From: Haloferax larsenii JCM 13917
GTDB taxonomy: Archaea > Halobacteriota > Halobacteria > Halobacteriales > Haloferacaceae
Direction of reading: 5' to 3'
Length of the DNA stretch: 64,000 nt
NCBI RefSeq assembly: GCF_000336955.1
Contig: NZ_AOLI01000017.1
Coordinates: 30,244 to 94,243 of the forward strand
Shown here: positions 1 through 64,000 of the stretch, one piece after another
Layout of the letters: every line of letters starts with the position of its first letter
How positions within the stretch are numbered: the first letter of the stretch is position 1
The notes under the pieces: generated by a model
Told to the model about the DNA's origin: nothing
The model's input: only the letters and a program-made list of their open reading frames with translations
Databases searched by the model: none
Program-made: the position numbers and the translations under genes

Positions 1-87
1 GATGTCCATCGACCAGCAGGTGAACCAATGATGTCCATCGACCAGCAGGTGAACCAATGATGTCCATCGACCAGCAGGTGAACCAAT
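1..87 (+). repeat. Three perfect 29-bp tandem repeats carrying SD, start codon and a 9-codon mini-ORF
   Basis: Units lie at 1-29, 30-58 and 59-87 and are identical. Each contains an SD-like AGGTGA a few bases before an ATG. Read from positions 2, 31 and 60, each unit encodes the nonapeptide MSIDQQVNQ followed by TGA. The stop overlaps the next start (TGATG between units, ATGA into the chitinase at 86). Because 29 is not a multiple of three, the reading frame shifts with every unit. The first copy begins at the window edge, so more copies may lie upstream. It is not a CRISPR because there are no spacers. Confidence 0.9.
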
Positions 88-1528
88 GACGCGGAAGCGA
101 CGGTCGATACTTCGGTCGCTCGCGGGACTGACCGGTGTCGCCGGGCTCTCGTCCGTTGGAATCCGTTCAGTCGCAGCGGCGAGCGACCCGCCGCAGTGGG
201 ACCCGGATTCGGTCTACACCGACGGCGACCGCGTCACCCACGACGCCTACATCTGGGAGGCGAAGTGGTGGACGAAAGGCGACGAACCGAGCGAGGACGC
301 GAACATGTGGAAGGGAATCGAAGCCGCCGACAACGCGGGCGACCCTCCGACTGCCGCCTTCGACGTGAGTTCCACGTTCGTCCAACCCGGCACCGAGGTC
401 AGTTGCGACGCCAGCGCTTCGACCGGCGACCTGCAACGCTACGAGTGGGACTTCGGTGACGGAACGACGAAGACCGGACTGACCGTGTCTCACGCCTACG
501 ACGACACTGGCGAGTACACGATTTCGCTGACCGTGACAGACGCCGATGGCGACACGGCCGACGCGACGACGCAACTCACGGTCGACGCCGACGGCGTCCC
601 CTCGGCGAACCCGATTCCGGACCGCATCTTCGCCCCGTTCGTCGATATGATGCTGGAAGACCAGCTTTCGCTGGCCGAAAACGTCGAGGCCGCCGGAACC
701 GAGTACTTCACCCTCGCGTTCGTCCTCGCCGACGGAGATGCCGACCCGGCGTGGGCCGGAAGCCAGAAAGTCGGCGAACCGAGCAACTGGCTCGACGTCG
801 GCACGCAACTCACCGAACTCCGAGACCAACACGGCGGCGAGGTCATCGTCTCCTTCGGCGGCCTCAACGGGACGTACCTCGCCGAGGCGATTTCGAGCGC
901 GAGCGAGTTGAAAGACGCCTACGCGACGGTCGTCGAGACGTACGACCTCACGTTCATCGACTTCGACGAGGAGTCGCTCATCAGCCGCGACGAAGAGGCG
1001 ATTCGCCGCCGCAACGAGGCGCTCGTCATGTTGCAAGAGGAGTACCCAGACCTGCGCGTCTCCTACACGCTTCCGGTGATGCCCTCGGGCTTCCCGGACC
1101 ACTCCTCGAACGACGTGCTGTTCGTCCTCGAAGACGCCGTCTCGAAGGGCGTCGAACTCGAAGCGGTCAACCTGATGGTGATGGACTACGGCGCGGACAT
1201 CGAGCCGAACGCCGAAAACGCCATCAGCGCGGCCGAGAACGTCCACGCGCAACTCGGCGACCTCTACCCGGACAAATCGGCCGCCGAACGCTGGCACATG
1301 CTCGGACTCACGCCGATGATTGGCGTCAACGACATCGGCGGGACGTTCTATCAGGAAGACGCGCAGCAGGTCCTCGACTTCGCACAGAACAACGACCTTC
1401 GGTGGCTCTCGTTTTGGGAACTCGTCCGCGACAACGGCGAGGGCGACAAACTCTACGAGAGCTCCCTCATCGAGCAGGAGCCGTTCGAGTTCTCGTCCAT
1501 CCTCAATCCGTTCACGGCCGACCAATGA
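86..1528 (+). CDS. Secreted GH18 chitinase with chitin-binding and PKD domains
   Basis: This 480-aa exported enzyme probably hydrolyses chitin outside the cell. Residues 1-32 form a Tat signal (RKRRSILRS, hydrophobic stretch, then AAAS). Residues ~36-78 resemble a CBM5/12 chitin-binding module with aromatic residues (WDPDSVY, YIWEAKWW). Residues ~88-167 are a PKD domain (YEWDFGDG). Residues ~178-475 are a GH18 barrel with VSFGG at 256-260 and the DxDxE core at D292/D294/E296. The first Asp of the extended DxxDxDxE motif is Thr here and in the next paralogue. The ATG at 86 overlaps the stop of a repeat-encoded mini-ORF. The gene's own stop overlaps another mini-ORF, so it is the upstream member of a chitinase operon. 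Confidence 0.88.
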   Translation: MTRKRRSILRSLAGLTGVAGLSSVGIRSVAAASDPPQWDPDSVYTDGDRVTHDAYIWEAKWWTKGDEPSEDANMWKGIEAADNAGDPPTAAFDVSSTFVQPGTEVSCDASASTGDLQRYEWDFGDGTTKTGLTVSHAYDDTGEYTISLTVTDADGDTADATTQLTVDADGVPSANPIPDRIFAPFVDMMLEDQLSLAENVEAAGTEYFTLAFVLADGDADPAWAGSQKVGEPSNWLDVGTQLTELRDQHGGEVIVSFGGLNGTYLAEAISSASELKDAYATVVETYDLTFIDFDEESLISRDEEAIRRRNEALVMLQEEYPDLRVSYTLPVMPSGFPDHSSNDVLFVLEDAVSKGVELEAVNLMVMDYGADIEPNAENAISAAENVHAQLGDLYPDKSAAERWHMLGLTPMIGVNDIGGTFYQEDAQQVLDFAQNNDLRWLSFWELVRDNGEGDKLYESSLIEQEPFEFSSILNPFTADQ

Positions 1529-1583
1529 CGCAGAACCACACGACTCACCCATGACACACCAACCATTCACGACCAATCTATGA
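1525..1583 (+). other. Two overlapping mini-ORFs linking the chitinase genes
   Basis: The first chitinase's TGA (1526-1528) overlaps an ATG at 1525. That ATG opens a 9-codon ORF (MTQNHTTHP) ending at 1552-1554. Its stop overlaps an ATG at 1551 opening a 10-codon ORF (MTHQPFTTNL) ending at 1581-1583, which in turn overlaps the second chitinase's ATG at 1580. All three junctions are ATGA. The layout matches the mini-ORF chain before the first chitinase although the sequence differs. I infer a termination-reinitiation relay; the peptides themselves need not be functional. Confidence 0.7.
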
Positions 1584-3007
1584 CACAGCACCGTCGAACC
1601 TACCTCAGAAACGTCTCGGCACTCGTCACGTCAGTCGCTGGCGTCGGCGCAGCATCGACGACAGTCGCGGCCGAGTCCCCGCCAAAGTGGGACGACTCCA
1701 CGCTCTACGAGGAAGGCGACCGCGTCACCCACGACGGGTACATCTGGGAAGCCGACCTCTCCTCTCGAAACGCCGAGCCGTCCGAAGGGTCGGCCTACTG
1801 GACCAAAGTCGGTCCCGCAGACGGCGGCGATGGAGGCGGCGAGACTCTCACTGCGGCGTTCACTATCGACGACGCGACGGTCACACCGGACACCTCGGTC
1901 TCCTTCGACGCGAGTGACTCCACCGGGAGCATCGACAGCTACGACTGGGACTTCGGCGACGGCGAGAGCGCGACGGGGAAGACCGTCTCGCACTCGTTCG
2001 GCTCGACCGGGTCGTACACGGTCGAACTCACCGTCACCGGTACAGACGGCGCGACCGACGCGACGAGCAAGACCGTCACCGTCGAGTCGTCCGATGGCGG
2101 CGGTGGAACACCGGCTGACGGTCTTCCGTCGAGCGTGTTCGCACCGTACGACCACGTCTCCACGAAGCCCGAAACGGCCCCGATAGACCACGCACAACAG
2201 GCCGGAACGAACTACTTCCATCTCGCGTTCGTCCTCGCTGGCCCGGACGGACAACCGGCGTGGGACGGCGACGCGAACAAACTCGTCGGCGAGTCGTCTG
2301 TCGGCGGCTACATCGACGACATCCACAACGCTGGTGGTGAGGCCATCATCGCCTTCGGTGGCGCGGCGGGGCCGTATCTCGCCGACGGGACCGACGACCC
2401 GGCGGTTCTCGCCGACCGCTTCGAGGCAGTCGTCGATGCGTACGGCGCGACCCATCTGGACATCGATGAAGAGGCGTTTGCCATGGACACGGTAAAGCGC
2501 CGGAACGAGGCACTCGCGACGCTTCAGGAACGTCGCCCCGAGGTCAGCGTCTCCTTTACGCTCCCGACATCGACGAAGGGACTGACCGCACAGGGCACAG
2601 ACGTGCTTCAGGACGCCATCGACAAGGGCGTCACCATCGACACGGTGAACATCATGACGATGAACTACGGCTGGGTCGAGCCGAGCGGCGACATCGTCAC
2701 CCAGTCGGCCAGTAACCTCCACGACGACCTCGGCGACCTCTTCCCCGACAAATCGGCCGCCGAGCGCTGGAGTATGGTCGGCATCACGCCGATGATTGGC
2801 GTGAACAACGTCGGCGGAACGTTCACCCAGTCGGACGCGGAGCAGGTCCTCGACTTCGCACAGAACAACGACGTCGGCATGCTCTCGTTTTGGTCTATCG
2901 ACCGGGACAACGGCACCGGCTCGGGTGAGGTCTCACCCGTGAAAAGCGGCATCGACCAAGAACCGTACGAGTTCTCGTCGCTCTTCGCGCCGTTCACGAG
3001 CGAGTGA
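1580..3007 (+). CDS. Secreted GH18 chitinase, second paralogue
   Basis: This 475-aa paralogue of the preceding chitinase has the same architecture. A Tat signal (HRRTYLRNVS, cleavage near TVAAES) is followed by a chitin-binding module at ~34-78, a Gly/Asp-rich linker, a PKD domain at ~90-170 (YDWDFGDG), a second Gly-rich linker, and a GH18 domain to the C terminus. The catalytic stretch reads HLDIDEEAF, keeping DxDxE. The shared C-terminal segment (DKSAAERW, TPMIGVN, VLDFAQNNDV) shows recent duplication. Translation is probably coupled to the upstream mini-ORF through ATGA. It likely acts with the first chitinase to release chito-oligomers for the ABC importer encoded downstream. Confidence 0.88.
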   Translation: MTQHRRTYLRNVSALVTSVAGVGAASTTVAAESPPKWDDSTLYEEGDRVTHDGYIWEADLSSRNAEPSEGSAYWTKVGPADGGDGGGETLTAAFTIDDATVTPDTSVSFDASDSTGSIDSYDWDFGDGESATGKTVSHSFGSTGSYTVELTVTGTDGATDATSKTVTVESSDGGGGTPADGLPSSVFAPYDHVSTKPETAPIDHAQQAGTNYFHLAFVLAGPDGQPAWDGDANKLVGESSVGGYIDDIHNAGGEAIIAFGGAAGPYLADGTDDPAVLADRFEAVVDAYGATHLDIDEEAFAMDTVKRRNEALATLQERRPEVSVSFTLPTSTKGLTAQGTDVLQDAIDKGVTIDTVNIMTMNYGWVEPSGDIVTQSASNLHDDLGDLFPDKSAAERWSMVGITPMIGVNNVGGTFTQSDAEQVLDFAQNNDVGMLSFWSIDRDNGTGSGEVSPVKSGIDQEPYEFSSLFAPFTSE

Positions 3008-3064
3008 GCGGCTCGGACAGCCACCGTACGGTTCACCCGAAGCTATTTCTTGCAACCCAATGAT

Positions 3065-3132
3065 GTGTCCGGTGATGAACGACACACCGAGCCGTCCCTG
3101 TGTCGCTGACGCCGCGTCACGACACCGGACAC
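3065..3132. promoter_or_regulatory. 10-bp inverted repeat upstream of the sugar dehydrogenase
   Basis: GTGTCCGGTG at 3065-3074 is perfectly complemented by CACCGGACAC at 3123-3132, 48 bases apart. It lies in the ~200-bp gap between the second chitinase and the dehydrogenase, after a weak TATA-like stretch (gctatttctt). It could be a regulator site or a long-range stem in the transcript. The same repeat does not recur at the other promoters of the cluster, so assignment to the IclR regulator is not supported. Confidence 0.35.
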
Positions 3133-3208
3133 GTCACAATCTGCGTGGCACGACGAACGAGACGAGACACCTCGACGCAGGTCTCCGAAATTGGGAAGTG
3201 ACAGCGTA

Positions 3209-4279
3209 ATGCGCGCCATCGCTGTCCATCGCGGCGAAGAATCGCCGCGTGTCATCGACGTTCCGACGCCAGAGCCCGACCCCGGCGAAGTGCTCGTCGA
3301 GACACTCAGAGTCGGCGTCGACGGCACCGACCACGAGGTCATCAAGGGGACACACGGCGGATTCCCGCCGGGCGACGACTACCAAATCCTCGGCCACGAG
3401 GCTATCGGCGTCGTCGTCGACCCGACCACGACGGGCTTCGATGTCGGCGACCTCGTCATGCCGACCGTGCGCCGCCCACCGAACGGGACGAACGAATACT
3501 TCGAGCGCGGTGAACCCGACATGGCTCCCGACGGGAAGTACGTCGAACGCGGTATCGTCGACGCCCACGGCTACATGTCCGAGTACTTCACGAGTCCGGC
3601 GGAGTTCCTCGTGGAGATTCCGGAGTCGCTCGCCCCACACGGCTTCCTCGTCGAACCGATGAGTAACGCGGAGAAGGCACTCGAACACGCCTACGCGACC
3701 CGGTCGGCGTTCACGTGGGAGCCAGAGTCGGCGCTCGTCCTCGGGAACGGCCCGCTCGGACTGTTGACGCTGGCGCGACTCGCCCGCGACGTGGACGACC
3801 TCTACTGTCTGGGTCGTCGGGACCGCCCGGACCCGAGCATCGACATCATCGAGAAACTCGGCGCGACCTACGTCGACTCGCGGGAGATACCGGTCCCCGA
3901 GATTCCCGCCGAGTACGGACACGTCGATATCGCCGTCGAGGCCACGGGATACGCGAAACACGCCTTCGAAGTGCTCGATGCGCTCGCGCCGAACGGCGTG
4001 GGCGCGCTGCTCGGCGTCCCCGGTGACTGGTCGTTCGAAATCGAAGGCGGTCGGCTCCACCGCGAGATGGTGCTACAGAACAAGGCGCTCGTCGGGAGCG
4101 TTAACTCTCACATCCCGCACTTCGAGGACGCCATCGAGACGGTGTCGTCGCTCCCCGACTGGTTCGTCGACGACATCGTCACAGAAATCGTTCCTGCGGA
4201 AGACCCGAGTGCCGCCTTCGAGCGAAACACCGACCAAATCAAGACTGCCGTCGAGTTCGTCTCGCCGTCGGAACGCTAA
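3209..4279 (+). CDS. Glucose 1-dehydrogenase family zinc enzyme, probable aminosugar/sugar dehydrogenase
   Basis: This 356-aa medium-chain dehydrogenase strongly resembles Haloferax mediterranei NAD(P)-dependent glucose dehydrogenase. Zinc-site residues match: D38, H63 and E64 (LGHEA), with E149 (VEPMS) in the place of that enzyme's E150. The Rossmann motif is VLGNGPLGLL and the nucleotide-specificity loop is GRRDRPDPSID. The ATG at 3209 is preferred over a TTG at 3191 because the homologue starts MKAIAVKRGE. Glucose is the known substrate of the family. Within this chitin cluster I infer that it may oxidise glucosamine or an oligomer end to an aminosugar acid, but glucose remains possible. 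It converges with the iclR-like gene 17 bp away. Confidence 0.88.
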   Translation: MRAIAVHRGEESPRVIDVPTPEPDPGEVLVETLRVGVDGTDHEVIKGTHGGFPPGDDYQILGHEAIGVVVDPTTTGFDVGDLVMPTVRRPPNGTNEYFERGEPDMAPDGKYVERGIVDAHGYMSEYFTSPAEFLVEIPESLAPHGFLVEPMSNAEKALEHAYATRSAFTWEPESALVLGNGPLGLLTLARLARDVDDLYCLGRRDRPDPSIDIIEKLGATYVDSREIPVPEIPAEYGHVDIAVEATGYAKHAFEVLDALAPNGVGALLGVPGDWSFEIEGGRLHREMVLQNKALVGSVNSHIPHFEDAIETVSSLPDWFVDDIVTEIVPAEDPSAAFERNTDQIKTAVEFVSPSER

Positions 4280-4296
4280 TCGTCGCGGCCGCGACC

Positions 4297-5040
4297 TCAG
4301 AGCGACGCTTTCGTCTGTCGAACCGTTCCCAAGAGCATGCCGGGGATGTTCTCTTCGAGCCGTTTGCTGCTCAGTCGGTCCGCGTGGCCGACGACGTACA
4401 CGGCGGCCACCTCGTCTTGATGCTCGAAGGCGACTGCCACTCCGTTTTGATTCGGGCGCTGCTCACCGCGCTCGATGGCGATGCCGCGTTCGCGGATATT
4501 TGCGAGTTCTTCGGCGAGTACGTCTGGGTCAGTTATCGTGTTGTCCGTGCGCGCGGGAAGCCCGGCAGCCTCGACGACTGCTGTGCTCTGCTCGTCAGAG
4601 AGGTGTGCGAGAATCGCCTTCCCCGGCGCGGTGCAGTGGAGGTGGTCGTCCATCTCGACCGCGTCCGACCGGTCGCTGGTCGATTGGTAGAGATTCACGC
4701 CGTACGGTCCCTGTTTGACGAACAGTCCGGCCGTCTCGTTCGTCGTCTCGGCGAGTTGGTCGATGAGCTCGTTGGCGGCGCGGTAGAGTGGCGAGCGCCC
4801 GCGGATGCGGCTTCCGAACAGGACGAACCGATACGACAGCGTGTATTCGACGCCGACCTTTCGCACGTAGCCGAGTTCCCGCAGCGTGGCGAGGTGCTTG
4901 TAGGTCGTACTCCGCGTGAATCCGAGCGTCTCGGCGAGGTCTGAGACTCGGACCGGTCCGTCACGGTTCGCCATCTCTTCGACGAGGGCGAACGTCTTTT
5001 TCGGCGCGGAGAGCGTCGGCACCTGGCTCCGGTCGGTCAT
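4297..5040 (-). CDS. IclR-family transcriptional regulator
   Basis: This 247-aa DNA-binding protein probably controls the amino-sugar cluster. The N-terminal winged helix-turn-helix (residues ~10-75) includes VSDLAETLGFTRSTTYKHL. The C-terminal IclR effector-binding domain (~80-240) includes ETAGLFVKQG, LHCTAPGKAILAHL and ERGIAIERGEQ, which are typical of the family. The start ATG at 5040 is preceded by a TATA-like TTAAACCG element. Its position between the sugar dehydrogenase and the DgoD-like gene makes it the only dedicated regulator in the cluster. Haloarchaeal IclR proteins often respond to sugar catabolites, which would fit; the ligand is unknown. Confidence 0.9.
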   Translation of the reverse strand: MTDRSQVPTLSAPKKTFALVEEMANRDGPVRVSDLAETLGFTRSTTYKHLATLRELGYVRKVGVEYTLSYRFVLFGSRIRGRSPLYRAANELIDQLAETTNETAGLFVKQGPYGVNLYQSTSDRSDAVEMDDHLHCTAPGKAILAHLSDEQSTAVVEAAGLPARTDNTITDPDVLAEELANIRERGIAIERGEQRPNQNGVAVAFEHQDEVAAVYVVGHADRLSSKRLEENIPGMLLGTVRQTKASL

Positions 5041-5061
5041 ATCCCGAAGTCGAACAAGAGC

Positions 5062-5090
5062 GGTTTAACGGTTTCGTGGCGGGGCGAAAC
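5062..5090 (-). promoter_or_regulatory. iclR-like gene promoter with adjacent inverted repeat
   Basis: Reading the minus strand, TTAAACCG (about 5062-5069) sits ~25-30 bases before the start codon at 5040 and is a plausible TATA/BRE. Directly upstream lies an inverted repeat, GTTTCG (5071-5076) and CGAAAC (5085-5090), with 8 bases between. A site at this place could mediate autoregulation or activation. This is inference from position only. Confidence 0.35.
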
Positions 5091-5110
5091 GCTGCCTCTG
5101 GCCGGGGACG

Positions 5111-6262
5111 CTACCAGTCGGTTATACTGCCGTCTTCGTTTCGCCACGTCGGGTTCTGCCACTCGACGTGGGCTTGCGAGCGCGATTCGATGGTCTCCTC
5201 GTCGATGGTGATGCCGAGTCCGGGGTCGTCGAGCGTGTCGAGGTAGCCGTCGTCGAAGTTGAAGACGTTCGGGTCTTCGAGGTAGTCGTACGCGGGCCCG
5301 AGGTCGGGCGAGTGGATGTCGAAACCGTGGTCTTGGACGACGAGGTTCGGGATGTACGTATCGACCTGTAAGGAGGCCGCGAGCGCAATCGGACCCAGCG
5401 GGCAGTTCGGGGCGACACCCACGTCGAACGCCTCGGCCATGGTCGCGAGTTTGGCCACCTCGGAGATACCTCCAGCGTGGGAGACCACCGGCTGAATCAG
5501 GTCGACAGCGCCGCCCCGAAAGAGCTCTTTGAAGTCCCACCGCGAGTAGAGCCGTTCGCCCGTCGCAATCGGCACCGGCGACTGGTTGGCGATTGCGGGG
5601 AGGTGGTCGACGTTCTCCGGGAGCACCGGTTCCTCGACGAACATGAGGTCGAGGTCAGCAAGGCGGTTGGTGAGGGTCTTCGCCATCGACTTCGAGACGC
5701 GGCCACGGAAGTCGACGCCGATATCGACCGTGTCGTCGACGGCCTCGCGGACGTTGCGAATCCGGTCGACGACGCGCTCTATCGACGCCGCCGTCTCGAT
5801 GTGTCGCGTCTGGTTCGTCGCGTCCATCTTCAGCGCCGTGTAGCCCGTGTCGACGAGGCGGTTCGCTTCTTCGACGACGTCGGCAGGGCGGTCGCCGCCG
5901 ACCCACTGGTACACCCGAATCTTGTCTCGGCTCTTGCCGCCGAGGAGTTCGTAGACGGGCGCGTCGTAGTACTTGCCCTTGATGTCCCACAGCGCCTGGT
6001 CGATGCCTGCGATGGCGCTCATGAGAATCGGGCCACCGCGGTAGAACCCGCTTCGATACAACGCCTGCCAGTGGTCTTCGATTCGAAGCGGGTCTTCGCC
6101 GACCAGGTATCCATCGAGCATCTCCGAGACGGCCGTCTTCACCGTCTTCGCCCGCCCCTCGACGATGGGTTCGCCCCAACCGACGATTCCCTCGTCGGTC
6201 TCTATCTTGAGGAACAACCAGCGCGGAGGGAGTTCGTAGAGGTCGTACCCGGTGATTTCCAT
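5111..6262 (-). CDS. DgoD-like enolase-superfamily protein lacking the dehydratase catalytic dyad
   Basis: This 383-aa protein resembles E. coli D-galactonate dehydratase (DgoD) over its whole length, for example ETDEGIVGWGEP, GFYRGGPILMSAIAGIDQAL and LSRWDF-like segments. The three metal ligands are kept: D184, E210 and E236. The residues that DgoD uses for dehydration are changed: H185 corresponds to R186 (DFRGR for DFHGR), H285 to N286 (APNCPLGP for APHCPLGP), and D258 to V259 (QPVVSHAGG for QPDLSHAGG). It is therefore probably not an ordinary galactonate or gluconate dehydratase. K145 in LKMD could be an alternative base. It is divergent from the sugar-binding protein gene and next to the IclR gene. 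The substrate is unknown; a 2-amino sugar acid is a guess from context. Confidence 0.82.
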   Translation of the reverse strand: MEITGYDLYELPPRWLFLKIETDEGIVGWGEPIVEGRAKTVKTAVSEMLDGYLVGEDPLRIEDHWQALYRSGFYRGGPILMSAIAGIDQALWDIKGKYYDAPVYELLGGKSRDKIRVYQWVGGDRPADVVEEANRLVDTGYTALKMDATNQTRHIETAASIERVVDRIRNVREAVDDTVDIGVDFRGRVSKSMAKTLTNRLADLDLMFVEEPVLPENVDHLPAIANQSPVPIATGERLYSRWDFKELFRGGAVDLIQPVVSHAGGISEVAKLATMAEAFDVGVAPNCPLGPIALAASLQVDTYIPNLVVQDHGFDIHSPDLGPAYDYLEDPNVFNFDDGYLDTLDDPGLGITIDEETIESRSQAHVEWQNPTWRNEDGSITDW

Positions 6263-6283
6263 GGTTCGGTATTTCGACCATGG
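6259..6283. promoter_or_regulatory. Candidate operator overlapping the DgoD-like gene start
   Basis: CCATGGT (6259-6265) and ACCATGG (6277-6283) form a perfect 7-bp inverted repeat with an 11-base spacer. The left arm contains the start codon of the minus-strand gene (6260-6262). A TATA-like GTTATTACAC on the minus strand (about 6284-6293) would place the transcription start within or at this site, as expected of a repressor operator. The neighbouring IclR protein is the obvious candidate ligand, but this is inferred. Confidence 0.45.
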
Positions 6284-6370
6284 TGTAATAACTTCTCGTG
6301 GTACCGCCTCGGGTCGCCCGACGGCGTCGGATATGTCGATTCTTCGTTAAACGTGGCAGACATAACAATG

Positions 6371-6380
6371 AATTATAAAT
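6371..6380 (+). promoter_or_regulatory. TATA box of the ABC binding-protein gene
   Basis: The AATTATAAAT element lies about 30 bases before the ATG at 6409. A transcription start ~25 bases downstream would give an mRNA with almost no leader, which is common in haloarchaea. No SD is seen directly before the ATG, which agrees. Confidence 0.7.
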
Positions 6381-6408
6381 AGTGTGATTTCTATAGTGGT
6401 ACTGTCTC

Positions 6409-7725
6409 ATGGAAGACACTAGCAAGCGTATCCTGTCTCGGAGGCAACTCCTCGCAGGTGCCGGCGCCGCGACGGCGACGGGCCTGACGGGTTGTCTCGG
6501 GCAGTTCACCGGCACGACCAGCCAGACTAGCGAAGATGTCACGCTCAAGGCTCGCCACTTTGCGACCAGCGGCGTCGAGAAGTTCTACGAGAAACACGCC
6601 GCAAAGTTCGAAGAAGAGACGGGCATCTCCGTCGAAATCGAGACGATGGGCTGGGGCAACGCGAAGCAAAAACAGCTCAACAGCATCACCAGTCGCGACG
6701 GTCCCGACGTCGAGGAAATCGCCTCGACGTGGATGCCCCAGCAGGTCCAATCCGACGCGTGGATGGACCTCAACGAACTCGACGTCAGTCTCGACGGCGT
6801 CTACGACCAACCGACGAACGTCGCCCAACACGACGGAATCACCGCCGGTTTCCCGTGGTTCTGGGGGCCGCGCGGCCACCTCGTCCATCAAGGAATGCTC
6901 GACGAGGCCGGAATCAGTGAACAGCCGTCTTCGTGGGACCAACTCGTCGAGCAGAGCAAGCAGTTCAAAGAGTCGTTCCCCGACAAACACCTGTTCGGAC
7001 TCCCCGGCGCGAATAACTGGGCTGTGACCCAGTATTACGCCATGTTCGTCTGGCAGGCGGGCGGCAAGCTACTCTCCGGCGACAAGTCGGAAGCGGTGTT
7101 CAACAGCGAGGAAGCCGTCGAGGCGCTCAACTTCTACAAGGACCTCGCGACGAAGCACGAGGTCGCACCGAAGGCGTCCGCCGAGTGGGACGGCCCCGCC
7201 CGCGACAGCGCCTTCATCAACAAGCGCATCGCGGGGACGTGGAGTTCGCTCAACACGGTCGACAAGGTCGTCTCCGAGGGCGACGCGACCCGCGACTCCA
7301 TGGCGGTGTACAAACCACCGGCAGGGCCGAACGGCCAGTCCGCGACGTTCTACGGGGTGAACCTCGTCGGTATCCACCCGTGGACGGACTATCCGGACGA
7401 GGCCGCAAAGTGGCTGAAGTACCTGATGAAGCCCGCCGTCAACGCCGACATCGCTTCGATGACCGGCTTCCTGCCGACGATAAAAAGCGGCTTCGACCAA
7501 GAACAGTTCTCTGGACCGCTGTACCAGACGTTCGCCGACGAGGTCCTGCCGGGCGCGAAGACGTTCCCGCAGGTCATCGGCTGGGGCGAAGTCGAAGGCA
7601 CCATCAAGAACGCCGTCACCGACGTGCTCACGAAGGGCGTCAGCGGCGACTGGAGCGAAGGCGACACCCAAGCCGCCCTCGACAAGGCAGTCCAGCAGGC
7701 GAACAACGTCCTGAGCGAAAACTGA
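6409..7725 (+). CDS. ABC transporter sugar-binding lipoprotein
   Basis: This 438-aa extracellular solute-binding protein (family 1, MalE/UgpB type) is anchored outside the membrane. The N terminus has a Tat-type signal (SRRQLLAGAG) ending in a lipobox (LTGC, Cys about residue 28). The mature part has typical family segments such as FYEKHAAKFEEETGI, ITSRDGPDVEEI, and a long C-terminal lobe ending in a helix of Gln/Asn. Two permeases follow, and the ATPase lies at 14111. By context the ligand is probably a chito-oligosaccharide or amino sugar. The start is set by the TATA box 30 bases upstream. Confidence 0.9.
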   Translation: MEDTSKRILSRRQLLAGAGAATATGLTGCLGQFTGTTSQTSEDVTLKARHFATSGVEKFYEKHAAKFEEETGISVEIETMGWGNAKQKQLNSITSRDGPDVEEIASTWMPQQVQSDAWMDLNELDVSLDGVYDQPTNVAQHDGITAGFPWFWGPRGHLVHQGMLDEAGISEQPSSWDQLVEQSKQFKESFPDKHLFGLPGANNWAVTQYYAMFVWQAGGKLLSGDKSEAVFNSEEAVEALNFYKDLATKHEVAPKASAEWDGPARDSAFINKRIAGTWSSLNTVDKVVSEGDATRDSMAVYKPPAGPNGQSATFYGVNLVGIHPWTDYPDEAAKWLKYLMKPAVNADIASMTGFLPTIKSGFDQEQFSGPLYQTFADEVLPGAKTFPQVIGWGEVEGTIKNAVTDVLTKGVSGDWSEGDTQAALDKAVQQANNVLSEN

Positions 7726-7821
7726 CCACGACACAGCGAGGACACCACGAACCACGCACTGACGCGCCAACACCAGCGAACCGCCACACGACACAGAACC
7801 AAGCCGATATCACACCACACT

Positions 7822-7890
7822 CCAACGCGTTGGTCCCCCACAGCCAGTATCAGCCACCATGAACCCTCCTACATTTGAGAACATATATAT
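7822..7890 (+). promoter_or_regulatory. Palindrome and TATA box before the permease genes
   Basis: The 189-bp gap after the binding-protein gene is C/A-rich and holds a perfect 12-bp palindrome, CCAACGCGTTGG, at 7822-7833. A clear TATA element (ACATATATAT, 7881-7890) lies ~25-30 bases before the permease ATG at 7915. The permeases therefore appear to have their own promoter in addition to read-through. The palindrome, ~50 bases upstream of the TATA box, could be an activator site. Confidence 0.5.
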
Positions 7891-7914
7891 GAACCAGTTG
7901 AGAAGTGATGACAC

Positions 7915-8892
7915 ATGTTAGAACGGGCCAAAAGCGGTTTCACGAGAGCCGTCCCGAACTGGGTGCAGGTACGGATACCCAGACTCGGCGACGACACGCG
8001 ATTCGCCTACAAACTCCTGCTACCGGCGTTCCTGATGATGGGGATTATCCACTTCCTCCCTATCGTCTGGGGATTCTACATCAGCTTCGTCCAACTCGAC
8101 GCGTCGTACGTGTCGAACTGGTGGAACGCGCCGATAGTCGGGTTCGAAAACTACGCCAAGATATTCAACCCCAACACCATCGTCGGTGCCGAGTTCTGGA
8201 CCTCGCTCCGGCAGACACTCGTCTTCACCGTGGGGTCCGTCATCGGCATCTACACGCTCGGACTGGGGACGGCACTGCTTTTGAATCGGGACTTCCGCGG
8301 GAAACTCGCCGCGCGGACGCTCGTGTTGGTCCCGTGGATTGCGCCCGCCGTCGTGACCGTCCTGACGTGGCAGATGATGTTCCGCACCGACACCGGGATG
8401 ATAAACCACATCCTGCGGTCGGTCGGGCTCATCGACGGGTCGTTCTTCTGGCTCATCGGTCCGCGGTCGATATTCGCCATCACCGCCGTGTGGACGTGGC
8501 AGAACTTCCCGTGGGCGGCGATTATGCTCTACGCGGGGCTCCAGTCGATTCCGGAGCACCTCTACGAGGCCGCCGAAACCGACGGTGCGGGGCGGTGGGG
8601 CAAGTTCCGGTACATCACGATGCCGCAACTCAAGCCCGTCTCGGTCGTCATCGTCCTCCTGATGGTCGTCTGGACGCTCATCAACTTCACCGTCCCGTAC
8701 GTGCTTCTCGGCGCGAGTCCGAGCGACTCCGGAAAGGTGCTGATGTTGTTCATCTACAACTACGCCTTCTCCAACTGGTCGTTCGGCCTCGGCGCAGCGA
8801 TGAGTACGGTCCTCTTCATCGTCGCCATGATTCTCGCGTACATCTACTACACCCGCGTCATCGGCGGCGAGTTCGAGGGAGGTGCAATCTGA
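7915..8892 (+). CDS. ABC sugar transporter permease (MalF type)
   Basis: This 325-aa integral membrane protein forms one half of the importer channel. It has about six to seven hydrophobic segments (e.g. LLLPAFLMMGIIHFLPIV near residues 39-56, then ~100-125, ~130-150, ~180-205, ~240-260, ~290-315). The cytoplasmic EAA loop that contacts the ATPase is visible (YEAAETDGAGRW, then ITMPQLKP). It is followed one base later by the second permease, and the pair works with the upstream lipoprotein. The start ATG lies ~25 bases after a TATA box; an earlier ATG at 7891 runs into a stop. Confidence 0.92.
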   Translation: MLERAKSGFTRAVPNWVQVRIPRLGDDTRFAYKLLLPAFLMMGIIHFLPIVWGFYISFVQLDASYVSNWWNAPIVGFENYAKIFNPNTIVGAEFWTSLRQTLVFTVGSVIGIYTLGLGTALLLNRDFRGKLAARTLVLVPWIAPAVVTVLTWQMMFRTDTGMINHILRSVGLIDGSFFWLIGPRSIFAITAVWTWQNFPWAAIMLYAGLQSIPEHLYEAAETDGAGRWGKFRYITMPQLKPVSVVIVLLMVVWTLINFTVPYVLLGASPSDSGKVLMLFIYNYAFSNWSFGLGAAMSTVLFIVAMILAYIYYTRVIGGEFEGGAI

Positions 8893-8893
8893 G

Positions 8894-9805
8894 ATGTTGA
8901 GCGCACTTCGACGCGAAGACGAAGGCGGTCGTATCCCGGAGACGTGGCGGTTGTCGACCGACGGCCGCGAACTCCTCTTCGACGCCTTCACGCGGTTCGC
9001 ACTCGGATTGGTGCTCCTGTTCGCGCTCTTTCCCATCTGGATGATGGTGATGAACAGCTTCAAATCCCGGAGCCAGGTGATGACGGAGAATCCGACGCTG
9101 ATTCCCAGCGAGTTCCACGTCTCGAACTACTTCGAGATGTGGCAGCGCTTCCCGCTGTTGGATTACTTCCTGAACAGTCTCATCATCGCCAGCGTGACGA
9201 CGGTCGTCACCATCCTCATCGCCAGCCTCGCCGCCTACGCGTTCTCGCGGTACGACTTCCCGGGGAAGGGAAAGCTCGAACTGTCGATTCTGGGGACGCA
9301 GATGATTCCCGGCGTGCTCATCCTCCTGCCGATGTACCTGCTTTTCATCAACATCCAGATGCAGGTCGGCATCCCGATGAAAGACACATATCACGGGCTC
9401 ATCTTCCTCTACTCGACGTTCACCATCCCCTTTGCAATCTGGATGCTTCGCGGCTACTTCGACACCATCCCGAAGGCGCTGGGTGAAGCGGCCCGCATCG
9501 ACGGCTGTACCCGACTCGGCGCGCTCTTCCGCGTCGTGATGCCCTTGGCCGCCCCCGGCATCGCCGCCACCTCGATGTTCGTGTTCCTCCTCGCGTTCAA
9601 CGAGGTGCTGTTCGCGTCGGTCCTCGGCTCTGACACTGTCACGCCGTTCGCAATCGGTATTCAGGAGTTCCAGACGCAGACCCAGACCTACTGGGGGCAG
9701 ATGATGGCGGCCTCGACGGTGGCGACGATTCCGCTGTTGTTCCTGTTCGTCCTGTTCCAGAAGCCCATCGTCTCCGGACTGACCTCCGGCAGCGTGAAGC
9801 ACTGA
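8894..9805 (+). CDS. ABC sugar transporter permease (MalG type)
   Basis: This 303-aa second permease has six predicted membrane spans and an EAA loop (GEAARIDGCTRL, then VVMPLAAPG). The ATG at 8894 follows the previous stop by one base. A strong SD (GGAGGTG, about 8877-8883) inside the end of the upstream gene supports that start over a GTG at 8882. Together with the MalF-type partner and the ATPase encoded at 14111 it completes a carbohydrate importer of the CUT1 type. The GH3 enzyme follows after 69 bases. Confidence 0.92.
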   Translation: MLSALRREDEGGRIPETWRLSTDGRELLFDAFTRFALGLVLLFALFPIWMMVMNSFKSRSQVMTENPTLIPSEFHVSNYFEMWQRFPLLDYFLNSLIIASVTTVVTILIASLAAYAFSRYDFPGKGKLELSILGTQMIPGVLILLPMYLLFINIQMQVGIPMKDTYHGLIFLYSTFTIPFAIWMLRGYFDTIPKALGEAARIDGCTRLGALFRVVMPLAAPGIAATSMFVFLLAFNEVLFASVLGSDTVTPFAIGIQEFQTQTQTYWGQMMAASTVATIPLLFLFVLFQKPIVSGLTSGSVKH

Positions 9806-9874
9806 CTCTCCTCCCGATTTTTTGACTGCGTGAGACAGTAGCACTAAGACCATCCCCTGCGACTGTCCGGCCGA

Positions 9875-11467
9875 ATGACAGACAACGCCTCGATAACGGA
9901 GCGCCGCGTGCAGGCGGTGCCGCTCGAAGAGAAGGTCGGCCAGTTGTTCGTCGCCGGATTCGACGGCACCGAGCCGACCGACGACATCGAACAGCTCGTC
10001 GCGTCACACCACCTCGGTGGCGTCATCTACTTCAGTCGGAACATCGATTCGCCCGAGCAGGTCGCGTCGCTCTCGGACCGCCTCCAGAGCATCGCACGCG
10101 ATGCCGGTCAACCACCACTCCTCATCGCGACCGACCAGGAAGGCGGCGTCGTCTCTCGATTCGACTGGGGAGCGCAGTTACCCAGCCAGATGGCACTCGG
10201 TGCGACACGGGACCCGGACACGCTTCGAACGGCGGGCGAGACGGTCGGCGAAGAACTCGCGTCTCTCGGTATCTCGATGAACTTCGCGCCGGTCCTCGAC
10301 GTGAACAACAATCCGGAAAACCCGGTCATCGGCGTCCGGTCGTTCGGCGACGACCCCGAACTCGTCGGCGAACTGGGCGCGGCGCTCGCATCGGGGTTCC
10401 AGTCTGCTGGCGTCGCCGCCTGCGGGAAACACTTCCCCGGTCACGGAGACACCGAGACCGACTCGCATCGGTCGCTTCCGGTCGTCCCACACGACAGAGA
10501 CCGCTTGGAAGCCGTCGAGTTCGCTCCGTTCCGCCGCGCTATCGACGCCGGAATCGACGCGCTCATGACGACGCACATCGCGTTCCCGGCGATTACGGGC
10601 GACGAGACGCTTCCGGCGACGCTCTCGGAAGACGTTCTCACGGGCATCCTCCGCGAGGAGTTCGGATTCGACGGCCTGCTCGTCTCCGACTGTCTGGAGA
10701 TGAACGCTATCTCGGAGACGGTCGGTACGGCCGAGGGTGCGGTGCAGGCACTCGACGCGGGATGCGACATCGTGCTCGTGTCGCACTCGCCGGAGCGCCA
10801 ACGCGACGCCATCGAGCGCGTCGTCGCGGCCGTCGAGTCCGGTGAGATACCCGAGTCTCGAATCGACAGCGCGTTCGAGCGGGTACAGCGATACAAGCGC
10901 CAGCAGTTCGGGGATGGGCGTACAGGCTCGGGGGACTGGCAAGCAGCGGTCGAGCAGTCCCGAACAGTCGCAGGACAACTCGCGCGGGAGGGTGTGACCG
11001 TCGTCCGCGACCGTACCGAGACGGTTCCGTTCGACACGTCCGAGCCGATTCATCTCGTCGGCTTCGTCGGGTCCGCCCAGTCTGACGCCGAAGACGACCG
11101 ATACGACCCGGCTGACCTCCTCGCGTCGCTCGCGCGACACGACGTGGAAGTCCATTTCCATCAGATTGTGGACCCTGCGGGGTACGACCACCCGTTCGAC
11201 GGTGGCGAGCAAGTCGCTGTCGCGACGTATCACGCGCGGTCGAATCCCGAACAGGCGCGAGTCGTCGTCGAGATAGCCGACGCGAGAACTGAGTTGGCCG
11301 TCGTCTCAGTTCGCGACCCATACGACCTCGCTGCATTCCCCGACGTCTCGACGTATCTCACGAGCTACGGATACTCGCCCGCGATGCTGGACGCCCTTGC
11401 GGACGTGCTCCTCGGGAAATCAGCGGGCCGCGGGACGTTACCGGTGACGATTCCGGGCGTCCAATAA
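9875..11467 (+). CDS. GH3 beta-N-acetylglucosaminidase (NagZ-like)
   Basis: This 530-aa enzyme probably removes GlcNAc or GlcN from imported chito-oligomers. The GH3 catalytic domain (residues ~10-335) has the NagZ-type loop KHFPGHGDTETDSH at 185-198, whose Asp/His pair acts as acid-base in that subfamily. The nucleophile is D272 in LLVSDCLEM. A C-terminal alpha/beta domain (~355-530) follows, as in longer bacterial homologues. No signal peptide is present, so it acts in the cytoplasm on material brought in by the ABC importer. The purine-rich gap downstream (11468-11555), with repeated GGACGAG/GACGAGAA motifs, separates it from the convergent ridA. Confidence 0.88.
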   Translation: MTDNASITERRVQAVPLEEKVGQLFVAGFDGTEPTDDIEQLVASHHLGGVIYFSRNIDSPEQVASLSDRLQSIARDAGQPPLLIATDQEGGVVSRFDWGAQLPSQMALGATRDPDTLRTAGETVGEELASLGISMNFAPVLDVNNNPENPVIGVRSFGDDPELVGELGAALASGFQSAGVAACGKHFPGHGDTETDSHRSLPVVPHDRDRLEAVEFAPFRRAIDAGIDALMTTHIAFPAITGDETLPATLSEDVLTGILREEFGFDGLLVSDCLEMNAISETVGTAEGAVQALDAGCDIVLVSHSPERQRDAIERVVAAVESGEIPESRIDSAFERVQRYKRQQFGDGRTGSGDWQAAVEQSRTVAGQLAREGVTVVRDRTETVPFDTSEPIHLVGFVGSAQSDAEDDRYDPADLLASLARHDVEVHFHQIVDPAGYDHPFDGGEQVAVATYHARSNPEQARVVVEIADARTELAVVSVRDPYDLAAFPDVSTYLTSYGYSPAMLDALADVLLGKSAGRGTLPVTIPGVQ

Positions 11468-11555
11468 GCAAACGTGGAGGACGAGTCGGACGAGAAGGCG
11501 GACGAGAAACTGGCGAGAAAACAAACGAGAAACCGGACGGACGAACGCGAGTCTG

Positions 11556-11930
11556 CTACGCTTCGGCGACGACTTCGATTTCGACTTTGATGTCGACGGG
11601 GAGCTTCACGACTTCGACCGCGCTGCGGGCGGGGTACGGAGACGAGAGCAGTTCGCCGTAGACTTCGTTGACGCGGTCGTAGTAGCGCATATCGTTGACG
11701 AAGACGGTTGCTTTCACTACGTCGTCGAGCGTCGCACCGCCCGCACGGAGGACGGCCTCGACGTTTTCGAGCGTCTGTCTCGTCTGTTCGCGGACGTCTT
11801 GGCTGACTACCTCTCCCGTTTCGGGGTCGATGGGTCCCTGTCCGGAGACGTGGATGGTGCCGTCAGTTTCGATGCCTTGGGAGAACGGGCCGATGCTTGC
11901 GGGGGCGTCGTCGGTGGTGAGTTCGCGCAT
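11556..11930 (-). CDS. ridA: RidA family enamine/imine deaminase
   Basis: This 124-aa protein matches the RidA/YjgF family in length and motifs (GPFSQGIETDGTIHVSGQGPID, YPARSAVEVVKLP, KVEIEVVAEA at the end). The Arg of YPARS and the distal Glu correspond to substrate-binding residues of the family. RidA hydrolyses reactive enamines and imines released by PLP enzymes. Its place two genes from a PLP ammonia-lyase-like gene suggests it finishes the deamination of an aminosugar acid. It is likely co-transcribed with the PIG-L deacetylase, 32 bases upstream. Confidence 0.88.
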   Translation of the reverse strand: MRELTTDDAPASIGPFSQGIETDGTIHVSGQGPIDPETGEVVSQDVREQTRQTLENVEAVLRAGGATLDDVVKATVFVNDMRYYDRVNEVYGELLSSPYPARSAVEVVKLPVDIKVEIEVVAEA

Positions 11931-11962
11931 TGGTGATGTGGAGTGAGGAAATGCTCCAAAAC

Positions 11963-12667
11963 TCAGTGGAGGTAGTTCTGTGCCTGTTCGTGAAGCGGGG
12001 CGAACCCTTCGGCGGCCTTACAGCCGACTCGCTTGCCGAGCGTCATTCCTTCGGCGCGGAGGCTATCGACTAGGTTGTCGAATTCGGCGTCGATACCGCC
12101 GTGTTCGACGAGGAAGTCGACTTGCGACTCGTGTTGTTCGAGCGCCTCGATTTTCGCATCGAGATACCCGGAGACGTCGACGAACGTCTCGGGTTCGAAC
12201 GACGAGGTCGGCTTTCCGAAGTAGTAGATGTTGTCGGGGTCGCACGGTTCGTAGTCGGTCTCGGCGAGCGGGAGCGACGCCATGTAGTACGCGTCGGTCA
12301 CGAGGCGGGCGGTCGCCTGATGGTCCGGGTGCAAGTCGTCCTGGAAGTGCGTGAGGACGATATCGGGGTCGTGCTTTCGGAGCGTATCGACGAGGACGAA
12401 CCGGTCTTCGAGCGAGTACTCGATACGGCCGTCTTTGAATCCGAGGAACTCGACTTCGTCGACGCCGAGAACCTCGCCGGCGGCGCGCGACTCCTCGGTT
12501 CTGACCGCCGCGACGTCTTCTTCGGTGTCGCTTCCGAGCCCGCCGTACTCGCCGCGGGTCATGTGGGCGACCGTGACGTGGTCGCCGCGTTCGGCGTGCT
12601 TTGCGAGCGTTCCGCCACAGAAAATTGCAGCGTCGTCTGGATGTGCGACTATTGCTAACACGTTCAT
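11963..12667 (-). CDS. PIG-L/LmbE family deacetylase, probable chito-oligosaccharide deacetylase
   Basis: This 234-aa zinc-dependent de-N-acetylase is likely cytoplasmic. Zinc-binding motifs are AHPDD at 8-12 and HPDH at 113-116. The first motif continues with Ala (HPDDA), whereas many relatives have Glu or Val. Members of this family in Thermococcales deacetylate diacetylchitobiose, and chitin clusters of Haloferax are known to include such enzymes. Here it would remove acetyl groups from imported GlcNAc or GlcNAc dimers. It sits between ridA and the PLP lyase on the same strand with gaps of 32 and 48 bases. Confidence 0.85.
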   Translation of the reverse strand: MNVLAIVAHPDDAAIFCGGTLAKHAERGDHVTVAHMTRGEYGGLGSDTEEDVAAVRTEESRAAGEVLGVDEVEFLGFKDGRIEYSLEDRFVLVDTLRKHDPDIVLTHFQDDLHPDHQATARLVTDAYYMASLPLAETDYEPCDPDNIYYFGKPTSSFEPETFVDVSGYLDAKIEALEQHESQVDFLVEHGGIDAEFDNLVDSLRAEGMTLGKRVGCKAAEGFAPLHEQAQNYLH

Positions 12668-12715
12668 CGCGATTGTCAGTGCGTCGAACTGATTAAAATA
12701 AGTTACTCTCCGCCG

Positions 12716-13942
12716 TCAGTTCTCGACGTTGGCGACGATTCTGTCGACGACGTAGTCAGCCTCCTCGTCGGTCAGACACATGGGGTTCGCGACGACGATG
12801 CCTTCGTCGAGTCTGTCACTACCGAGGTAGACGCGCGGGTTCTCCGCGCGGAGGCGTCGGACGAGTTCGAGTGCGGTCGTCTCCGAAGAACTGTCGACGT
12901 CGACGACGACTTCGGGGGCGACGCTGACGTCGCTGCCGCCCGTGACGTGTGTCCCGAAGCCAGCGTCTTCGAGACTGTGTGCGATGTCGTCGGCGCGACG
13001 CTGCCACTCACTCTGTGTCTCGGTCTGTTCTTCTTCGAGGAAGGCGTCGAGTGCGTAGATGAGGCCGGCGAGTTCCTCCTTTCCGACCTTCATCGGGCGG
13101 CCGATTCCCTGCCGAGGCACGCCAGCGAAGTTGTCGAGGTCGACGAGTCGCTCCGGCGGCGACCACGCCGCTTCGGCGACGTGCATGTCGAGGTGCTGCA
13201 TGGCAATCGACTCGATGTACTCCTGTTTGCCGGCGATGATTCCCGTCGTCTGCGGGCCGCGGATTCCCTTCCCACCGCTGAAGACCACCATGTCGGCACC
13301 CTGGTCGATGAAGCGAGAGAAGTTCGACCGCGGCGGAAGTTCGGCGGCGGCATCGACGATGACCGGGATGTCGTGGTCGTGGGCGATGTCGGCGACGACA
13401 TCGAGCGGCGGTTCGGTGTAGGACTTCTCGATGTAGGCGATAGCCGCCGTCTCGTCGGTGATGTTCGATTCGAGTTCCCACGGTTCGACGCTCGTCGACC
13501 CGGTTCCGAGATGTAGGTCGTTGGTCCCGACGTCGACGATGGTCGCACCTGCGGTCCGAAGCGCGTGGTCGTAGCCGGTCCTGTGCGTTCGGGGCATCAG
13601 AATCTCGCCCGGCAGCCCCTCGGTATCGGGGAGTTGCTCCATCGCCGCGACGTCATGTCCGGCGATTGCCGCAGCGGCGCAGAGACACAACCCGGCCGCA
13701 GCCCCGCTGGTGACGTATCCGGCTTCAGCACCAGTCACCTCCGCGATTCGGTCCGACGCCGCGGCCTGCAAGTCCCCTAACTCGACGAAGGCCGACGCGG
13801 CACTGTGCATCGCTTCGAGGGCTTCGTCTCTGATGAGGCTCCCGCCGATTCGTGTCTTCGTCCCGGCCGCGTTGACCACTGTCGGGACGTCCAACTCTCC
13901 GTAGATGGAGTCGGTGTGACTCCGGTAACGTTGCTCTGTCAT
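12716..13942 (-). CDS. SelA/DgaE-like PLP enzyme, probable aminosugar-acid ammonia-lyase
   Basis: This 408-aa fold-type I PLP enzyme resembles the SelA/DgaE group, which includes D-glucosaminate-6-phosphate ammonia-lyase. The PLP lysine is K225 in FSGGKGIRGPQTTG, a signature of that group, with the Asp of VIVDAAAELPP (~D197) as the pyridine-N ligand. By analogy it would convert glucosaminate, free or phosphorylated, to a 2-keto-3-deoxy acid and ammonia. No sugar kinase is encoded nearby, so the unphosphorylated acid is favoured (inference). It heads the minus-strand group PLP lyase, deacetylase, RidA, and diverges from the transporter ATPase. Confidence 0.82.
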   Translation of the reverse strand: MTEQRYRSHTDSIYGELDVPTVVNAAGTKTRIGGSLIRDEALEAMHSAASAFVELGDLQAAASDRIAEVTGAEAGYVTSGAAAGLCLCAAAAIAGHDVAAMEQLPDTEGLPGEILMPRTHRTGYDHALRTAGATIVDVGTNDLHLGTGSTSVEPWELESNITDETAAIAYIEKSYTEPPLDVVADIAHDHDIPVIVDAAAELPPRSNFSRFIDQGADMVVFSGGKGIRGPQTTGIIAGKQEYIESIAMQHLDMHVAEAAWSPPERLVDLDNFAGVPRQGIGRPMKVGKEELAGLIYALDAFLEEEQTETQSEWQRRADDIAHSLEDAGFGTHVTGGSDVSVAPEVVVDVDSSSETTALELVRRLRAENPRVYLGSDRLDEGIVVANPMCLTDEEADYVVDRIVANVEN

Positions 13943-14073
13943 TGTGGCTCACTGGAAACGAACGAGTCGTTAGTGACTCCAGATACTCTGCTGTGTCATC
14001 TGCCCGGCACATAAACATTCGCTTCGCCTCAACGACGGCGACATTTCGACGACTGTGGGTAGTGATGACAAAG

Positions 14074-14083
14074 CATTATATAG
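14074..14083 (+). promoter_or_regulatory. TATA box of the sugar transporter ATPase gene
   Basis: CATTATATAG lies about 30 bases before the ATG at 14111 in the divergent gap shared with the PLP lyase. A purine run (GGGGAG) stands 8-13 bases before the ATG and may be a weak SD, so a very short leader is possible. Confidence 0.65.
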
Positions 14084-14110
14084 TTTGAATCTAAAGGTTG
14101 GGGAGAAAGC

Positions 14111-15241
14111 ATGTCACAGTTAGAGCTGCGTAACCTCCGGAAGGAGTTCACCGGAGGTGGAGAGGATATCGTCGCGGTAGACGATGTCGATTTAACACTC
14201 GACGATGGCGAGTTTCTGGTGCTTGTCGGTCCGTCCGGGTGCGGCAAGTCGACGACCCTCAGAATGATAGCCGGGTTGGAGTCGGTCACTGCGGGTGACG
14301 TTATCATCGATGGGGAGTCGGTGCGGGAGTTAGAACCCCGCGAGCGCGACATCGCCATGGTGTTCCAAAATTACGCGTTGTATCCGCACATGACGACCCG
14401 AGAGAACATCGGGTTCGGCCTGAAGATGACGAGCGACCTCGACTCAGCCGAACGGAATCGGCAGGTCGAAAATGTCGCCGAATCGCTAGGAATCGAAGAA
14501 CTGCTCGACGACTATCCGAAAGAGCTCTCGGGCGGGCAACAACAGCGCGTCGCGCTCGGCCGGGCAATCATCCGCGACCCCGAAGTGTTCCTGATGGACG
14601 AGCCGCTGTCGAATCTCGACGCGAAACTTCGGACGCAGATGCGAACCGAACTCAAAGCGCTCCAAGACGACCTCGGTGTCACGACCGTCTACGTCACCCA
14701 CGACCAGACGGAGGCGATGACGATGGGCGACCGAATCGCCATCCTCAACCACGGCGAGTTACAGCAGGTCGGCACGCCGCTGGAGTGCTATCACCAGCCA
14801 GCAAACAAGTTCGTCGCCGGATTCATCGGCGCGCCCTCGATGAACTTCCTCGACGCATCGGTCGAAGGGAGTCGGCTCAGACACGCGCTTTTCGACTACG
14901 AACTTTCGAGTGCGACTGCCGACGTAGTCGATGGCCACGACCGAGTGACGATGGGTATTCGACCGGAGGACATTCGCGTCGTCGACGACGCGGACGTGGA
15001 CAACCCAGTCGCTGCCGACGTCCACCTCGTCGAGCCGCTGGGAGACATCTCACACGTCACGCTGAACGTCGGCGAACAGCAGTTCACCGCCGTCGTTCCG
15101 GGTGGGCAGGCGTTCGAACGGGGCGAACACGTCACGCTCCAGTTCCCCGAGGACGACCTCCACCTGTTCGATGCGGACTCCGGCCAAGCGCTCAAAAACA
15201 GTTCGCAGTCGGCCGACGACGAACTCGCAATCCACGCCTGA
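14111..15241 (+). CDS. ABC transporter ATP-binding protein, MsmK/UgpC type
   Basis: This 376-aa ATPase energises the cluster's sugar importer. It has Walker A GPSGCGKST, the Q loop MVFQNYALYPHMT, signature LSGGQQQR, Walker B EVFLMDEPLSNLDAKLR and switch His in VTHDQTEAMTMGD. Residues ~240-360 form the TOBE/OB regulatory extension typical of CUT1 carbohydrate ATPases. It is encoded 4 kb from the permeases and on its own promoter, which is usual where one ATPase serves one or several importers. It ends the amino-sugar cluster; a 580-bp AT-rich gap follows. Confidence 0.93.
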   Translation: MSQLELRNLRKEFTGGGEDIVAVDDVDLTLDDGEFLVLVGPSGCGKSTTLRMIAGLESVTAGDVIIDGESVRELEPRERDIAMVFQNYALYPHMTTRENIGFGLKMTSDLDSAERNRQVENVAESLGIEELLDDYPKELSGGQQQRVALGRAIIRDPEVFLMDEPLSNLDAKLRTQMRTELKALQDDLGVTTVYVTHDQTEAMTMGDRIAILNHGELQQVGTPLECYHQPANKFVAGFIGAPSMNFLDASVEGSRLRHALFDYELSSATADVVDGHDRVTMGIRPEDIRVVDDADVDNPVAADVHLVEPLGDISHVTLNVGEQQFTAVVPGGQAFERGEHVTLQFPEDDLHLFDADSGQALKNSSQSADDELAIHA

Positions 15242-15822
15242 GCATCCAGTTGCACACGACGGCCCGCGCGACGAGCACCGGTGTGTCTCGCTGAGTCGAC
15301 AGACTCCGACACGGGGGCGATGAGTGTAACAACTCGGTTGTGGTTTCTAATCTCCGGCACCGTGAATAGTCAGAAAAAATTTTAGAAGAAGATATACTCA
15401 GAATTATGATGTTAGCAGAGAGGAACTGCCTATTTGAGTTCTAACGCCAGTTATAGCTTCTTATAGGCTGATATGGGGCGTCTCTGCTAACTGGAGGATG
15501 TATAGGGATACAATTCTTGACGAGAATCGAAAAACTCGCGGAGACTGTATCTAATCACTAAAATCGGCCAATTTGAGTAAACCATGGCTTCCACAGACCG
15601 CCTCGGATGCTACTTTGTATATATTATTTTTGACTGTATAGTATGAACTGATACTTTGGCAGTTTACTCTGCATTCTATTTGAAACGACACTCTTGTTTC
15701 TCTTAGGGGGCGGGGAGAGGGAAGAGGTTCGACACGTGTCACCTTCGCAGTCGACTCGAATCCGGCCGACACCAGTCGAACAAGGGGCCACCTTTTAGCC
15801 GTCTGGTGTGTATCGTATTATC
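15242..15822. other. Intergenic gap with AT-rich core, possible relic of an inserted element
   Basis: This ~580-bp stretch contains no convincing gene. From about 15360 to 15700 it is far richer in A and T than its surroundings. It includes an 11-bp inverted repeat (15411-15421 and 15481-15491) and an AT tract near 15615. A short minus-strand reading frame (15551-15772) has no recognisable similarity. The 3' part holds a likely promoter for the TrkA-like gene (CCTTTTAGCC near 15791-15800, ~25-30 bases before its ATG). Confidence 0.6.
15411..15491. repeat. 81-bp segment with 11-bp terminal inverted repeats
   Basis: GTTAGCAGAGA at 15411-15421 is perfectly inverted as TCTCTGCTAAC at 15481-15491. 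The segment is AT-rich and non-coding. It could be a small MITE-like element or the remnant end of a transposon. No target-site duplication is evident at the borders, so this is uncertain. Confidence 0.35.
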
Positions 15823-16476
15823 ATGAAGTTCGTTATCGTGGGGTATGGTCGCGTCGGAACACGAACCGCCCGTATCCTTCGGGAGGAAGGTCACGCCGTC
15901 ACAGTCGTCGATAACGACGAGACGAAAGTCGACCGCGCTCTCGACGAGGGGTTCGACACCATCCTCGGCGACGGCGGTACGGAGAGTGTTCTGAAGCAGG
16001 CCGGAATCGAAGAGGCCGATGCGGTGGGTGGACTCACCGGCGACCCCAACATCAACTTCGCCGCGTGTATGCTCGGCAAGGAGTTCGGCTGCCGGACGGT
16101 CATGCGAATCAGCGAGGACTACAGACAGGAGATATACGAGCGCTACGCCGACGACGTAGACGAGATTATCTACCCCGAACGCCTCGGTGCCGCGGGTGCG
16201 AAAACCGCGCTCCTCGGGGGCGATTTCAACGCTCTCGGCGACCTGACCGACAAGTTGCGACTCGCGACGGTGACGGTCCCGGAGAACGCTCCAATCGTCG
16301 GCGAACACGTCGCGAGTATCGACCTCGGAGCCGACGGTCGAATCTACGCCCACGGCAGGAAGCGCGAACCGATGACCATTCCACTGCCCGGGACTGTCGT
16401 CGAACCCGGCGACCACTTGGCGCTGCTCACCGAGCGCGACGAACTCGAAAGCGTTCGGACGCGACTCCTCGGCTGA
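15823..16476 (+). CDS. TrkA-like potassium channel/transporter regulatory protein (RCK)
   Basis: This 217-aa cytoplasmic protein has a TrkA-N Rossmann domain (VGYGRVGTRTARIL, then VDND acidic end of strand 2) in residues 1-~125 and a TrkA-C domain in ~135-217 (ITVPENAPIVGEHV-like segment, IPLPGTVVEPGDHLALL). Such subunits gate Trk/Ktr K+ transporters in response to nucleotides. No transporter subunit is adjacent, so the partner lies elsewhere. The ATG at 15823 is chosen over a GTG at 15808 because it directly opens the Rossmann fold and fits the TATA-like element ~25-30 bases upstream. Confidence 0.88.
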   Translation: MKFVIVGYGRVGTRTARILREEGHAVTVVDNDETKVDRALDEGFDTILGDGGTESVLKQAGIEEADAVGGLTGDPNINFAACMLGKEFGCRTVMRISEDYRQEIYERYADDVDEIIYPERLGAAGAKTALLGGDFNALGDLTDKLRLATVTVPENAPIVGEHVASIDLGADGRIYAHGRKREPMTIPLPGTVVEPGDHLALLTERDELESVRTRLLG

Positions 16477-16759
16477 ACGGGCCGACGGCTCTCCGTCTCG
16501 GTCGATTCTTTCTTTCGCAGAGAAACGGCGTCGTGGTGGCGACGCCGCGCGCCGTGCCGGGGGGTGCCAGAACGGTTTGGTGTGCCGGGCGCGCGGGTGG
16601 GAGGATGGGAACTGAGGCCGAATGTGCGCGCCCATCTGACGGATGTGTATCACCGACCATAAACTTACGTCAGACGGACGTTCTGGCTCCCTCTCCCGTA
16701 CGTTTGTACGATGGCAACTCGCCGTCCCGTCGTGTAAAACCGCCCCTGAAAATAACGGG

Positions 16760-17533
16760 TCAGTAGACGAGTTTCCCCTCGACGAACTGCCGAACTCGGT
16801 CGTCGGATGGTGACTCGAACACGCGGTCTGTCGCCCCCGACTCGATGCAGGTCCCGTCGAGGAGAACCGCCGTCCGGTCCGAAACGCGCTGTGCCTGCTG
16901 CATGTCGTGTGTCGCCAACGCGACGGCGATACCGCGGTCGCGGGCGGCCCGCATCGCCGCCTCGATGACGGCGGTGTTCCGCGGGTCGAGGTTCGACGTC
17001 GGTTCGTCGAGGAGCAACACGTCCGGGTCGGGGGCGAGCGCGCGGGCGATGGCGACACGCTGTGCTTCGCCCGCCGACAGCGACCCGGCATCTCGGGACG
17101 CTTTGTCTGCCATCCCGACCGTCTCAAGCGCCGTGGTCACTGCCTCGTCGTAGTCGGCAGGTCCAAGCACCCCCGAGACTGCGTTGGCCACTCTCTCCTT
17201 CCACGACCGCCGGACGCGGAGTCCGTACGCCACGTTGTCGGCGACGCTCGCCGAGAACAGACTCCGGTTTTGAAACCCCATCCCGATTCGACGCCTGACT
17301 TCGAGTCGGCGCGCGTCCGACATCGACCACACGTCGTCGCCGTCGAACTCAATGACGCCGCTGTCGGGACGGTCGAACATCGCGAGGAGGCGAAAGAGCG
17401 TGGTCTTTCCCGTCCCCGAGGGGCCGACGACGGCGAGTATTTCGCCGGGTTCGACGCCGAGAGAGACATCTTCCAGAATCGCCCCGTTTTCGAACCCGTG
17501 GGTGATGTCGGCCGCGACGAGACCGTCTGTCAT
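16760..17533 (-). CDS. tupC: Tungstate ABC transporter ATP-binding protein
   Basis: This 257-aa ATPase has Walker A GPSGTGKTT, signature LSAGEAQRVAIARAL, Walker B DVLLLDEPTSNLD and switch ATHDMQQA. It overlaps the permease gene by 4 bp (ATGA) and is the last gene of a tupA-tupB-tupC operon. The assignment to tungstate rests on the binding protein. Tungstate would feed the tungstopterin enzyme encoded at 34873-36567. About 280 bp of non-coding sequence separates it from the convergent TrkA-like gene. Confidence 0.87.
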   Translation of the reverse strand: MTDGLVAADITHGFENGAILEDVSLGVEPGEILAVVGPSGTGKTTLFRLLAMFDRPDSGVIEFDGDDVWSMSDARRLEVRRRIGMGFQNRSLFSASVADNVAYGLRVRRSWKERVANAVSGVLGPADYDEAVTTALETVGMADKASRDAGSLSAGEAQRVAIARALAPDPDVLLLDEPTSNLDPRNTAVIEAAMRAARDRGIAVALATHDMQQAQRVSDRTAVLLDGTCIESGATDRVFESPSDDRVRQFVEGKLVY

Positions 17534-18222
17534 CGCCGCCCTCCACTCGGGGTTCGGTCGCGGAAGCGCGCCCCGAGTGCGTTGACCGCGAGCACGAGCG
17601 CCAACAGAATCCCGCCGAGAGCGATACCCGTCTCGATGTTTCCTTTTCGCGCCTCGACTGTGATAGCGGTCGTGAGCGTCCGCGTGAACGACGTGCCGTC
17701 CGAGAAGACGATGTTGCCGCCGACGATGAGAACCGACCCGACCTCGCTGATAGCGCGACCGTAGGCGGCGAGGAGAGCCGTCACGATGCCGTAGCGCGCC
17801 TCTCTGACGACGAGCAGAGCCACGTCGGTCGAGGTGCCGCCGGAGGCGAACGCGGCGTCTCTGAGGTCCTGTGGAACCGACTGAATCGCCGAGAGCGCGA
17901 CGCTCACGAGAACCGGAAGCGCGAGCACTGTCTGCGAGAGAATCATGGCCTCGGGCGTAAACAGCAGTTCGAACTCCCCGAGTGGCCCGGACCGCGAGAG
18001 TGCCAACAGTACGAGCAGTCCGACGACGACGCTCGGAAAGCCCATCCCCGTCGAGATGATGGAGGTGACGACCGCCTTCCCGCGGAAGTCGCGGAAGCTC
18101 ACGGCCAACGCCATCGGGAGGCCGAGCGTGGCGCTGACGAGCACTGCCGCGGTGCTCACGTACAGCGAGACGAGTGTGATGCTCACCAGATACGTGAGGT
18201 TCAGGTCGCCGAGGCCGAACAC
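17530..18222 (-). CDS. tupB: Tungstate ABC transporter permease
   Basis: This 230-aa membrane protein has five to six hydrophobic spans (LVSITLVSLYVSTAAVLVSATLGLPMALAV at the N terminus; VVVGLLVLLALS; ILSQTVLALPVLVSVALSAI; ALGGILLALVLAVNAL near the C terminus). The segment RAISEVGSVLIVGGNI matches the cytoplasmic loop of TupB/WtpB-type permeases. It begins 24 bases after the tupA stop and overlaps tupC by 4 bp, so the three are one transcript. Confidence 0.87.
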   Translation of the reverse strand: MFGLGDLNLTYLVSITLVSLYVSTAAVLVSATLGLPMALAVSFRDFRGKAVVTSIISTGMGFPSVVVGLLVLLALSRSGPLGEFELLFTPEAMILSQTVLALPVLVSVALSAIQSVPQDLRDAAFASGGTSTDVALLVVREARYGIVTALLAAYGRAISEVGSVLIVGGNIVFSDGTSFTRTLTTAITVEARKGNIETGIALGGILLALVLAVNALGARFRDRTPSGGRR

Positions 18223-18246
18223 GGGATACGGTGGGGTCGGACCGGA

Positions 18247-19272
18247 CTAAAAGTCCTCGGGGACGTTCTCAGCGACCCACTGCTCGAACTGCGCGTCCGA
18301 GACGGACGCCGAGGCGTTGCCACCGCCGTCGTAGTCTTCGGGCACGTACTGCCCGAACTGCGGCGACTCGGACAGCGCGTTCGGGAAGAACAACTGCGAG
18401 CCATCGACTGTGTACGAGTCGATGATGTCCTGTCCCTCGGGACTCGTCAGGAACCCGGCGTACGCCATCGCCAGCGAGTAGTTCACGTCGGGGTACTTCG
18501 CGGGGTTGACCGGGATGACGCCGTAGGGGTTCTTCAGAATCGTCGGCCCGCCCTTGAGTGGCCCTTGAACGAGGATTTCGAGGTCTATCTTGCTCTTCGT
18601 CGCGAGGAACGTCCCGCGGTCAGAGAGCGTGTACGCGCCGGACTGGTCGGCCTGCACGAGCGTGTCGCCCATCCCTTTCCCGATTTCGCGGTACCACTTC
18701 CCCACCGGGTCGACGCCCGAGGCGTCCCAGACGAGCAGTTCCTTCTTGTTCGTCCCCGAGTCGTCGCCGCGAGAGACGAACGTCGCCTCCGACTCCGCGA
18801 TGGTAGCGAAGGCGTCAGCAGCGCTCTCCATCCCCTCGATTCCCGCCGGGTCGTCCGCCGGTCCGACCACGACGAAGTCGTTGAACATGACGTCGCGACG
18901 GTTGACGCCGTAGCCCTCTTTCAAGAACTCGTCTTCTGCACCGCGGGCGTGGACGAGAATCACGTCGGCGTCGCCGTTTCGGGCCGTCTCGATTGCAGCG
19001 CCCGTCCCCTGCGGGATGGTCTTGACTGTCGCGTCGAACTTCTCTTCGAACACCGGGTTGAGTTCGTCCAACAGCCCCGTATCGTACGTGCTCGTCGTGG
19101 TCGCGAGCGTCAACTCCTGTTTCGACCCACTCGACCCATTGCCGGATTCGGACTGGGAGCCACTCTCACCGTCTGCCGCCTGCGGAGGCTCCGCGTCTCC
19201 GGTACACCCACTGAGTCCGAGAATCGCACCGACACCGGCCGCCTGCAAGAAGCGCCGTCGCTGAATTGCCAT
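18247..19272 (-). CDS. tupA: Tungstate-binding lipoprotein
   Basis: This 341-aa exported binding protein starts with a Tat-type signal ([10 protein letters not shown]) and a lipobox (GLSGC). The TupA signature [16 protein letters not shown] at ~56-71 supplies the oxyanion-binding Thr/Ser residues. Further family segments are [34 protein letters not shown] and [18 protein letters not shown]. It heads the operon. Haloarchaea use this class for tungstate, and the aldehyde ferredoxin oxidoreductase gene in this window is a likely user of the metal. Confidence 0.9.
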
Positions 19273-19412
19273 GCAGTGTCGTGTGCTGAACAGAAATTAA
19301 CTGTTTCCCAGCCGATGAAATCGATTCACGTTTCATTTCTCGCCTTCTGTGACCGATTGTGTGAACTATCGGTTGCGTCGGTTTCTTCTCGGTCGCCGTC
19401 TTGGACTCGACT

Positions 19413-19511
19413 ATGACGTGGGAGTCGCTTTTCGACCGTGCCGCTGATTCCGAGACGACAGAGAGCGATATCGCCGAGGCGCTTCGCGCCCGCCGAGAGA
19501 ACGATGAGTGA
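19413..19511 (+). CDS. Tiny 32-aa acidic protein coupled to a PIN-like gene
   Basis: ATG at 19413 opens a 32-codon frame (starts MTWESLFDRAADS, ends ARRENDE) with a TGA at 19509-19511. It overlaps the start of the next gene at 19504 by 8 bp. The product is acidic and helix-prone, unlike a random frame in this GC-rich DNA, and the overlap suggests translational coupling. Function is unknown; an antitoxin-like or partner role for the PIN-like protein is possible but speculative. Confidence 0.55.
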   Translation: MTWESLFDRAADSETTESDIAEALRARRENDE

Positions 19512-19980
19512 GACCGACCCGTCTCCGACTCGCGTCGTCGCGGACGCCGACGTACTCGCCGCTGACCTCCTCGTCGGCGGTGCCGCCCGCGACGCGCTCG
19601 ACCACCTCCGGTCGCACTCGTGGATGACCCTCGTCGCCAGTCCGGCGCTCCTCGACGATGCCGAGGCGGTCATCGCCAGCCTCGCCGACGAGGAACTGGC
19701 CGCAGACTGGCGCGCCAGAGTGGGCGAGTGGGCCGAACTCGTCGACCACCCCGAGGGCGACCAGCCTGCGCTCGCCGCCGCCTATCGAGGTGGCGCGATG
19801 CATCTTCTCACCTTCGACGAGACCCTTCAGTCTGCCACGGCTGGCGCAGCTTTGAGCGGCCGCTTCCCGGTGAGTATCCGCGAGCCACGGGCGTTTGCGA
19901 CGCTCTTTGCTCCCGAAAGCCTGTACGCAGAAGTCGAATCCGGTGAGTATCCCGGTCCCGACCGCGACCCCCGAGCCTGA
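19504..19980 (+). CDS. PIN-like domain protein
   Basis: This 158-aa protein resembles haloarchaeal PIN-like proteins. An acidic residue after the first strand (VVADADVLAADLL) and a second cluster (HLLTFDETLQS) fit the PIN nuclease core, though the fourth acidic position is not obvious. The ATG at 19504 is preferred over an earlier ATG at 19438 because the earlier part translates to basic sequence (PLIPRRQRAISPRRF) and overlaps the tiny acidic ORF. It may be an RNase or a degenerate PIN fold. The pairing with a tiny upstream ORF recalls toxin-antitoxin arrangements, but no evidence of toxicity is visible. Confidence 0.6.
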   Translation: MSETDPSPTRVVADADVLAADLLVGGAARDALDHLRSHSWMTLVASPALLDDAEAVIASLADEELAADWRARVGEWAELVDHPEGDQPALAAAYRGGAMHLLTFDETLQSATAGAALSGRFPVSIREPRAFATLFAPESLYAEVESGEYPGPDRDPRA

Positions 19981-20060
19981 CCGCGACTGCCGGGTCAGAC
20001 CGACTTCGGGTCGGCGACGTGTCGCGTCAGCCGCCAGCTGCGGAAGAACACCGCGTTGCC

Positions 20061-20855
20061 CTACGTGGGCCGCTGTGCGACCTTCACCATGCGCCGAACC
20101 AGCCACCGAGGGAGGAATCGAACGAGGACCGACCCGAGCCAGTTTTGCGTGCCGGGGACGACGACGACTTTCCCGGCGTTCATGCCGCGGATTCCCGCCT
20201 TCGCAACCTTCCGAGCATCCATCACGCCGCCTTCGAGGAGCCGAGAGTCTTCCATGTCTGCGCGCGACTGGAACCCAGTCTCTGTCGGCCCGGGACACAG
20301 CACCGTGACGGTCACGCCGGTTCCGCGACACTCCTCCGCCAGCGCCTCGGAGAACGAGAGGACGTACGCCTTCGTCGCATAATAGACGGCCATCAGTGGA
20401 CCGGGCTGGAAACTCGCGGTCGACCCGAGGTTGAGAATCTGCCCCGACTTGCGGTCGAGCATGCCCGGCAGAAACAGCTTCGTGAGTTGCGTCAGGGCCG
20501 TGACGTTCACCTCGATTTCGTCGACTTCGCGGTCGAGGTCGATATCCACGAAGGGGCCGAACGTCGCGAACCCGGCGTTGTTGACCAGCACGTCAACCTC
20601 GATTTCGCGGTCACGCAGGGCTTCGAAAATCTCCCGTGGTGCGCCCCGCTCGGCGAGGTCTTTCACGAGGACGACGACTGCCGTTCCGTAGGCGTCGTTC
20701 ACCTCGGCGGCGAGTTCGCGGAGGTCGGCCTCGCTTCTGGCGACGACGACGAGGTCGTGTCCGTCTGCGGCGAGGAGGTCGGCGAGTTCGCGTCCGATGC
20801 CGCCGGATGCACCGGTGACGAGTGCGACTGGGGCGTCGCGGTCGGGGAACGTCAT
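20061..20855 (-). CDS. SDR-family oxidoreductase
   Basis: This 264-aa short-chain dehydrogenase has the cofactor motif TGASGGIG near residue 14, the structural VLVNNAG, and the catalytic Ser/Tyr/Lys set (GSTAS, YYATK). The extended C terminus with a basic, hydrophobic tail (LVRFLPRWLVRRMVKVAQR) suggests membrane association and resembles DltE/YqjQ-like SDRs. The ATG at 20855 (MTFPDRDAPVALVTGA) is chosen over a longer frame that would overlap the upstream ACT gene. The substrate is unknown. Confidence 0.85.
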   Translation of the reverse strand: MTFPDRDAPVALVTGASGGIGRELADLLAADGHDLVVVARSEADLRELAAEVNDAYGTAVVVLVKDLAERGAPREIFEALRDREIEVDVLVNNAGFATFGPFVDIDLDREVDEIEVNVTALTQLTKLFLPGMLDRKSGQILNLGSTASFQPGPLMAVYYATKAYVLSFSEALAEECRGTGVTVTVLCPGPTETGFQSRADMEDSRLLEGGVMDARKVAKAGIRGMNAGKVVVVPGTQNWLGSVLVRFLPRWLVRRMVKVAQRPT

Positions 20856-20896
20856 GCCCTCTTTGACGTGCCCAATGGTAACAATCACTTGGGTGG

Positions 20897-21280
20897 CTAC
20901 TGCTCGACCACACACCCCAGTGTTTCCAGTTTTTGCGTCGCCGCCGCGAGGTCGGCTTCTTTCACGAGCACGTGGTCAGTCGAGTACGACGACAGCGCGA
21001 ATATCGAGACGTCTTCCTCGGCGAGGGCGGTTGCGACCGCCGCCAGAAACCCGACGAGTTCGAACGGCAGCACCATCTCGAAGGTGAGGCGCTTCCACCC
21101 GTGTTCGGCCTCGACGACGGTCGATTCGTCGATGGCTCCTGTCTCGGCTATTACTGTCGTCTCTGTTTCGTCCTGAATCGTTGCGAACGCCTCGGGGTCG
21201 GGCCGCGTCGTCTTGTAGACGGTGTACGTCTCGTCCGAGACGGTGACCGTACCGCCTTCGAAGAAGTCTGCGGGATTCAT
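20897..21280 (-). CDS. ACT-domain protein
   Basis: This 127-aa protein has a C-terminal ACT-like region (LPFELVGFLAAVATALAEEDVSIFALSSYSTDHVLV, residues ~70-110) of the small-molecule sensor type found in stand-alone ACT proteins. The N-terminal half (FFEGGTVTVSDETYTVYKTTRPDPEAF) may be a second, degenerate ACT unit. It lies 41 bases upstream of the SDR gene and may share its transcript. The ligand is unknown, perhaps an amino acid. Confidence 0.72.
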   Translation of the reverse strand: MNPADFFEGGTVTVSDETYTVYKTTRPDPEAFATIQDETETTVIAETGAIDESTVVEAEHGWKRLTFEMVLPFELVGFLAAVATALAEEDVSIFALSSYSTDHVLVKEADLAAATQKLETLGCVVEQ

Positions 21281-21355
21281 GCGGATCTGTCGTACCCAGA
21301 CCGCGTAAACCTCACTGGCGTTCAGAAACCCCCGGAAAATCGGAGCGTTCCACCC

Positions 21356-21447
21356 TCCACTTCGCTCACTCCGTTCGCCCAGTGGACCACCGTCGGACGC
21401 GCTGCGCCCGACGAGATATCCTTCGCTTACTCCGTTCGCTCAGGATA
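21356..21447. repeat. Cluster of three hairpins with repeated loop sequence
   Basis: Three inverted repeats follow each other: TCCACT/AGTGGA (21356-21386), a GTCGG/CCGAC stem with a CGC/GCG inner pair (21392-21412), and TATCCT/AGGATA (21417-21447). The loops of the first and third share the near-identical sequence TTCGCTCACTCCGTTCGC (one base differs). The third hairpin covers the rdgB stop codon. It may be a dispersed haloarchaeal palindromic element and could terminate the rdgB transcript. Confidence 0.6.
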
Positions 21448-22065
21448 CCACGTCGCAAACTTCGCTAACGCCCGCCCGCGGTGCGAGATTCCGTTTTTCT
21501 CCGTCGCCGTCATCTCCGCGAACGTCGTTCCGTCGTGTTCGAAGATTGGGTCGTAGCCGAAGCCACCGTCGCCGCGAGGTGCGACGATTCGCCCGTTCAC
21601 GACACCCGTAAAGAGCTTCACCGGCAGGGCTTCGGTCTCCTGTGCGTCCTGTTCGGCACCGTGAGCGGCCGCGACAGTTCGGTCGTCGCGGTCGATTGGG
21701 TCGGGGCTTGCTTCGAACTCCGCGCCGTCGCAGTACGCGAGCACACAGTGGAAGGAGGCGCGACGCGGCTCGTCGAGTTCCGCGGCGGCCAGTCGGTACA
21801 CGGCTTCGACGCCCAGCGTGTCCTCGGCGTACGAGGAGTATGGGCCGGGGAAGCCGTCGAAGCCGTCGATAAAGAGTCCGGCGTCGTCCACGAGGACGGG
21901 TTCGCCGGCGTAGCGGTAGGCTTCGCGGGCACCGTGGGCCGCGATGGGGCCGAGTTCGGCCGCCTGAACCTCGGTGTAGTCGAAGTCCAGTTGGGTCACG
22001 TCGTCGTCGAGGTAGTCGAGGGCCTCGCGTACCTTGCCCTCGTTCGTAGTGACGTACCTGAGCAT
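21427..22065 (-). CDS. rdgB: XTP/dITP diphosphatase (RdgB/HAM1 family)
   Basis: This 212-aa house-cleaning nucleotidase hydrolyses ITP, dITP and XTP to monophosphates. The substrate-binding TNEGK (family SxNxxK) is at residues 7-11. Other family features are VLVDDAGLFIDGFDGFPGPYSS (specificity and metal site), RRASFHCVLAY, GDGGFGYDPIFEHDG and the C-terminal SHRGRAL. The last codons lie inside a hairpin element, so the C-terminal residues WYPERTE may be encoded by an inserted repeat. It follows the kae1-bud32 operon on the same strand, an order seen in other archaea. Confidence 0.93.
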   Translation of the reverse strand: MLRYVTTNEGKVREALDYLDDDVTQLDFDYTEVQAAELGPIAAHGAREAYRYAGEPVLVDDAGLFIDGFDGFPGPYSSYAEDTLGVEAVYRLAAAELDEPRRASFHCVLAYCDGAEFEASPDPIDRDDRTVAAAHGAEQDAQETEALPVKLFTGVVNGRIVAPRGDGGFGYDPIFEHDGTTFAEMTATEKNGISHRGRALAKFATWYPERTE

Positions 22066-22117
22066 ACCCGCTCATCTGCGGGCGGGGTGGGAAAAGTCGT
22101 CGGTGTTGCGCGCGCGA

Positions 22118-22393
22118 TTAGTCGACGATGACTTCGACTGGGCCGTCGTCTTCCGCCGCTTCTTCTTTCTTTTTGCCCTTCTGTTGCTCGTTCCAGAGCA
22201 GACCACCGGCGACGAGGAGGACGACCCACGAGCGCCAGCTCGCGAGATTCAGCGTGTAGCCGATACCGAACGGTTTCTCGACGAGCATGCCCTCGCCGGG
22301 CTGCCAGTACGACGACAGCAGGCGGCCGACGCTCGGACGCTCGAAGTTGTACGGGATACCAAAGAGAGTTCCTCGTTGCGGTTTGTCTGCCAT
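22118..22393 (-). CDS. Small haloarchaeal membrane protein (DUF5808-like)
   Basis: This 91-aa protein begins at ATG 22393 (MADKPQRGTLFGIPYNFERPS). A longer frame adds a basic N terminus unlike haloarchaeal proteins. The conserved-looking N-terminal part ends in GYTLNLASWRSW, then a single membrane span (VVLLVAGGLLW) and a charged tail (KGKKKEEAAEDDG). It resembles the DUF5808 family by eye; function is unknown. It stands between rdgB and kae1-bud32 on the same strand. Confidence 0.62.
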   Translation of the reverse strand: MADKPQRGTLFGIPYNFERPSVGRLLSSYWQPGEGMLVEKPFGIGYTLNLASWRSWVVLLVAGGLLWNEQQKGKKKEEAAEDDGPVEVIVD

Positions 22394-22525
22394 ACGAGAC
22401 GAATACGCTCGCGCCGGATAAATCGTTTTGGCCTTCCGACGTGTTTTGGTGCGGCGATTTCGACCCCAACAAATGAGGGATGGTAACACGATTCTGCGGG
22501 GCGGCGGTAAGGGACCAGTGACTCG

Positions 22526-24184
22526 CTACCGATACCGCCCGCGCGACTCCACCTGTCGGAGTCGAGAAAGAACCTCCGCGGAGCCGACTTCCTCGTAGCC
22601 CGCTTCGAGTGCGTCGAGGAGTGGTGCGGCGTCGTCGGCCGTCCCCTCGACGCTCTGTGCGAAGACGTGGAGGTCCATCGCGTGGTCTTCGACGTGCCCC
22701 GAGTGGAACCCGAGGCCGAAGTCGATGAGGTAGACGCGCGTGTTCCCGTCGGCGTCGGTACCGACGCGGACGTTCCGCGTCGTGGGGTCGCCGTGGACGA
22801 TTCCCGCTTGATGCAGTCGAGCGAGATACTCGCCGACCGTTCGAACCGCGTCGGGGTCGAGTTGTTCCGCGAGGTCGGCTTCACCCACCTTCTGGAAGGT
22901 GATGACGCCCTCGACGGGGTCGATATCGCGGACGACTGGTGTTCGAACCCCGGCGCGGCGGGCATCGCTCGTCAGCCGTGCCTCGGCCTTGGTGCGCTCG
23001 CCGCGCAGTCGGTCGTCGAGTTTTGCGTGGCGGTAGGTCTTCGGGACGCGGCGTTTCACCACGTCGTCGGTGCTGATATCGACCGTCGCTTCCGCCCCGC
23101 GAATCGCACCGTCGTCGGTGTAGGCGCGCGCGACCGATTCGTCGTCGCCGCGCCACGTCACGTCGACTTGGTCCGGGCGGAAGTTCGGGTCGACCGAGGA
23201 CTCGCTGATTGGGAGCGTGTCGCCCGCGTCGAGCATCCGCGCGCCGAGGACGGCAATCATCCCGGCGTTGTCGCCGAGGAACTGCGGGTCGGGGGCGTGG
23301 AACTTCGCGCCGCGCTGTTCGCACATCTCGGCGAGCATCTCCCGCAGGCGGGCGTTGTGGCCGACGCCGCCACCGAGGACGAGTTCGTCCGTCCCCGTAA
23401 GCGAGAGCGCGCGCTCGGAGACTTCGGTCAGCATCGCGAAGATGGTCTCTTGGAGTCCGACGCAGATGTCGGAGACGGGTGTCCCGGCGTCTGCCTCTTC
23501 CTTCGCGGCGCTCATGATACCCGAGAAGGAGAAGTCCATCCCCTTGACGACGTACGGCAGGTCGACGTACTCGCCGTCTTTCGCCGCCTTCTCGACTTTC
23601 GGCCCGCCGGGGTGGGTCCAGCCGACGTGACGGGTGAACTTGTCGATGGCGTTGCCGACGCCGGTGTCCATCGTCTCGCCGAGGACGCGGTACCGACCGT
23701 TGTGGTAGCCGAGCAGGTGGGCGTTCGCGCCCGAGGCGTTCAGACAGACGGGCGATTCGAAACCCGACTGGTAGCGCCCGATTTCGAGGTGGGCGACCAT
23801 GTGGTTGACGCCGACGAGCGGCACGTCGAGTGTCTGGGCCACGGAGCGGGCGGCAGTCCCGACGATACGGAGACACGGCCCTAAGCCGGGGCCGCGCGAG
23901 AACGCGACACCGTCGACGATGGGGCCGTCGCCGTCGTGGCGCTCGGCGGCGTGCGCGAGCGCGGTGTCGACGACGCCGGGGATGGCGTTCGCCATGTGTT
24001 CGGCCGACTCGCGCGGGTGAATGCCGCCGCTGTCGGGGTGGTAGGGGTCAGATTCGATAAAGACGTGGTCGGAGGCGGGGTCCGGCGTGCGGTCGGTTCC
24101 GTGACCGAGTGCGGCGGGGTCGTCGGTTTCGAAAACCGCTGCGCTCGCGGCCCACGCTGTTCCTTCGATTCCGAGAATACGCAT
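22526..24184 (-). CDS. Bifunctional Kae1-Bud32 KEOPS subunit (tRNA t6A synthesis)
   Basis: This 552-aa fusion makes the catalytic heart of the KEOPS complex, which adds threonylcarbamoyl to A37 of ANN-decoding tRNAs. Residues ~1-330 are Kae1 with the metal-binding HMVAHLEIG (HxxxH) and GGGVGHNARLREML. Residues ~340-552 are the small kinase/ATPase Bud32 with VHGDPTTRNVRV (catalytic loop) and LIDFGLGF (metal Asp). Fusion of the two is found in several archaea including haloarchaea. It is 36 bases downstream of rps24e in an information-processing operon. Confidence 0.95.
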   Translation of the reverse strand: MRILGIEGTAWAASAAVFETDDPAALGHGTDRTPDPASDHVFIESDPYHPDSGGIHPRESAEHMANAIPGVVDTALAHAAERHDGDGPIVDGVAFSRGPGLGPCLRIVGTAARSVAQTLDVPLVGVNHMVAHLEIGRYQSGFESPVCLNASGANAHLLGYHNGRYRVLGETMDTGVGNAIDKFTRHVGWTHPGGPKVEKAAKDGEYVDLPYVVKGMDFSFSGIMSAAKEEADAGTPVSDICVGLQETIFAMLTEVSERALSLTGTDELVLGGGVGHNARLREMLAEMCEQRGAKFHAPDPQFLGDNAGMIAVLGARMLDAGDTLPISESSVDPNFRPDQVDVTWRGDDESVARAYTDDGAIRGAEATVDISTDDVVKRRVPKTYRHAKLDDRLRGERTKAEARLTSDARRAGVRTPVVRDIDPVEGVITFQKVGEADLAEQLDPDAVRTVGEYLARLHQAGIVHGDPTTRNVRVGTDADGNTRVYLIDFGLGFHSGHVEDHAMDLHVFAQSVEGTADDAAPLLDALEAGYEEVGSAEVLSRLRQVESRGRYR

Positions 24185-24220
24185 CGAGAGTTGGTCGAAA
24201 ACGGCGATTCGAAACCGAGA

Positions 24221-24526
24221 TTAGGCCTCTTCGGCCTCGGCTTCGGCGTCGGTAATCTTGTTCCGTTCGAGCATGTGCTCCTGTTCGACGTCGCGCGCGA
24301 ACTCGGGGCTCTCGTAGACCTTGGCGTAGCCAGCGGTCTTGCGCATGCCGAACTTCGTGTCGAGTTCGTGGACGACGACTTCGTCGGAGTCCTTGTTCAG
24401 TTTGGCCGCGAGAGAGTCACGAACCGACAGCCGCGACGGCGTCGCTTCCTCGTGGACAATCTCGAATCGGACGTCCGTCCGATGCAACATGGGGTTCTCC
24501 TCCTCGGAGATGATTTCGATATCCAT
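24221..24526 (-). CDS. rps24e: Ribosomal protein S24e
   Basis: This 101-aa small-subunit protein shows the family pattern MDIEIISEEENPMLHRTDVRFEI at the start and KFGMRKTAGYAKVYES in the middle, with an acidic C-terminal tail (AEAEAEEA) typical of halophiles. The ATG at 24526 follows a short gap from the dephospho-CoA kinase gene. In many archaea rps27ae lies next to it; only 36 bases separate it from kae1-bud32 here, too few for that gene. Confidence 0.95.
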   Translation of the reverse strand: MDIEIISEEENPMLHRTDVRFEIVHEEATPSRLSVRDSLAAKLNKDSDEVVVHELDTKFGMRKTAGYAKVYESPEFARDVEQEHMLERNKITDAEAEAEEA

Positions 24527-24595
24527 GGTTCAGTTACCAGTACATCCCCCCGAAGCAAGTAAAAGGATTTCGAAGGGAGAGGGAGAGACCGGTCC

Positions 24596-25135
24596 TCAGG
24601 CGTCGAGTGGCGCGAGGACGGCGTCGATATCACCCTCGAACTGGGTGAGGAGGTCCCGCATCTCCGCTTTGGCTGCGTCTGTGACCCGGATTCGGACCAT
24701 TCCTTCGTCCGGTTGGCCGTAGACGACAGTCGAGTCCAGCGGCGCGGCGAGGACTGCGGGGAGGGTCGCGAGGTCTTCTTCGCCTTCAACCAAGAGCGTC
24801 GTCGGTTCGTCTGCGGCGAGCGCGTCGACGAGCGCATCGACGAGTGCGCGCGAAACCGTGCCCGGTTCGTTCGCGACTTCGACGAGTCGGCCCGTCTCGA
24901 CGGCCCGGCGAATCTCCTCGTCGACCGCCTCGCGTTTCGTCTTTCCATCGACGACAGCGACATCCGGCGCTCGTCCTGCGCGTCGGAGGTGGTAGGTGAC
25001 GACGTCGCCGACGGCGACGAGCGGTGTGTCTCGCTCCTCGCTGGCGGCGTCTGCGAGCAACTCTTCGGCCTCGGTGTAGACGGGGCCGAACGGCTCTTTG
25101 AACGCCGCGCGAAGTTCCGTCGGCAGGGTGAGCAT
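24596..25135 (-). CDS. GTP-dependent dephospho-CoA kinase (DUF359)
   Basis: This 179-aa protein belongs to the archaeal DUF359 family, whose Thermococcus member was shown to phosphorylate dephospho-CoA with GTP as the last step of CoA synthesis. Family motifs are VGDVVTYHL, VVDGKTKRE, VEGEEDLATLPAV and VYGQPDEGMV. The start at 25135 is one base from the spt4 stop, so it is translated from the same transcript. Confidence 0.9.
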   Translation of the reverse strand: MLTLPTELRAAFKEPFGPVYTEAEELLADAASEERDTPLVAVGDVVTYHLRRAGRAPDVAVVDGKTKREAVDEEIRRAVETGRLVEVANEPGTVSRALVDALVDALAADEPTTLLVEGEEDLATLPAVLAAPLDSTVVYGQPDEGMVRIRVTDAAKAEMRDLLTQFEGDIDAVLAPLDA

Positions 25136-25136
25136 C

Positions 25137-25334
25137 TTAGCGGACCTTGAGCGCGTATCCGCCGGGTTCGCTGACGTTCATCTCGTCGGCGATTTCGCTC
25201 TCTTCGGGGTGGGTGATGACGACGTAGCCCGCCCAGTCTTCGGTGAGGCTCGTCGACCCGCAGTTGTCGCAGGTCTGTGAGTCGGGGTCGTTGACGTAGT
25301 GGCACTCACGGCAGGCGAGACGCTTTCGCGCCAT
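25137..25334 (-). CDS. spt4: Transcription elongation factor Spt4 (RpoE2)
   Basis: This 65-aa zinc-binding protein pairs with Spt5 to make RNA polymerase processive. It has CRECHYVNDPDSQTCDNCG (two CxxC pairs at 9-27) followed by SLTEDWAGYVVITHPEESEIA, the conserved core that contacts Spt5. Its start codon overlaps the rpo7 stop by one base (TGATGG). Confidence 0.95.
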   Translation of the reverse strand: MARKRLACRECHYVNDPDSQTCDNCGSTSLTEDWAGYVVITHPEESEIADEMNVSEPGGYALKVR

Positions 25335-25906
25335 CAGTTACCCTCCGCCGACGCCTCGCTCTGCTGGCGCTTCGCTTCGAGCCAGCCGTGCTTGCCGAGC
25401 CCCGGCTGTTTCGCGGTGAGTCCAATCTTGGAGTCCCGCGGGTTGCGCTCGTCGATGCTCTTCGTGACGATACGGGCGCGCACCTCGTCGTCCACGGCGA
25501 GCGTCTGGTTGGACTCGGTGGAGGCGAGCTGCTGGTTCTCGCCGTCGTAGGCGAGGTATTCGTCGGAAATCTGCGAGACGTGGAGCAGGCCGTCCACCGG
25601 ACCGATACCGATGAACGCACCGAACTCGACCACTTCGACGACGATGCCGTCGACGACTTCCTGCATGTCGGGGTCGTAGGTGATGGCGTCGAATTCGGCC
25701 TCGTAGTAGACGCCCGGCCGGTTGGGGAGTACGGTCCCCTCGCCGATGTCGTGGACGTTCACGACGCTCACGACGCTCCCGACGTCTTCGTCCATTCGTC
25801 CTTCCAGTTTGTCCTGCAACAGCCGCTTGACCCGCTCGGGCGTGACGTCGCCCAGGTGGCGTGGCGGGACTTCGACTGTGTCTTTGAGTCGTACCCGTTT
25901 GTACAT
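25334..25906 (-). CDS. rpo7: RNA polymerase subunit Rpo7 (RpoE')
   Basis: This 190-aa subunit forms the polymerase stalk with Rpo4. The N-terminal RNP-like domain (MYKRVRLKDTVEVPPRHLG) is followed by an S1 domain at ~80-160 (GIVVEVVEFGAFIGIGPVDGLLHVSQI). ATG 25906 is the family start; a longer frame would run into the PIN gene. It is preceded by 7 bases after the PIN stop, continuing the aif2g-pin-rpo7-spt4 operon. Confidence 0.95.
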   Translation of the reverse strand: MYKRVRLKDTVEVPPRHLGDVTPERVKRLLQDKLEGRMDEDVGSVVSVVNVHDIGEGTVLPNRPGVYYEAEFDAITYDPDMQEVVDGIVVEVVEFGAFIGIGPVDGLLHVSQISDEYLAYDGENQQLASTESNQTLAVDDEVRARIVTKSIDERNPRDSKIGLTAKQPGLGKHGWLEAKRQQSEASAEGN

Positions 25907-25913
25907 AGTTTCG

Positions 25914-26303
25914 TTAAGGTTCCGTGATTGCCAGTGTGGCGTGCCCGCGGATACCGACGACGGGAATCCCGCAGTCGAGTATCCGGTCACGGAGGGGCTT
26001 GTCGTTCGTGACGACGTAGTCGATGTCGCCCGATTCGGCGAGTTCGACGACCGCGTCGTCGGCGTACGATTCCTCGGTTTCGACCGCTCGGCACCGAGTC
26101 GCCAGGTCCGCACCCACGCTCGCGGCGACGGCCTCGGTCCCCCCGCCCGTCGAGAGCTTCTCCAGCTCGTCGAGGACGGCCGTGGGGACCACGAGGTCCA
26201 CGTCGGCCGAGAGTAACCGGTCGAGTTCGTCGAACACGCGAACGTCGAGTTCGACCGGCATCATGAGTGCGTTCGTGTCCATGACGACTACGGTGGCGCT
26301 CAC
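25914..26303 (-). CDS. PIN-domain protein (FCF1/VapC9-like)
   Basis: This protein of 129 aa starts at GTG 26303 (or 122 aa from ATG 26282). PIN nuclease residues are VVVMDTNALMMP, VVPTAVLDELEKL, SYADDAVVELA and YVVTNDKPLRDRI, giving four acidic positions consistent with an active nuclease. It lies between aif2g and rpo7, a conserved archaeal context, suggesting a housekeeping RNase, perhaps in rRNA processing, rather than a toxin. No antitoxin is adjacent. Confidence 0.85.
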   Translation of the reverse strand: MSATVVVMDTNALMMPVELDVRVFDELDRLLSADVDLVVPTAVLDELEKLSTGGGTEAVAASVGADLATRCRAVETEESYADDAVVELAESGDIDYVVTNDKPLRDRILDCGIPVVGIRGHATLAITEP

Positions 26304-26304
26304 G

Positions 26305-27537
26305 TCACTTGAGGGTCCCGATACCGATGAGACGCCAGCGCGCGCCGACACGGCGGTTGATGGCTATCTTCGCACCCTCGGCGGCGCAGACCGGCCGCTT
26401 GAGAGACACTTCGGCCTCGCCGGTCCGTGCACTCGTGACGGCACCAACGGTGGTCGCGGTGCCGACGGTGAGCATCAGCGGTTCACCGGTCGAAATCTCT
26501 TCGACGTCGTCTTGGTCGCCGCCGACGACGCGGTCGAGCAGTTCGACGTCCATCGTGAACTCCTCGCGCGTCGGCGGGAGCGTCCCGGGCTCACCTGCGA
26601 GTTGGCCCGCGAGGGCGTCACCCTTGGTCAGGCTGGGGTCGAGTCCGGTCCCGACACCACACAGCCCGCCGGGGCGAACTTCGTCGACCATGTTGCCGCC
26701 CGCCTGCAGCGAGCGAATCTCGGTCGTGATGGGTCGCCACTCGGTCTGACCTTCCTCTTCGACCTCGCGACCGGGGCGGAGTTCGATTTCGTCGTCCGCT
26801 TCGAGCTTTCCGGCGACGACGCTGCCGCCGATGACGCCGCCCGAGAGGTCTTCCCACGTCGTTCCCGGACGGTTGATGTCGAAGCTCCGTGCGACGTACA
26901 TCTGGCTGTCTTCGCTCTCGTCGCGCTCGGGCGTCGGAATCTCTTCCTCGATGGCCTCGATGAGGAGGTCGAGGTTGACCTCCTGCTGGGCGCTGACGGG
27001 AACGATTGGGGCGTCTTCGGCGACCGTGCCCTCCACGAACTCCTTGATTTGTTCGTAGTTGTCGATAGCGCGCTCGCGGTCGACGAGGTCGACCTTGTTC
27101 TGCGCGATGACGATGTTCTCGATGCCGATGATGTCGAGCGCCATCAGGTGCTCTGCAGTCTGCGCTTGCGGGACGTCTTCGGTCGCGCTCACGAGCAGAA
27201 TGGCGCCGTCCATGATGGCGGCACCGGAGAGCATCGTCGCCATGAGCGTTTCGTGACCGGGCGCGTCCACGAACGAGACGGTACGGAGCACCTCTGTGTC
27301 TTCGCCGTCTTCGGTCGTCTCTTCGACCGTGTAGCATTCCGGCGGCTCTTCGCCGGGTGTCTTGCGGAACGTTGCGTCAGCGTATCCGAGGCGGATGGAG
27401 ATGCCGCGTTTCATCTCCTCGGAGTGCTGGTCAGTCCACGAGCCGGACAACGCTTGAACGAGCGTCGTCTTGCCGTGGTCGACGTGACCGACGAGTCCGA
27501 TGTTCACCTCCGGTTGTTGTGGGTTTTGCGTCACCAT
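26305..27537 (-). CDS. eif2g: Translation initiation factor aIF2 gamma subunit
   Basis: This 410-aa GTPase brings Met-tRNAi to the ribosome as part of aIF2. It has G1 [10 protein letters not shown] near residue 18, switch-2 [13 protein letters not shown]4 AQNKVDLV, then two beta-barrel domains ([42 protein letters not shown] at the C terminus). It is the first gene of the minus-strand operon that runs through PIN, rpo7, spt4, dephospho-CoA kinase, rps24e and kae1-bud32. About 170 bp of non-coding DNA separates it from the DUF6517-like gene. Confidence 0.96.
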
Positions 27538-27708
27538 TGACCTCCTGAGAGTAATCTTGCGTGAACTTCGCCCCGAGCGCCTGATAAAGGTGCTGTTCTC
27601 GAAGCGGTCGCTCTGGGGCCACGTCGGGCGGTCACACGCGACGTGGGTGGTTCGGAGACGGCGTCGGAATGAAGTTCGAGCGCCTTCGGCAGCGGCGGGT
27701 TCGCGAGC

Positions 27709-28518
27709 TCACTCGGTCGCTTTGACCAGCGCTTCGAGTTCCGCGCTGTAGTCCGCTGGCGTGAGACCGAGGTCCAGATTGACCGAGACCTCGATGGCTT
27801 CGGTCGGTGATTTCGTCACGTCGAGTGCGAGGTTCTCTCCGGGGTGTGCTCCGCCCGCGATGAGGAGGGAGCCGTCGTGTTCCCAGACCGCGAGCAGACC
27901 GGTGACGCCGAGCTTCCGACCTTCGATTTCGACGGATTTCTCGTCCGTCAGCGGGAAGTTGATTCCCTCGAACGGGAACGCTGCCGTGTAGTTCGTCACG
28001 TTCGCCGTCTCGCCCGTGTCGACTGTCAGTTCCGCGTCCGATGCCTGCTCGATGTCGACCAGCCCGGCCGATTCGAGCTGTGATTCGAACTGTGCTCGCG
28101 CCTGCTTTTCGACCTGTTCGACCACAGGCCCCATCGCCGCGTCGGGGATGTTGGCCAAACTGGGGTCGAGCGTCACGCGGGACGCGAAGAACATCGAAAA
28201 CTGCCCTTCGGCCTGTCCCAGTGTCTTTTCTTTCAACTCGGCGGCGAGCGCGGCGTCCTCGTAGACGAGCGTGTGGAACGCGGCGGAGACAGTCACCGGC
28301 CCGAAACTCTTCTCGAACGCCGGGTCCTGCGTCTGTTCGTCTATCTGCTTCCAGCCACCGTCGGCTAACTTCGATTCCGGCACCTTCGGCGGCCCTCGCG
28401 CGGCGGAGGCAGTCCCACTCGAACTGCATCCCGCCAGCCCGACCAGCCCTGCGCTGGCCGCTGCACCGAGGTACGTTCGTCGTTTGATTCGTTGGGTTGC
28501 GTCGTCCTGCCCGGACAT
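27709..28518 (-). CDS. Tat lipoprotein, DUF6517-like
   Basis: This 269-aa exported protein starts with a Tat motif (KRRTYLGAAASAG) and a lipobox (GLAGC), so it is likely anchored outside the membrane. The body is acidic with no membrane span (FGPVTVSAAFHTLVYEDAAL; GVTGLLAVWEHDGSLLIAGGAHPGEN). It resembles the haloarchaeal DUF6517 family; the function is unknown. The neighbour on the opposite strand (28667) is divergent, so the two probably share the ~150-bp promoter region. Confidence 0.75.
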   Translation of the reverse strand: MSGQDDATQRIKRRTYLGAAASAGLVGLAGCSSSGTASAARGPPKVPESKLADGGWKQIDEQTQDPAFEKSFGPVTVSAAFHTLVYEDAALAAELKEKTLGQAEGQFSMFFASRVTLDPSLANIPDAAMGPVVEQVEKQARAQFESQLESAGLVDIEQASDAELTVDTGETANVTNYTAAFPFEGINFPLTDEKSVEIEGRKLGVTGLLAVWEHDGSLLIAGGAHPGENLALDVTKSPTEAIEVSVNLDLGLTPADYSAELEALVKATE

Positions 28519-28666
28519 TGGTCGGTGTTGCCCCGTCTTCGGTCAAATACTTTCGCCAACGTGACACTCACAAATTGTGACTTGTCTGTCGGGAAGCGAC
28601 GCGGTGCGGGCCGTCGGACGCTCCCCGAGAGCGAGACTTTTTGCCTTCGACACCGCAGTGTCAGGC

Positions 28667-29650
28667 GTGTCTCCGCCGGTGTCGTCGCCGTCCGAGTTCG
28701 CCTTCGAAGTCGCGCTGTGCGCCGCCCTCGAAACGACGACTGACTGGCTTCCGGCCCGCCAACTCGGCGCGTCAGTCGCGTCGCCGGGGAGTCGAATCAT
28801 CGACGTCTGCGCCGTGGTTCCCGGCCCGGCGTTCGGCGACCGAACGCGAATCACGAACCGGGCGATTCCGGCAACAGCTATCGAGAGCGACGTAGGTACC
28901 GGTCGCGCCGTCTTCTGGCGCGACGGCTTCGACTGTCACCCCGCACGCGCTCGCCGGGCAACCGACGCCGCCGTCGATGTCGGCTTCTTCGAGTCCGAGG
29001 TCCGCCGCGGCCGTGAGTACGTCCGCCGCGCGGCGCGCTACCCCGACGACTGGTTCTCCCGTCTCGTCGGCATCGAGAACAAACCCGACCTCGGCGAACC
29101 CGGCGACCTGTTGCGGCAACTCCGTCTCGACGTGAGTCTCGGCCTCTTCGACGAAGTCGTCCTCGCCACCGAGAGCTACGTCACCGGCGCGCACTTGAAT
29201 CGCATCCCCGAAGAAGTCGGTGTCTGGCGGTTCGACCCCGAAACGGGCGAGCGGGAGGTCGTCCGCGAGGCCGACTCACTCCGCGCCGACGGCCTTGGCG
29301 TCGAACCCGTCGAGTACCACTCGCTTCACACCGACGTTGCGCTCGTCTCGCCCGCCGACAAGCAAACCGCCCGCCTGCGACTCGCGGAGCGGGCCTACGG
29401 CAAGGGCTGGCGCGCGTACGACCTGCCGGGGTGCGCGAACGCCGCGGTCGACGACGACGGTCGCCCGGTCTGCGAGCACTTCGGCCGCGTGGTCGACCCC
29501 GGTTCGGAGTGCGGCGGCGACTGCCGGGCGTTCGAGTCAGCCGACCCGCCGGAATTCGACCGCGCGGAACTTCGTGAGCGTCGAACTGGCTGGGTTTCGG
29601 ACCCCTCCGGTGTCGCGCGCAGGCAGGCTGGACTCGACCGGTTTCGGTAG
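28667..29650 (+). CDS. DUF5787-like protein, possible PD-(D/E)XK nuclease with Cys cluster
   Basis: I place the start at GTG 28667 (327 aa); a GTG at 28679 is also possible, and an upstream extension to 28577 is arginine-rich and unlike a haloarchaeal protein. A TTTTT tract ~27 bases upstream supports a leaderless start. The pattern RIIDVCAVVPG, then GIENKPDLGEPGDLLRQLRLDVSLGLFDEVVLAT, has the D...ExK core and following helix of PD-(D/E)XK nucleases. The C-terminal stretch (CANAAVDDDGRPVCEH and CGGDCRAF) contains several Cys and His that could bind zinc. Function is inferred only; the protein resembles the haloarchaeal DUF5787 family. Confidence 0.65.
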   Translation: MSPPVSSPSEFAFEVALCAALETTTDWLPARQLGASVASPGSRIIDVCAVVPGPAFGDRTRITNRAIPATAIESDVGTGRAVFWRDGFDCHPARARRATDAAVDVGFFESEVRRGREYVRRAARYPDDWFSRLVGIENKPDLGEPGDLLRQLRLDVSLGLFDEVVLATESYVTGAHLNRIPEEVGVWRFDPETGEREVVREADSLRADGLGVEPVEYHSLHTDVALVSPADKQTARLRLAERAYGKGWRAYDLPGCANAAVDDDGRPVCEHFGRVVDPGSECGGDCRAFESADPPEFDRAELRERRTGWVSDPSGVARRQAGLDRFR

Positions 29651-29662
29651 CCTCCCCTCGGC

Positions 29663-29848
29663 TCACTCCGAGTCGGCGCGGCGCTCCATGTAGTTCCAGT
29701 AGGTAACGAGGAGCGCGCCGAAGACGATGACGAGCAGTATTTGGAGACCGGCCTCGACGAGTGCCAATTCTCCCGTTTTGACGTAGTTCACTCCCGTGCT
29801 CGTCGCCGCCGCGACGACGCCCGCGATGAGAAAGTGGGTGAACGTCAT
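29663..29848 (-). CDS. Small two-span membrane protein
   Basis: This 61-aa protein from ATG 29848 (MTFTHFLIAGVVAAATSTG) has two hydrophobic stretches (residues ~5-20 and ~28-50) and a polar tail (ERRADSE). No family is recognised. It is 23 bases downstream of another small membrane-protein gene on the same strand, so the two may act together. Confidence 0.6.
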   Translation of the reverse strand: MTFTHFLIAGVVAAATSTGVNYVKTGELALVEAGLQILLVIVFGALLVTYWNYMERRADSE

Positions 29849-29871
29849 GTCTTCTCTGAGGGGCCGAAATC

Positions 29872-30072
29872 TCACGCGCTCCCCTCCGCGTTCCCGGATG
29901 CCGCAAGCAACCACAGCCCCGCCGCACCGAGACAAATCGAGAGGACGAACACGACCGCGAGTTGCGTCTGCGTGGGCGGCCGCGGCGAAAAGAGCCCGTA
30001 CCCAGTCGCAATCACCATCCCGAGCGAGAGTGCCGACGTGACACCCCGAGGCGTTCGGAGGGCAGGGACCAT
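29872..30072 (-). CDS. Small two-span membrane protein
   Basis: This 66-aa protein starts with a polar segment (MVPALRTPRGVTSA), then has two membrane segments (LSLGMVIATGYGLF and LAVVFVLSICLGAAGLWLLAA) joined by SPRPPTQTQ. No family is recognised. It lies 34 bases downstream of the PhnP-like hydrolase gene on the same strand and may be in its operon. Confidence 0.6.
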   Translation of the reverse strand: MVPALRTPRGVTSALSLGMVIATGYGLFSPRPPTQTQLAVVFVLSICLGAAGLWLLAASGNAEGSA

Positions 30073-30106
30073 ACCCGACGCTTCCGCCCCGCGCGTAAAA
30101 ATCTGA

Positions 30107-30931
30107 TTACAATTCGTACACTTCGCCGTCGACCGCCAGCGGCTCTTCGAACGCCTCCTCGGGCGGGTAGTAGTGCGCGACGTGGACCAGTCGCGTCACG
30201 TCGGCGTCGAGGTCCTCGCCGAGGGCGATGGCTCCCTCGCGGGTCATGTGCTTCGTGCCGAAGGTTCGCGGGACGCCGTCCTCGTCGAAGTCGTCGCCAC
30301 CGGCGGGGTGGTACTCACAGAGCGACGCGGGGACGATGGCCTCCGCGAGGAGCAAGTCCGGATTATCCAGGACCGCCCGCGACTCTTCGGGAATCGCGTA
30401 CGTCGAATCACCCGATATCGAGAGCTTTGCGCCTGTCTCGGGGTCCTCGATAGCGACCCCGTAGCAGAGAAGCGGCGGGTGGACGACCGGAACGAAGGTC
30501 ACGTCGAACCCGCAGGCCCGAAACGATTCGAGGGGCGTCTGGTCGTGTACGTCGATTCGGTCGAGGTAGTCGAACTTCGAGCGAATCGTGTCGGCGACGC
30601 TCTCGTCCGTGACCGGGTCGATTTCGTCCGCGGCGTGGACGTCGAGGTCGTCGAGCAGGCGGTAGACGTTCCCGAGGCCGTCGAGGTGGTCGAAGTGGAC
30701 GTGGGTGACGAGCGCCTCGTCGGGAAGTGGCGTCTCCTGTGTGAGAAACTGGTGGCGGAAGTCGGGGCTGAAGTCCACCAGCAGCGACTCGCCGGTGCGC
30801 TCGTTTTCGACGTGGACCGAAAAGCGCGTCCGCTCGATGCCCCGCTCGCGGGCCTCGCGGCAGGTGTCGCAGTCGCAGCCGACGGTCGGCGTCCCGGTCG
30901 TGTCGCCGGTGCCGAGGAGGGTCACGCGCAT
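30107..30931 (-). CDS. MBL-fold hydrolase, PhnP-like
   Basis: This 274-aa metallo-beta-lactamase fold protein has the PhnP-type N terminus GTGDTTGTPTVGCDCDTC (zinc-binding Cys cluster) and the metal motif THVHFDHLDG at ~80-89. Further ligands are in PPLLCYG/SISGDSTY and VHVAHYYPPEE. PhnP proteins are phosphodiesterases acting on cyclic phosphoribosyl compounds, but archaeal relatives may have other substrates. No phosphonate genes are nearby, so the role is open. Confidence 0.82.
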   Translation of the reverse strand: MRVTLLGTGDTTGTPTVGCDCDTCREARERGIERTRFSVHVENERTGESLLVDFSPDFRHQFLTQETPLPDEALVTHVHFDHLDGLGNVYRLLDDLDVHAADEIDPVTDESVADTIRSKFDYLDRIDVHDQTPLESFRACGFDVTFVPVVHPPLLCYGVAIEDPETGAKLSISGDSTYAIPEESRAVLDNPDLLLAEAIVPASLCEYHPAGGDDFDEDGVPRTFGTKHMTREGAIALGEDLDADVTRLVHVAHYYPPEEAFEEPLAVDGEVYEL

Positions 30932-31030
30932 CGATTCAGAGAAGGGAGATGCCGGGGCTTAAACGTGGCCGACGGCGGCGACTCGCTGTCCTCGAATCGC
31001 TCTGCAAAAACGCTCGGCGAAAATCCGGTC

Positions 31031-32434
31031 TTACTGCGCCGCGCCAGCGTCTTTCTGCGTCTCGCCTTCGTGTTCGTGCGAATGGTCGTGGTCGTGGTCG
31101 TGGTCGTGACCATCGTCAGACCCGGCGACGAGTTCCGACGAGTCGGACATCATATCGAGGTTCTTCAGGTTGTCGCGCTCTTCGAAGTCGGCGACGGCCT
31201 CCAGCAGGTCGTCCTGCGTGAGTTCCATGCGTTCTTCGGTGAGCGCTTCGAGCACGGCTTCGCGGAGGACGAGACGGAGGTCAGAGCCGGTGAGTCCCTC
31301 GGTCACGTCGGCGATGGCTTCGGGGTCGAACTCGTCGATGTCCATCCGGTTCGTGATGACGCGGAGGATGTCCGCGCGCATCCCGTAGTCCGGCTTGGGG
31401 AAGTTGACGATTTCGTCGAAGCGCCGCCACGCCGCCGAATCGAGCTGGTCGGGGTGGTTCGTCGCCCCGATGAGGATGACCTCATCACGAATCAGCGAGA
31501 TGTCGTCGATGCTCTTGAGCAGCGTGTTGACGGCACGCTTGAGTGCGGCGTGTTCGTCAGACCGGCGCGTCTTGGCGACCGAGTCGAACTCGTCGATAAA
31601 GAGGATACACGGCGAGAGTCGCTTTGCGACCTCGAAGGTCTTCTCGACGTTCTTGGCCGTCTCACCGAGGTACTGACTCGTAATCATCGAGAGTTTGACC
31701 TCGACGAAGGGGAGTCCGAGTTCGTGCGCGAGGGCACGGGAGACGGTCGTCTTCCCGGTTCCCGGCGGGCCGACGAACAGAATCTTCCCAATCTCACGGA
31801 GGCCGATTTGCGCGAGGTACTCGCGGTGCTCGATGGCCTTCATGAGCTTGTGAATCTCGCCCTCCTGGTCCGAGGTGAGCACGAGGTCGTCGAGCGTCAT
31901 CTCGATTTCCTCGGGTGCGCGGACCTGCACGAGGTCCAGCATCTCGGCGTCGTCTTCGTCGTCGAAGTACTCGTCGAGGAGGCTGTCTATCCAGACCCGG
32001 TCCGCGTGGATGGGTCGCGTCTGGTCGCGCGCCTCTTCGTGGGTCACGTCCACGTCGTCGCGTTCTTCGACCGATTTCGCGATAGTCGGGTTCGTCACCA
32101 ACCGGTCGTGGTCGGCTCGTTTGACGAACCACTCCAGCGCCATCTCGGGTTGCGTCAGCGAGAGTCGCCCGGAGAAATCCTCACGTTGGGTGAACATGAG
32201 GTCCGAAATCGCATCCCACGGATGTTCGACTCCCGTCGCCTTGCGCGCGATGGAGTCCGTAACCACGAGTGGTCGCTCGATACCCCCCGCAGCGCCCTCG
32301 TCCTCCTCGCCGGTTTCGGCCCAGAAGACGCGGCGGTACCGCGGAGGGAGGTCGTTCTCATCAAGCGTTCGGTCGTCGGTGTAGAGGTGTGCAGTCAGCA
32401 GAAACTCGACAACCTCGAGCGCCCGTTCACTCAT
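31031..32434 (-). CDS. AAA ATPase with His/Asp-rich C-terminal tail
   Basis: This 467-aa protein has a unique N-terminal ~215 residues and one AAA module (~220-430) with Walker A GPPGTGKTTVSRAL, Walker B ILFIDEFDSV, sensor-1 LIGATNHPDQLD and arginine-finger region AAWRRFDE. The C terminus ends in HDHDHDHDHSHEHE, an alternating His/acidic tail that could bind Ni, Zn or Co. The N-terminal part does not show recognised Cdc48 or PAN domains; a chaperone or unfoldase role is only inferred. ATG 32434 (MSERALEVVEFLL) is preferred over a longer start at 32569, whose extra sequence is basic and repeat-derived. Confidence 0.8.
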   Translation of the reverse strand: MSERALEVVEFLLTAHLYTDDRTLDENDLPPRYRRVFWAETGEEDEGAAGGIERPLVVTDSIARKATGVEHPWDAISDLMFTQREDFSGRLSLTQPEMALEWFVKRADHDRLVTNPTIAKSVEERDDVDVTHEEARDQTRPIHADRVWIDSLLDEYFDDEDDAEMLDLVQVRAPEEIEMTLDDLVLTSDQEGEIHKLMKAIEHREYLAQIGLREIGKILFVGPPGTGKTTVSRALAHELGLPFVEVKLSMITSQYLGETAKNVEKTFEVAKRLSPCILFIDEFDSVAKTRRSDEHAALKRAVNTLLKSIDDISLIRDEVILIGATNHPDQLDSAAWRRFDEIVNFPKPDYGMRADILRVITNRMDIDEFDPEAIADVTEGLTGSDLRLVLREAVLEALTEERMELTQDDLLEAVADFEERDNLKNLDMMSDSSELVAGSDDGHDHDHDHDHSHEHEGETQKDAGAAQ

Positions 32435-32507
32435 CCGCACAAACTTGCCGGGGCAGACGCATAAGAGCGTCGGAGTGGCGTTCGCAGCGAACCGGCGCTC
32501 GACACCG

Positions 32508-32585
32508 CCCACGTGCCTCTTATCTCCCCCCACGTGTCTCTTGCCCCCCATCCGCGTGTTCTTTCTCACCTCCTACGTGTCCCTC
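32508..32585. repeat. Four imperfect ~21-22-bp repeats centred on CACGTG
   Basis: CCCACGTG occurs at 32508-32515 and 32529-32536, each followed by a CTCTT-like block. Two weaker copies (GCGTGTTCTTT near 32553, ACGTGTCCCTC near 32575) continue the array. It lies in the gap between the AAA gene and the divergent thiolase. The even spacing of about two helical turns suits cooperative protein binding. Confidence 0.55.
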
Positions 32586-32672
32586 GTCGAGTAAAAATCG
32601 ATGGTGACGACGCCGATTTCGGCGCTGACGCTGCTGACGAGTAAACTTTTGACAATCATTTATGAGTTCTAA

Positions 32673-32682
32673 ACTATTTATG
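32673..32682 (+). promoter_or_regulatory. TATA box of the thiolase gene
   Basis: The ACTATTTATG stretch lies about 25-30 bases before the ATG at 32707. A leaderless transcript is expected. This supports the ATG at 32707 over an in-frame ATG at 32662, which lies upstream of the TATA box. Confidence 0.6.
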
Positions 32683-32706
32683 GTGTTCGAACACGCATTG
32701 TGTGGC

Positions 32707-33840
32707 ATGCCAGAACCAGTCATCGCGGCCGCATACCGAACGCCGTTCGGCAAGTCCGGCGGTGTGTTCGAAGACGTTCGAAGCGAAGACCTCTCGATTG
32801 CTCTCATCGACCACATCCTCGACGAGCACGACGTCTCTGCGGACGACGTCGAGGACCTGATGTGGGGCGTCGCCCAGCAACGAACCGAGCAGGACAACAA
32901 CGTCGCACGCGTCATCGCGCTCCTCTCGGAACTCGGCGAGGGAACACCCGCGACGACTATCAACCGCTGGTGTGCGTCGTCGATGCAGTCGATTATCTCC
33001 GCGTCGGACGCTATCGCCGCGGGCAACCGCGAGTGTATCATCGCGGGTGGCGTCGAGAGCATGTCCCGCGTCCCGATGGACGGCGACTCCTACCAGCACC
33101 TCCACCCCGAACTGAGTGAAGCGTACAACGTCTTCCAACTCCAGATGGGGATGACCGCCGAGAAGGTCGCAAACGAGCACGACGTCTCTCGCGAGGAACA
33201 GGACAAGTTCGCGCTCCGCAGCCACGAGCGCGCCGCAGAGGCGACCGAGACCGGTCGTTTCGACGACGAAATTGTCCCCATCGAGACCGAAGACGGTGTC
33301 GTCACCGAAGACGAAGGCATCCGCCACGACACCTCTCTGGAGGCGCTCGGCGGTCTCCCACCGGCGTTCTCGGGCGACGGCTCGGTCACGGCCGGCAACT
33401 CCTCGCAGATTACCGACGGCGCAGCAGCCGTCCTCGTGACCTCCCGCGAGTTCGCCGAGGAACACGGTCTGGACGTACTCGCTTCCGTGGGCACGAACAA
33501 CGTCGCCGGCGTCGACCCGACCGTGATGGGTATCGGTCCGGTTCCGGCCACCCGCGGCCTCCTCGAACGCGCCGGACGCGACATCGACGACTACGGACTC
33601 GTCGAAATCAACGAAGCGTTCGCCAGCCAGTGTGAGTACTCCCGTCGCGAACTCGGCATCGACGAGGACAAACTCAACGTCAACGGCGGCGCAATCGCCC
33701 TCGGACACCCGCTCGGTGCCTCCGGCGCGCGCCTCCCCGTGACGCTCATCCACGAGATGATAAAGCGCGACGTGGACCGCGGCCTCGCCTCGCTCTGTGT
33801 CGGATTCGGTCAGGGTGCGGCAATCGAGTTCAGCCGGTAA
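32707..33840 (+). CDS. Thiolase (acetyl-CoA C-acyltransferase)
   Basis: This 377-aa enzyme joins or cleaves acyl-CoA. It has the acyl-accepting Cys in NRWCASSMQS (~residue 84), NGGAIALGHPLGASGAR with the catalytic His, and LCVGFGQGAA with the second Cys near the C terminus. It has the length of acetyl-CoA acetyltransferases. No HMG-CoA synthase, DUF35 or beta-oxidation partner is adjacent, so its pathway (beta-oxidation or polyhydroxyalkanoate precursor supply) cannot be fixed from context. An acyl-CoA ligase is encoded 5 kb away. Confidence 0.92.
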   Translation: MPEPVIAAAYRTPFGKSGGVFEDVRSEDLSIALIDHILDEHDVSADDVEDLMWGVAQQRTEQDNNVARVIALLSELGEGTPATTINRWCASSMQSIISASDAIAAGNRECIIAGGVESMSRVPMDGDSYQHLHPELSEAYNVFQLQMGMTAEKVANEHDVSREEQDKFALRSHERAAEATETGRFDDEIVPIETEDGVVTEDEGIRHDTSLEALGGLPPAFSGDGSVTAGNSSQITDGAAAVLVTSREFAEEHGLDVLASVGTNNVAGVDPTVMGIGPVPATRGLLERAGRDIDDYGLVEINEAFASQCEYSRRELGIDEDKLNVNGGAIALGHPLGASGARLPVTLIHEMIKRDVDRGLASLCVGFGQGAAIEFSR

Positions 33841-33939
33841 CGCCTCTCTCGCGTTTTTTGGTCCAGATTTTTGCGGGATGACTATCGGATTCAATAGAAA
33901 ACCGAACTAGCTCTATTTTGCAGCGCTCTCGGTGACGAC

Positions 33940-34572
33940 TCACTGCTGTTGGACAACCCGCTTTCGGGCGTACACCGGAACCGTGTGCTCGAACTCCTGT
34001 TCACCGAGCGCGTACGTCACATCGACGCTCCGCGGCGTCATCGTTACGAACGTCGGGAAATCGATAGTTGGGTTAGAGATGACGTCGCCATTTCGGTCGA
34101 GAACTGCCCTCACCGCGACGAACGCGACTCGGTCTTCGTCCTTGCCGATGTTCATAACACCAGCGCGCACCGTATCGTCGTGGCTCAACGACTCTTGGAC
34201 GTATGTTGCCGCGGCTTGCGCACCTGCCGAGAGACACTGGGTTTCACCCCAGCGCTCGAAAGGCGTCGTTTCGTAGACTGGTTCGCGCTTAGACGTCTCA
34301 CGGTGTTCTGCCTCTTCGTCGTTCGTACGCTGCCACCCGGCAATATATCGAACTGCGTCTTCTTGGGGGAGATACGAGACGTTCTCGTCGTCTTCGACGG
34401 TCCGGGTACTGATGTCTGCGGGACCTTCCCCGCGGGTCGGTCCGTACGGCTCCGGCGTCTTTCCGATTCTCCGCACCTCCCACGCGAGTTCTTCGACACT
34501 CTTTGCGACACACCCGCTGAAGAGGGTCGATGAAAGCGTCGCACCGGTTGCAAGGACTCTCCGCCTATTCAT
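33940..34572 (-). CDS. Tat lipoprotein of unknown function
   Basis: This 210-aa protein starts MNRRRVLATGATLSS with a lipobox (LFSGC, Cys at 21), so it is exported and lipid-anchored. The mature part is mixed and acidic with no repeats (YLPQEDAVRYIAGWQRTN; ERWGETQCLSAGAQAAATYVQESL; TIDFPTFVTMTPRSVDVTY). I recognise no family. It reads towards the end of the convergent thiolase gene and lies upstream of a small membrane protein on the same strand. Confidence 0.7.
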   Translation of the reverse strand: MNRRRVLATGATLSSTLFSGCVAKSVEELAWEVRRIGKTPEPYGPTRGEGPADISTRTVEDDENVSYLPQEDAVRYIAGWQRTNDEEAEHRETSKREPVYETTPFERWGETQCLSAGAQAAATYVQESLSHDDTVRAGVMNIGKDEDRVAFVAVRAVLDRNGDVISNPTIDFPTFVTMTPRSVDVTYALGEQEFEHTVPVYARKRVVQQQ

Positions 34573-34634
34573 ATTGTTCGGTTGTCACTTTTGTGTAAAT
34601 GCTTTCCGGGTTGGAAATCCGATTTCACGACCGC

Positions 34635-34829
34635 TCACGACGAGTCGCTTTCGGACGCCCCGAACGAGAGAACCGACGTTTCGAGGGCTACCCCCACGAG
34701 GAATACGACCACACCGGCAGTGACGAGAAAGCCTGCTGCATCGACGTTGGCCGGTTCGAGTTTGAAGAACAGCGACAGCAACACGAGGTGGGCGCTCGTG
34801 ACGAACGCGAGTTTCGCGTTTTGTTCCAT
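34635..34829 (-). CDS. Small two-span membrane protein
   Basis: This 64-aa protein from ATG 34829 (MEQNAKLAFVTSAHLVLLSLFFKLEP) has two hydrophobic stretches (~7-22 and ~32-52) and a Ser/Asp-rich tail. No family is recognised. A longer frame upstream translates to basic sequence and overlaps the stop of the AOR gene, so it is rejected. Confidence 0.6.
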   Translation of the reverse strand: MEQNAKLAFVTSAHLVLLSLFFKLEPANVDAAGFLVTAGVVVFLVGVALETSVLSFGASESDSS

Positions 34830-34872
34830 AGACGAACCGACATTTTTGGGCCAGTCGTAAATGGCTGTACCT

Positions 34873-36567
34873 TCAGTCGTCCGCCGGTGTTGCTCCGCTT
34901 CCGTCACCCACCGCCGACTCCGGTACGACGCCGCTCTCGTCCCACCCACGAAGCTCGTAGTACTCCGAGAGCGCGCGTGGGAAGCCGGGAATATCGTAGG
35001 GGAGACGGTCGTCGTCGCGGTCGAAGCCGCGCTGGTTGTTGAAGTGGCGTTCGAGCGTGACGATGCGCGAGCCGACTTCCTGAAGGTGGTCGTAGGTCGT
35101 ATCGAACAGCGTCGCCAACGTCTCTTCGTCGATGAAGTCCCGCGAGAACTTGCAGACGACGCCGCTGTCGAGGACGGCGTTGTGGTTTTCCTTCTTCACG
35201 AGGCGTTCGGGCTTGTCGTCGAGGCCGTGCGGTTCGACCGCTTTCGACTTTTCGACGTAGGGGTACTCCAGCGCGTAGAACGAGGCGTACATGTGGTCGG
35301 CACCGCGGTTCGAGGTGGCGAAGGAGAGGCCCTGTCCGTGGAGGTGGCGGCCGTCGTGGGCCGGGAACTCCATGCCCTTGACCGACCAGTCGTGGACGCC
35401 GAGGTCGTCCGCGACGCGGTGGGTTCCCTCCGCGAGCAGGTCGCCGACGCCCTCACGGTGGCCGATTTGCTCGACGAGTTCGTGAATCAAGTCGACGTTG
35501 CCGAACTCGTCTTCGGCCATCAGGTACGCCGCGATGGTGTCGCCACAGGAGATGGTGTCGAGACCGAGGCGGTCACACAGGTCGTTGGACTTCATCACGT
35601 CCACGATGTCGTCGACGGCGCAGTTCGACCCGAAGGCCATCACCGTCTCGAACTCGGGGCCTTCGGTTTCGACGCCGCGTTCCTCGTCTCTCGTCGGGAG
35701 TTTACAGGCGAAGGCACACTGCGAGCAGGTCCCCTTCTTGTACTTCTTCGACTCCACGGCGTCGCCGTTGATACCCTCGACACCCTCGAACTCGCGCTCG
35801 GAGAAGTAGCGCGTTGGGAACGCCTCGACTGCGTTCGCGTAGTCGGTTCCGGCGGTCGTTCCCTGTCGTTTCATCGAGTGGTCGGAGGTGGCGGCGTCTC
35901 GATGCACGTCCATCGCGACGTCCGGGAACTCGATTTCGACGTCGGGCGCGTCGTCACCGGCGAAGGTGACGGCTTTCAGGTTCTTCGACCCCATGACCGC
36001 GCCGAGACCGCCGCGACCGAACGCCCGCGTCTCGGTCGTCATCACCGACGCGAATCGGACCTCGTTTTCTCCCGCCGGACCGATGCAGATGGTCTGTTCG
36101 GCGTCGAGGTCCCACTCCGACGCCGCGTACTCGGTGACGTCGGGAACGTCCGCGCCTTCGAGTTCCGGCACGGACTCGAACTCGACGCTGTCGGGGCGGA
36201 CGTGAACCGCGAGTAACTCGTCCGCCTCACCGGTGAATTCGATGGCGCTGTAGCCGGTTCCGACGAGGTTTCGCGAGAGAAACCCACCGGCGTTCGAGGA
36301 GACGAGCCCGTTCGTCAGCGGTGACAGACCGGTCATGCTCACCCGCCCGGTGAAGCTCATTCGAGACTGTTGCATCGGCCCGGCGGCGAGAACGAGTCGG
36401 TTCTCGGACCCGAACGGTTCGGCGTCGAACGGAATCCGGTCGTGGGCGAGTTTCGTTCCGACGCCGCGCCCGCCGAGATACGATTCGAGAATCCCGTCGA
36501 TGGACGACGTCTCGGTCACGCGGTCGGTCAGGTCGACCGAACACAGTGGGTCCTCCAAGTGTCGCAT
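34873..36567 (-). CDS. aor: Tungsten-dependent aldehyde ferredoxin oxidoreductase
   Basis: This 564-aa enzyme oxidises aldehydes to acids with ferredoxin as acceptor, using a tungstopterin and a 4Fe-4S cluster. N-terminal family segments include ESYLGGRGVGTKLAHD, ENRLVLAAGPM and GGLGAVMGSKNLKAVTFAG. The cluster ligands are in CSQCAFACK (CxxCxxxC) with the fourth Cys in GLDTISCGDT. GKAVEPHG-like and MYASFYALEYP segments complete the pattern. It is somewhat short of the ~600-aa standard. The TupABC tungstate importer at 16760-19272 probably supplies its metal. The ATG at 36567 opens the family's N-terminal region only after ~20 residues, so the start is moderately sure. Confidence 0.9.
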   Translation of the reverse strand: MRHLEDPLCSVDLTDRVTETSSIDGILESYLGGRGVGTKLAHDRIPFDAEPFGSENRLVLAAGPMQQSRMSFTGRVSMTGLSPLTNGLVSSNAGGFLSRNLVGTGYSAIEFTGEADELLAVHVRPDSVEFESVPELEGADVPDVTEYAASEWDLDAEQTICIGPAGENEVRFASVMTTETRAFGRGGLGAVMGSKNLKAVTFAGDDAPDVEIEFPDVAMDVHRDAATSDHSMKRQGTTAGTDYANAVEAFPTRYFSEREFEGVEGINGDAVESKKYKKGTCSQCAFACKLPTRDEERGVETEGPEFETVMAFGSNCAVDDIVDVMKSNDLCDRLGLDTISCGDTIAAYLMAEDEFGNVDLIHELVEQIGHREGVGDLLAEGTHRVADDLGVHDWSVKGMEFPAHDGRHLHGQGLSFATSNRGADHMYASFYALEYPYVEKSKAVEPHGLDDKPERLVKKENHNAVLDSGVVCKFSRDFIDEETLATLFDTTYDHLQEVGSRIVTLERHFNNQRGFDRDDDRLPYDIPGFPRALSEYYELRGWDESGVVPESAVGDGSGATPADD

Positions 36568-36753
36568 GCTCGTGTTTCGACAGGGATGTGAATAATCGTT
36601 CGTGTATGTTCGGGAACCAACAACTCTGTCTGTCAGATGCGACCCAACTATGGCCGGAGACGGTCGCTACCCCCGCCATTGTTTGGTTATCCATAATGAA
36701 CGTTCTTGCGAAATTCGTCACGTTCTTACCCTCGTCGTGAGCAACAGGTGACG

Positions 36754-36924
36754 ATGAATCTCTCGACGGCCGTCGTCTCTGGGGTGGTGGCGGCGCTCGC
36801 TGCCGCGGGCGTCGCGTCGATGGGGGTCGTTCCGAGGCCTGAACTCGGTGCCGTGGTCTGGTACGTACTGGTCGCGTTGACCGTCGGGTACTGGGCCGTC
36901 TTCCTCCGGTGGGCCCGAGCCTAA
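36754..36924 (+). CDS. Small two-span membrane protein
   Basis: This 56-aa protein from ATG 36754 (MNLSTAVVSGVVAALAAAG) has two membrane segments (~6-26 and ~34-52) and a short basic end (RWARA). A purine-rich stretch with GGTGA stands 4-8 bases before the ATG. No family is recognised. It is convergent with the antiporter gene. Confidence 0.6.
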   Translation: MNLSTAVVSGVVAALAAAGVASMGVVPRPELGAVVWYVLVALTVGYWAVFLRWARA

Positions 36925-36971
36925 TCCGGGCGCTCGTCGAACGACACTGACAAAAAGCGGCTCCGACCGAG

Positions 36972-38837
36972 CTATTCGGGGTGGACGAACGACTCGGCCT
37001 CACGAACAGCGTCGCGCTCGCCGATGATAGTGATGCGGTCGCCCTGCTGGAGTGTGAAGTCCGCTGCGGGAACGCTCGTATCGCCGTTTCGAGAGACGAG
37101 CGCGATGAGACACCCGTCGGGGAGTTCCGGTCCGACTTCTTTGATAGTCCGGCCGACGAGGGTCTCGGCGGTCATCTCGACCTCCTGTACGTCGCCGGAG
37201 CGACCGATTTCGCCCATCCAGTTGGACATCGACGGCCGTTCGATGTAGTTGTCCATCGCCTGCGCCGTGGCGATGGTCGACGAGATAGTCCGGACGCCGA
37301 GTTCTTCGAACGCTTCGACGTTGTCGGGGTTGTTCGCCCGCGCGAGGACGCTCTCGGGTTCGAACTTCGAACTCGCGAGTTGCGACACCAGCAGGTTCAC
37401 GTCGTCGTCACCGGTGGCGGCGACGACGACCTTGGCGTTACCAGCGCCGGCCGACCTGAGTACGTCCGTGTCGGCTCCATCACCGTGATGGACGGTAAAG
37501 CCCTGATTGCGGGCGGTCTGTACTACTTCTTGGTCCTCTTCGATGAGGACCACGTTCTCTCCACGGTCTGCGAGGCGTTCGGCGAGCGCACGGCCCACCT
37601 TTCCGCCTCCGATGACAAGTACACGCATTGGAATGACGTCGAGGTATTCAGCAATCTGTCGGGCGAAGCCTGCCTCGAAGACGACAGTCACGAGGATGAC
37701 GAGAAAGACGGTGCCGACGAGAATGTCGGCGGCCTCCGTCAGTCCCGACGCCCGCAGTTGGATGGCGAACAGCGTCGCCACGGACGCGGGGATGATACCG
37801 CGCGGACCGACGAGGCTCATGAACCACTTCTCGCCCGTCGTGAAGCGGTCGCCGCGGGCTGAGAGGAACACAAGTGCTGGCCGGAGAACGAGGGCGACGA
37901 CGGCGACGACGATGATGCCGCCGACGCCGAGGTCGAGGAGGGTCCCGAAGTCCAGAAGCGCCGCGAGGGCGATAAAGACGAACGAGAGCACGAGCAGGGT
38001 GATATCACCCTTGAACGCGGCAATCTCCTCTTCGTACGGTATCTCTACGTTTCCGAGGAGGATACCGGCGGTCGCCACCGCGGCGATGCCCGCCTCGGTG
38101 GCGATTAAGTCGGCCGCGCCGTAGGCGACGAGTGCGCCCGCGAGTGTGAGGAGTCGAGCGTTCTGCGGTGCGTTTCCGGGCGAGAGGTCCACGTACCGGA
38201 GCACGTAGTACAGCGTCCCTGCAACGATTGCACCGACGACGACGCCGATTCCTAACCGCTCTGCGAACAGCGCCACGAGGGCGTTCGGGTTAGTGACGCC
38301 TGCGAGGATGGCCTCGAAGATGACGACGGCGACGATAGCAGCCGTCACGTCGTTGACGATGCCCTCGGTGTCGAGCGCCGCGCCGACTCGGTCACGCACC
38401 GGAACGACTTCGAGAATCGGCGCGATGACCGTCGGTCCCGTCGCGACGAGCAGTGCGCCGACGAGGAACGACACCATCCACGGTGCGCCGAGCGCGTAGT
38501 GGACGGCGAGGCCGGTCCCGACGAACGAAATTACCGCGCCGACGGTGACGAGTTTGAGCGTCGCTGCCGGTGCCTCTCGAAGCTCGTCGATTCGAAGGTG
38601 GAAGGCACCTTCGAAAACGATGATAGCGACCGAGAGACCGACGATTGCCTGCAGTGCGTTCCCGAACGAGTCGGGAGTGATAACCTGCAGAAACTCCGGG
38701 CCGAGCAAGATGCCCGACGCGATGAGGAACACGACGCTGGGGACCTGAAACCGGTCTGCAAGCACCTGCGAGACAACGCCGACGCCGATGATTGCGGCGA
38801 CGAGCGGTATGAGATGCGCTCCACCTGCGGCGGCCAC
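36972..38837 (-). CDS. Cation/proton antiporter with fused TrkA (RCK) domains
   Basis: This 621-aa protein joins a CPA-type antiporter (residues ~1-395, about 11-12 membrane spans, e.g. LIPLVAAIIGVGVVSQVLA, GILLGPEFLQVITP, EGIVNDVTAAIVAVVIF with the ion-binding ND pair) to a TrkA-N Rossmann domain (VIGGGKVGRALAERLADRGENVVLIEED, ~400-520) and TrkA-C (~540-621, LPDGCLIALVSRNGDTSVPAADFTLQQGD). The NAD-binding part probably gates transport. Such NhaP/KefC-like fusions manage Na+ or K+ against protons, a core need of halophiles. The ion cannot be assigned from sequence. Confidence 0.9.
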   Translation of the reverse strand: MAAAGGAHLIPLVAAIIGVGVVSQVLADRFQVPSVVFLIASGILLGPEFLQVITPDSFGNALQAIVGLSVAIIVFEGAFHLRIDELREAPAATLKLVTVGAVISFVGTGLAVHYALGAPWMVSFLVGALLVATGPTVIAPILEVVPVRDRVGAALDTEGIVNDVTAAIVAVVIFEAILAGVTNPNALVALFAERLGIGVVVGAIVAGTLYYVLRYVDLSPGNAPQNARLLTLAGALVAYGAADLIATEAGIAAVATAGILLGNVEIPYEEEIAAFKGDITLLVLSFVFIALAALLDFGTLLDLGVGGIIVVAVVALVLRPALVFLSARGDRFTTGEKWFMSLVGPRGIIPASVATLFAIQLRASGLTEAADILVGTVFLVILVTVVFEAGFARQIAEYLDVIPMRVLVIGGGKVGRALAERLADRGENVVLIEEDQEVVQTARNQGFTVHHGDGADTDVLRSAGAGNAKVVVAATGDDDVNLLVSQLASSKFEPESVLARANNPDNVEAFEELGVRTISSTIATAQAMDNYIERPSMSNWMGEIGRSGDVQEVEMTAETLVGRTIKEVGPELPDGCLIALVSRNGDTSVPAADFTLQQGDRITIIGERDAVREAESFVHPE

Positions 38838-38966
38838 TTATATCGCCTCCATTGATTCGGTTGTTGTGGTGACGGAAGATAAAAGCATACATCCCGGACG
38901 GCATTCCCGCCGCCATGGACAATAGATTGTGAGAAAAACAGCGATATAATATTACTATCTGAGATT

Positions 38967-40970
38967 CTACTCGGTCGTCGCCTGTTCGCTCCGATGTCGC
39001 TCTTCGGTCCGGTGGTTCGACTCCTCGTAGATGAGGTTCACTTGGTCGGCGTACCGGTCGAGGATGTTCCGGCGCTTCTTTTTCATCGTCGGCGTCATCA
39101 GGTCGTTATCTTCGGAGAACTCTTCGGGGACGACGCGGAACTGCTTTATCTTCTCGTAGGACTCGAACTGCTGGTTGACGCGTTCGACTTCGTCGTCGAT
39201 GCGCTGTTTGACTTTGTCGTGCCGACAGATGGCCTTCGGGTCGTCCGGCAGGTCGATGCCTTCCTCGTCGGCCCAGGACTGTAGCCCGTCGAAACTCGGG
39301 ACGATGAGCGCGGAGACGAACTTCCGGCCGTCGCCGAGAACCATGCACTGCTCGACGACGTCCGAAGAGGCAAAGGCGTCCTCGATTGGGCCGGGAGCAA
39401 CGTTCTTCCCGGTCGAGAGGACCATAATCTGCTTGGCACGCTCGCGGAAGGCGAGATAGCCGTCGGGTCGGTGTTCGACGATGTCGCCGGTGCGGAACCA
39501 GCGGTTTCCGTCGTCGTCTTCTTCGAACGCCGATTCGGTCTCTTCCGGGCGGTTCCAGTACCCCTCCGTGACACTCGGCCCTCGGACGAGAAGTTCCCCG
39601 ATATCGCCGCCCGCGTCACCGAGCGTGTCGCCGACGACCGTCTTGTCGAGTTTCACCTCGACGTTGCGAAGCGGGTAACCGATAGTTCCAATCTTCGGCT
39701 CCTCGGGTGGGTTGACCGAGATGACCGGTGAGGTTTCGGTGAGACCGTACCCCTCGAAGATTGGGAGTCCCATGCCGTGGTACAGCGCACAGAGTTCGGC
39801 CGAGAGGCTGCCGCCCCCGCTGATGAAGAACTCCATGTTGCCGCCGAGTGCGTCCCGGACCTGTTCGAAGACGAGCCGGTCCGCGAGTTGGTGTTTGAGT
39901 TCGAGCAGGTAGCCGGGTGCCTCGGACGTGTGGTATTCTTTGCCGACACCGACCGCCCACTCGAAGATGCGCTTCTTGAGCGGCGACTCGCTGGCTTGCG
40001 TCCGAATCGCGTCGTAGAGTTTCTCGTAGACCCGCGGGACGCTCGTGCCCGTCGTCGGCTGGACGAGTTGGAAGTCGTCGCGGAGCGTGTCCGGGCTCTC
40101 GGCGTAGGCGACTGTGGCACCCGCCGCGAACATCATGAAGTGGCCGGCCATTCGCTCGAAGACGTGCGCCAGCGGGAGGAACGACAGTGCGACTGCGTCC
40201 GAACTGATGAACGGGGCGTCGTCTCTCCCGGGGTGGGGGCCGAAGCGGCGGTAGCTCTCGTTGACGTTCGACCGGAAGTTCCAGTGGGAGAGTTTGACGC
40301 CCTTCGGCTGGCCGGTCGTCCCGGAGGTGTAGATGAGGCTCGCGAGGTCTTCCGGGTCGCGGGCATCGAGCCACGATTCGTACGTTTCCTCGTCGAACAC
40401 GTCTTCACCGCGGCGATACAGTTCGCCGAGCGTCAGAATGTCGTCGCGGTCGTCGTGGCCCTCGAGCTCGTCCATGACGACGACGAACTTGAGGTCCAGG
40501 TCGTCTTCGACGGCGAGCACTCGCTCCAGTAACTCCTCGTTTTCGACGACGACGGCGTTCGCGCCGGGGTCAGAGAGAAGATATCGGACCTGTCGCTCCG
40601 ACGACGAGGTGTAGACCGTGGTGACGACGCCGCCAGCGGCGAGGACGGCGAAGTCAGTCTGCGCCCACTCCATGCGTGTGTGCGCGAAGAGCCCCACGCG
40701 GTCTTCGGCGTCGAGGCCGAGGTCACGGAATCCGGCGGCGAGCTTCCTGACGATGTCCTGCATGGACTCGTAGGTCAGTTCGGCGAAGTCGTTGCGGGGT
40801 GCTTTCGGGACGACGCCTTCGCTCACCAGCGACCGCTCGTAGACACCACCTTTGTACCGCTGTGCGGGGCGCGCGGCGTTTCGCGCCACACTCTCCTCGA
40901 ACATTCGGGGGAGGGTCGTTCGACCGATGACGGGGTCATCGAACGCCGCCTCCGCGTCACGCCAATCCAT
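38967..40970 (-). CDS. Long-chain acyl-CoA synthetase (AMP-forming)
   Basis: This 667-aa adenylate-forming enzyme activates fatty acids to acyl-CoA. It has P-loop LIYTSGTTGQPKGVKLSH, GYGLTETSPVIS (A5), WFRTGDIVEHRPDGYL (A7) and REKAKQIMVLSTGKNVAPG-like ARAKQ...GKNVAPGPIE (A8-A10). Length and motifs fit the FadD/FAA long-chain type. The Pro-rich TTYTSSSERQVRYLLSDPG segment is also typical of the family. It is probably monocistronic, with ~80-130-bp gaps on both sides; the thiolase at 32707 may share its pathway. Confidence 0.92.
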   Translation of the reverse strand: MDWRDAEAAFDDPVIGRTTLPRMFEESVARNAARPAQRYKGGVYERSLVSEGVVPKAPRNDFAELTYESMQDIVRKLAAGFRDLGLDAEDRVGLFAHTRMEWAQTDFAVLAAGGVVTTVYTSSSERQVRYLLSDPGANAVVVENEELLERVLAVEDDLDLKFVVVMDELEGHDDRDDILTLGELYRRGEDVFDEETYESWLDARDPEDLASLIYTSGTTGQPKGVKLSHWNFRSNVNESYRRFGPHPGRDDAPFISSDAVALSFLPLAHVFERMAGHFMMFAAGATVAYAESPDTLRDDFQLVQPTTGTSVPRVYEKLYDAIRTQASESPLKKRIFEWAVGVGKEYHTSEAPGYLLELKHQLADRLVFEQVRDALGGNMEFFISGGGSLSAELCALYHGMGLPIFEGYGLTETSPVISVNPPEEPKIGTIGYPLRNVEVKLDKTVVGDTLGDAGGDIGELLVRGPSVTEGYWNRPEETESAFEEDDDGNRWFRTGDIVEHRPDGYLAFRERAKQIMVLSTGKNVAPGPIEDAFASSDVVEQCMVLGDGRKFVSALIVPSFDGLQSWADEEGIDLPDDPKAICRHDKVKQRIDDEVERVNQQFESYEKIKQFRVVPEEFSEDNDLMTPTMKKKRRNILDRYADQVNLIYEESNHRTEERHRSEQATTE

Positions 40971-41052
40971 ATCCTATTAATAATGATTCAACATTTAAAA
41001 CTATGTACGTTCGGTCGGTTTACTTGCCGCAGAATCGGGGTACGGTCCCGGA

Positions 41053-41958
41053 CTACTGAGAATCGATGTAGTCGAGGTAGCCGAGGACGCCGCGGGCGTT
41101 CAGCCGTTCTTCGTCTTGTGCTTTGCGGACGCCCCAGACCTCGTCCATCTGGGTGTGTTCGACGAAGTGCTCGATGACCGCCTCGTCGTCGTCGAGTTCG
41201 TCGCGCTTCTGTCGAATCGCTTCGACCCACTCGACGAGGGTTCGTTTGTACGATTCGGCCAACTCCTCGGTGTATTCTTCCGACCCAAAGTGGCCGAAGC
41301 AGATGGTATCGGGTGCGATGTCTTCGATAGTTCGCACGTCGTCGAGGGCCTTTTCGAGGTGGAACTGCGAGGGCGGCGTCGTCTGCCGAACCGTTTGCGT
41401 GTTCGGTTCCCAAATCCCCATCGCGTCGCCGACGAACAGGGCATCGTCGCCGCTGTCGTGGTACATGACCTGATGCGGTGCGTGACCGGGGGCGTGGTGG
41501 ACGGTGAGCGTGCGGTCGCCGAGGTCGATTTCGTCGCCGTCGGTGAGTCCCTCGACGCGGTCGTCGTCGATTGGGAGCGGTTCGTCGTAGAAACGCCACT
41601 GGTCTTCGACGGCGGCTTTCGTCCCCTCGACGAGTCGCGTCGGGTCTACGAGGTGCGGCGCGCCGATTTCGTGGGTCATCACCGTCGCATCGGGGTAGCG
41701 CTCTGCGAGATACCCCGCACCGCCCGCGTGGTCGAGGTGCACGTGCGTCGGCAGGATGTACGCGAGGTCGTCGACGCCGACTTCGTCGAGCATGGCGAAG
41801 ATGTGCTCGCGGTCGGCGGCGATGCCCGTGTCGACGAGCGCCGGTCGCTCGGCGTCGATGAGATAGACTGAGCCGTACTGTTCGACCTCGTACATGCCCG
41901 TATCGACGTAGTAGATATCAGTGCTGTTCGGCACCTGTTCGATGTCGCCAATCGCCAT
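41053..41958 (-). CDS. MBL-fold metallo-hydrolase
   Basis: This 301-aa protein has the metal motif PTHVHLDHAGG near residue 70, downstream ligands in HHAPGHAPHQVMY and LFVGDAMGIW, and a final His in CFGHFGSEEY. It resembles glyoxalase II-like MBL hydrolases with an extended helical C terminus. The substrate is unknown. Its start codon lies 3 bases from the left 36-bp direct repeat of the cassette that follows, so its promoter is contained in that repeat. Confidence 0.88.
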   Translation of the reverse strand: MAIGDIEQVPNSTDIYYVDTGMYEVEQYGSVYLIDAERPALVDTGIAADREHIFAMLDEVGVDDLAYILPTHVHLDHAGGAGYLAERYPDATVMTHEIGAPHLVDPTRLVEGTKAAVEDQWRFYDEPLPIDDDRVEGLTDGDEIDLGDRTLTVHHAPGHAPHQVMYHDSGDDALFVGDAMGIWEPNTQTVRQTTPPSQFHLEKALDDVRTIEDIAPDTICFGHFGSEEYTEELAESYKRTLVEWVEAIRQKRDELDDDEAVIEHFVEHTQMDEVWGVRKAQDEERLNARGVLGYLDYIDSQ

Positions 41959-41961
41959 AGT

Positions 41962-41997
41962 TGACGGGCGTCACGGGAGCGGAAAAGCGTTCGGCCA
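41962..41997 (+). repeat. Left copy of the 36-bp direct repeat flanking the ABC cassette
   Basis: This sequence is identical to 45516-45551 and in the same orientation. It contains the near-palindrome TGACGGGCGTCA and a GGAAAAGCG block. On the minus strand CGCTTTTCC lies ~28 bases before the start codon of the MBL gene (41958), so it probably acts as that gene's promoter. The flanks differ immediately outside the 36 bp. Confidence 0.9.
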
Positions 41998-42122
41998 TCT
42001 TCGTGATTAGGTCTCTGGTGAACTACTGAGTCAGTCTCGATGAGCAACAACCCGATAGTCTACCTCCCGAAAATGTCAATAGAATATAAACATTTTAACC
42101 CGGACAATTCTACCATGTATTC

Positions 42123-43040
42123 ATGGTTGTGGTCGAAATACAATCCCTCACAAAACGGTACGGCGACATCTGTGCAGTCGAAGATGTTGACCTTACAGTT
42201 GAGCAAGGGGAGGTATTCGGATTTCTCGGACCGAACGGTGCTGGCAAATCGACGACGATCAACGTCCTTCTCGATTTCGTGCGGCCAACGTCGGGAAGCG
42301 TTTCTATATTTGGTATCAACCCACAGAAAGATCCACAGGCCGCCCGCGAACACCTCGGTGTCCTTCCTGAGGCAACAGGGTTCTATAACCGAGATACTCC
42401 TCGCGAACACCTCGAATTTGCAATCGCGATGAAGCGAGCCGACGATGACCCACATGAGTTACTCGAACGGGTCGGAATCGCCGAGGTGAGTGACAAAGCA
42501 GTTGGTGAGTTTTCCAAGGGAATGCGGCAACGTCTCGGCTTGGCAATTGCGCTCGTCGGCGACCCTGACCTATTACTCCTTGATGAGCCTCTGAGCGGTC
42601 TTGACCCGACTGGCGCACAGACTTTTCGGAAAATCATCCGAGAGGAGCGTGACCGGGGCGCAGCCGTTTTCTTTTCGAGTCACATTATGGACCAAGTCGA
42701 AGTCCTCTGTGATCGAGTCGGTATCATGAATGACGGCCACCTTGTTGCGGTCGATTCGGTCGAAGAACTCCGTACAACGACCGAGGTGCCCTTCAAGCTA
42801 TCCTTGGTGCTCGATTCAATTCCGAGAGATATCCAAGAGACATTACTTCGTCTCGATGGTGTTGAGTCGGTTTCAATCGAGGGAGACGGCCTGACGGTTG
42901 GCTGTTCGGCTACACGCGCGAAGGCGGCTGTTGTCGTTCAACTCGACGAACTCGGTACAACAATCTCCGACATCAGAACCGATGCCCCGTCGCTGGAACA
43001 GGTCTTCATGGAGACTGCGGCCGAGGTGCCACGAGCGTGA
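42123..43040 (+). CDS. ABC-2 type exporter ATP-binding protein
   Basis: This 305-aa ATPase has Walker A GPNGAGKST, signature FSKGMRQRLGLA, Walker B DLLLLDEPLSGLDPTG and switch His in FFSSHIMDQVE. The C-terminal ~80 residues form the variable region typical of drug/peptide/antibiotic exporters (DrrA/CcmA/NosF-like). It overlaps the permease start by 4 bases. A TATA box (AATATAAA, 42083-42090) lies ~35 bases upstream, just inside the left repeat, so the cassette brings its own promoter. Codon use is AT-shifted compared with the neighbours. Confidence 0.92.
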   Translation: MVVVEIQSLTKRYGDICAVEDVDLTVEQGEVFGFLGPNGAGKSTTINVLLDFVRPTSGSVSIFGINPQKDPQAAREHLGVLPEATGFYNRDTPREHLEFAIAMKRADDDPHELLERVGIAEVSDKAVGEFSKGMRQRLGLAIALVGDPDLLLLDEPLSGLDPTGAQTFRKIIREERDRGAAVFFSSHIMDQVEVLCDRVGIMNDGHLVAVDSVEELRTTTEVPFKLSLVLDSIPRDIQETLLRLDGVESVSIEGDGLTVGCSATRAKAAVVVQLDELGTTISDIRTDAPSLEQVFMETAAEVPRA

Positions 43041-44800
43041 ACCGTATCCCACTACTCGCTCGGTATGATTTCGGCCACGCGCTCCGAGCTCGGTTGGTCT
43101 GGGGTTCCGTCGTTTTACTTGGGTTGATGTTCCTGCCGACTGCGGGTCCGACAGGCCACCGTCAGTATATCGAGTACTTGTTTCTTGTACCGTACGACCT
43201 ACGAAAGTTTACATTGGTTATTGTCGCGGCTGTTGGCTACAATTCTGTCACTAGGGAACGCGTTACTGGGACGATAAAATTCGTTCTCGGACTTCCGAGT
43301 ACGAGACGTGACCTGCTCCTCGGAAAGCTACTCTCTCGAAGCATGATACTCGTGATTGCCACTGGTGCGATGTTGTTGGTCGAGAGTTTCCTCGCCGCGA
43401 GTGAGTTTGGTCAACAGTATCTTCTTTCATTTTGGACGATGGGTGCCTGGGTCCTTCTGTACGTTATCGTTTGGGGTGCCGTCGTAGTCGGTTACTCAGC
43501 TATATTTCGGACAGGTTATCGGACCCTCTTTGCGCTTGTCGGGACCTACTTCCTTCTCTCACCGAACCACGGACTCTGGCGCGTTCTTGTCAGACCACTA
43601 TTTTCGCTCGTCTTCACCGGTTCGTGGTCTACATCGGTGTATGAAACACTAGCCACTGCCCCGTTCTGGCTTCGATTTGTCGAGCGGCTCAACCCACTCA
43701 TCTCATTCTGGGAGGCCATGCGCTGGTCGATACACGCTATTGGCCCCGGGGAACCAGCTGGGAGTCTCGTCTTGAACCTATTCGGACTCTCGGTGTTCTT
43801 GGGATTCGGGACGGTGCCTCTGTTGTTTGGTTACTACCGCTTCGATGCAAGAGACCTCAGTAGTCAACCAGTATCGAAACAGACACGCTTCCGTCGCTAC
43901 CTCCGTGCAGTCCGAACATCCAGTACCAGCCTGTTTTCTCGCGCGCTCCTTCGGGCTAAGTCGCGCACTCTGGTGTTGTTTTGGAGAGATATCCGACAAA
44001 TGTTCCAAAACCGGGTGGTCGTTGTGGGAATTATGTTAGTAATCTCAGTTGTCACTCCACAGATTCTACAGACGATTGAACCCGACCCTGCATTTGGAAT
44101 GGTTGGATCTCTAACAATCCTTCCGTCTCTGTTTGGTTTACCGACTTTGATTCTTGGTGTTGCACTCGGGTATCGTTCCGTCGTCGGTGAGCGAGTGTCG
44201 AAAACGATTCGTATCATTCTTGGGCTTCCTGTCACCAGGCATAAACTCATTCTCGCGAAAGTACTCTCTCGAGTGGTGGGTGCACTCTTCGTGTTAGCTC
44301 CGATATTTCTGTTCGTTGAGGGGCTCGTTATTCTCCGATTTAACCGGACATTCCCATTGTTGTTCCTCACGTGGTCGGGACTCATCGCAGCGTTCGCCAT
44401 CTTCTGGGTTACAATTGCCGTCGGAATTTCAGCGGCAGTTTCGTCTCCCTACCGTTCGATTGCGGGTTGCTTTGGTGTGTTTTTCTTGTTCAGCAATAAC
44501 CTCGGTGTGTGGGGTTGGGGAGTTCGACCGCTGATTGTGACACTGTTTGCGGGTACTGTCTCTGGGTCAACGATCCGCCAAGTGCAAGATGAGGTCCCGC
44601 TGGTGCGCTACCTCGACCATCTGAACCCATTCCGTGCGTTCCAGACGGTTCAGGAGAGTTTATTCAGTCTCGTCGGCGTCGGTGCTGAAGCGTCTTCACC
44701 GTCCGTACCAATCGTCTTGTTTAGCTTGTTAGTCCTCTTGGCGATTCCGTCTGTCTCACTTCATCTGGGATATAAGTCGTTCGACAACAGTGAACTGTAG
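43037..44800 (+). CDS. Internally duplicated ABC-2 permease
   Basis: This 587-aa protein starts at GTG 43037, overlapping the ATPase stop (GTGA). It contains two ABC-2 halves. The first has SVTRERVTGTIKFVLGLPST and the second SVVGERVSKTIRIILGLPVT, each followed by a (L/I)LxKxLSR block and several membrane spans (~12 in total). The fusion lets one polypeptide form the exporter channel with a dimer of the ATPase. Substrate is unknown; export of, or protection from, a secreted product is a reasonable guess given the Tat protein gene downstream. Confidence 0.88.
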   Translation: MNRIPLLARYDFGHALRARLVWGSVVLLGLMFLPTAGPTGHRQYIEYLFLVPYDLRKFTLVIVAAVGYNSVTRERVTGTIKFVLGLPSTRRDLLLGKLLSRSMILVIATGAMLLVESFLAASEFGQQYLLSFWTMGAWVLLYVIVWGAVVVGYSAIFRTGYRTLFALVGTYFLLSPNHGLWRVLVRPLFSLVFTGSWSTSVYETLATAPFWLRFVERLNPLISFWEAMRWSIHAIGPGEPAGSLVLNLFGLSVFLGFGTVPLLFGYYRFDARDLSSQPVSKQTRFRRYLRAVRTSSTSLFSRALLRAKSRTLVLFWRDIRQMFQNRVVVVGIMLVISVVTPQILQTIEPDPAFGMVGSLTILPSLFGLPTLILGVALGYRSVVGERVSKTIRIILGLPVTRHKLILAKVLSRVVGALFVLAPIFLFVEGLVILRFNRTFPLLFLTWSGLIAAFAIFWVTIAVGISAAVSSPYRSIAGCFGVFFLFSNNLGVWGWGVRPLIVTLFAGTVSGSTIRQVQDEVPLVRYLDHLNPFRAFQTVQESLFSLVGVGAEASSPSVPIVLFSLLVLLAIPSVSLHLGYKSFDNSEL

Positions 44801-44861
44801 TCTATCTTCTGAGGATGTCTGAAATACAGAAAAATAGGCGTGTGCGTAAATCTACAACTAT

Positions 44862-45317
44862 CTACCCTTCTTGCTTGACTGTGCCGTCAACTGTGACTCT
44901 AATCTCGGGGTCCGCGTTAACGATTTCCCAATCAGAATCGTCAAGGCTTCCGTTGAATTCTATTTCGTCGTAAAAGGGCTCATTTGCGCCATCGAGACCG
45001 CCCTTAATCTTCGTCCAAGTATCGTGTTTTATGACCTTATCGTTGTTAATACCGCCGACTCCGTTGTCGATATTCACTAATCTGGGGTCTGGGTCGGGGA
45101 CGTTTACTTCGTAGTCTGGAGAGCCGTCTCCTTTTTCGATTTCGAATTTAACGTAATGATTCTTGGCGTCAGCAGGCTCTGGTGATGAGTCATCGGACTC
45201 TGATACTGTGTCTGTTTCTGAAGCAGTTGCAGAGCCGGACATGCACAGTCCTACTCCTGCTACCACGGCACCTGTTTTCTTGACTACACTGCGGCGACCA
45301 ATAATATCATCAGACAT
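44862..45317 (-). CDS. Small Tat-exported protein of the cassette
   Basis: This protein of 151 aa from ATG 45317 (MSDDIIGRRSVVKKTGAVV) has a Tat motif (GRRSVVKKTG), a hydrophobic stretch and a probable signal-peptidase site (SATASET), with no lipobox. A Ser/Asp/Glu-rich linker (~35-55) leads to a compact ~95-residue domain (YVKFEIEKGDGSPDYEVNVPDPDP; KHDTWTKIKGGLDG; DWEIVNADPEIRVTVDG) that looks beta-rich. It has no recognised family. It is convergent with the permease gene and inside the 36-bp repeats. A secreted effector (halocin-like) or surface protein is possible; there is no direct evidence for either. Confidence 0.7.
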   Translation of the reverse strand: MSDDIIGRRSVVKKTGAVVAGVGLCMSGSATASETDTVSESDDSSPEPADAKNHYVKFEIEKGDGSPDYEVNVPDPDPRLVNIDNGVGGINNDKVIKHDTWTKIKGGLDGANEPFYDEIEFNGSLDDSDWEIVNADPEIRVTVDGTVKQEG

Positions 45318-45515
45318 TACAGTCAGAATTTCTAACACCATTGCATTAATTGTTACTAAATCAACACCTGTGTCGGCAAGCTCCCCGTTCCGTTATGGGT
45401 AATTCAGAGACTCTGCAAGGCGGTACGTGAAATGCTTGAGAATGCATTTTCTAGTAATTTCTATCGGTATCCCAGGTTTTCGGCGTCGGTGAGGGAAAGT
45501 ACCGGCCACAACAAG

Positions 45516-45551
45516 TGACGGGCGTCACGGGAGCGGAAAAGCGTTCGGCCA
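45516..45551 (+). repeat. Right copy of the 36-bp direct repeat flanking the ABC cassette
   Basis: This sequence is identical to 41962-41997. It ends 13 bases before the ATG (45565) of the HTH protein and probably supplies its promoter: the GGAAAAGCG block lies ~28 bases before that ATG. The TGACGGGCGTCA near-palindrome is a possible binding site for the HTH protein itself. Confidence 0.9.
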
Positions 45552-45564
45552 CTAGACACCCAAT

Positions 45565-45858
45565 ATGTTGATTACCCCTGACGGTCAAGGCCGGTTTATG
45601 TCTGAGCGCCACGGCGAATCGCTCGAAGACGTCGACATCGCCGACATTTCGCCGAAGGCGTGGCGACTGCTGCGGGTTGCGGCGGGCTACAACCAGCGTG
45701 CGGTCGAACGCGAGGTCGACAACCTGATGCAGGCGCACATCTCGATGCTGGAATCCGGTAGCCGTGGTCTCTCTCAGTCTCGCCGCCGTGCATTGTTTGC
45801 TCTCTACACTGCTGAACTCGATGACGAGCAAGTCGACGCCCTGTTAGAACACTTCTAA
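45565..45858 (+). CDS. Small HTH (XRE-like) DNA-binding protein
   Basis: This protein of 97 aa from ATG 45565, or 86 aa from ATG 45598 (MSERHGESLEDVD), has a helix-turn-helix core (AWRLLRVAAGYNQRAVEREVDNLMQAHISMLESGSRGLSQSRRRALFALY) like XRE/Cro-type regulators. The C terminus ELDDEQVDALLEHF is acidic. The first ATG fits a leaderless transcript from the 36-bp repeat promoter. It was probably once divergent from the MBL gene with only 52 bases between the start codons, before the ABC cassette entered. Confidence 0.75.
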   Translation: MLITPDGQGRFMSERHGESLEDVDIADISPKAWRLLRVAAGYNQRAVEREVDNLMQAHISMLESGSRGLSQSRRRALFALYTAELDDEQVDALLEHF

Positions 45859-46061
45859 GCCGACCGCTTCTGACGCCGCTGCAGTCACGTCGTTCTCACG
45901 TCTGTTCAGTCCCTCGTCGTGAGTCCCGCGACTGTCGGTGCGGGAGGTGACTACTCTGGTGCCGTACTGCTACGTCCGTGAGCCGAGTCGACAAAGAACG
46001 GCCAGTTGCTACCGCATTGAAAATGATTAAGTATGAGTGTCTTTAGCAACAGAGTGTATCA

Positions 46062-47630
46062 ATGATACGCAGCCTCACAACGTCCTCTCGCGGCAAAACA
46101 ATCATTTTCCTAATCGCATTCGTCGCCTCCTTGGCGTTGGCCTTCGGTCCATCGTTCGAGGGGCTTTCGACCAGAGGCCAGTACGCGCTCGCGACGATGG
46201 TCTTCGCCGGGGTGCTCTGGATTACTGGTGCACTCCCACTTGCCGTAACGGCGCTTTCCATTCCGGTACTACTGACGGCGTACGGTGTCTACGACGACAT
46301 CGACCCGGCACTCGCAGGATTCGCGGACCACCTCATCTTCCTGTTTATCGCTGGGTTCATGTTGGCGAACGCGCTCCAAAAGTACAATATCGACCGCCGA
46401 ATCGCGCTGTGGCTCATGGCGGTGATGGGGTCGTCGCCACGTCGACTCATCCTCGCTATCATGGTCGCGACGGCGTTCCTGTCGATGTGGGTGTCGAACA
46501 CCGCGACGACTGCGATGATGACACCAATCGCACTGGGCGTCCTCGCACAGGTTCTCGGGCGTGACGATGTGTACGACACAGACGCCGACGGGGACGAATT
46601 CTCCAACATGCAGATTGCGACGCTACTCGGGACTGCATACGCTGCGTCTGTCGGCGGCGTCGGGACACTCATCGGTACCCCACCGAACGCAGTTGTCGCC
46701 ACGCAACTCAACGCACTCCTCGGCTACGATATCGGGTTCGCAGAGTGGCTGTTGGTCGGTCTCCCAATCGTTGCCATCACGCTTCCGTTGGTCTGGTTCC
46801 TCCTCACGTTCCGCCTTTACCCACCAGAAATCGACGACGTCGAGGGTGCTCGCGAGAAGGCGCGCGAGTATCTCGCCGAGGAAGGCGCGCTCTCGACCCG
46901 TGGGCGACGCGTCGCATACATCTTCGCCATCACGGCGGGGCTGTGGGTCGTCGGCGGCCTCGACATCATGTTCGAGGGTATCCTTTCGGACCCCGTGTTC
47001 AACACGCTCTTCGGGACGGACGAGGGGATGACGCTCCTCGGCGTTGCCGGTCACCAGGGTCTTCTCTACTACGTGATGGTCGGCATGTTCGCGATTCCAT
47101 CGCTCGTGCTGGCAGACACGATGGAGTGGGACGAACTCGTGGAAATCGACTGGGGGACGATTCTCCTGTTCGGTGGCGGAATCTCACTTGCCGACGCGTT
47201 CGCCACGACCGGGGCGACGAAGTGGCTCGCAGAGGCCGTCTTCGGCTCACTCACGGGCGCACCCATCGTCCTCGTCGTCGGTGCCATCGTCTTGCTCGTC
47301 ATCTTCCTCACGGAGATGACCTCGAACACCGCGACGGCGACGATTATCGTCCCGGTTCTCATCGGTATCGGGAGTATCTTCGCGGCGACGCTCGGCCTCT
47401 CAGAAGTCAGCGCCGCCGTCTTCTTGGCAGTCAGTGGCGCAATCGCTGCCTCCTTCGCCTTCGCGCTCCCCGTCGCGACCCCACCGAACGCTATCGTCTT
47501 CGGGAGTGGTCACCTCAAGCAGTCGCACATGATGCGCGCTGGGACGGTACTCAACATCGTGATGACTGGCGTTTTGACCGTGCTCATCTGGATGATGTTC
47601 CAGTTCGTCTGGCCGATGTTCCTCTGGTAG
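46062..47630 (+). CDS. SLC13/DASS-family anion transporter
   Basis: This 522-aa membrane protein has ~11-12 spans and the two family-defining SNT motifs, VSNTATTAMMTPIALG and TSNTATATIIVPVLIG, which bind Na+ and carboxylate in characterised members. GTLIGTPPNAVVATQ and ALPVATPPNAIVFGSGH are the paired loops after each SNT region. It probably imports a di- or tricarboxylate, sulfate or similar anion with Na+. A TATA-like GATTAAGTAT (about 46025-46034) sits ~30 bases before the ATG, so the transcript is probably leaderless. It is convergent with the MFS gene. Confidence 0.88.
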   Translation: MIRSLTTSSRGKTIIFLIAFVASLALAFGPSFEGLSTRGQYALATMVFAGVLWITGALPLAVTALSIPVLLTAYGVYDDIDPALAGFADHLIFLFIAGFMLANALQKYNIDRRIALWLMAVMGSSPRRLILAIMVATAFLSMWVSNTATTAMMTPIALGVLAQVLGRDDVYDTDADGDEFSNMQIATLLGTAYAASVGGVGTLIGTPPNAVVATQLNALLGYDIGFAEWLLVGLPIVAITLPLVWFLLTFRLYPPEIDDVEGAREKAREYLAEEGALSTRGRRVAYIFAITAGLWVVGGLDIMFEGILSDPVFNTLFGTDEGMTLLGVAGHQGLLYYVMVGMFAIPSLVLADTMEWDELVEIDWGTILLFGGGISLADAFATTGATKWLAEAVFGSLTGAPIVLVVGAIVLLVIFLTEMTSNTATATIIVPVLIGIGSIFAATLGLSEVSAAVFLAVSGAIAASFAFALPVATPPNAIVFGSGHLKQSHMMRAGTVLNIVMTGVLTVLIWMMFQFVWPMFLW

Positions 47631-47664
47631 TCACCCGATTTGGGTGGCTACTCTCGGGTCACTG

Positions 47665-48918
47665 TCAGTCGGTTGCTGCGGACGCGGCACCTGACTCGCT
47701 TTGCTCGGTGGCCCCGACAACCGGCGACTCCCACACCACAGAACAGAGGCTCGAAAGCAGGTACACACCACCGATACCCGCGACTGCGACGATGGCGCTG
47801 GTCCGGTCGGCGACCACCCCGCCGATAAGCATGAACGGAACCGTCAGGAGACCGAAGAGGAGCGAGAACGCCGAGAGGACGGTCGCCCGACCGAACGAGT
47901 CCGTCCGGTCGTTGATGTACTGATTCGCAATCGGACGCATGATGGATTTCGACGCCTGAAGCACGAAGAACGTGGGAATCACGACGGCGGGGACGAGCGT
48001 CGGAATCAGCATCGAAATCACCATCGCCGAGGAGACGAGCGCGAGGACACCCTTCGTTCCGAGGCGAGACGAGAGCGACCCAGCGGAGTCGCTTGCAACT
48101 GCCGAGACGAGCGTGAACGAGGCGTACATAACGCCGAGAACCACGGAGTCCGGAAGCGGTTGTCCCGCAATCGTGAGCGAAGAGACGGTCGCTTCAATCG
48201 CGCCGGCAGTCGCCGGTTGGATGAACTCCTCTGTCGCGCGAATCGCAGCGAACAGCAGTCCGACGAAGAGGACGAACGACCGCAAGGGAATCGAGAGCAA
48301 CTGTGTTCGCGCGGCCGAAAGCGCGCTCGTCGGCGAGAGCGTCTCTCCTTCGAGGTGTCGATTCGGTGGGAGTGTCACCAACACGAGCGCACCGAGTGCG
48401 CTCATACACGCCGCGGCGACGAACGGGTAAATCTGGTTGACGGCGTAGAGAACGCCGCCCAGCACCATCGTCACCGACCCGACGAACTTCCGAAGCGCAC
48501 CGGCGCGTCCTCTGACGCTGGTGAACGATTCCGCGTCGGCTTCTTCGAGAAGTGTGTCGTAGAGCCACGCGTCGCCGCTTCCCGACTGGAACGTCTCGGC
48601 GAGTCCGAGCGTGGCGAAGATGGCGACGAAGGTCGGAAATCGCTCTGCGAAGACCAGTCCCGCCGGAACGCTCGCAAAGAGCAACTGGCTGATGACGAGG
48701 CTGTTTCGACGACCGACGCGGTCTCCGATGTAACCCGTCGGCACCTCGCCGAGAATTTTCGCGAGTGCGGTCGCAGTCCCAGTGATTCCAATCTGGACGA
48801 ACGTGAGGTCTCGGGACAGCAACAACAGCGTGTACACTGGGAACATGAACCCCGGCGACGTCGTCGCTTTGTACAGGTAGTATTTGGAGATGACACGAGA
48901 GTCCCCCGTCAAGTTCAT
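47665..48918 (-). CDS. MFS transporter
   Basis: This 417-aa protein has ~12 predicted membrane spans. The loop between spans 2 and 3 (GEVPTGYIGDRVGRRNSLV) carries the MFS motif A. The start ATG 48918 (MNLTGDSRVISKYYLYKATTSPGFMFPVYTLLLL) is used because the longer frame would overlap the divergent MazG-like gene. The substrate is unknown; drug or small-molecule efflux is typical of this group. Only 40 bases separate it from the divergent start at 48959. Confidence 0.88.
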   Translation of the reverse strand: MNLTGDSRVISKYYLYKATTSPGFMFPVYTLLLLSRDLTFVQIGITGTATALAKILGEVPTGYIGDRVGRRNSLVISQLLFASVPAGLVFAERFPTFVAIFATLGLAETFQSGSGDAWLYDTLLEEADAESFTSVRGRAGALRKFVGSVTMVLGGVLYAVNQIYPFVAAACMSALGALVLVTLPPNRHLEGETLSPTSALSAARTQLLSIPLRSFVLFVGLLFAAIRATEEFIQPATAGAIEATVSSLTIAGQPLPDSVVLGVMYASFTLVSAVASDSAGSLSSRLGTKGVLALVSSAMVISMLIPTLVPAVVIPTFFVLQASKSIMRPIANQYINDRTDSFGRATVLSAFSLLFGLLTVPFMLIGGVVADRTSAIVAVAGIGGVYLLSSLCSVVWESPVVGATEQSESGAASAATD

Positions 48919-48958
48919 ATAGTAAATTTGACAACGGTGTTCTGACAAGAAGGTTCTG

Positions 48959-49258
48959 ATGCGCGACGTTTCCGAATTCAACGCCGAACACGGACTCGAA
49001 CTCTCGCCCGAACTTCGGATGCTCGACCTCTCTTCGGAGGTCGGTGAACTCTCGAAAGAGGTCGTCGATGCGCAGGACTACGGCCAAACCGAGTTCGAGC
49101 GAACCGACGACCTCGTCGACGAGTTCGGCGACGTGTACTACTCGCTGTTGTCGCTGGCGGCCGAACTCGACATCGACGCCGAGGCGGCGCTCGCTGCGAG
49201 TCTCGACAAGTACCAAGAGCGGATGTCGGCGAGCGGCGACGCAGGCTCCGGTGAGTAA
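48959..49258 (+). CDS. MazG-like nucleotide pyrophosphohydrolase
   Basis: This 99-aa protein shows the MazG metal-binding pattern: SSEVGELSKEVV (ExxE) and DEFGDVYYSLLSLA (ExxD), with the acidic DDLVDEFGD linking helix. Such enzymes hydrolyse NTPs or dNTPs to monophosphates and may remove abnormal nucleotides. It is compact, single-domain and acidic, as in other archaea. The start ATG 48959 is 40 bases from the MFS start on the other strand; serS follows after 97 bases. Confidence 0.88.
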   Translation: MRDVSEFNAEHGLELSPELRMLDLSSEVGELSKEVVDAQDYGQTEFERTDDLVDEFGDVYYSLLSLAAELDIDAEAALAASLDKYQERMSASGDAGSGE

Positions 49259-49355
49259 GTCGGTGAACTGAGCCGCCTTCTGGTCAGCGACCCCGTCCCG
49301 AATCGAACCGCGCGATGCGATACGATTTTCCCGCATACACGAGAACCACGAACCA

Positions 49356-50741
49356 ATGATAGACAGGAAACTGCTCCGTGACGACCCGGAGCGTGTCCGA
49401 GACGCACTCGACGCCCGCGGCAACGACGGGGTCGACGTCGACCACGTCCTCGACGTGTACGACGAGTGGCGCTCGCTGAAAGCAGACGGCGACGACCTGC
49501 GACACGAGCGAAACGAGGTCAGCCAGAAGATTGGCACGCTCAAGCAGGAGGGCAAAGACGAGGAAGCCCAGGAGGCTATCGAGCGGTCGAGCGAACTCAA
49601 AGAGGAACTGCAGGAACTCGAAGCCCGCGCCGACGAACTCGAAGCAGAACTCGACGAGGCACTCCTCGAAATCCCGAACCTCCCGCACGAGTCGGTCCCG
49701 GTCGGCACCGACGAATCGGAGAACGTCGAAGTTCGCCGCGAGGGATTCGACGACCTGCGTGACCTCCCGGACGAGGTGACACCACACTACGACCTCGGCG
49801 AAGAACTCGACATCATCGACGAGGCTCGCGCCGCGAAGACGACCGGCTCGGGCTTTTACTTCCTCAAAGGCGAGGGCGCGATGCTCGAACACGCGCTCAT
49901 CCAGTTCATGCTGGACGTCCACCGCGAGCAGGACTACGTGGACCTCTTCCCGCCGGTCCCGGTGAAGACCACCTCGATGGTCGGCACCGGCCAGCTTCCG
50001 AAGTTCGCCGACGACGCCTACCGCATCGGCGGGTCGGAGACCGAGGACTACGAGGACGACGACCTCTGGCTCTGTCCGACTGCCGAAGTCCCGGTCACGA
50101 ACATGTACCGCGACGAGATTCTGCTGAAGGACGACCTGCCGCTGAAGCATCAGGCGTACACGCCGAACTTCCGCCGCGAGGCCGGTGAACACGGCACCGA
50201 GACGCGCGGTATCGTCCGTGTCCACCAGTTCAACAAGGTCGAACTCGTCAACTTCGTCGAACCCGAGGAGTCGTACGACCGACTCGAAGCCCTCCTCGAC
50301 GAAGCGGCCGAAGTCCTCGAACGACTCGGCCTCCCGTACCGCGTGCTCTCGCTTTGTACCGGCGACCTGACCTTCGCCTCGGCGAAGACCTACGACCTCG
50401 AAGTCTGGGCACCCGGCACCGAGTCGGACGACAGCCCCGACGGCTACGGCGGCCGCTGGCTCGAAGTCTCGTCGGCCTCGAACTTCGAGGACTTCCAGGC
50501 GCGTCGCGCCGGCCTTCGCTACCGCCCCGAGCGCCACGAGTCGGCCGAGTACCTCCACACGCTCAACGCGTCGGGCACGGCGGTCGGCCGCATCATGGTC
50601 GCGCTGCTCGAATACTACCAAAACGAGGACGGCACCGTGGACGTGCCCGAAGTCCTCCAGCCCTACATGGGTGGCCGAGAGGTCATCGAAGGCCACGAAC
50701 CGGTCGGCGAGGCAGCCGTCGGCGCTGGCAAGAAAGACTAA
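49356..50741 (+). CDS. serS: Seryl-tRNA synthetase
   Basis: This 461-aa class II enzyme charges tRNASer. The N-terminal part (to ~residue 105) is the long antiparallel coiled coil that grips the tRNA (RHERNEVSQKIGTLKQ; SSELKEELQELEARADELE). The catalytic core has motif 2-like YTPNFRREAGEHGTETRGIVRVHQFNKVE and motif 3 NASGTAVGRIMVALLEYYQ. The C terminus (PEVLQPYMGGREVI) is typical of bacterial-type SerRS. It is the only tRNA synthetase in the window. Confidence 0.96.
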   Translation: MIDRKLLRDDPERVRDALDARGNDGVDVDHVLDVYDEWRSLKADGDDLRHERNEVSQKIGTLKQEGKDEEAQEAIERSSELKEELQELEARADELEAELDEALLEIPNLPHESVPVGTDESENVEVRREGFDDLRDLPDEVTPHYDLGEELDIIDEARAAKTTGSGFYFLKGEGAMLEHALIQFMLDVHREQDYVDLFPPVPVKTTSMVGTGQLPKFADDAYRIGGSETEDYEDDDLWLCPTAEVPVTNMYRDEILLKDDLPLKHQAYTPNFRREAGEHGTETRGIVRVHQFNKVELVNFVEPEESYDRLEALLDEAAEVLERLGLPYRVLSLCTGDLTFASAKTYDLEVWAPGTESDDSPDGYGGRWLEVSSASNFEDFQARRAGLRYRPERHESAEYLHTLNASGTAVGRIMVALLEYYQNEDGTVDVPEVLQPYMGGREVIEGHEPVGEAAVGAGKKD

Positions 50742-50817
50742 CGCGGTTTCTGCGGTCTCTGCAGTCTCCGCGGTCTCTTATCCGACATCTCCTCTGTCTC
50801 GACGGCCTCGTTCTCTC

Positions 50818-51165
50818 TTAGTTCGGCGCGCGCGTGAACGTCTTCAACTCGGCTAACTTTCCGTCTCGCGCCCGAAATCGGTCGAGGAAGACGAACAGCT
50901 CGTCGCCGGTGCTGTCTTCGAGGTGGCCGCGAACGACGATTTCGTCGCCGTGTTTCGACTGGATGTACTGGTCGATGACGTGGGTCGTGTCCGTCTGCGG
51001 TCGCCCATCGCGCATGAACGAGACGAACTCGTCGCGGCCGTCGAGAGTCATATCTTCCCGGTCGTGGACGAACGTCGGGCACAGAAGCTCCTGAAGCGTG
51101 TCGTACCCGTGGTCGTCGAGCGCCGTGTAGTACAGTCGCGCGAGATACGTGGCGTCGGGATGCAC
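50818..51165 (-). CDS. NTF2/SnoaL-like protein
   Basis: This protein of 115 aa from GTG 51165 has a cone-like NTF2 pattern ([68 protein letters not shown]). A longer frame from 51279 exists, but its first part ([17 protein letters not shown]) is translated from 24-bp tandem repeats and is unlikely to be genuine. The role could be binding or isomerising a small ligand; nothing specific is visible. Confidence 0.65.
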
Positions 51166-51229
51166 GGCGGGTGTTCGGGTTCGGATGGGAAGAATCCGCC
51201 GCCTGCGGAGCGTCGTCACCTGCTGCGTT

Positions 51230-51298
51230 ACGTTCGGGTCGCTTTGCTGCATCACGTTCGGGACGCTTTGCTGCATCACGTTCGGGACGCTTTTCTCT
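51230..51298. repeat. 24-bp tandem repeat, ~2.8 copies, in a divergent promoter region
   Basis: Units lie at 51230-51253, 51254-51277 and a partial third to ~51298. The first two copies differ by one base (gggtcg versus gggacg). Each carries a CGCTTT-like block that may work as a weak TATA element on the plus strand for tsr3. It sits between the NTF2-like gene and tsr3. Confidence 0.75.
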
Positions 51299-51318
51299 CA
51301 GACCCGCCTACGACCGGT

Positions 51319-51816
51319 GTGGACCTGCACGTTCGATACGAGGGCGACGACGACCCGAAGAAGTGCACGGCGAAGAAGCTCGAACGGTTCGACATGGCCG
51401 ACCTCCACGGCTCGGACCGCGCGACACCCTACGGCGTCGTCCTCAACCCTCACGCAGAGAAGGCACTCTCCCCCGCCGACAAGGATACGGGCGCGCTCGT
51501 CGCGCTCGACTGCTCGTGGGAGTCGGCCGGAGAGGCGATGTTCTCGCTGCCCGGCGAGCACCGCGCACTGCCGTATCTCGTCGCCGCCAACCCCGTGAAC
51601 TTCGGGCGACCGATGCAACTCACGACGGTCGAAGCCCTCGCCGCCGCGCTCGTCATCTTCGGCGAGAAGCCGCAGGCCGAGGAGATTCTCTCGAAGTTCA
51701 ACTGGGGACACACCTTCCTCGAACTCAACGAAGAACCGCTTCGTCGCTACTCGGAGTGCGAGGACTCGACCGAAGTCGTCGAGATTCAGCAGGAATACCT
51801 CGATATGGGTGAGTGA
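51319..51816 (+). CDS. tsr3: 16S rRNA aminocarboxypropyltransferase Tsr3
   Basis: This 165-aa SAM-dependent enzyme adds an aminocarboxypropyl group to a hypermodified pseudouridine of small-subunit rRNA. Family patterns are CTAKKLERF near residue 16, [24 protein letters not shown](A/E)-like [14 protein letters not shown], and [24 protein letters not shown] and [11 protein letters not shown]. The GTG at 51319 ([16 protein letters not shown]) is the best start; translating further upstream gives repeat-derived sequence. It is followed by a convergent membrane-protein gene. Confidence 0.9.
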
Positions 51817-51840
51817 GCGCCTGTCGTTCTGGGACTGCAC

Positions 51841-52206
51841 TTACCGCCCTTTCGCCCACGCCCCGACAGCCCCGGCGATGGCGCTGTCGATAGCGAACAG
51901 CAGCGTCAGGACGATGCCCGCGACGAGGACGCCGAGACCGCCGAGGAGTCCACCGAGCGGCCCACCGGCCAGTCCGAGCAGCCCGCCGAGGGTCGCCGCG
52001 AGGATAGACACGACGATACCCGCCACCGACCCGGCGACGAGTCCGTGCCACGCGCCGTTGCCGAGTGTCCCGCCAGCGAGGTAGCCCGCCGCGAAGCCAC
52101 CGAGGAGTCCGGCCCCGATTTGTCCGAGAACCGGAATCGAGAGTCCTCCGGTTCCGACGACGAGGATGACGACGAAGCCGACGGCGACCGCTTTCCAGTT
52201 GGTCAT
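51841..52206 (-). CDS. Glycine-rich membrane protein, DUF5518-like
   Basis: This 121-aa protein has four hydrophobic segments (VAVGFVVILVVG; LGQIGAGLLGGFAAGYLAGG; GLVAGSVAGIVVSILAATLGGLLGLAGG; GVLVAGIVLTLLFAIDSAIAGAVG) rich in Gly and Ala, as in the haloarchaeal DUF5518 family. It is convergent with tsr3 and about 165 bp upstream of the nog1 gene on the other strand. The function is unknown. Confidence 0.72.
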   Translation of the reverse strand: MTNWKAVAVGFVVILVVGTGGLSIPVLGQIGAGLLGGFAAGYLAGGTLGNGAWHGLVAGSVAGIVVSILAATLGGLLGLAGGPLGGLLGGLGVLVAGIVLTLLFAIDSAIAGAVGAWAKGR

Positions 52207-52371
52207 GGCTCGACGTAGCGTGCCGTCAGGTATGAGCTTCGTGGCAAAGTCGTGCCCAACCTGACGAAACCGCGCCCAGCCGTGCGACGCCCAGCCACGC
52301 CAGATTCAGCGTCCGAGGCGTCGAAACCCAAACGGACGCGCTTTTACGCCTCGACCGTGTAGCGAGTTGCA

Positions 52372-53349
52372 ATGATTTTCGAGTCTCTCCCGACCACGCC
52401 CCGGTCGGACGAACTCATCGATAAGGCCTTCTCGCGGGCCGCGCGCACGGGGCGAGCGAAGCAGAATAAGTTGGAGGCTCAGCAGTCGATGCTCCAGACC
52501 GCCTCGAATATTCTCTCGGACAATCTGGAGAACGTCGTCGTCGAGTGGCCGGACTTCGAACTGGTCGACCCGTTCTACTACGAACTCGCCGACGCCATCG
52601 TCGACGTCGACGAACTCCGACAGAGTCTCTCGGAAGTGATGTGGGCCTCGCGCCAAATCGACACGCTCGCTCGCGAGTACCAGTCGAAGCTCCGCAAGAC
52701 CGACGCCGACACCGCGCGCAAGCACCGAAAACAGGCGTTCGCTCGCATGGCCAGCATCGTCGAGGAAGTCGAAGACGACCTGCTCCGCCTCGGTGAGGCA
52801 CGCGACGCGCTGAAGACGCTTCCCGACATCCGCCCCGACGAACCGGCACTGGTCGTCGCTGGCTACCCCAACGTCGGAAAGTCGTCGTTCGTCAACGACG
52901 TGACCCGCGCGTCGAACGAAATCGCCCGGTATCCCTTCACGACGAAGGGCGTCCAAATCGGGCACTTCGAACGCGAGCGCATCCGCTACCAGATTATCGA
53001 CACGCCGGGGCTTCTCGACCGCCCGGAAGAAGACCGCAACGACATCGAGCGACAGGCCGTGAGTGCGCTCGAACACCTCGCCGACGCCGTCCTCTTCGTC
53101 GTGGACGCGAGCGGGGAGTGCGGCTACCCAATCGAGTCGCAACTCGAACTCCGCGACGCCGTGCAGACGCGCTTCGAACAGCGTGACATCCCGGTGCTCA
53201 CCGTCTGCAACAAGAGCGACCGCTCGACCGACGTCGAAGCGGACCTGTACATGAGCGTCGAGACGGGCGAAAACGTCGAGGAGGTCCTCGACGCCGCCGT
53301 TGAGGCCGTCGGCTTCGAACCCGATATCCCGCCGTCGCGTAACGAGTAA
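52372..53349 (+). CDS. NOG1-family GTPase
   Basis: This 325-aa protein has an N-terminal helical bundle (~1-155) and a GTPase domain with G1 GYPNVGKSSFV, G2 ATKKGVQIGHFE-like FTTKGVQIGHF, G3 DTPGLLDRP and G4 NKSDRS. NOG1-type GTPases take part in large-subunit ribosome biogenesis in archaea and eukaryotes; this protein is the short archaeal form. The start ATG 52372 is preceded by GTAGCGAGTTGCA without a strong SD. Confidence 0.92.
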   Translation: MIFESLPTTPRSDELIDKAFSRAARTGRAKQNKLEAQQSMLQTASNILSDNLENVVVEWPDFELVDPFYYELADAIVDVDELRQSLSEVMWASRQIDTLAREYQSKLRKTDADTARKHRKQAFARMASIVEEVEDDLLRLGEARDALKTLPDIRPDEPALVVAGYPNVGKSSFVNDVTRASNEIARYPFTTKGVQIGHFERERIRYQIIDTPGLLDRPEEDRNDIERQAVSALEHLADAVLFVVDASGECGYPIESQLELRDAVQTRFEQRDIPVLTVCNKSDRSTDVEADLYMSVETGENVEEVLDAAVEAVGFEPDIPPSRNE

Positions 53350-53350
53350 T

Positions 53351-53386
53351 CCGATATCGAACACTGAACCGATATCGAACACTGAA
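53351..53386 (+). repeat. 18-bp tandem repeat, two perfect copies
   Basis: The unit CCGATATCGAACACTGAA occupies 53351-53368 and 53369-53386, immediately after the NOG1 stop codon. It is non-coding and contains CGATATCG, which is palindromic. It might belong to a terminator or a slippage duplication; no function is evident. Confidence 0.8.
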
Positions 53387-53477
53387 CGCGGGTTTGTATC
53401 GAGGTCGAACTTAACCCGAGTTCGGACTCGGACGCTGTTTTCACAGACGGAGTGTAAAAAGAAGTAGATGAGGCCGC

Positions 53478-54206
53478 TTACTCGGCCGTGTAGACCATCT
53501 CGACCGTCGCCGAGACGGTCACCGGACCGGGCGAGAGTTCAGTCGGTGCGGAACTGCCGCGGGCGTCTTCGGCGAAGGCGACCGGGTACGGGCCGGGCGA
53601 ACTGCTGCCGCCGACGTTCGCAGTGTGGACGCCCGTGATGGACAGGTCGGCGGCGCTGGCGACAGCGTCGGCGTCAGACTTGGCTGAATCGACAGCCTTC
53701 GTCAGGGCCTCCGAGCGGAGTTCGTCGCGCGTTTCGTCGGTGAGCGTGAACTGCACGCCGCGAATCTCGGACGCACCGGCACCGACTGCGAGGTCGATGA
53801 CTTCACCGGCGCGGTCGGGGGCGACTTCGACGGTCAGCGAGTGGACGGCGCGGTAGCCGACGAGTTCGCGGTCCTCGCCGCCGTAGTCGTACTCGGGGTA
53901 GATGCGGAAGCCGGAACTCTGAATCGAATCCTCGGCGATGCCCGCTTCGGTGAGCGCGTCGCGGACGGCGGCGACGTCTTCGGCGACGGTGCCGCGGGCT
54001 TCGTCAGCCGAATCTGCGGTGGCTGTGACGCCCACGGAGATAACCGCGAGGTCGGCTTCTGCTGTGACCTCACCGGTACCGGTGGTCGAGATAGTCGTCG
54101 CGTCGGTTCCCGCTTCGCCGCCCGTCGTCTGGAGCGGGGCGGAGAGACACCCTGCGAGCAAGACGAGGCTCGCAAAGAGGAATGGTGCGATGATGCGTCG
54201 GTTCAT
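53478..54206 (-). CDS. SIMPL-domain (DUF541) lipoprotein
   Basis: This 242-aa protein starts at ATG 54206 (MNRRIIAPFLFASLVLLAGC): a Sec-type signal with lipobox (LLAGC, Cys at 20). The SIMPL region follows (ISTTGTGEVTAEADLAVISVGVTATADSADEA; IQSSGFRIYPEYDYG; TLTDETRDELRSEALTKAVDSAKSDADAVASAADLSITGV; TVSATVEMVYT). SIMPL proteins are exported and associated with stress or surface functions; no precise role is known here. It is a lone gene. Confidence 0.85.
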   Translation of the reverse strand: MNRRIIAPFLFASLVLLAGCLSAPLQTTGGEAGTDATTISTTGTGEVTAEADLAVISVGVTATADSADEARGTVAEDVAAVRDALTEAGIAEDSIQSSGFRIYPEYDYGGEDRELVGYRAVHSLTVEVAPDRAGEVIDLAVGAGASEIRGVQFTLTDETRDELRSEALTKAVDSAKSDADAVASAADLSITGVHTANVGGSSSPGPYPVAFAEDARGSSAPTELSPGPVTVSATVEMVYTAE

Positions 54207-54295
54207 ATCTCTCCTGACGTCAGGTGAGATATTCAACTCGCGCTAGAGACAAAGAGTCGTTGTACTCTTCGAAAATTCGGAGACGCGAGCGCGAC

Positions 54296-55600
54296 TTAGC
54301 TGTCGACGGCGACGTAGCGCACTTCCACGTCGATTTCGCTCGCGGCCCACGGCGTCAGTGGATCGGGCGCGACCGCGTTGATTCGCTCTGTGAGTTCGGC
54401 TTGGACTTGCGGTGGGTCGCCCCACGGGTCGTAGCCGACGGTCACGACGACTGCCGACGGTTCTTGCAGCGGCCCGCCGTCGTATCTGACGTCGAGTTCT
54501 AACAGCCGAGCGTCTGTGTCGTCGAGAACGTCCTGGACCGCCGCCTCCGCGTCGGCTTGGAAGCCCGAGTTTCGGTAGGTCGTGTACGTGACCGTTCCGA
54601 GGAACGACGAGAGGACGAGCAACCCGACGCCGAGGGCTGCGATGCGGAACAGCGTGGTCCGCCGGGCTTTGCTCTGACGGAACCAGCGTTCGGGGCGGTA
54701 GCCTTGCTGCCAGAGGACGGCGATAGCGACGAAGTTGACAGAGAGAAAGTTGACGAGGACGAGGATGGCCGAGCCGACCACCGACTCCGGCGTCCCCCAC
54801 GCGATACCGATGCCGACGACAGCCGTTGGTGGGACCAACGCGGCGGCAATCATGACGCCCACGAGGGCCGTCGAAACGCCCGACGAGAGTGAGATTGCTC
54901 CGGCAGCACCCGCCCCAAGGGCGATGGCCAACGAGAGCACGTCAGGTGAGAGCCGTTCGCTGACCTCGGGAATCGCGAGTACCTCGGGAGTCGCAAGCGG
55001 GACGGCACCCGTCTCTTTGAGAACGAGGGCGAACAGCGCGGCTGACCCGACCGCGAGAATGCCACCGAATCCCTGCAGACGGACGCCGCGGACGAACATC
55101 TCGTCGTCGTCGACGACCGTGCCGACGCTGGCGGCCATCGCCGGGCCGACGAGTGGTGCGATGACCATCGACCCGACGACGACGGCGGGCGAATCGAGGA
55201 GCAACCCGGCGGTGGCGACGACCGCCGAGATGACCGTCATGACGACGAACGTCGGCAACGACGGCGCGAGGTCGTCCGCCTTGGACGCCAGTTCGTCGCG
55301 CGAGATACGGTCGCCGTTGTCTTCGTCTTCTTCGTACTTCTCTTGGAGCTGGTCGAAACGGGTCGATGCGACCGTCTCGGCACTCACGACGACCGTGTAG
55401 GCGTCGCGCTCGACACCCGCCTCTCGCAGTCGCTCTAACACCGGCTCGACGGCTTCTTTGGGAACCGGGAAGGTGACGACGGCGACGAAGTCCCGGCCGG
55501 ACGTCTCTTCGGAGACGGCGTAATCGACGCCCTCCTCGTCGAGCGTCCGTAGGACCGTCTTGCGCTTGCCGGTCGGCACCAGTACTTGGACGAGGCGCAC
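54296..55600 (-). CDS. DUF389/TIGR00341 family membrane protein
   Basis: This 434-aa protein has a soluble N-terminal ~125 residues (MRLVQVLVPTGKRKTVLRTLDEEGVDYAVSEE) followed by six membrane segments (~130-330, e.g. FVVMTVISAVVATAGLLLDSPAVVVGSMVIAPLVGP) and a soluble C-terminal region. The DSPAVVVGSMVIAPLVGPAMA motif is the family hallmark. Function is unproven; it may be a channel or transporter. It is downstream of the cyclo-ligase gene on the same strand (~70 bp apart). Confidence 0.88.
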   Translation of the reverse strand: MRLVQVLVPTGKRKTVLRTLDEEGVDYAVSEETSGRDFVAVVTFPVPKEAVEPVLERLREAGVERDAYTVVVSAETVASTRFDQLQEKYEEDEDNGDRISRDELASKADDLAPSLPTFVVMTVISAVVATAGLLLDSPAVVVGSMVIAPLVGPAMAASVGTVVDDDEMFVRGVRLQGFGGILAVGSAALFALVLKETGAVPLATPEVLAIPEVSERLSPDVLSLAIALGAGAAGAISLSSGVSTALVGVMIAAALVPPTAVVGIGIAWGTPESVVGSAILVLVNFLSVNFVAIAVLWQQGYRPERWFRQSKARRTTLFRIAALGVGLLVLSSFLGTVTYTTYRNSGFQADAEAAVQDVLDDTDARLLELDVRYDGGPLQEPSAVVVTVGYDPWGDPPQVQAELTERINAVAPDPLTPWAASEIDVEVRYVAVDS

Positions 55601-55672
55601 GCTCTCACCTCTCTCCGGGCGGGCAAATAAACACGGGTGCTCGCGTCGTTCGTCCCCGCATCTGACGGCTGT

Positions 55673-56386
55673 TCACTCGGGTCGGAGGCGCTGCAAGACA
55701 GGCATCGCTTCGACCTGTTCGTCAGAGAGCGCGCTCCAGTCGATTCCAGTCGGCCGGGCGTACGGCGTCTCGGTTCGAATCGTTCGCTCCGGCGTGACGA
55801 CGATGTCCATCGGCACGTCGTGGGCGTCGGGGTCGGGAGCGTCGTCACGAACCTGCATCTCGTGGACTGTCGTCGCGATAGTCGTCTCGTCGGAGACGGC
55901 ACCGAGCCCCCGGAGGACCGCGAATTCGAGGTCGCTGAAGCCCTCTCCTTTGCCGATTCGTGCACCGGCCTCCGTGACGGCGACCGACCCCGAGACGACG
56001 AGGTCGATGTCGGGGAGGTCGTCGGGGCCGACCGTGTCTGCGTACTGCTCGACGTGCGAGACGGTCGGGGCGCTGTCGAGGTTGTCGTCGTCGATTTTCT
56101 CTGGGTCGAGCTCGTAGAAACACTGCTCGTCGCGGAGGCGTGGCACGGCCATGTAGACCGTCTTTCCCTCGCGAAGCGCACGCCGCCGAACTGGGAGTTG
56201 CGGCGCGTCGGGGTTCGCCTTTATCGCCGTCGACTCGGCCCATTCCGGCGTCTCGGCGAGTCGGGCCGCGGCGTCACCCGCGCCGGAGTAGTTCGGAATC
56301 CGACCGTGGGGTGGAAACGGGAATCGAGCCTCACCTGACTCTTCCAGTCGGTCCCAGACCGCCTCCCGCAACGCGTCTTTGTCCAT
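55673..56386 (-). CDS. 5-formyltetrahydrofolate cyclo-ligase family protein
   Basis: This 237-aa enzyme converts 5-formyl-THF to methenyl-THF with ATP, or is a folate-binding relative. It has the N-terminal RFPFPPHGRIPNYSGAGDAAARL (ATP site region), DLVVSGSVAVTEAGARIGKGEGFSDLEFAVL (substrate and Mg site) and TTIATTVHEMQV near the end. It belongs to the archaeal version of the family, whose cofactor may differ. It is the upstream gene of a pair with the DUF389 protein. Confidence 0.85.
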   Translation of the reverse strand: MDKDALREAVWDRLEESGEARFPFPPHGRIPNYSGAGDAAARLAETPEWAESTAIKANPDAPQLPVRRRALREGKTVYMAVPRLRDEQCFYELDPEKIDDDNLDSAPTVSHVEQYADTVGPDDLPDIDLVVSGSVAVTEAGARIGKGEGFSDLEFAVLRGLGAVSDETTIATTVHEMQVRDDAPDPDAHDVPMDIVVTPERTIRTETPYARPTGIDWSALSDEQVEAMPVLQRLRPE

Positions 56387-56483
56387 CGTACTCGCGTGTA
56401 CTCGACAGTCCGAGGAATAGGCTGCGTGTTCGAACCTTCATCTACGCGAAACGATTTTGCAGTATCTTCACGAACGTTTGTGT

Positions 56484-56972
56484 ATGTTTGTCCGCGCCGC
56501 GAGACACGAGGACGTACCGGACATCGCCCACATCTGCGCGACTGGCTGGCGTGATGCGACCGCCGACATCGTCGCCGACGAGAACGTCGAGGCGACGGTC
56601 GAAACGCGGTTCGAGACGTCTCGGCTGGAACGCGAGGTTCGACGCGCGGACGACATGCACGGGTGGGTCGTCGCCGTCGAAGACGGTCGAGTCGTCGCGG
56701 CCGGTGGTGGGGGACTGACGGGGACGAAGTCGGGCGAGGTCTTCGCGCTCCACGTCCGGCCGGACGCTCGGGGAAGCGGCGCTGGCACGGCGCTCTTGCG
56801 GACGATAACGGCCCAACACGTGGTCAGCGGGGCTCGCGAACAGTGGGCGTCCTGTCTCGACGGCGACGAGGAGACACTCGCGTTTTATCGCGCACGCGGG
56901 TTCGACGTCACTGGCCGAACACGACACGACGCGCTCCCGACCGAATCACTACAACTCGTCAGAGAAATCTGA
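56484..56972 (+). CDS. GNAT acetyltransferase
   Basis: This 162-aa protein begins at ATG 56484 (MFVRAARHEDVPDIAHICATGWRDA). GNAT motifs are the N-terminal RxAxxxDxxxIxxI pattern, VFALHVRPDARGSGAGTALLRTI (CoA-binding R/QxxGxG/A) at ~87-109, and a C-terminal AFYRARGFDVTGRT. The acetyl acceptor is unknown. It is divergent from the cyclo-ligase gene. Confidence 0.85.
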   Translation: MFVRAARHEDVPDIAHICATGWRDATADIVADENVEATVETRFETSRLEREVRRADDMHGWVVAVEDGRVVAAGGGGLTGTKSGEVFALHVRPDARGSGAGTALLRTITAQHVVSGAREQWASCLDGDEETLAFYRARGFDVTGRTRHDALPTESLQLVREI

Positions 56973-57041
56973 GCCGGTTCGATGCCGTCGTCGCTCGAAC
57001 ACCCGGCAGACGGACTCGTCTAAACTGTACCTCCTCCGAAC

Positions 57042-57704
57042 TCATTCGAAGTCGGCGGCCGACCGCGACAACAGTACCTTCCGGAGGACGGTGTCGGCAC
57101 CGCGTCGGACGCGCTCGGAGGCCGCTTGAGGGCTGATTCCAAGTTTGTCTGCCACGTCTGTGAGCGTGGTTCGACGGGGGACTTCGAAGTAGCCGTTTTC
57201 GACGGCGACCACGAGCGCCTCTTGTTGTTCCGCGGTGATGTCGAGGGTGTACACATCGGTTTGCTCCTCCGCAAGCGAGTAGATTCGCTTGACGTGGAAG
57301 TCTATCTCTTCTGTCTGGCTGAGGTTGTGAAACTCCGTAAGCCCGGCGTGGTCGTTGAAGCGCAGGCGGAAGAACCACGGGTCGTTGCCGTACGCTTCGA
57401 GGATAGTTGCTTGGCTCTCGGTGAGGATATTGGTGAGGCTGGAAATGGTGTCGCCCCAGAAAACGTGATACAGGACTCTGTCGCCGACTCGTGCGACCGC
57501 AGTCAGGTCGTCGACGATTCGGTTCTCTCGGACGCTCGCTTCGAACGACTCGAAGTCTGTCCCCTCTGCCCAGAAGAAGGGCATGACTTCTCCGCCGGTC
57601 GGGACGACGCGTTCGAGGTCGATGTGGATACCGTCTTGGACGGCAGTCACCCGACCGAGGTCGAAGTCCTCGGCCTCAATCGTTAATTCGACGACTACGG
57701 CCAT
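57042..57704 (-). CDS. Bat-type HTH_10 transcriptional regulator
   Basis: This 220-aa protein from ATG 57704 (MAVVVELTIEAEDFDLGRV) has an N-terminal GAF-like/sensor portion of the haloarchaeal bacterio-opsin-activator family and an HTH_10 at the C terminus (ITAEQQEALVVAVENGYFEVPRRTTLTDVADKLGISPQAASERVRRGADTVL). Such regulators control nearby or distant genes; targets are unknown. A GC-rich region of ~160 bp precedes the small ORF at 57865 on the other strand. Confidence 0.88.
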   Translation of the reverse strand: MAVVVELTIEAEDFDLGRVTAVQDGIHIDLERVVPTGGEVMPFFWAEGTDFESFEASVRENRIVDDLTAVARVGDRVLYHVFWGDTISSLTNILTESQATILEAYGNDPWFFRLRFNDHAGLTEFHNLSQTEEIDFHVKRIYSLAEEQTDVYTLDITAEQQEALVVAVENGYFEVPRRTTLTDVADKLGISPQAASERVRRGADTVLRKVLLSRSAADFE

Positions 57705-57864
57705 AGATGGCATACATTCTCTTGGGGGTAACTTGAATCCCGATGAGTGTTCGCTGTGTGACTCCAATGAGAAGCGGCGATTGTCGAGGTCTGTCTTAAA
57801 GCGCCTGACTACGAAAGCACAACGAGAAACCTCGGGAGTTCGTAATTATAGAGCGGGGAATGTC

Positions 57865-58104
57865 ATGAACGCACAACGACACCGTCAGCCGAACGCGACC
57901 GCTGCGTCACGGGGGGAGACCGACGCGTCGGCGGGCGGTGTTTCGACTCGAACTCGCCGGCAGCGGACGCAGTCTGTGGTGGTACTTGCGGCCGTGTTGC
58001 AGCGAGCTACCGGAAGCGACGTCAACGACCGACGCTCACCGTCGGCGTCTGTCGAGTGGCCAGTGGTGCCGGCCCAGCGTGTGCCGGTTCTGGTGCGGCC
58101 ATGA
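57865..58104 (+). CDS. Possible 79-aa ORF overlapping the HTH gene start
   Basis: ATG 57865 opens a 79-codon frame whose TGA overlaps the next gene's ATG (ATGA at 58101). AATTATA (57844-57850) stands close upstream as a possible TATA box. The product (MNAQRHRQPNATAASRGETD...) is Arg/Ser-rich and not acidic like most haloarchaeal proteins, so it may be an untranslated leader. I list it because of the coupling geometry, but with low confidence. Confidence 0.3.
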   Translation: MNAQRHRQPNATAASRGETDASAGGVSTRTRRQRTQSVVVLAAVLQRATGSDVNDRRSPSASVEWPVVPAQRVPVLVRP

Positions 58105-58418
58105 CAACCACCCCTCGTCTGGACGAGGTATTCGGTGCCCTTGCGAGCGTCCATCGCAGGCGTCTCTTGATGGACCTCCGAAACGGGCACATCCCACACC
58201 TCCAACGGGCGACGCGAGTCGTTGCGGATGGTGGCCGCACCGACTCCGAACAACTCGAGGTGGCGCTGTTTCACACCCACCTCCCGAAGCTCGACGACGC
58301 CGGCTTCGTCACGTGGAACCGACAGACCGGTACTATCGAACCGGGACCGCGTTTCGACGACGTCGAACCCGTGCTCGAACTGCTCTCGGAGAACCACGAC
58401 CGGATAGCCGAGCGCTGA
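58101..58418 (+). CDS. Winged-helix protein, DUF7344-like
   Basis: This 105-aa protein from ATG 58101 (MTTTPRLDEVFGALASVHRRRLLMDL) has a winged-helix pattern: EVFGALASVHRRRLLMDLRNG, then EVALFHTHLPKLDDAGFVTWNRQTGTIEPGPRF with the wing. It resembles the haloarchaeal DUF7344 regulators by eye. The targets are unknown. It is ~115 bases upstream of engB on the same strand. Confidence 0.8.
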   Translation: MTTTPRLDEVFGALASVHRRRLLMDLRNGHIPHLQRATRVVADGGRTDSEQLEVALFHTHLPKLDDAGFVTWNRQTGTIEPGPRFDDVEPVLELLSENHDRIAER

Positions 58419-58535
58419 CCCGCTGGCCCTCTGACCACATGGCTGAGCGCTGACCAGATGGCCGACTGCTGAACTCCCGTTTTCGTCGTGGCGCGCTTCC
58501 GCCCTTCTTATCTGTCGTGACGGCGAACCGCAGGT

Positions 58536-59153
58536 ATGTTCCAAGACCGACCGAATTACGACGAAGTCGTCCTCGTCGGGCGGTCGAACGTGGGCAAGTC
58601 GACGCTGATGCGCGAACTCACGGGCCACAACAAGTTCACGACCGGGAAGAAGCCCGGCGTCACCCGGAAACCCAACCACTTCGACTGGACCTCCGAGAAG
58701 TTCATGTTCACGGACCTCCCGGGATTCGGGTTCATGTCCGGCGTCGACGCCGACACGCGCGAGGCCATCAAGACCGACATCGTCCAGTACATCGAGGAGA
58801 ACGCCGACGACATCCTCGCGGCCGTTCTCGTCGTGGACGGAAAGAGCGTCGTCGATATCATCGACCGCCACACGACCGACGACTCCATCCCCCACGACGT
58901 GGAGATGTTCTACTTCCTCGACGAACTCGACATCCCGACGGTCGTCGCGGTGAACAAGATGGACAAAGTCGACGACAAAGACGAACGCCTGGACGACCTC
59001 TGTGACCGACTCGGCCTATTCCCGCCGTGGAAGCAGTACCGCAACGTCATCGCCCCGATTACCGCGAAGCGCGGCGACATCTCGAATCTCGAATCGGCGC
59101 TCCGTTCTCACCTCCACGAACAGGGTCGCGACGACCTGTTTAAGTTCCTCTGA
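58536..59153 (+). CDS. engB: Ribosome biogenesis GTPase EngB
   Basis: This 205-aa GTPase is required for ribosome assembly in bacteria and is found in many archaea. It has G1 [14 protein letters not shown], the G2 region [14 protein letters not shown]3 DLPGFGFM, G4 NKMDKVDD and the G5-like PITAKRG. It is compact and has no extra domain. The ATG at 58536 lacks a clear SD and may be leaderless. It is convergent with the D-2-hydroxyacid dehydrogenase gene. Confidence 0.93.
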
Positions 59154-59168
59154 GGCGGTCGCCTTTCG

Positions 59169-60910
<1,742 letters not shown>

Positions 60911-61175
60911 ACCGCATCTGCGGCCGCAATGGGGGAAACAGCGACGGGGTCGTGCGTCGGTCTCGCACGGGGTGTCGTGGATGCAGGAAATCGTGTTGTG
61001 ACGTGGAGGTCCCGCAGCGCAACGTCGTCACTCACTGGTCGGCACCGTCAGAAAGTGGCTCAGGTGTTAGTGAGGGTCGTCACAAGGGGCTCGGTGGGGG
61101 TAACCCTCATCATCGCCACCGGTTGATTGTCGGTTGTGCAGGTGAAGAACCTCACGCTTTGGCGTTTGTTCTCCC

Positions 61176-61985
61176 TTACGAGTTCATCCGTCCATTAGAA
61201 AGCAGAGAATCAAACGGGTCGGACCGATTGTCATCATCCATGTGCTGAGCAATGCCGGAGTAGTAGCTCCCCCACAGCATAGATTCAGAATCAAGAACCT
61301 CGGAGCCCCAGTATTCCGAATGTAGCTGCTCCGGACAGCCATATTGGTCCTTGATAATTTGTACAAGAAGAACAGGATCCATCGGGGGGAACGGAAGTCG
61401 TGGCTTGTCTAATGGAGTAGAACAGTAATGAACAGATTCCCAAATAGCGTTCGGCAACCGGTCTGGGTCGAACTTCCCCCGTGATTGGAAGTGTGTAATT
61501 GGCTTAGACTCATCGTCGTTATCGCCGACATCGATGTCAAAGTGGTATTGCTTTGCCACCCTCCAGGCGTCCTCTGCGCCTTCGCCATCCCAACAACAGG
61601 GATCCCCTATGCCTTGACCACGATATTCCGAGTCACGACCTGCTAATATAGTTAGATTGATTGAATAGTTAGTGTATTCATTGTCTCTAACTGAAATATA
61701 TCCCCCGATTACTGCCCATCCATCATCGTTACTGAAATCCCGTGACCTGTCTCGCTGTGTTCGTTCATCGGGCGCCTCAATCTTAATTATCCAATTCGGC
61801 TGAATATTGAGAGTCCAATCTGTTGGTTCCTGGTTAGAGAGTCTGTGGTAGCTCCGCTCGAGGCTGTTTTTGTTATTCTCTTTCATTCCAGCTTGATCTT
61901 TGAGAAATCTAACCTCATCCACTAACCGTGAATACAGCTCTTTAGGCTTTGGGAGTAAAGTGTCCGGAGAAGGTAGCCGCGGCAT
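61176..61985 (-). CDS. Unrecognised protein of the terminal signalling operon
   Basis: This 269-aa cytoplasmic protein has no recognised family. Its N terminus is helical and charged (PKPKELYSRLVDEVRFLKDQAGM). The middle (WTLNIQPNWIIKIEAPDER; WAVIGGYISVRDNEYTNYSINLTIL) looks beta-rich. The C-terminal half has a notable pattern PITHFQSRGKF, then PRLPFPPMDPVLLVQIIKDQYG, which may mark a conserved domain. It starts one base after the stop of the receiver gene, so it is translated from the same transcript and is probably the operon's third component. Codon use is AT-rich, unlike the gene to its left. Confidence 0.7.
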   Translation of the reverse strand: MPRLPSPDTLLPKPKELYSRLVDEVRFLKDQAGMKENNKNSLERSYHRLSNQEPTDWTLNIQPNWIIKIEAPDERTQRDRSRDFSNDDGWAVIGGYISVRDNEYTNYSINLTILAGRDSEYRGQGIGDPCCWDGEGAEDAWRVAKQYHFDIDVGDNDDESKPITHFQSRGKFDPDRLPNAIWESVHYCSTPLDKPRLPFPPMDPVLLVQIIKDQYGCPEQLHSEYWGSEVLDSESMLWGSYYSGIAQHMDDDNRSDPFDSLLSNGRMNS

Positions 61986-61986
61986 T

Positions 61987-63057
61987 CTAGTTAGAGCCCT
62001 CCTGTTCCGGATTTATTGGGGGCTCTTCTGTTTCTTCTGAAACTTCCAGTTTGTCCGCAATGCGGTAGTCTTCGAACTCACCCTCTCTAGTATGATGTAC
62101 ATGGCTACACCTCAGGTGAACTTGACTCTCTGCGTCTCTACCATCTCGTCCTGCTGCAACTGTTTCGGGGAGTTCTTCACCACAAACCTGGCACCGCGGA
62201 AGTTCATCTACTTCGAAGACGTCTCTCCCAAAAGTGTTCAGTTTCCCGAACTGGGCCTCACGATCACTTGCAATTGCGACAACCGCACCGATCACTGATG
62301 TCGACCACCACCGGTCTGGAACTCGGTGGCTGAACACTCCATCGTAGGTGATTTCACCGCGATTTGTCCCGTTTAACTCATCGTGATAATCTTCCAGTTG
62401 GTCAGGACGGAGCCCAATTTTCGTCGCAGCCCAGACATTATCGATGAGCGGACCAGGCGTTTGTAAGAACCGGCTACGGATCCAGCGTCCAAATTGGATT
62501 GTACTTCCGCCTTTGACATTGGGATCTGATCTCAGTCCATTATTATACTCACGCGGGACGACACTTCGAAGGGCCTCTATCGCGTCCTCCGGGGGATTGA
62601 GTGTTTCAATGAGTGCCTCGAATCCCTCCCCACGAGCTGCTTCAATCGTAGCGTAGTCTTCGAGATCAGACTCAATCAGAGCCGCATTATCACCCCCTTT
62701 TAGATCGCTGTCCTCGTAGATAGCTTCAAATTGATCGTCTCCAGCACCTGCACGTAGTGCGGAAATTTCAGAACTAAAGCCATAGATCGGGACTCCCGGA
62801 TATACCTCACGAACTCGCCCTGCCATCGTGAGACCTTTGCCAGGGAACTTGCTCTTCTCGTGTAACTTCCAGTCGATGAGTACCAAATCCAGCTCGTCCA
62901 AACCCTCGATATTCTCGTGCTCTGGATTGAGTTGTTCTATGGCTTTATCAGGCCCTGTGAACTGGACTGTAGCGTTGTTCAATTCATCTTCTAGGCGTTC
63001 AGAATCCTCAATGCGACTCTCATTGTCATCGATCCACCAGATAGTGTACTCACTCAT
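61987..63057 (-). CDS. Receiver-domain protein with unknown output region and zinc-knuckle-like end
   Basis: This 356-aa response regulator-like protein has a complete phosphoacceptor site: D10/D11 (WWIDDNES), D62 (LVLIDWKL), S95/S96 (YGFSSE) and K120 (DSDLKGG). Residues ~155-285 have no recognised DNA-binding fold (VVPREYNNGLRSDP; IQFGRWIRSRFLQTPGPLIDNVWAATKIGLRPDQ; VPDRWWSTSVIGAVVAIAS). The C terminus has CQVCGEELP (C289, C292) and CSHVHH (C317, H319-H322), which may bind zinc. It overlaps the kinase gene by 8 bases, so kinase and receiver are a cognate pair. The output is possibly enzymatic or protein-binding, not classical DNA binding. Confidence 0.8.
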   Translation of the reverse strand: MSEYTIWWIDDNESRIEDSERLEDELNNATVQFTGPDKAIEQLNPEHENIEGLDELDLVLIDWKLHEKSKFPGKGLTMAGRVREVYPGVPIYGFSSEISALRAGAGDDQFEAIYEDSDLKGGDNAALIESDLEDYATIEAARGEGFEALIETLNPPEDAIEALRSVVPREYNNGLRSDPNVKGGSTIQFGRWIRSRFLQTPGPLIDNVWAATKIGLRPDQLEDYHDELNGTNRGEITYDGVFSHRVPDRWWSTSVIGAVVAIASDREAQFGKLNTFGRDVFEVDELPRCQVCGEELPETVAAGRDGRDAESQVHLRCSHVHHTREGEFEDYRIADKLEVSEETEEPPINPEQEGSN

Positions 63058-64000
63058 TCAGCGTCACCTCAACACAGGTCGACCAATTTTCAGTATCAAT
63101 GAACTGAGCTTGACCATCATACTTCTCAGCGATATTCCGAACGATACTGAGCCCAAGACCAGTCCCTCGGCCCAACTGATCAGACAACTCTGCAGGCATT
63201 TGGGTGGATAGATCCTCGTAAATGTTGTTTACTGGGTCTGAAATAAGCGGTTGGAAAGCCTCTTCACGCGCCCCCTCTGGGAGTCCAACACCGTTATCAT
63301 AAACTCGCAGGCGAACTCCTTCCTCTGATTGTTTGGCATCCACGTGAATTCTATTTCCGTCTTTTCCAGATGTTCCCACAGCTTTGATACTGTTAGTTAG
63401 TAGGTTTATCACGATTGAATAAAGTTCTGACTTAAACATCGGCGGAGTATATAACAAGTCTGAGATATCCTGACTGATCTCAACATTATAATACTCTGCG
63501 ATATATTCCGTTGCTTCAATAACGTCGTCTACGATCTCGCGTACGTGCTGCTCCTCTGCTGTCTTTTGATTTCCTGTTTCCATAAAGAGGCCGAAGAGTT
63601 CCATCTGGTTCTTGAACCGCTCTTCCATGGTTCGGAGATCCGAAATTACTTCTTCGAAATCGTCGCGGCGGGACTCCGGAATATCGTCTAACACTCTCTC
63701 AATCTCGGCCGCATTACTTCCTAGACGCCCAACCATGGACCGGAGTTCGTGGGAGAACGAGAAAACGACCTGATTAACAGAAAATGCCGACCGGAAGAAG
63801 TCGATCTCGCGTTCCTTCTGGTCGATCGTGTTACGGATTACGCGTGTCGCAGTTTCGACCGCTTCGTTCGAGACTTGCCGCTCATCTTCGGGAACGGTAT
63901 CTGTTGCAGTGTCCGCGACACCCTCCAACAAATCAATCGCACTATCAACGGGCTCTCGCTCGAGCTCATCTTCCTCGTCAGATGTATCCTCGTCAGGACT
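63050..64000 (-). CDS. Histidine kinase-like ATPase, N terminus outside the window
   Basis: The minus-strand frame is open to the window edge; 316 residues are visible and the true start lies beyond 64000. The visible N-terminal part is very acidic (DEDTSDEEDELEREP). A dimerisation helix holds the phosphoacceptor His (FSFSHELRSMVGRL), then the ATPase has N box YSIVINLLTNSIKAV, G1 VYDNGVGLP and G2 GRGTGLGLSIVRNIAEKY. The segment between, REIVDDVIEATEYIAEYYNVEISQDI, is typical of kinases. No membrane segment is seen in the visible part, so it may be a soluble sensor. It overlaps the receiver gene by 8 bases. Confidence 0.85.
   Translation of the reverse strand, partial: SPDEDTSDEEDELEREPVDSAIDLLEGVADTATDTVPEDERQVSNEAVETATRVIRNTIDQKEREIDFFRSAFSVNQVVFSFSHELRSMVGRLGSNAAEIERVLDDIPESRRDDFEEVISDLRTMEERFKNQMELFGLFMETGNQKTAEEQHVREIVDDVIEATEYIAEYYNVEISQDISDLLYTPPMFKSELYSIVINLLTNSIKAVGTSGKDGNRIHVDAKQSEEGVRLRVYDNGVGLPEGAREEAFQPLISDPVNNIYEDLSTQMPAELSDQLGRGTGLGLSIVRNIAEKYDGQAQFIDTENWSTCVEVTLNE

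What the first reader, a model, noticed from the sequence alone, without database searches (positions are those of the whole stretch)
61176..64000. AT-rich three-gene operon: kinase, receiver with novel output, and unknown protein
Seen: three minus-strand genes with an 8-base overlap and a 1-base gap, in sequence markedly poorer in GC than everything before 60911. The kinase has all H, N, G1 and G2 boxes; the receiver has D10/D11, D62, S95 and K120. The receiver's output (~155-285) and zinc-knuckle-like end match no regulator type I know, and the third protein is unrecognised with a PITHFQS...PRLPFPPMD pattern. Two-component systems in haloarchaea usually have a known output or none. Inference: an acquired signalling or defence module in which phosphorylation controls an unknown effector.
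Basis: partly seen in the sequence, partly recalled or inferred. Interest (0 to 1): 0.7.

Follow-up and report, generated by a model that had tools for sequence, protein, structure and literature searches.

The report
Phosphorelay-linked haloarchaeal restriction-modification cassette
The three AT-rich genes are part of a mobile gene cassette in salt-loving archaea that pairs a DNA-marking enzyme with a built-in phosphorelay (a MORC-like sensor kinase, a receiver and a partner protein of unknown fold), and it probably helps the cell recognise and attack foreign DNA.

Summary
The full kinase is 789 aa: an N-terminal MORC/MutL-like GHKL ATPase fused to a complete histidine kinase. Beside it, divergently, lie a YgjP-like metallopeptidase and an N6-adenine DNA methyltransferase. 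The whole 8.6-kb AT-rich block sits between two genes that are adjacent in at least four other Haloferax genomes.

In 392 haloarchaeal genomes the receiver family and the third-protein family ("P3") each occur at 15 loci in the same 14 genomes, always adjacent. A second haloarchaeal form adds a PLD-type helicase and an AAA ATPase. Relatives with P3 occur in Rhizobium, Paraburkholderia and Hymenobacter. Kinase, receiver and P3 diverge together (rho 0.91-0.96). The methyltransferase does not (rho about 0.2), so it is exchangeable.

The closest known kind is the R-M-associated, two-component-like paraMORC system predicted in bacteria in 2021 (HEF_HK/Response_reg_2). The window proteins match neither Pfam model. 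P3 (invariant HxD...PxxHxQ...R) matches no family or fold that I could search.

Most likely this is a restriction-type defence cassette in which the MORC-kinase signals through the receiver to P3. The receiver fold, both ATPase sites and the linkage are shown. Defence function and P3 as effector are inferred.

The parts
60911..64000 (.). AT-rich island, left end; it runs on past the window to about C17:99,700 (L002 about 9,600). Left boundary lies between the DUF3179 gene (start 60910) and the P3 stop (61176)
   Evidence: GC 0.46-0.54 against 0.63-0.68 on both sides; empty site in other Haloferax
61176..61985 (-). P3, 269 aa, third protein of the cassette, putative effector or receiver partner; new family
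   Evidence: ORF; homologues at 15 loci in 14 haloarchaeal genomes and three bacterial plasmids; no Pfam for any of 11 members
61377..61544 (-). P3 core motif region, residues 148-203: H148xD150, P162xxH165xQ167, PR196xP198, PPxD203
   Evidence: H148, D150, P162, H165, Q167 and R196 invariant in 11 archaeal and bacterial members; P195 and P198 nearly invariant
61987..63057 (-). Receiver protein (RR), 356 aa
   Evidence: ORF; family profile matches receiver domains in the PDB and the model matches receiver folds
62632..63057 (-). Receiver (REC) domain of RR, residues about 1-142; D10/D11, phosphoacceptor D62, S95
62872..62874 (-). Codon of D62, predicted phosphoacceptor
   Evidence: invariant in 12 archaeal and bacterial members
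62197..62505 (-). RR output domain, residues about 185-287 (W192, PG201-202, A211, Y238xG240, WW250-251)
   Evidence: conserved in archaea and bacteria, no Pfam family
62086..62193 (-). Zinc-knuckle-like end of RR, residues 289-324 (C289, C292, H314, C317)
   Evidence: invariant in the close family; weak treble-clef hits in 3 members (E 0.024); not kept in distant members
63050..64000 (-). C-terminal 316 codons of the 789-aa GHKL-histidine kinase: DHp helix with H557, then ATPase domain. The N-terminal MORC/MutL-like GHKL domain lies beyond the window, L002:5663 downwards (C17:95,662)
   Evidence: full ORF L002:3294-5663:-; domains; invariant residues
63749..63751 (-). Codon of H557, predicted phosphoryl-accepting histidine
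   Evidence: H557 invariant, E558 nearly so, in 14 kinases

Best explanation
This is a mobile restriction-modification-type defence cassette that uses an internal phosphorelay. The methyltransferase marks host DNA and supplies the sequence specificity; it is exchanged freely between cassettes. The cytosolic 789-aa protein is a sensor: its N-terminal MORC/MutL-like ATPase is proposed to load on or clamp DNA that carries an unmarked or stalled methyltransferase complex. ATP-driven rearrangement then switches on the C-terminal histidine kinase, which phosphorylates H557 and passes the phosphate to D62 of the receiver. The receiver's output domain then acts on P3, the effector, probably a metal-dependent nuclease or other toxic enzyme built around H148, D150, H165, Q167 and R196. 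The YgjP-like peptidase would process or clear a component, or act as a second effector. Shown: gene content, both intact ATP sites, the histidine, the receiver fold with its Asp, fixed linkage, co-divergence of kinase, receiver and P3, and exchange of the methyltransferase. Inferred: DNA sensing, phosphotransfer, P3 as effector, and defence itself.
For: Cassette of MTase, YgjP, GHKL-kinase, receiver and P3 in 8 of 9 close loci (YgjP absent in Natrinema altunense). Receiver and P3 families each at 15 loci in the same 14 of 392 genomes, always adjacent. A second form has MTase, PLD/ResIII helicase, AAA_15 ATPase, kinase, receiver and P3. MTase-kinase-receiver-P3 in Rhizobium, Paraburkholderia and Hymenobacter plasmids. 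In other relatives of the kinase the slot after a receiver-like gene holds HNH (Deinococcus) or MBL-fold enzymes (Hymenobacter, Burkholderia, Pseudanabaena), with Vsr plus C5-MTase next door in B. glumae. N-terminal GHKL matches BbrUII/HgiDII restriction enzymes and MutL. Both ATP sites and H557 invariant. REC match to solved receivers. Mantel rho: HK-RR 0.96, HK-P3 0.94, RR-P3 0.91, HK-MTase 0.23 (p 0.13). Island versus empty site. No recognised nuclease in the five-gene form, which leaves P3 as the likeliest one.
Against: No experiment. P3 has no recognisable catalytic fold: the model has pLDDT 59.5 and no significant PDB fold match. The conserved receiver Lys is missing, so phosphorylation chemistry could be altered. 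The second form already has a nuclease-like helicase, so P3 need not be the nuclease. Clavibacter keeps the same output domain without P3. PADLOC and NCBIfam know no such system.
Confidence: 0.5

Rival explanations
1. The phosphorelay is a regulator of the R-M genes, not part of the attack. The receiver is a transcription factor (output domain plus zinc knuckle binding DNA), P3 is its co-regulator, and the phosphate sets expression of methyltransferase and peptidase from the shared divergent promoter region.
For: Compact divergent arrangement of YgjP and kinase (about 40 bp or less between starts at several loci). One weak MarR and one weak IclR helix-turn-helix hit in single receivers (E 0.054 and 0.1). 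R-M genes often need regulators.
Against: No confident DNA-binding domain. The MTase moves and flips relative to the kinase, and in Natrinema altunense lies downstream on the same strand. A MORC-like ATPase is odd for a plain transcription switch. P3 carries an invariant polar motif that looks like an active site.
Confidence: 0.2
2. P3 is a sequence-specific type II restriction enzyme with the methyltransferase as its cognate, and the kinase and receiver only modulate it.
For: No other nuclease candidate in the five-gene form; MTase matches type II MTases.
Against: A cognate pair should diverge together, but P3 and MTase do not (rho 0.35, p 0.07; 0.24, p 0.23 without the close pair), while P3 follows kinase and receiver. 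The window MTase is closest (53%) to that of a second-form cassette whose P3 is 16% identical.
Confidence: 0.12
3. Toxin-antitoxin-like abortive system: P3 or the YgjP peptidase kills the cell when the phosphorelay fires, and the MTase only marks self.
For: Third slot holds varied enzyme types in relatives (HNH, MBL-fold); the peptidase co-diverges with the kinase (Spearman 0.90).
Against: No toxicity data; peptidase absent in one member and not seen in the second form.
Confidence: 0.1
4. An ordinary cytosolic stress-sensing two-component system with no defence role, sitting by chance near a methyltransferase.
For: Haloarchaea have many histidine kinases and receivers; the receiver profile also picks up canonical receivers.
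Against: MTase beside the cassette at every haloarchaeal locus whose flank was available, and in many bacterial relatives; patchy, mobile distribution; MORC-like domain.
Confidence: 0.08

Closest known systems
HEF_HK / Response_reg_2 two-component-like system associated with R-M (Bellieny-Rabelo 2021, PMC8011034; PF19191, PF19192)
   Same: Same kinase architecture (N-terminal HATPase_c_3, histidine helix, C-terminal HATPase_c), cytosolic, adjacent divergent receiver with no other known domain, beside R-M genes. Function predicted there too, not tested.
   Different: Window proteins hit neither Pfam model at E up to 1; only two distant receivers touch PF19192 (best E 0.083). Archaeal; N6-adenine MTase instead of the typical C5-MTase; P3 and YgjP partners not described in the parts of that paper I read.
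MORC / paraMORC GHKL ATPases in R-M operons (Iyer 2008, PMC2292703)
   Same: N-terminal GHKL ATPase with intact motifs, encoded with a methyltransferase; in the second form also with an SF2 helicase and a PLD-like domain.
   Different: Fused to a complete histidine kinase and paired with a receiver; that paper's text does not contain the word 'receiver'.
BbrUII/HgiDII-family restriction enzymes (NCBIfam NF050001)
   Same: GHKL domain, residues 10-200, E 1e-24.
   Different: Similarity stops after the GHKL domain; score 87 against a cut-off of 550.
MADS / BREX (MAD2, PglX methyltransferases)
   Same: The methyltransferase shows partial similarity; methylation with a multi-gene effector set.
   Different: No PglZ, BrxC or other MADS/BREX core genes seen; scores far below cut-offs.

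Membership tests
HEF_HK/Response_reg_2 system | Kinase with HATPase_c_3 plus DHp-like helix plus HATPase_c | tested here: met
   HATPase_c_3 at 30-142 and HATPase_c at 665-788; H557 invariant and E558 nearly so
HEF_HK/Response_reg_2 system | Match to Pfam HEF_HK (PF19191) | tested here: not met
   No hit at E up to 1 for the full 789-aa kinase
HEF_HK/Response_reg_2 system | Match to Pfam Response_reg_2 (PF19192) | tested here: not met
   No hit for the window receiver; none in 20 relatives. Two of 12 wider family members touch it weakly, best E 0.083. No strong positive control rang
HEF_HK/Response_reg_2 system | Receiver gene adjacent to the kinase gene | tested here: met
   Overlapping or adjacent genes at every haloarchaeal locus examined
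HEF_HK/Response_reg_2 system | R-M genes in the neighbourhood | tested here: met
   N6 MTase beside the cassette
MORC/paraMORC ATPases | N-terminal GHKL ATPase with intact ATP-binding motifs | tested here: met
   E35, N39, D42, D69xG71xG73, G106xKGxGR112 invariant
MORC/paraMORC ATPases | S5 domain after the GHKL domain | tested here: inconclusive
   Conserved region 144-406 follows, but no S5 model matched and it was not folded
Two-component system | Receiver fold with acidic pair and phosphoacceptor Asp | tested here: met
   PDB receivers, best E 6e-4; fold matches, best E 4e-5; D11 and D62 invariant
Two-component system | Conserved Lys after strand 5 of the receiver | tested here: not met
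   K120 of the window is not conserved
Two-component system | Phosphotransfer from His to Asp | not testable with these tools
   needs biochemistry
Type II R-M system | DNA methyltransferase | tested here: met
   N6_Mtase E 3.5e-19, Eco57I E 1.3e-18, type II MTase models
Type II R-M system | Cognate restriction endonuclease | tested here: not met
   No nuclease domain recognised in the five genes; P3 does not co-diverge with the MTase

The most novel reading that the evidence does not exclude
A phosphorelay-gated restriction system. The methyltransferase is an interchangeable recognition subunit, a MORC-like clamp fused to a histidine kinase reports unmarked DNA, and a phosphorylated receiver switches on a new class of effector (P3, HxD...PxxHxQ...R) shared by archaea and bacteria.
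Probability: 0.33. Interest if true: 0.82.

Novelty: new variant of a known kind. Interest (0 to 1): 0.58.

Why it matters
Two-component signalling and DNA restriction are normally treated as separate subjects. If this cassette works as proposed, foreign-DNA detection would pass through histidine-aspartate phosphotransfer, and specificity could be changed by swapping only the methyltransferase. It also offers a tractable archaeal host (Haloferax) in which to ask what MORC-like ATPases sense, a question that bears on eukaryotic MORC proteins. P3 is a family without an entry in the libraries searched.

Tried and rejected
P3 in viral contigs: none. P3 or receiver in plasmids by direct tblastn: only the Halomicrobium plasmid. 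P3 structure: low-confidence model, no fold match, so no fold is claimed. Receiver model is weak overall (pLDDT 44); only its REC part is used. The weak Cmr5 hits in PADLOC fall in the kinase's helical part and are dismissed as chance. MAD2/PglX as a label for the methyltransferase was rejected: far below cut-offs. PF19192 searches in plasmid records and relatives gave nothing, and no control rang clearly, so the distance to that family is not well measured. The Clavibacter third protein looked PIN-like by eye, but Pfam gave nothing; not claimed. No att-type repeats flank the island: the only long direct repeat is the 90-bp assembly duplication.

Full report
WHAT IS THERE. The three genes are as described, but the window end hides the rest. 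The window is G000:C17:30244-94243, and the flank was read as L002, where window position = L002 position + 59756. The kinase ORF is L002:3294-5663 on the minus strand, 789 aa. It has an N-terminal HATPase_c_3 domain (30-142) and a C-terminal HATPase_c domain (665-788). The N-terminal 200 residues match the BbrUII/HgiDII restriction-enzyme model (E 1e-24), an HSP90-type model and MutL (MutL in the PDB at E 1e-4). The C-terminal part matches solved histidine kinases. Divergent from it lie a YgjP-like metallopeptidase (L002:5703 onward) and a 737-aa N6-adenine methyltransferase (6833-9046; N6_Mtase E 3.5e-19, Eco57I E 1.3e-18; type II MTase models). The peptidase ORF is broken in this assembly by a single N flanked by a perfect 90-bp duplication. 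Haloferax elongans has a continuous 251-aa ORF there, and its DNA matches without the duplication, so the break is an assembly joint.

AN ISLAND. GC is 0.46-0.54 across the block and 0.63-0.68 outside. The flanking genes (DUF3179 and a NUDIX/eIF2B-like gene) lie about 200-290 bp apart in four other Haloferax genomes (loci L103, L111, L113, L115), whereas here 8.6 kb lies between them. Haloferax elongans carries the same island at the same site with 97-98% DNA identity. No tRNA lies near and no terminal repeats were found.

THE FAMILY. Searching 392 haloarchaeal genomes with the single proteins found nine genomes with receiver and P3 side by side. Eight of the nine loci have all five genes; Natrinema altunense lacks YgjP. 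Profiles that include distant members find 15 receiver loci and 15 P3 loci in the same 14 genomes, every pair adjacent. Four of these loci were new and had no part in building the profiles. Haloferax elongans has two cassettes. A second haloarchaeal form adds, in several members, a ResIII helicase with a PLD-like domain, an AAA_15 ATPase and a 126-137-aa protein. In bacteria, plasmids of Rhizobium, Paraburkholderia and Hymenobacter carry methyltransferase, kinase, receiver and a P3 with the same motif. Other relatives of the kinase have a different gene after a receiver-like gene: HNH (Deinococcus), MBL-fold (Hymenobacter volaticus, Burkholderia aenigmatica, Pseudanabaena), an unidentified 193-aa protein (Clavibacter), or nothing obvious (Enterobacter mori, Campylobacter). 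The HNH and MBL cases that were read have shorter receivers (215-228 aa) without the WW output domain (Burkholderia). So output domain and effector slot tend to change together, though Clavibacter keeps the output domain without P3.

CONSERVED RESIDUES. In 14 archaeal and bacterial kinases both ATP sites (E35, N39, D42, D69xGxG73, G106-R112; N672, N676, G710, GxGLGL 752-757) and H557 are invariant. In 12 receivers D11, D62, A211, G240 and W251 are invariant. The receiver profile matches solved receivers (RcpA E 6e-4; nearly all the hits listed are receivers) and its N-terminal part matches canonical receivers in some 200 haloarchaeal genomes. The model, weak overall, still matches receiver folds. 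The usual strand-5 Lys is not conserved. In 11 P3 proteins H148, D150, P162, H165, Q167 and R196 are invariant, and the newly found members keep the motif. No P3 member matches Pfam, and the family profile finds no convincing PDB chain.

CO-DIVERGENCE. Within eight loci of the window's form, distances of kinase, receiver and P3 correlate at rho 0.91-0.96 (Mantel p at most 0.001). Kinase against methyltransferase gives 0.23 (p 0.13), and 0.14 without the close pair. Over the wider set the peptidase also follows the kinase (Spearman 0.90, 7 loci) and the methyltransferase does not (0.06, 12 loci). The window's methyltransferase is 53% identical to one from a second-form cassette whose kinase is only 28% identical. 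Its orientation relative to the kinase varies. So kinase-receiver-P3(-peptidase) is the inherited unit and the methyltransferase is replaced from outside. A classical type II enzyme locked to its own methyltransferase would not tolerate that. The inference drawn is that the methyltransferase itself supplies recognition, as in type I and BREX systems (general knowledge), and that the phosphorelay and P3 are specificity-neutral.

KNOWN OR NEW. Bellieny-Rabelo et al. 2021 (PMC8011034) predicted in bacteria a two-component-like pair beside R-M genes, with the same kinase architecture (HATPase_c_3 + HEF_HK + HATPase_c in 174 of 222 sequences). Iyer et al. 2008 (PMC2292703) described MORC and paraMORC ATPases in R-M operons and proposed that they loop DNA. 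The cassette here is the same kind of thing but is not recognised by PF19191 or PF19192. It occurs in archaea and has a partner family (P3) without a name in the libraries searched. R-M genes are known to be patchy and horizontally moved in Halobacteria (Fullmer 2019, PMC6471742), which fits. I therefore file it as a new variant of a known, still untested kind.

LIMITS. All functional statements are inference. P3 membership of the first distant loci was recognised partly from gene position plus motif; the four independent loci and the co-divergence support it. Correlations rest on 7-12 loci. The collections hold one genome per species.

Noticed in passing
window 42000-46000: A second AT-rich stretch (GC 0.50-0.54) holds an ABC transporter ATPase (42123-43040), a 587-aa permease-like protein (43037-44800) and a small possibly exported protein (44862-45341): another likely acquired segment.
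   Followed up: partly
L002:6089-6269 (C17 about 96,088-96,268): A perfect 90-bp duplication around a single N breaks the YgjP-like ORF; Haloferax elongans lacks it, so it is an assembly joint, not a pseudogene.
   Followed up: yes
L100 (G210:C23:80500-99500): Haloferax elongans carries a second, distant cassette (MTase, PLD-helicase, AAA ATPase, kinase, receiver, P3) about 90 kb from the first on the same contig.
   Followed up: partly
L036:1-949: In Halorientalis persicus a P3 gene lies at the contig start with about its first 38 residues replaced by unrelated sequence; probably a broken or transposon-interrupted cassette.
   Followed up: no
L047:1-4877: In Hymenobacter sp. PAMC 26628 the P3-type cassette sits beside a Piwi-domain protein and a large DNA methyltransferase, which looks like a defence island.
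   Followed up: no
L037:15141-18755 and L038:11752-18928: Next to the cassettes of Halorubrum aidingense and Salinadaptatus lie other very large genes (1204-aa methyltransferase-like; 1406 and 998 aa), suggesting clustering with further defence systems.
   Followed up: no
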